Shown here in pieces: positions 1-12,273 of a DNA stretch of 12,273 nucleotides. Numbering within the stretch: the stretch's first letter is position 1; the number at the start of each line of letters is the position of its first letter. Made by a program: the position numbers and the translations under genes. Source of the DNA: Pseudomonadota bacterium (GTDB taxonomy: Bacteria > Pseudomonadota > Alphaproteobacteria > Acetobacterales > Acetobacteraceae). The notes under the pieces were generated by a model, which was given only the letters and a program-made list of their open reading frames with translations, had not been told where the DNA came from and did not search any database. The stretch spans positions 1-12,273 of the forward strand of contig JAJZCS010000035.1 of NCBI GenBank assembly GCA_021829055.1, written 5' to 3'.

Positions 1-83
1 ATTCAACTCGGCGCTGAACTCATTGGAGTGGAAAATGTGGGTAATCGCAAGCTGCGGTGGATGGGTACAATATTCTTGCTTGC

Positions 84-369
84 GTTTCCAAAGATCGGCC
101 TGAAACCAGCGTCATTTTCGAGCTGATCGACGCTCGCTGTGTGCAGCGATCGATGTTGATCACCAGCAATCAGCCATTCGGAGGATGGTCAAAGATTTTT
201 AGACCAGGCCATGCCCCTCGCGGCGATAGACCGCCTCGTTAAACATGCCGTAATCCTCAACATGAATGTCGAACGTTATCGGCGCCGTGAAGACGTCAAT
301 CGCAAGCGTCAGCGCGGCCCGCCCGCAACTCCCTCAACAGTCAAAAATACGGAGAACCTGGTCCCTGAT
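84..369 (+). pseudogene. IS21-family helper ATPase IstB, C-terminal remnant with frameshift
   Basis: Two adjacent reading frames together resemble the end of IstB, the AAA+ helper protein of IS21-type elements. The first frame (to about 205) contains FELIDARCVQRSMLITSNQP, like the IstB stretch 'LFxLIxxRYERRSxLITSNQPF'. The second, from about 211, continues with MPLAAIDRLVKHAVILNMNV and YRRR, like 'MTxAAIDRLVHHAxIxExNxxSYRRR'. One frameshift near 200-211 joins them. The ATP-binding half of the protein and the istA transposase are absent, and the left part may lie outside the window. The rest of the second frame, rich in R, P and K, loses recognisable similarity after about 369. This is a dead fragment with no expected product. 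The family assignment comes from remembered family motifs, not a search. Confidence 0.7.
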
Positions 370-630
370 CGTCGCCCGGTGTCAATCAAACTTTTGCCAA
401 TCTTACCCAATCCCGTCAATTATCCAACCGCACGGTCGTTCAGTCTCATCCGGATTGCCACTGCCGTCTCACCAAGATTGTCTCGCCATAGCCTCCAAAG
501 CGCCTCAGAAAAAGCTGCGATTTATCGAGCGCTTACGAAAGCTCGCCATCAGTATGAATTGCTAGCGGACCGACTATACTTCAGCTCTCTCTCGCTTGAC
601 CATCATGTGGGCACAACGACGAACTGCCTT
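370..630. other. Gene-poor stretch between istB remnant and tRNA-Lys
   Basis: Two overlapping open frames run through here, but neither has a convincing start, ribosome binding site or recognisable motif. The segment is probably the degenerate downstream end of the IS21-type element plus the 3' flank of the tRNA gene. I see no clear terminal inverted repeat of the IS and no obvious terminator for the tRNA. Confidence 0.4.
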
Positions 631-705
631 TGGTGAGCCCGGATGGGATCGAACCATCGACCCTCTGATTAAAAGTCAGATGCTCTACCCCTGAGCTACG
701 GGCCC
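631..705 (-). tRNA. tRNA-Lys (anticodon UUU)
   Basis: Read on the minus strand, the sequence folds into a complete cloverleaf. The 7-bp acceptor stem pairs GGGCCCG with CGGGCTC and has one G-T pair. The D arm is GCTC/GAGC. The anticodon stem TCTGA/TCAGA has loop CTTTTAA, giving anticodon TTT. A 5-nt variable loop follows, then a T arm GATGG/CCATC with loop TTCGATC. The discriminator base A is at 634, and a CCA end appears to be encoded at 633-631. It decodes AAA and AAG lysine codons. No base looks damaged, so it should be functional although mobile-element debris lies on both sides. Confidence 0.95.
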
Positions 706-719
706 AAACCAAGACGGGG

Positions 720-748
720 AATTTAGTTATTTGCCATGAGCACGTCAA
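720..748 (-). promoter_or_regulatory. Promoter of tRNA-Lys
   Basis: On the minus strand a TTGACG -35 box (748-743) is followed by a 17-nt spacer and a TAAATT -10 box (725-720), just upstream of the tRNA. A run of C and G (719-715) follows the -10 box, like the GC-rich discriminators of stringently controlled stable-RNA promoters. Spacing and position fit well. Assigned by eye. Confidence 0.6.
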
Positions 749-798
749 CGGGTTGGCTTAACGATATGTTGGTATCACGACAAATCTTCCGGTTTGGT

Positions 799-912
799 AG
801 ATGGGATGACGGGCCCCGCCAATCCGGGGATGACGTGAAGGGGGCCTGTTCCTCAAACTGATGGTATCGCGGAGTCAGTGTGGTCCTGCTCCAAGCATCG
901 CGAGGACCATCC
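799..912 (+). ncRNA. Possible bridge-RNA region in the left end of IS110 copy A
   Basis: IS110-group elements are known to transcribe a structured guide ('bridge') RNA from the non-coding end upstream of the transposase. This 114-nt interval is in that position. It contains a CCCCG/CGGGG hairpin near 816-829. It also has a perfect 7-bp stem, TGGTCCT (881-887) with AGGACCA (903-909), around a 15-nt loop just before the start codon. The colinear region of copy B can form 6 of those 7 pairs. Whether an RNA is made is inference; the element is truncated, so it is probably inactive. Confidence 0.3.
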
Positions 913-1211
913 ATGGAACAGTATGCAGTGATCGACGTGTCTTTGGAAGGCTCGAGCGTGTGCATTGTCGCCGGGACCGGAGGCGCTGGTCGCCTGGTTT
1001 GGTGGTCTGGATGTGGCTCCTGCACGGCTTGGCTTGGAAGCGGGGCATTTGTTGCAGTGGCTATACACGGGGCTCAAGGATGCCGGCATTGCCGTTGAGC
1101 TTCTTGAGACCCGCCACGTCCGGACGGTGTTTAAGACCATGCCGGTAAAGACCCATCGCAAGAACGCGCGCGGGATTTCCCAATCGTTGCGGATGGGCTG
1201 GTTCCGCCCGC
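913..1211 (+). pseudogene. IS110-family transposase, N-terminal fragment with internal deletion/frameshift
   Basis: The start reads MEQYAVIDVSLEGSSVCIV, the usual opening of IS110 transposases: the RuvC-like DEDD domain, whose first Asp lies in 'GIDVS' (here VIDVS). At about 970-980 the frame shifts and a short piece corresponding to 'GRIVREAKVASE' is missing. The protein then continues in another frame with PEALVAWFGGLDVAPARLGL, then ELLETRHV, FKTMPVKTHRKNARG and MGWFRP, all colinear with the family. Similarity stops at about 1207-1211, at the end of the IS3-family element. The remaining two thirds, including the catalytic C-terminal serine domain, are absent, so this is non-functional. Compared with copy B, the conserved Gly of 'YAGIDVS' is Val here. 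Confidence 0.8.
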
Positions 1212-1316
1212 TGACCTTGCCCTTGTCCCCGAGGTTTAATCCTAGTTGAACTGGAATCTGGCCCTTTGTGGCCGCATCCCAATTCTTAGACCGGATCATG
1301 TGAGAATCTCCGGCTC
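1212..1316 (+). repeat. Left arm of the long inverted repeat of the IS3-family element
   Basis: This arm matches the reverse complement of 2450-2555. The first 81 nt (1212-1292) are almost identical: a T/C difference near 1226 and a missing T near 1282 are the visible changes. The match then degrades but resumes at the TGAGA tip (1301). Confidence 0.85.
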
Positions 1317-2435
1317 TTTGTACGCCTCAGCACCATTCTTTGGCTTCTGAATCAAGGTGATCGGCGGTCTGTCACCGATCGCACTATGAGGTCTCGCTTC
1401 GTTGTGTTCGCGGTGTCATTCTTTCACCTTTTGGACGGCATCGTCCATATCCAAAAGCCTGTGCTGGTCCAAGCACTCTAATTGCAGAGAGGCGTTGAAG
1501 CTTTAAGCGAATGCATTGTCCGTGGGTTTGCCTGGTCTCGAGAACTCCAGGGTGATGCTACTGGAATAGGCCCACAGGTCGAGCTCTATCAATGTGAACT
1601 GGCAACTTTGGTCGACGCGGATGGTATGTGGAAGTACGAAGTCCCTATGCGCCCATTCCAAAGCCTCTATCACGGGTTGTGCGGTGGCGGATCTTGTTAC
1701 GCACATGACCGGACAAATGCGGCTCCACGTGTCGACGACGGTCAGTATCCATATGCGTTTGCCGCTGAAAAGCTCATCATACATCCAGTCCATTGCCCAT
1801 ACCTGGCTCGCGCCGGTGGCATTGCTGCGGTGATCGCGGAGTTTGGCGATGATGCGTCGCCGTGGCGTTCATACGCGGGCGCTACTCACTATGCCGCATT
1901 TGTAGGCCTTCCAGACAATAGAACCGATGCACCCGCTTGACGTTGACCAGCCAACCTTCTCTTCTCAGAAGGACATGAATACGCCTGTAGCCATAGCGCG
2001 CTCGCGCCTCGGCAATCTCGCGGATCCGCTTGCGAAGGGAGGCTTGATTGGCTCGCGCAGAGTGATATTGGTATGATCCACGGCAAACCGGCAACGCTTT
2101 GCAGGCTCGTCGGATCGAAACCCGAAAGCACGTTCGGACGAAATCAGTCATCTCTCGGCCCCGTGTTGCCGTTAAATCTTTTTTTAATGACTTCAGTGAG
2201 CATCTCTTTGTCGAGGGTCAGATCTGCCACCAACTTGCGAAGCCGGCCATTCTCTTCCCCGAGCTGCTTCAGCCTGCGGACCTCGGACGGCATGAGCCCG
2301 CCATACACCTTCTTCCAGCGAAAAACGTTGCCTGACTGATGCCCATCTGCGGCACACCACATCGACTGAGGTGCCCCCTTCAGCCTATAGCAGAGCAAAC
2401 ACGATCTGTTGTTCTATAAACCGGGACTTCTTCAT
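1296..2435 (-). pseudogene. IS3-family transposase orfA/orfB, multiply disrupted
   Basis: OrfA starts at the ATG at 2435 (MKKSRFIEQQIVFALL), meets an in-frame TAG, and after frameshifts continues with KVYGGLMPSEVRRLKQLGEE, then KLVADLTLDKEMLTEVIKK. This is the helix-turn-helix and leucine-zipper pattern of IS407-group OrfA. OrfB follows with RRACKALPVCRGSYQYHSAR, YGYRRIHVLLRREGW, MDWMYDELFSGKRIWILTVV, the 'VDQSCQF' Asp motif and 'SRPGKPTDNAFA'. It ends with ARPHSAIGDRPPITLIQ and a TGA at 1298-1296. The codon expected to be the catalytic Glu of the DDE triad ('AF-E-SFN') is a TAA stop at 1505-1503. A further in-frame TGA lies downstream where Trp is usual, and there is a frameshift near 1880. 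The enzyme is dead. Confidence 0.85.
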
Positions 2436-2449
2436 GGCCAAGGCCCTCT

Positions 2450-2555
2450 AGCCGGAAAACTCTCATTCATCCTGGTCTAAGAAATTGGGATGCGGCCACA
2501 AAGGGCCAGATTCCAGTTCAACTAGGATTAAACCTCGGGGGCAAGGGCAAGGTCA
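2450..2555 (-). repeat. Right arm of the long inverted repeat of the IS3-family element
   Basis: Inverted partner of 1212-1316. It ends with GGTCA at 2555. Beyond this the flanks differ (CCCGC outside the left arm, ATCAACC outside the right), so the repeat boundary is sharp. Confidence 0.85.
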
Positions 2556-2688
2556 ATCAACCGCCGGATTCCAGCGCCCCCTGGATAAAAAGACGGGGGA
2601 AGGTCACGCGGATTGTCCGCCCAGTTGTATCAACAATGCACACGCTGGAGCTTTCCAAAGACACGTCGATCCCGGCATACCGTTCCAT
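2556..2688 (-). pseudogene. IS110-family transposase copy B, N-terminal fragment
   Basis: On the minus strand an ATG at 2688 opens MERYAGIDVSLESSSVCIVD followed by TTGRTIR, the standard IS110 transposase start. It is clearly homologous to copy A at 913 and retains the first catalytic Asp in 'GIDVS'. Recognisable similarity ends at about 2620. The remaining ~60 nt up to the IS3-family element read VTFPRLFIQGALESGG and do not look like IS110. The gene is therefore truncated after about 25-30 codons, earlier than copy A (about 100 codons). The upstream half of this element is found beyond the IS1595-family transposon at 6036-6130. Confidence 0.75.
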
Positions 2689-2700
2689 GGCTGTTCCTCG

Positions 2701-2708
2701 CAATTTTT
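2701..2708. repeat. Target-site duplication (left) of the IS1595-family transposon
   Basis: CAATTTTT immediately precedes the left terminal repeat and is repeated exactly after the right one at 6028-6035. An 8-bp duplication is the size reported for the IS1595 family. Confidence 0.9.
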
Positions 2709-2733
2709 GGCGATATTATACTTGACAAACCCA
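2709..2733 (+). repeat. Left terminal inverted repeat of the IS1595-family transposon
   Basis: The 25 nt read inward as GGCGATATTATAC then TTGACAAACCCA. They pair with 6027-6003, differing only at positions 11-13. The TTGACA inside also serves as the -35 box of the transposase promoter. Confidence 0.88.
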
Positions 2734-2750
2734 CCCTTAATCCCTAGATA
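2722..2750 (+). promoter_or_regulatory. Transposase promoter starting inside the left terminal repeat
   Basis: A consensus TTGACA (2722-2727), a 17-nt spacer and TAGATA (2745-2750) lie 25-50 nt upstream of the transposase ATG at 2775. The predicted transcript would start near 2757. A GAGGG ribosome binding site lies at 2761-2765, 9 nt before the start codon. Confidence 0.7.
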
Positions 2751-2774
2751 TGAAGGGCAAGAGGGATTTCGACC

Positions 2775-3749
2775 ATGGCCAGCGTTCTCAACCAACCGTA
2801 CTTCCACGACGAAGAAGCCGCCTTCACGGCGCTTGAAGGGATCATGTGGCCCGGCGGCAAGCCGGAAAGCTGCCCGCACTGTGGCGTAGTTGGGAAGGCG
2901 AACCGGCTGGCGGTACAGCGTTCCAAGCCCTCCAAGCGCAACCCGGAAGGCAAGCCCGTTTATGGCCTTTGGAAGTGCTACGCCTGCCGCAAGCAATTCA
3001 CCGTGCGCAAGGGCACGATCTTCGAAGAAAGCCGCCTAGAGCTTCACCTTTGGTTTCAGGCCGCGTTCCTGATGTGCTCCAGCAAGAAGGGCGTAAGCGC
3101 CAACCAGCTTCACCGCACGCTGGGCTGCACCCTCAAGACGGCTTGGTTCGTAGCCCACCGCCTTCGCGAAGCCATGGCGGAAGGCAACCTGAACCCTTTT
3201 GGCTCCAAGGGCGGCGCGGTTGAGGCCGACGAAGCCTACATCGGGCGCTGGCGTCGCAAGGGCGAAAACGAACGCGGCGCTGATTACAAGATGAAGGTTT
3301 TGACGCTGATCGACCGTGACACGCGCAAGGCTCGTAGCACCGTTCTTACGCACGTGAATTCCAAGACTGTTGGAAAGGTGGTTGCGGAGAACGTAGCGCG
3401 CGAAGCGCGCCTCATGACCGACCAAGCGACCTATTACCCGGAGGTTGGCAAGACGCTTGCATCCCATGAGAGTGTAAACCACTCCAAGGAAGAATATGTA
3501 CGCGGAGAAGTGTATACGAACAACGCAGAGGGCTACTTTTCGATATTCAAGAAGGGCATGAAGGCGGTTTATCAGCACTGCAATGAAAAGCACCTTCACC
3601 GCTATCTCGCAGAATTTGACTTCCGCTATAACCATCGCGCGTCGCAAGGAGTTGATGACGTGAGCCGTACTGCACAGGCGCTTGCAGGCGCCAAAGGCAA
3701 GCGGCTCACGTATCGGGTCGCTGGTGGAAACACCGCGTCCGTGGCGTAA
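2775..3749 (+). CDS. IS1595-family transposase (zinc-ribbon, ISXO2-like DDE)
   Basis: This 324-residue protein cuts and joins the ends of the element in which it lies. An N-terminal zinc ribbon has C33-x2-C36 and C68-x2-C71. A short helical linker (about 85-135) leads to the ISXO2-like RNase-H-fold domain. Likely catalytic positions are D152 in VEADEAYIG, D216 in MTDQATYY, and N250 or E252 in YTNNAEGYFS, followed by a conserved FKKGMKAVYQHC segment and the helix FDFRYNHR. Length is normal for the family and no stop or frameshift interrupts it, so it may be active. The ATG has a good GAGGG site and a consensus promoter whose -35 box sits in the terminal repeat. Its third-position GC looks higher than that of the cargo genes downstream, hinting that transposase and cargo may have different origins. 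Confidence 0.93.
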   Translation: MASVLNQPYFHDEEAAFTALEGIMWPGGKPESCPHCGVVGKANRLAVQRSKPSKRNPEGKPVYGLWKCYACRKQFTVRKGTIFEESRLELHLWFQAAFLMCSSKKGVSANQLHRTLGCTLKTAWFVAHRLREAMAEGNLNPFGSKGGAVEADEAYIGRWRRKGENERGADYKMKVLTLIDRDTRKARSTVLTHVNSKTVGKVVAENVAREARLMTDQATYYPEVGKTLASHESVNHSKEEYVRGEVYTNNAEGYFSIFKKGMKAVYQHCNEKHLHRYLAEFDFRYNHRASQGVDDVSRTAQALAGAKGKRLTYRVAGGNTASVA

Positions 3750-3945
3750 GCCAGAGCAGCTTTCCTTTGCATTCATGCATCGCAAACGGAAATATGCAGA
3801 TGCATCAGAATCTTAGCTAAGTGCTTGTTTCAGCGATGAATCTATGAGATTCTTCAATGGGCGTGTGGCCTGGGTTGAGGGTAACCAGTCCCTTGACGTC
3901 TTGGAGGATGGTTGGCACTGCGAGCCGACCTAAAAGACCGCCGGA
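3750..3945. other. Non-coding gap between transposase and DUF3800 gene
   Basis: These are convergent 3' ends. The plus strand contains an imperfect hairpin (CCTTTGC near 3764 with GCAAACGG near 3781) and a distant AGAATCT/AGATTCT pair (about 3809 and 3851). No T-run follows either, so neither is a convincing intrinsic terminator. Confidence 0.35.
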
Positions 3946-4884
3946 TTAGACAGGTCCACGCTCTCTTTCCCATGGTGCAGGTGGAAGCTCCCAGTGACGC
4001 CCTTTCTGCCAAAGCTGCAACGGATATCCATACCGACGAAAGATCGTCTGTTGATCAATTGATAGTTTCGCTTTGCTAAAGGTCGGCAAAAGCTTCACAC
4101 CGTATCCTGAATATCGACCGCTCGATGTATGCGGGTAGCACGCCATAATTGACCTCAATCTCTCCGCATATTCTGGTTGGCATGGCCCCGACTGTTTGTT
4201 GTCACATGCGGCAAAGAACGCTGACGCAAGTATGTCGGCAAGTTTCAAGCCCGGCAGGTTCTTGTGAAAATCTTTGTCGATCAGAAGTGGGTGGATCGTT
4301 TCCCACTCCACATCACCCCAAGGTAGATAGAGGTTGTCGTTGATGCTCTGCCTCTTGATCCATTGGTAATAAGCTCCGATCTGGCCGATGCGCAAACCGC
4401 CTCTCTCGCTGAAGATGATCTTCATGCGCTTTGTAGTACGAAATTTCTGATTTGATCTGCGCCATACGAAATGAGATGCGCGTTCAAGTGCAACCCTCGT
4501 CAGCCAGCAGTAATACCAGTCCTTGACGCCCATGCGTTCGGCGCGGACATTTCGGTAGCGCCTCATATTCTTTTTGTTCGAGCAGATGACGAAGCCACGC
4601 ACAGGCTTTTGTGCCAGCAGATTGGTGACGGTTATTTTGTAGCCGTCGGGGAGCTTGGCGAAATGAATGTCCGTTAGCTGTTTGCTGCGACTGCCAGCTA
4701 TCATCTCGCCAATCCAACCGGGAAGGTTCACTTCTTCTTCCTTCGGAACCAACAGCAACGATAAGATGAACCACTCGCTGGAACCGCTTGCGTCCACTCC
4801 CAACACATTCCGCAGCCCGGTTTCGCCAGACTCGTCGATATATGCTAGATATTCGTAGTCAGGATTATACGGGTCATCCGTCAT
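3946..4884 (-). CDS. DUF3800 family protein, cargo of the IS1595 transposon
   Basis: This is a 312-residue protein. The family signature is the acidic N-terminal YIDESGETG (about residues 14-22) together with a C-terminal LPGLKLADILASAFFAA segment holding the conserved ADxxA. Between them lie a D-I-H-F motif and a region rich in aromatic and basic residues (WYYCWLTRVALERA, VWRRSN). DUF3800 proteins have no settled biochemical role. Their spaced acidic residues have led to suggestions of an RNase-H-like nuclease fold, and they are often found in mobile or defence-type neighbourhoods. No signal peptide or membrane segment is visible. The ATG at 4884 overlaps, on the opposite strand, the ATG of the 55-codon gene; the only upstream -10-like box (4925-4920) lies inside that gene. 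No disabling change is seen. Confidence 0.85.
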   Translation of the reverse strand: MTDDPYNPDYEYLAYIDESGETGLRNVLGVDASGSSEWFILSLLLVPKEEEVNLPGWIGEMIAGSRSKQLTDIHFAKLPDGYKITVTNLLAQKPVRGFVICSNKKNMRRYRNVRAERMGVKDWYYCWLTRVALERASHFVWRRSNQKFRTTKRMKIIFSERGGLRIGQIGAYYQWIKRQSINDNLYLPWGDVEWETIHPLLIDKDFHKNLPGLKLADILASAFFAACDNKQSGPCQPEYAERLRSIMACYPHTSSGRYSGYGVKLLPTFSKAKLSIDQQTIFRRYGYPLQLWQKGRHWELPPAPWERERGPV

Positions 4885-5050
4885 GCCAAAGAAAGCCCCA
4901 GCAAAGCCGAAGGCTAAGAATAGTACAGATTTGCCTCATGATTTCGAATCCGTCGCCAAGCGCCTCGAATGCGACGAGGACAAGGAGCGGTTTGAGGAGA
5001 GCCTAGGCAAGCTCGCCAGAAGGGTGGCCGGAGACCAATCTAAGGATTAG
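4883..5050 (+). CDS. Small basic hypothetical protein (55 aa) divergent from DUF3800
   Basis: The frame encodes 55 residues: a lysine/proline/alanine-rich tail (MPKKAPAKPKAKN), then a compact charged segment with FESVAKRLECDEDKERFEES and LGKLARRVAG that should form one or two amphipathic helices. Codon use looks coding, with many G- or C-ending codons in the second half. The start ATG (4883-4885) and the DUF3800 start on the other strand share the tetranucleotide CATG, so the two genes are strictly divergent with no spacer. The 3' end overlaps the convergent lipoprotein gene by 11 nt. No strong ribosome binding site is visible. I do not recognise a named family. Size and position would fit a regulator, inhibitor or partner of the DUF3800 protein, but that is inference. 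Confidence 0.6.
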   Translation: MPKKAPAKPKAKNSTDLPHDFESVAKRLECDEDKERFEESLGKLARRVAGDQSKD

Positions 5051-5453
5051 TCTTTTGGGGTGCCGTGCGCTTTTGTGGGATCTTTCGCTGTATATTTGAG
5101 CCGTGAAGATTGGTCAATTTCCCATTGGTTCCGTGGTCTTCAATGCCAATGGATGCATTGTCGATCTCGACATTGTTCGCGCGCAAGCCACATATACCAT
5201 TTCCGATATATAAGCCGGTGCCGAAGCCACTTATCCTTACGTTATTGAGATGCGGACCTTCGCAACGAGCGGGGATGCCATTCCAATAAAACCAAGCTGT
5301 TCTCGGATTATATGGTTCTAATGATATCAGTGGCAACGGAGGTAGCGCATCAGGGACGGTCGCTTTTCGGACGGCCTTTGCATGCGCACATGCGCTCACG
5401 AGCCCATTGGCAAGCAATATCGGCATCAATTGGGCTTTGAGTTGCTTGGACAT
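5040..5453 (-). CDS. Putative lipoprotein with beta-helix-like repeats (137 aa)
   Basis: From the ATG at 5453 the protein has a short basic start (K3, K6), a hydrophobic stretch (about 9-18) and a lipobox-like VSAC at 19-22, suggesting a lipoprotein with Cys22 acylated. The middle (about 65-120) contains LNNVRISGFGTGLYIGNG and RANNVEIDNASIGIED, a rhythm of short strands and glycine or asparagine turns like a right-handed beta-helix. The tail is basic (KIPQKR). The start overlaps the end of the upstream membrane-protein gene by 28 nt. A later ATG at 5426 sits in a TGATG with that gene's stop but would lose the basic n-region. A longer frame opens at 5525. I know no function; its place and partner suggest a cell-envelope role. 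Confidence 0.6.
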   Translation of the reverse strand: MSKQLKAQLMPILLANGLVSACAHAKAVRKATVPDALPPLPLISLEPYNPRTAWFYWNGIPARCEGPHLNNVRISGFGTGLYIGNGICGLRANNVEIDNASIGIEDHGTNGKLTNLHGSNIQRKIPQKRTAPQKTNP

Positions 5454-5956
5454 TGCTGTTGACCACGAACATTTTTTTGCGTGTTTCCACTTCCTCCTCT
5501 CACAATGCCGTGGGAATAACCGCATTCGTCCAAGCCATCTGTCTTGTTATCAGTTCCTAATTCACAATCGAATGTATTCGGCGGACAAGCTGTGGTGGTA
5601 TTTGACGAACGCTGATCTGCGGGCGCCCGCTTGTGAGATGTCGTCGCCTTTTGTGGAGGCGACACTGGATGTGGCGGCGACTGAAATACCGGTCCGTTAT
5701 AGACAGGGCCGTTGTTGGTGACATTCCCATTCTGACCACCGCTGTTATTCGATGCTGGAGCCGTCATTTTTTGAATGGGGGCAGCCTTGGCGGCGGGAAC
5801 AAAAATATATCGATAGGCTGCTACGGGACCAACTGCCAAAATGATGAAAGCCGCGATCATAAAGACCGCCGCAGCCATATAAGCCATTATCCTTTGATGG
5901 CGTTCAGGCAAGCGCTCCCTGATCATTTGGAGCAGCCCAGCAAAGAATTGACCCAT
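5426..5956 (-). CDS. Single-pass membrane protein of unknown function (176 aa), cargo
   Basis: A cytoplasmic N-terminus rich in Arg (MIRERLPERHQR) precedes one strong hydrophobic helix (about 24-47, MAYMAAAVFMIAAFIILAVG and onward). A low-complexity periplasmic region follows, with an NGNVTNNGPVYNGPVFQ motif and many Pro, Asn and Ser. Three cysteines occur near 130-155 (TACPPNTFDC, DECGYS), possibly disulphide-forming outside the cell. The positive-inside rule predicts N-in topology. I chose the ATG at 5956 because a promoter at 6014-5987 would give it a leader of about 25 nt; an in-frame TTG at 5971 is the alternative. The gene is the first of a two-gene unit with the overlapping putative lipoprotein gene. 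No known family recognised. Confidence 0.65.
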   Translation of the reverse strand: MGQFFAGLLQMIRERLPERHQRIMAYMAAAVFMIAAFIILAVGPVAAYRYIFVPAAKAAPIQKMTAPASNNSGGQNGNVTNNGPVYNGPVFQSPPHPVSPPQKATTSHKRAPADQRSSNTTTACPPNTFDCELGTDNKTDGLDECGYSHGIVRGGSGNTQKNVRGQQQCPSNSKPN

Positions 5957-5986
5957 TTTAGAGACGCCCAAAGCTGTAGCCCGGGA

Positions 5987-6014
5987 ATACTATCTTTAGT
6001 ATTGGGTTTGTCAA
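5987..6014 (-). promoter_or_regulatory. Promoter of the envelope gene pair, starting in the right terminal repeat
   Basis: On the minus strand TTGACA (6014-6009), a 16-nt spacer and TAGTAT (5992-5987) lie just upstream of the membrane-protein gene. The -35 box is inside the right terminal repeat, mirroring the transposase promoter at the other end. Confidence 0.55.
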
Positions 6015-6027
6015 AGGTAATATCGCC
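6003..6027 (-). repeat. Right terminal inverted repeat of the IS1595-family transposon
   Basis: Read on the minus strand it begins GGCGATATTACC and continues TTTGACAAACCCA. It matches the left repeat at 22 of 25 positions. CAATTTTT follows directly on the plus strand. Confidence 0.88.
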
Positions 6028-6035
6028 CAATTTTT
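6028..6035. repeat. Target-site duplication (right) of the IS1595-family transposon
   Basis: An exact second copy of CAATTTTT (2701-2708). Confidence 0.9.
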
Positions 6036-6130
6036 GGAGTAGGACCACCCTGACACCGCGACACCATCAGTTTGATGGACGACCACCCTTCAGGTCATAC
6101 CCGGACTAACCGGGGCCCGTCACCCCATCT
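6036..6130 (-). mobile_element. IS110-family element copy B, detached left end
   Basis: Read on the minus strand from 6130, this is colinear with the left end of copy A (799-893). It shares AGATGGG, TGACGGGCCCC, TCAAACTGATGGT and GGTCCT-CTCCAA, with scattered differences between. It stops exactly at the transposon's target duplication, and the continuation is found at 2708-2689 on the far side of the transposon. Together they form one interrupted IS110 5' end. Confidence 0.8.
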
Positions 6131-6202
6131 AGGTGATAATAAGGGCCCAAATTTAGCGAAATATTTTTTGTGACCCGATTAAAATGCACTTTCTCAAAGG
6201 CA

Positions 6203-6231
6203 TTGATTTGCGAAACAGAATTAAGTTAATA
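6203..6231 (+). promoter_or_regulatory. Candidate promoter of the sugar operon
   Basis: TTGATT (6203-6208), a 17-nt spacer and TTAATA (6226-6231) lie in an AT-rich stretch (about 6140-6260) that differs sharply from the GC-rich genes around it. A transcript would begin near 6238, giving a leader of about 34 nt before rfbF. The only nearby alternative would be read-through from the mobile elements. Assigned by eye. Confidence 0.45.
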
Positions 6232-6271
6232 GGTGGGTAGGATAAAAATCTAGTGGCATTGAGGTCTGGCG

Positions 6272-7045
6272 GTGAAGGTTGTTATTCTTGCGGGTGGCCT
6301 CGGCTCGCGCCTCTCGGAGGAAACATCGTTTCGTCCTAAGCCGCTCGTCGAACTCGGTGGCCGTCCCATCCTCTGGCACATAATGAAAATCTACGGCCAT
6401 TACGGTTTCACCGATTTCATCGTTTGCCTTGGCTACAAAGGCTATATGATCAAGGAGTTTTTCCACAATTACTTCCTACACCTGTCTGACGTCACCTTCG
6501 ATCTCGTACAGAATGAGATGACTGTCCACCGCCGCATGACCGAGCCGTGGAAAGTGACCTTGGTCGAGACCGGTGAATCGACGATGACAGGCGGCCGACT
6601 CAAGCGAGTCCTGCCCTATATCGGCGAAGATGAGGTGTTTGCGTTGACCTATGGTGATGGCGTCGCTGATATTGATCTAAAAGCAGAAATGGCGTTTCAT
6701 CGCGGCCACAGACGCCTTGCCACCGTCGCCGCCGTGCGCCCGGCGAAGCGTTTCGGTGTTTTGAACCTAGAAGGTAACAACGTCGCCAGTTTCGCAGAGA
6801 AGCCGGAGGACGAGGGCGGTTGGATCAGCGGCGGCTTTTTTCTATTGTCGCCAAACGTCGGGGAGCTGATCGCAGACGACACAACGGTTTGGGAGCAGGA
6901 ACCGCTCATGACCTTGGCGGCGCAGGATCAGCTGCGTGCGTTCGAGCATCGCGGATTCTGGCACCCGATGGACACGCTCCGCGATAAAACCTATCTGGAA
7001 AACGAGTGGGCGACGGGGCGAGCGCGGTGGAAAGTCTGGGAATAG
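6272..7045 (+). CDS. rfbF: Glucose-1-phosphate cytidylyltransferase
   Basis: Catalyses CTP + glucose-1-phosphate to CDP-glucose + pyrophosphate, the entry step to CDP-linked 3,6-dideoxy sugars. The cytosolic protein has 257 residues, the usual length. The nucleotide-binding signature is at the N-terminus (VVILAGGLGSRLSEET, then RPKPLVELGGRPILWHIM, with the catalytic-type K23). YGDGVADID near 125-135 supplies metal-binding Asp. AEKPEDEGGWISGGFF and the C-terminal FWHPMDTLRDKTYLE are typical of RfbF rather than the thymidylyltransferase RmlA. The start is a GTG (6272) with GAGG 7 nt upstream. It is the first gene of the operon and overlaps rfbG. No defects seen. Confidence 0.95.
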   Translation: MKVVILAGGLGSRLSEETSFRPKPLVELGGRPILWHIMKIYGHYGFTDFIVCLGYKGYMIKEFFHNYFLHLSDVTFDLVQNEMTVHRRMTEPWKVTLVETGESTMTGGRLKRVLPYIGEDEVFALTYGDGVADIDLKAEMAFHRGHRRLATVAAVRPAKRFGVLNLEGNNVASFAEKPEDEGGWISGGFFLLSPNVGELIADDTTVWEQEPLMTLAAQDQLRAFEHRGFWHPMDTLRDKTYLENEWATGRARWKVWE

Positions 7046-8127
7046 ATGCTGAGTTCTGGCGCGGACGCAAAGTCCTTCTGACCGGCCATACAGGTTTTAA
7101 AGGCGCTTGGCTTAGCCTTTGGCTTTTACAGATGGGTGCTCGGGTGCGCGGCTTAGCGCTTGATCCGCCGTCATCTCTGTCTCTGTTCCACTTGGCCCGT
7201 GCCGGCGTGGGTTTAGAGGATCTGCGGGGGGATATCCGCGACTCGGCGATTGTTCATAGCGCCATTGCCGATTTCCGGCCGGATATCGTCATTCATTTGG
7301 CGGCACAGTCGTTGGTGCGGCCCTCTTATTCCGATCCCGTTGGCACTTATGCGACCAATGTGATGGGCACGATCAACGTGCTCGAGGCCGTTCGTGCGAC
7401 CAACGGGATCGGTGCCGTCCTAGTTGTCACCAGCGACAAATGCTACGAAAACCGCGAATGGGATCGCGGATATGTTGAAAGCGATGCCATGGGCGGCCAC
7501 GATCCATATAGTAGTAGCAAGGGGTGTGCGGAGCTCATTACATCGGCTTATCGCCGCTCTTACTTTCATCACGATCGCCATGGCGTGGCGCTGGCGTCGG
7601 CCCGGGCCGGAAATGTCATTGGTGGGGGAGATTGGGCGGTGGATCGGCTGGTGCCTGACGCCATTCGGGCCCTTCTCAACAGAGCGCCCTTTGTAGTCCG
7701 CTCCCCCGAAGCGGTGCGGCCCTGGCAGCACGCACTAGAACCCCTTAGCGGGTATCTGTTGCTTGTGCAACGTCTGCGTAACGAAGGCCAGCGCTTCGCC
7801 GATGGCTGGAATTTTGGGCCTGACCGCGAAGCCGAACGACCGGTCCGCGATCTGGCCGAGCGCATCGTTGGCCTTTGGGGCGAGGGCGCCCGCTGGGAGG
7901 TCATGTCCCAGGCCGGGCTCCCCCATGAGGCGAAGTACCTAACCTTGAATGCGGCCAAAGCCCGTCAAGAATTGGCTTGGCGCCCACGACTGACCCTCGA
8001 TAATGCGCTTGCGCTGACCGTGGACTGGTACAAGGCCTTTGGCACTGGTCGCGATATGCGCCCCTTCACCCAGGACCAGATCGCCGCCTACACTCAAATG
8101 CCCACTGTGCCGGAAATGCCGGAATGA
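7027..8127 (+). CDS. rfbG: CDP-glucose 4,6-dehydratase
   Basis: Converts CDP-glucose to CDP-4-keto-6-deoxyglucose with tightly bound NAD+. It is an extended short-chain dehydrogenase of about 366 residues. The Rossmann motif is TGHTGFKG at 19-26, followed by LSLWLLQMGA. Active-site elements are VVTSDKCYEN (T135-S136-D137-K138) and Y161-SSS-K165, with DPYSSSKGCAE typical of RfbG. RPWQHALEPLSGYL near 240 and WNFGP near 260 are further family marks. I chose the GTG at 7027 (MESLGIDAEFW), which overlaps rfbF by 19 nt; an in-frame GTG at 7006, with GGA 6 nt upstream, would add seven residues. Its stop overlaps the next gene in ATGA. Confidence 0.94.
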   Translation: MESLGIDAEFWRGRKVLLTGHTGFKGAWLSLWLLQMGARVRGLALDPPSSLSLFHLARAGVGLEDLRGDIRDSAIVHSAIADFRPDIVIHLAAQSLVRPSYSDPVGTYATNVMGTINVLEAVRATNGIGAVLVVTSDKCYENREWDRGYVESDAMGGHDPYSSSKGCAELITSAYRRSYFHHDRHGVALASARAGNVIGGGDWAVDRLVPDAIRALLNRAPFVVRSPEAVRPWQHALEPLSGYLLLVQRLRNEGQRFADGWNFGPDREAERPVRDLAERIVGLWGEGARWEVMSQAGLPHEAKYLTLNAAKARQELAWRPRLTLDNALALTVDWYKAFGTGRDMRPFTQDQIAAYTQMPTVPEMPE

Positions 8128-9050
8128 CGCCGCAGAGGATTCTCATCACCGGTGCAACGGGATTCATAGGTGCACGGATCGCGGAGCGGCTAGCAGAGAG
8201 GGGGCATAAATTGGCTCTATTGTTGCGCGCGTCCAAGCCGTACGACCGCGCCGCAGCAATATACGAGTGTTGCGACATCATCCGTGGCGATCTGTCGGAT
8301 CGGGAAAGCTATGCTGCGGCGCTGCGCGCGTTCGCCCCAGAGATCCTCGTACACGCCGCTTGGAGCGGGGTTTCCAGCGCCGACCGCAACGATCCGCGTC
8401 AGATCACCAACATCGGGAGCACAGCCGACTTCTTGGAAGAGGCAATCTCGACCGGAGTTACCAGCTTTGTTGGCTTCGGATCGCAGGCCGAATATGGGCC
8501 GAAGAACCGCAAGATCGACGAGCGCGCGCCGACCGAGCCGACCACCCTATACGGCCATAGCAAGCTGGCCACCTGCCGAGCGACACAGGCCATGTGCCGG
8601 CTAAAGGACGTGCGCCATGCCTGGCTGCGGGTCTTCTCGGTTTATGGTCCCCGCGACAATCCGAATTGGCTCATCCCTTCGTTAATCGCCAAGCTCAAGG
8701 CCGGCGAGATGATGGAGATGACACCCTGCGAGCAAATTTGGGACTTCCTCTATATCGACGACCTCGCCGATGCAGCTGTGGCCGTTGTCGAGAACCCCCA
8801 GGCCGCTGGTATCTTCAATCTGGGTTCCGGAGCCGGACGGCCACTGAGGGAGACCGTGAGACTATTGCGCGACCTTGTGCGTCCGGAAGGCGAGATCGCC
8901 TTCGGCGCTGCGCCCTACCGACCTGACCAGGTGATGCATCTGGAAGCCGATATCGGTCGCCTCGAGGAGGTTGCGGCCTGGCGGCCGGCGACCAAACTTG
9001 AAGCAGGATTAGAAGCGACCGTCCGGTGGTTTACACAGACATATGGATAA
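8124..9050 (+). CDS. Extended short-chain dehydrogenase (NDP-sugar ketoreductase/epimerase)
   Basis: This 308-residue NAD(P)-dependent sugar-nucleotide enzyme has the Rossmann motif TGATGFIG at 9-16, a substrate-site Ser in GFGSQAEYG (about 119), and the catalytic pair Y143-GHS-K147. LRVFSVYGPRDNPNWLIPSL, DFLYIDDLADA and FNLGSGAGRPL complete the family pattern. Substrate cannot be read from the sequence. Between rfbG and rfbH it probably reduces a keto group on a CDP-6-deoxy or 3,6-dideoxy sugar, as abequose/paratose synthases (RfbJ/RfbS) and the yersiniose enzyme YerF do. The overlap ATGA with rfbG implies coupled translation. A 48-nt gap separates it from rfbH. Confidence 0.8.
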   Translation: MTPQRILITGATGFIGARIAERLAERGHKLALLLRASKPYDRAAAIYECCDIIRGDLSDRESYAAALRAFAPEILVHAAWSGVSSADRNDPRQITNIGSTADFLEEAISTGVTSFVGFGSQAEYGPKNRKIDERAPTEPTTLYGHSKLATCRATQAMCRLKDVRHAWLRVFSVYGPRDNPNWLIPSLIAKLKAGEMMEMTPCEQIWDFLYIDDLADAAVAVVENPQAAGIFNLGSGAGRPLRETVRLLRDLVRPEGEIAFGAAPYRPDQVMHLEADIGRLEEVAAWRPATKLEAGLEATVRWFTQTYG

Positions 9051-9098
9051 TTTTAGGTCGCACGAGAATTTTGCGAGCCGTCCTGGTGGGATAAATCG

Positions 9099-10442
9099 AT
9101 GACTGCTTACAACCCTGATGCCCTGCGCGAAAAGATACTGGCCCTATGCGAGCAATATGCGGCGGTGGAGCACGGGCTCAAGCCGTTCCAGCCGGGCGTC
9201 AGCCCAGTGCCGGTCAGTGGCAAAGTACTCGGCATCACCGAAATGCGTATGCTGGTAGACTCATGCCTTGATTTTTGGTTGACAACCGGACGCTTCAACA
9301 CTGAGTTCGAGAAGCAGCTGGGTAAGCGCACAGGCGTGATGCAAGCGCTGACGACGAATTCGGGCTCGTCGGCAAATCTCCTGGCTTGCACGGCGCTGAC
9401 CTCGCACATGCTAGGCGACAAGGCCTTGAAGCCCGGCGATGAGGTGATCACCTGTGCTACGGGGTTTCCCACGACCGTAAACCCGTCACTGCAAAACGGT
9501 CTGGTGCCCGTCTTCCTCGATGTCGAACTTGGCACCTACAATATAGATATCAGCCGGCTCGAGGAAGCGGTGAGCCAGCGCACGCGCGCGATCATGATCG
9601 CCCACACGCTTGGCAATCCTTTCGACCTGGGCGCCATCACCGCCATAGCAAAGAAGTATGATCTCTTCCTCGTGGAAGATTGCTGTGACGCGCTGGGCGC
9701 AACCTACGACGGCAAGAACATCGGTACCTTCGGGGCGCTGGGCACGCTCTCTTTCTATCCGGCCCATCATATCACTATGGGCGAAGGCGGCGCGGTGCTC
9801 TGCAATCGTATGATCTTCAAGCGCGTCGTGGAATCGATTCGCGACTGGGGCCGCGACTGCTACTGTGAGCCGGGCAAGGACAACACCTGCAAACGCCGGT
9901 TCGACTGGAAGCTAGGCGACCTGCCCTACGGATACGACCACAAATATACTTACTCGCATCTCGGATATAATCTTAAGATCACCGACATGCAGGCCGCCGT
10001 AGGTCTGGCGCAACTTGAGCGGCTGGACGAGTTCGTCGCCGCACGCCGCCGCAACTGGCAATATTTGCGCGACGGACTTCGCGATCTCGAAGATGTCCTC
10101 ATGTTACCGATCGCCACCGCGAACAGTGAACCTTCATGGTTTGGTTTCTGCATCACGCTTCGTCCCGGGACTCCGTTCGACCGCGAAGAGCTCATGCGCT
10201 TTCTCGACAGCAAGAAGGTTGGCACGCGCCTGCTGTTCGGCGGTAATCTACTGCGCCAGCCCTATATGAGTGGGCGCAAATATCGCGTTGCTGGCCCGCT
10301 CGACAATTCGGACATCGTTATGAACCGCACATTTTGGATTGGTGTATATCCTGGTCTGACCCACGCGCACCTTGATTACGTACTGGAAACGCTGCATGAG
10401 TATTTCAAGAATAAGAGGATAGCGGCCCATACCGCATCCTAG
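9099..10442 (+). CDS. rfbH: CDP-4-keto-6-deoxyglucose 3-dehydrase (E1)
   Basis: This PMP- and [2Fe-2S]-dependent enzyme removes the C-3 hydroxyl of CDP-4-keto-6-deoxyglucose, the committed step to 3,6-dideoxy sugars. The 447-residue protein is full length for RfbH, with a DegT/DnrJ aminotransferase fold. The lysine that normally holds PLP is replaced by histidine (H223 in [14 protein letters not shown]), the hallmark of this dehydrase. The iron-sulfur ligands appear complete: C196 in [10 protein letters not shown], and C254, C256, C264 in [13 protein letters not shown], each three residues after the positions I recall for the Yersinia enzyme. The ATG at 9099 is preceded by GGTGGGA. Turnover in known systems needs a separate NADH-dependent reductase, which is not in this window. 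Confidence 0.96.
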
Positions 10443-10460
10443 CAAGGGGAGCGCGCGGAG

Positions 10461-11312
10461 GTGAACGGACTGAAGCGATTCAAGAGCAGCGAGGCTGCAG
10501 CACGTCAGTTGCGACGCGATACCATCATGATGATCGAGCGATCCAAAACGTCCCATATCGGCAGCTGTCTGTCGATGGCCGACATTTTGGCTGTGCTTTA
10601 TCGCGACGTGCTCAACCTGGATGCCCGCGATCCAAAGTGGGTACAGCGTGATATCTATCTGCAATCAAAGGGCCATGCCGCCGCGATCCTCTATGCGTGC
10701 CTTGCGCGCGTCGGCTATATTGATCCTGTCGAGCTGGCTCGCTTCTGCCAGGACGGTGCAAGCCTTGGTGGCCATGTTACGACGCACGGTGCGCCGGGGG
10801 TTGAGCTCTCGGTTGGATCTCTTGGACATGCGCTTCCAGTGGGTGCCGGGTGGGCGCTCGGCATGAAGCGGAAGGGGAAGACGCGCCGGGTCTTCGTTGT
10901 TCTCAGCGACGGCGAATGCGATGAAGGCTCAAACTGGGAAGCTGCTCTTTTCGCAGGGCATCACGGACTCGACAATCTTAGCGCCATCGTCGACTGTAAC
11001 GGCATTCAGAGCTTCGGTAGCGTGGAAGAGGTCATGCGGTTGGAGCCGTTTGTTCAGAAGTGGCGGGATTTCGGTTGGCAGGCTGTCGAACTAAATGGGC
11101 ACGATCACGCCGCCCTGCGCCAAGCGCTGGAGTGTCGGACCGAGGGTGGTAAACCGCTGTGCATCATTGCGCGCACAGTGAAGGGCCGCGGCGTCTCGAG
11201 CATGGAGAATGCACTTCTGTGGCACTACCGCTCTCCTTCGAAGGATGATGCGGACGCGGCATTGATTGAACTTGGCGGAGCATCATGCGAAACAGATTTG
11301 TGGACGCGCTGA
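10461..11312 (+). CDS. Transketolase-like protein, N-terminal (TPP-binding) subunit
   Basis: This 283-residue protein corresponds to the thiamine-diphosphate-binding half of transketolase. Seen are SKTSHIGSCLSMADILAVLY, the active-site LQSKGHAAAILYA, GSLGHALPVGAGWALG, and the TPP/metal motif SDGECDEGSNWE (D150) through DCNGIQ (N180), with SDG in place of the usual GDG. CIIARTVKGRG closes the domain. It needs the next gene's product to form an active site and presumably transfers a ketol unit onto an aldehyde or ketone acceptor. The GTG start at 10461 follows an AGGGGAG and GGAGG context. It begins 18 nt after rfbH and overlaps the next gene by 28 nt, tying it to the dideoxy-sugar pathway, not central metabolism. 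Confidence 0.88.
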   Translation: MNGLKRFKSSEAAARQLRRDTIMMIERSKTSHIGSCLSMADILAVLYRDVLNLDARDPKWVQRDIYLQSKGHAAAILYACLARVGYIDPVELARFCQDGASLGGHVTTHGAPGVELSVGSLGHALPVGAGWALGMKRKGKTRRVFVVLSDGECDEGSNWEAALFAGHHGLDNLSAIVDCNGIQSFGSVEEVMRLEPFVQKWRDFGWQAVELNGHDHAALRQALECRTEGGKPLCIIARTVKGRGVSSMENALLWHYRSPSKDDADAALIELGGASCETDLWTR

Positions 11313-12199
11313 GCGCCATAGCGGAGACCGATCCGCGCCCATTCCTGATCACCGGCGATCTTGGTTTTTCCGTGTTGGAGCGCTTTCAAAACTGCTTTCC
11401 TGACCGCTTTTTAAATGCTGGTGTCGCTGAGCAGAATATGACCGGCTTGGCAGCGGGGCTGGCTATGGCAGGCTATTACCCATTCACCTACTCCATCGCC
11501 AATTTCCCGACACTGCGCTGCCTCGAGCAGATCCGCAACGACATCTGTTATCACCGCCTGCCAGTTTGTGTGGTCGCGGTCGGTGGCGGTGTTGCCTACG
11601 GCGCATCAGGCTACTCACATCATGCTGTCGAGGATCTGGCTATTATGCGCGCGCTCGATGGCATGACGGTCTTGGCTCCCGCCGATCCTGTAGAGACCGC
11701 CTGTGCAGTGGAAGCGATCGTCGCCGCTGGCCGGCCGGCCTATCTGCGGCTGGGTAAGGGAGGAGAGCCGAATCTTCACCGCTCTAAGCCGGGTTTTGTC
11801 ATCGGCCGACCGTTGATGCTGCGTGCGGGAACGGAGATCTGCATCGCGGCCTCCGGCCCCATCGTCGGAAATGCGCTCGCTGTGGCAGACATGTTGGCAG
11901 CGGACGGGATAGCGGTGCGCGTGCTCAGCTTTCCTACGCTAAATCCGCATGAACCGGATGCGCTGCGCGCAGCCTTTGAAGGCATTGGAAATGCTTTCTT
12001 CCTCGAAGAGCATTTCGGCAATCCACTCCTCGCTAGCATCGCCGAGGTGGCGCCAGATATTCTGGCCAAAATGCGGAGCCACCCACTCTCGCTTGCTCGC
12101 ACGAACAAGCATGTGCTTGGGAGTCGCGACTATCTTCTATCTCTTAGCGGCTTGGCTCCGGATGGCATTGCCGCGCGCATTCGTCAGAGCCTAGGCTAA
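11285..12199 (+). CDS. Transketolase-like protein, C-terminal (pyrimidine-binding) subunit
   Basis: This 304-residue protein is the second half of the split transketolase. The pyrimidine-binding domain has NAGVAEQNMTGLAAGLAM, whose E49 should activate the TPP aminopyrimidine. Next come YSIANFPTLRCLEQIRND and GVAYGASGYSHHAVEDLAIM, with the histidine pair typical of transketolase and 1-deoxyxylulose synthase, and VLAPADPVE. The C-terminal domain (about 175-300) includes IAASGPIVGNALAVADML and RVLSFPTLNPHE. It overlaps the N-subunit gene by 28 nt, so the two are probably made in equal amounts. Together they may add a two-carbon branch to the CDP-4-keto-3,6-dideoxy sugar; that role is inferred from context. 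Confidence 0.88.
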   Translation: MRNRFVDALSAIAETDPRPFLITGDLGFSVLERFQNCFPDRFLNAGVAEQNMTGLAAGLAMAGYYPFTYSIANFPTLRCLEQIRNDICYHRLPVCVVAVGGGVAYGASGYSHHAVEDLAIMRALDGMTVLAPADPVETACAVEAIVAAGRPAYLRLGKGGEPNLHRSKPGFVIGRPLMLRAGTEICIAASGPIVGNALAVADMLAADGIAVRVLSFPTLNPHEPDALRAAFEGIGNAFFLEEHFGNPLLASIAEVAPDILAKMRSHPLSLARTNKHVLGSRDYLLSLSGLAPDGIAARIRQSLG

Positions 12200-12240
12200 G
12201 ACAGACGGCGCGCGCTGCTGCAAGCTTTCAGAGATTGTGG

Positions 12241-12265
12241 TAAGTGGCCGATCTAGGCCGCCTTA
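12241..12265. other. Imperfect palindrome after the last gene
   Basis: TAAG-T-GGCC, a six-base loop GATCTA, then GGCC-GC-CTTA can form a short interrupted hairpin about 40 nt after the transketolase stop. No T-run follows, so it is not a typical intrinsic terminator. No gene start is visible in 12200-12273. Confidence 0.25.
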
Positions 12266-12273
12266 AGGTATCT

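Follow-up and report, generated by a model that had tools for sequence, protein, structure and literature searches.

The window, by which we mean the whole 12,273-nt stretch of an Acetobacteraceae contig that was analysed, contains a cargo-carrying transposon of the IS1595 family, an observation confirmed here at the level of sequence. It probably represents a type of IS-sized transposon in which the transposase (tnp) and a small protein, ORF55, form a core and the remaining genes are exchangeable cargo, possibly of an addiction or defence type. That the cargo has a defence or addiction role at all is about an even matter, and any function of the window element's own cargo is putative. IS1595 elements carrying passengers are a known kind, and what is new here is the setting.

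The element proper occupies 2709–6027 (3,319 bp, window coordinates). Its ends are exact; the outer bases of the interval first marked, 2701–6035, are the two copies of the 8-bp duplication. The claim of exact ends was upheld by the 22/25 inverted repeats, by the perfect 8-bp duplication and by a paralogue of the site that is uninterrupted: when the flanks 2401–2708 and 6036–6270 were joined, they aligned to 968–798 of the window (minus strand) with 84% identity over 172 bp, with one copy of the 8-bp sequence, an ungapped junction and a single 1-bp gap away from it. The IS110 label of this target comes from a weak Pfam match of 2557–2703 (E 0.062, below cut-off). No pair combining an identical 8-bp repeat with an inverted repeat of at least 22/25 (spacing 700–8000 bp) was found in 200 simulated first-order windows. 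When the threshold was relaxed to 15/25, a repeat pair was present in 17/50 simulated windows, and therefore weak repeat pairs alone mean little. Judged from these sequence features, the element is almost certainly a transposon, and its transposition is well supported. The suggestion that it is recent and possibly still mobile is plausible and unproven, since only one copy was seen, in an assembly that is ~79% complete.

Table 1 Features of the window element and of its target
Feature	Position	Strand	Basis
Paralogous target without insertion, IS110-like remnant	798..968	-	84% to joined flanks across junction
Left target duplication copy, 8 bp CAATTTTT	2701..2708	.	identical to 6028-6035; single equivalent in paralogous uninterrupted site
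Left terminal inverted repeat	2709..2733	+	22/25 vs reverse complement of 6003-6027
IS1595-family DDE transposase, 324 aa	2775..3749	+	NF033547, PF12762, PF12760 matches
Slot-1 cargo: DUF3800 protein, 312 aa, predicted RNase HII-like fold	3946..4884	-	
ORF55, 55-codon conserved small protein, linked to transposase	4883..5050	+	homologues in related elements
Slot-2 cargo ORF, likely to start closer to 5453, N-terminus resembling a signal peptide by eye	5040..5525	-	ORF list; no Pfam match
Slot-2 cargo ORF, 181 aa	5426..5971	-	no Pfam match above cut-off
Right terminal inverted repeat	6003..6027	-	22/25 vs left end
Right target duplication copy, 8 bp CAATTTTT	6028..6035	.	identical to 2701-2708

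The assignment to the IS1595 family held: the transposase is full-length and scored above the cut-offs of the IS1595-type transposase domain NF033547 (E 1.5e-55, 188 bits; cut-off 75), of PF12762 (E 1.5e-32, 113 bits; cut-off 27) and of the N-terminal zinc ribbon PF12760 (E 3.8e-10, 40 bits; cut-off 25.4). Residues D152, D216 and E252, with a putative catalytic role, and C33, C36, C68 and C71, with a putative zinc-binding role, were identical in all 54 aligned transposases, the window's among them. The element also has the terminal inverted repeats and the 8-bp target duplication of the family; a passage of PMC8101967 gives such duplications as typical of it and names the IS1016 group as the only one in which the zinc ribbon is absent. 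Further genes lie inside the ends, as had been claimed and as is the case in the tIS members of the family.

We examined 62 transposase-selected loci from Alphaproteobacteria, the class of the window. Complete elements with matched ends were obtained in 39 of them, with sizes of 1,833–4,306 bp and cargo in every one; 37 have an exact 8-bp target duplication and two a 7/8 duplication, exact ones having been sought first. GG...CTTGACAAACCCA-type ends are similar in many relatives. The support that had been sought, namely relatives with like ends, different 8-bp duplications and shared or swapped cargo, was thus found; with matched ends at 39/62 loci, we did not see the opposite outcome, in which cargo would continue past the proposed ends or the repeats would be missing from all relatives. 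Accepted ends were lacking at 23 loci, at least 11 of which lie <2 kb from a contig end on the cargo side. No ends were found for L031, L033, L034, L035, L036, L037, L040, L042 and L045, and L151, L153, L157, L175, L182, L184, L189 and L190 gave none; in L146, L152, L161, L162, L169, L176 and the plasmid locus L192 the ends were weak or did not match, and these loci were dropped. L046 (partial transposase) stood outside the search. L160 holds two elements, one of which was kept.

ORF55 had been counted among four passenger genes. Homologues were present in 31/57 elements overall, and on the two sides of the transposase tree, which left out three short transposases (L080, L177, L188) and whose parting branch has an SH-aLRT of 90, under the 95 mark, they were found in 27/29 elements on the window's side and only 4/28 on the other. 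Since ORF55 almost always accompanies the transposase on the window's side, the description as four passengers is not supported as written: the other genes do lie inside the ends, but ORF55 behaves as a conserved component rather than a loose passenger. We think it probable that ORF55 is part of the transposition core. In L147 its first base directly follows the stop codon of the transposase gene. Of 289 genomes (the window's own among them), 10 gave a total of 13 ORF55 matches; nine adjoin a transposase from the transposase search and one has a transposase match 1.3 kb away (L213), and no transposase was found at the other three (L214, near a contig end, L215 and L216). At E 0.01, ORF55 matched 1156 database proteins, with a Pfam domain in none of the 120 listed. 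The predicted structure, two helices at low confidence (pLDDT 73, pTM 0.40), was put to no use.

The sequences show a cargo slot on each side of ORF55, with content that differs between elements. Related transposases were accompanied by unrelated cargo in several pairs, and other pairs keep their cargo. L144 and L191 align over the transposase (83%) and ORF55 (82%) and neither between nor after these genes, and alignment is confined to the transposase in L155/L181, L038/L041 and L177 versus L170, L178 and L185. In these swapped pairs, the only match between cargo proteins at 0.01 is one of 15 residues in L144/L191. Two further candidate swaps, L147/L188 and L149/L193, were rejected on account of homologous cargo proteins; PIN pairs are kept in L149/L193, and DUF3800 is kept in some related elements. 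Slot 1 holds unrelated proteins, or there is no gene between the transposase and ORF55 (L147, L154, L164). Because exact duplications are retained when the slot-1 gene is varied or missing, no single cargo appears to be needed for movement, and because the elements differ in cargo, we infer that the passenger genes are dispensable for transposition.

In slot 1 of the window, the DUF3800 protein scored 25.7 bits against PF12686 (gathering score 21), and its structure model has an RNase HII-like fold; it is fairly likely to be an active nuclease. A comparison of the DUF3800 profile with PDB sequences gave no match at E 10. The order tnp/DUF3800/ORF55 also occurs in Nitrobacter, Azospirillum, Phenylobacterium and others. 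DUF3800 is rare in the transposase-selected elements (2/39: L044, in pieces, and L156); a scan of genome contigs with a single DUF3800 sequence gave no relatives and one with a 30-sequence profile did, and a search of plasmids at 1e-15 gave none. A non-coding RNA partner of DUF3800 was also looked for: above a family threshold, Rfam gave just the tRNA for the window, and for eight of the DUF3800 loci nothing but tRNAs, so such a partner is without support from known RNA families. The two slot-2 ORFs overlap. By eye, the longer shows a single apparent transmembrane helix and a stretch rich in proline; at E 0.001 it has three homologues apart from itself, the best at 48%. As for the original description of the two as an envelope pair, neither has a Pfam match above cut-off, and the membrane or secreted character was read by eye alone.

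The steps by which such elements may work can be proposed as follows. The transposase would bind the 25-bp ends via its zinc ribbon and move the whole unit with an 8-bp stagger, and ORF55 may assist or regulate transposition. The DUF3800 protein could act as a metal-dependent RNase HII-type nuclease on RNA or RNA–DNA hybrids, and nuclease-type cargo would persist because of stabilisation of the element (addiction) or protection of the host against phage. A further-reaching reading, which we consider possible though less likely than not, gives this IS1595 group a dedicated role as IS-sized carriers of immunity or addiction modules that can be exchanged: the tnp-ORF55 pair would serve as chassis, and its two slots would take RNA- or DNA-cutting effectors made up of one or two genes (DUF3800, PIN, HEPN-like, GmrSD, RelA/SpoT), which would in this way spread among Alphaproteobacteria. 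If this is true, the DUF3800 protein would be an RNase HII-like immune effector carried by a transposon, and ORF55 would represent a new type of partner for a transposase.

The cargo might instead be neutral, the transposase group tolerating any 1–3 kb between its ends and taking short genes at hand, among which nuclease-type ones are common in mobile DNA. The contents of the cargo bear on this in both directions. Relatives' cargo is rich in predicted nuclease- or toxin-like domains (DUF3800, PIN, HEPN, NYN, GmrSD, RelA/SpoT), and the Pfam families differ strongly between 88 cargo ORFs, where all 24 are listed and most are of nuclease or toxin type, and 88 flanking ORFs, where the 25 listed of 60 are mostly metabolic; the 550-aa ORF of L180 was domain-scanned but stands outside the 88 cargo ORFs. 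The strict HEPN-like motif R[NH]xxxH, which was set after the sequences had been seen, occurred in 22/76 cargo versus 12/162 flanking proteins, the control being flanking DNA (167 proteins before the stretch upstream of L160, with its second element, was removed); the Pfam HEPN cut-off was passed by only two motif proteins (L154, L186). However, 11/39 elements lack both the strict motif and any Pfam match of nuclease, toxin or methylase type, the slot-2 genes of the window match no family, and an aspartyl protease and an MT-A70 methylase are also present among relatives' cargo. PADLOC families (cargo 84, flanks 68) did not separate the two sets; the matches listed were mostly redundant methyltransferase models, and the others among those listed for cargo were PDC-S33, NsnA and PD-T4-2_A. 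On balance we consider neutral cargo somewhat unlikely. A defensive role is suggested by the cargo of relatives rather than by this element itself. When the cargo proteins of the window were compared with the PADLOC models, none reached 0.001, the nearest being JetD for DUF3800 at 0.0026.

Nuclease-type cargo could also serve the transposon and not host defence, for example with DUF3800 cutting RNA–DNA hybrids or regulating expression during transposition. Slot 1 lies between the transposase and ORF55, the start codons of DUF3800 and ORF55 overlap in the window, and Tn3-family toxin–antitoxin pairs are likewise embedded in a transposition module (a passage of PMC7157771); on the other hand, slot 1 is varied or empty in elements with exact duplications, and we regard this alternative as improbable. 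It is very improbable indeed that a nested or composite structure arose by the chance joining of a minimal IS1595 element with an independent DUF3800 gene. DUF3800 genes occur with no such transposase in the DNA examined at 44/64 loci (some stretches being short), but the DUF3800 search gave 15 complete elements, 14 of which carry this gene between the transposase and ORF55, the arrangement recurs across genera, and the window has no second repeat pair passing 15/25.

If the reading of a tnp-ORF55 core with exchangeable cargo holds, these near-IS-sized elements would be a mobile pool of small nuclease- or toxin-like genes, which annotations enter separately as hypothetical proteins. With exact ends to go by, candidate defence genes could readily be delimited one by one, and in ORF55 a transposition system would have an unexplained component that is simple to study by experiment. 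Among the papers searched, none joined insertion sequences, cargo, defense systems and IS1595. The IS1595 family includes a subgroup of long, passenger-bearing members (ISNha5). With the tIS elements, such as MTnSag1/tISSag10 and tISCpe8, the window element has in common the IS1595 DDE transposase, the 25-bp terminal repeats, the passenger genes and the 8-bp duplications. This transposase, these repeats and the passengers are described in passages of PMC5704250. MTnSag1/tISSag10 and tISCpe8 are mobilizable elements, tISCpe8 with lincomycin resistance (a title cited there), whereas the window's group has the tnp-ORF55 pair, DUF3800 or other nuclease-type cargo and a home in Alphaproteobacteria.

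Cas12a2 (V-A2) and type VI-F loci have linked DUF3800 proteins, which belong to the same Pfam family as the window protein and are described with an RNase H fold in excerpts of PMC10910872 and PMC12669027. The published Cas12a2 partner also has a TPR domain, whereas none was matched in the window protein; the element, in which the DUF3800 gene is transposon cargo, gave no match to a Cas gene. In Tn3-family transposons, a passage of Lima-Mendez et al. 2020 (PMC7157771) reports toxin–antitoxin pairs acquired several times independently inside the transposition module, and the likeness lies in small modules of toxin type, including PIN and HEPN, within such a module. The Tn3 elements differ in having another transposase family, with a resolvase, and most cargo in our elements is not a recognised toxin–antitoxin pair; a DUF433/PIN_10 pair and a gene annotated as VapC-family, preceded by a partner upstream, were seen in relatives, not in the window.

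The original prediction of a cargo-carrying IS1595-family transposon was borne out in its exact ends, duplication and genes: the element is bounded by inverted repeats matching at 22/25 positions and carries exact flanking copies of an 8-bp repeat, CAATTTTT, on both sides. Because none of 200 simulated windows contained a comparable end pair, this pair is no chance match at the stringency used. The strongest proof of insertion comes from a paralogous, uninterrupted copy of the target within the same window, to which the joined flanks aligned without a gap at the junction and with one equivalent of the 8 bp. From a weak Pfam match, the target resembles an IS110 remnant, and it sits in a repeat-rich stretch, since a further inverted copy pair was found there. 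IS3-like transposase pieces, spread across several short frames beside IS110-like remnants, are apparently decayed; they were recognized by an HTH_21 match and, for the remainder, by eye.

Coordinates of the element and of surrounding features in the window
Feature	Position	Strand	Remark
IS1595-family element	2709-6027
Inverted repeats	2709-2733 and 6003-6027
ORF55	4883-5050	+	55 codons
Target paralogue	968-798	-	84% over 172 bp to the joined flanks
Further inverted copy pair from the region left of the element	1212-1315 and 2450-2555		92% over 107 bp
IS3-like transposase pieces	1503-2398	-	HTH_21 match in 1882-2151
tRNA-Lys gene	631-705	-	anticodon ttt
Gene row of sugar-nucleotide type	6272-12199	+	behind the element

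The transposase of 324 aa matched the IS1595 model and both Pfam domains. D152, D216, E252 and four zinc-ribbon cysteines were identical in all 54 aligned transposases, the window's included, which deviates at four columns conserved to at least 90% (T154A, G184R, R260K and G264A). Its own assembly contained no second close copy, and eight further matches had 29–44% identity. Family knowledge and the observed duplications suggest that this DDE transposase would move the element with an 8-bp stagger.

A profile built from 30 DUF3800 relatives and searched against genome contigs gave 64 related loci (numbered with the prefix L), 20 of which contained a transposase match. At 19 of these the transposase adjoins DUF3800 in convergent orientation; at L082 the match is distant (28%, 2.6 kb off), and L089 has a second element further along. 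All 15 complete elements from this sample contained ORF55, and in 14/15 DUF3800 separates the transposase from ORF55, whereas the one complete element from L089 has a PIN pair instead; selected via DUF3800, the sample is uninformative on how often DUF3800 is cargo. To escape this bias we searched by transposase alone, and matches were found in 16/299 genomes of the order and 38/385 of the class, taken to be Alphaproteobacteria (both including the window's own genome). A phylum sample, whose new loci lie outside the cargo survey, gave matches in 22/398 genomes, the window's own among them; 20 of the 22 belong to the window's class. Inspection of 62 loci for ends in two rounds (15 + 47) yielded 39 complete elements. 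Their lengths ran from 1,833 to 4,306 bp (median 2,496), and the part behind the transposase had a median length of 1,516 bp. The 8-bp duplication was exact in 37/39, with one mismatch in L149 and L186, a proportion that is not independent evidence because the end search tried exact duplications first. A bare IS of ~1.1 kb was acceptable to the search, yet none was found among the 62 transposase-selected loci. In L160, two elements with differing ends lie side by side on opposite strands of one contig.

ORF55 homologues were present in 31/57 elements overall. On a quick tree of the 54 transposases, 19/51 inner branches stay open, SH-aLRT is 90 for the branch that separates the two sides, and the window falls in no starred set. 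By this division the homologues occurred in 27/29 elements of the group holding the window's transposase (the window's side) versus 4/28 others, three of these 28 lying outside the tree; for transposase-selected elements alone the counts were 11/13 versus 2/26. When 289 genomes were searched separately for ORF55, 10 of the 13 matches lay near this kind of transposase; the other three comprised one close to a contig end and two on their own. The ORF55 start of L147 directly follows the transposase stop at the next base, which suggests an ancestral transposase–ORF55 operon. Slot 1, between the two genes, holds DUF3800, a PIN pair or other genes, or is empty; slot 2 lies behind ORF55. From its linkage and position, ORF55 would be a regulatory or accessory part. 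A second small basic protein on the minus strand, with a core like LLKTPPQPRP and a lysine-rich tail, may be its counterpart outside the window's side, where 9/28 elements carried it (L159, L160, L165, L173, L177, L178, L179, L183 and L185) versus 0/29 on that side, by a pattern fixed after the sequences had been inspected.

Several related transposases carried different cargo. Transposase DNA was 83% alike in L144/L191 (ORF55 DNA, 82%), 76% in L155/L181, 79% in L038/L041 and 77% for L177 against L170, L178 and L185, and in none of these comparisons was cargo DNA shared; at 0.01, cargo proteins within them did not match except for 15 residues in L144/L191. L170, L178 and L185 had 21–38 residues in common among themselves, solely on the small basic protein. 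L147/L188 and L149/L193 were rejected as swaps, their cargo proteins being homologous (31% and 33–37%); the remaining pairs suffice for the argument, which is no weaker without them. Cargo labels, partly assigned by hand and with L156 counted as other, required 22 changes on the transposase tree (minimum 4). Because the shuffle mean was 29.5, cargo is linked to the transposase beyond chance, yet it is frequently different.

We then compared 88 cargo ORFs from 42 elements (the 39 transposase-selected, two plasmid elements and the window's) with 88 ORFs drawn from 247 flanking ORFs. At 0.001, the cargo matched 24 Pfam families, most often PIN (4) and DUF3800 (3); PIN_10, DUF433, NYN, HEPN, HEPN_MAE_28990, GmrSD_N, RelA_SpoT, DUF1828, SocA_Panacea, N6_N4_Mtase with Mrr_cat, and MT-A70 were among those occurring once, and the few others included an aspartyl protease and a transposase. 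The flanking ORFs matched 60 families, and the 25 of these listed belonged for the most part to metabolism, transport or housekeeping; one was a cytosine methylase. The motif R[NH]xxxH is typical of HEPN proteins. Among proteins of 90–320 aa its loose form was present in 22/76 cargo versus 12/162 flanking proteins (Fisher p 3e-5; 13/167 flanking before one stretch was removed), and a stricter form, fixed after looking at the sequences, in 18 versus 1. Since only L154 and L186 passed the Pfam HEPN cut-off (L159 matched weakly), HEPN identity is a lead for the remaining motif proteins. By our own list, which counts DUF1828, 13/39 elements had a Pfam match of nuclease, toxin or methylase type, and 28/39 had such a match or the strict motif; of the 11 with neither, L032 has a PIN match under the cut-off. 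PADLOC did not discriminate between cargo and flanking ORFs. Small slot-2 proteins of L057 (E 0.008) and L191 (E 0.005) showed weak Cas2-type PF09827 matches below the cut-off; those of L075 and L080 look similar by eye, and the L080 protein gave no match.

Judging from the cargo of its relatives, the cargo may be kept for addiction or defence; in the window's own element, one gene encodes a predicted nuclease and the two slot-2 genes match no Pfam family above the cut-off. The literature already describes IS1595 elements with passengers (PMC5704250) and, in Tn3, toxin-type genes inside the transposition module (PMC7157771). In the open-licence literature, with most subscription journals outside it, we found no report of the transposase–ORF55 pair or of nuclease-type cargo in IS1595 elements.

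In the window, the tRNA-Lys gene borders the insertion-rich stretch. The gene row on the other side of the element has nucleotidyl transferase and NAD-dependent epimerase/dehydratase matches in its first two genes, and it includes ORFs that look aminotransferase-like and transketolase-like by eye.
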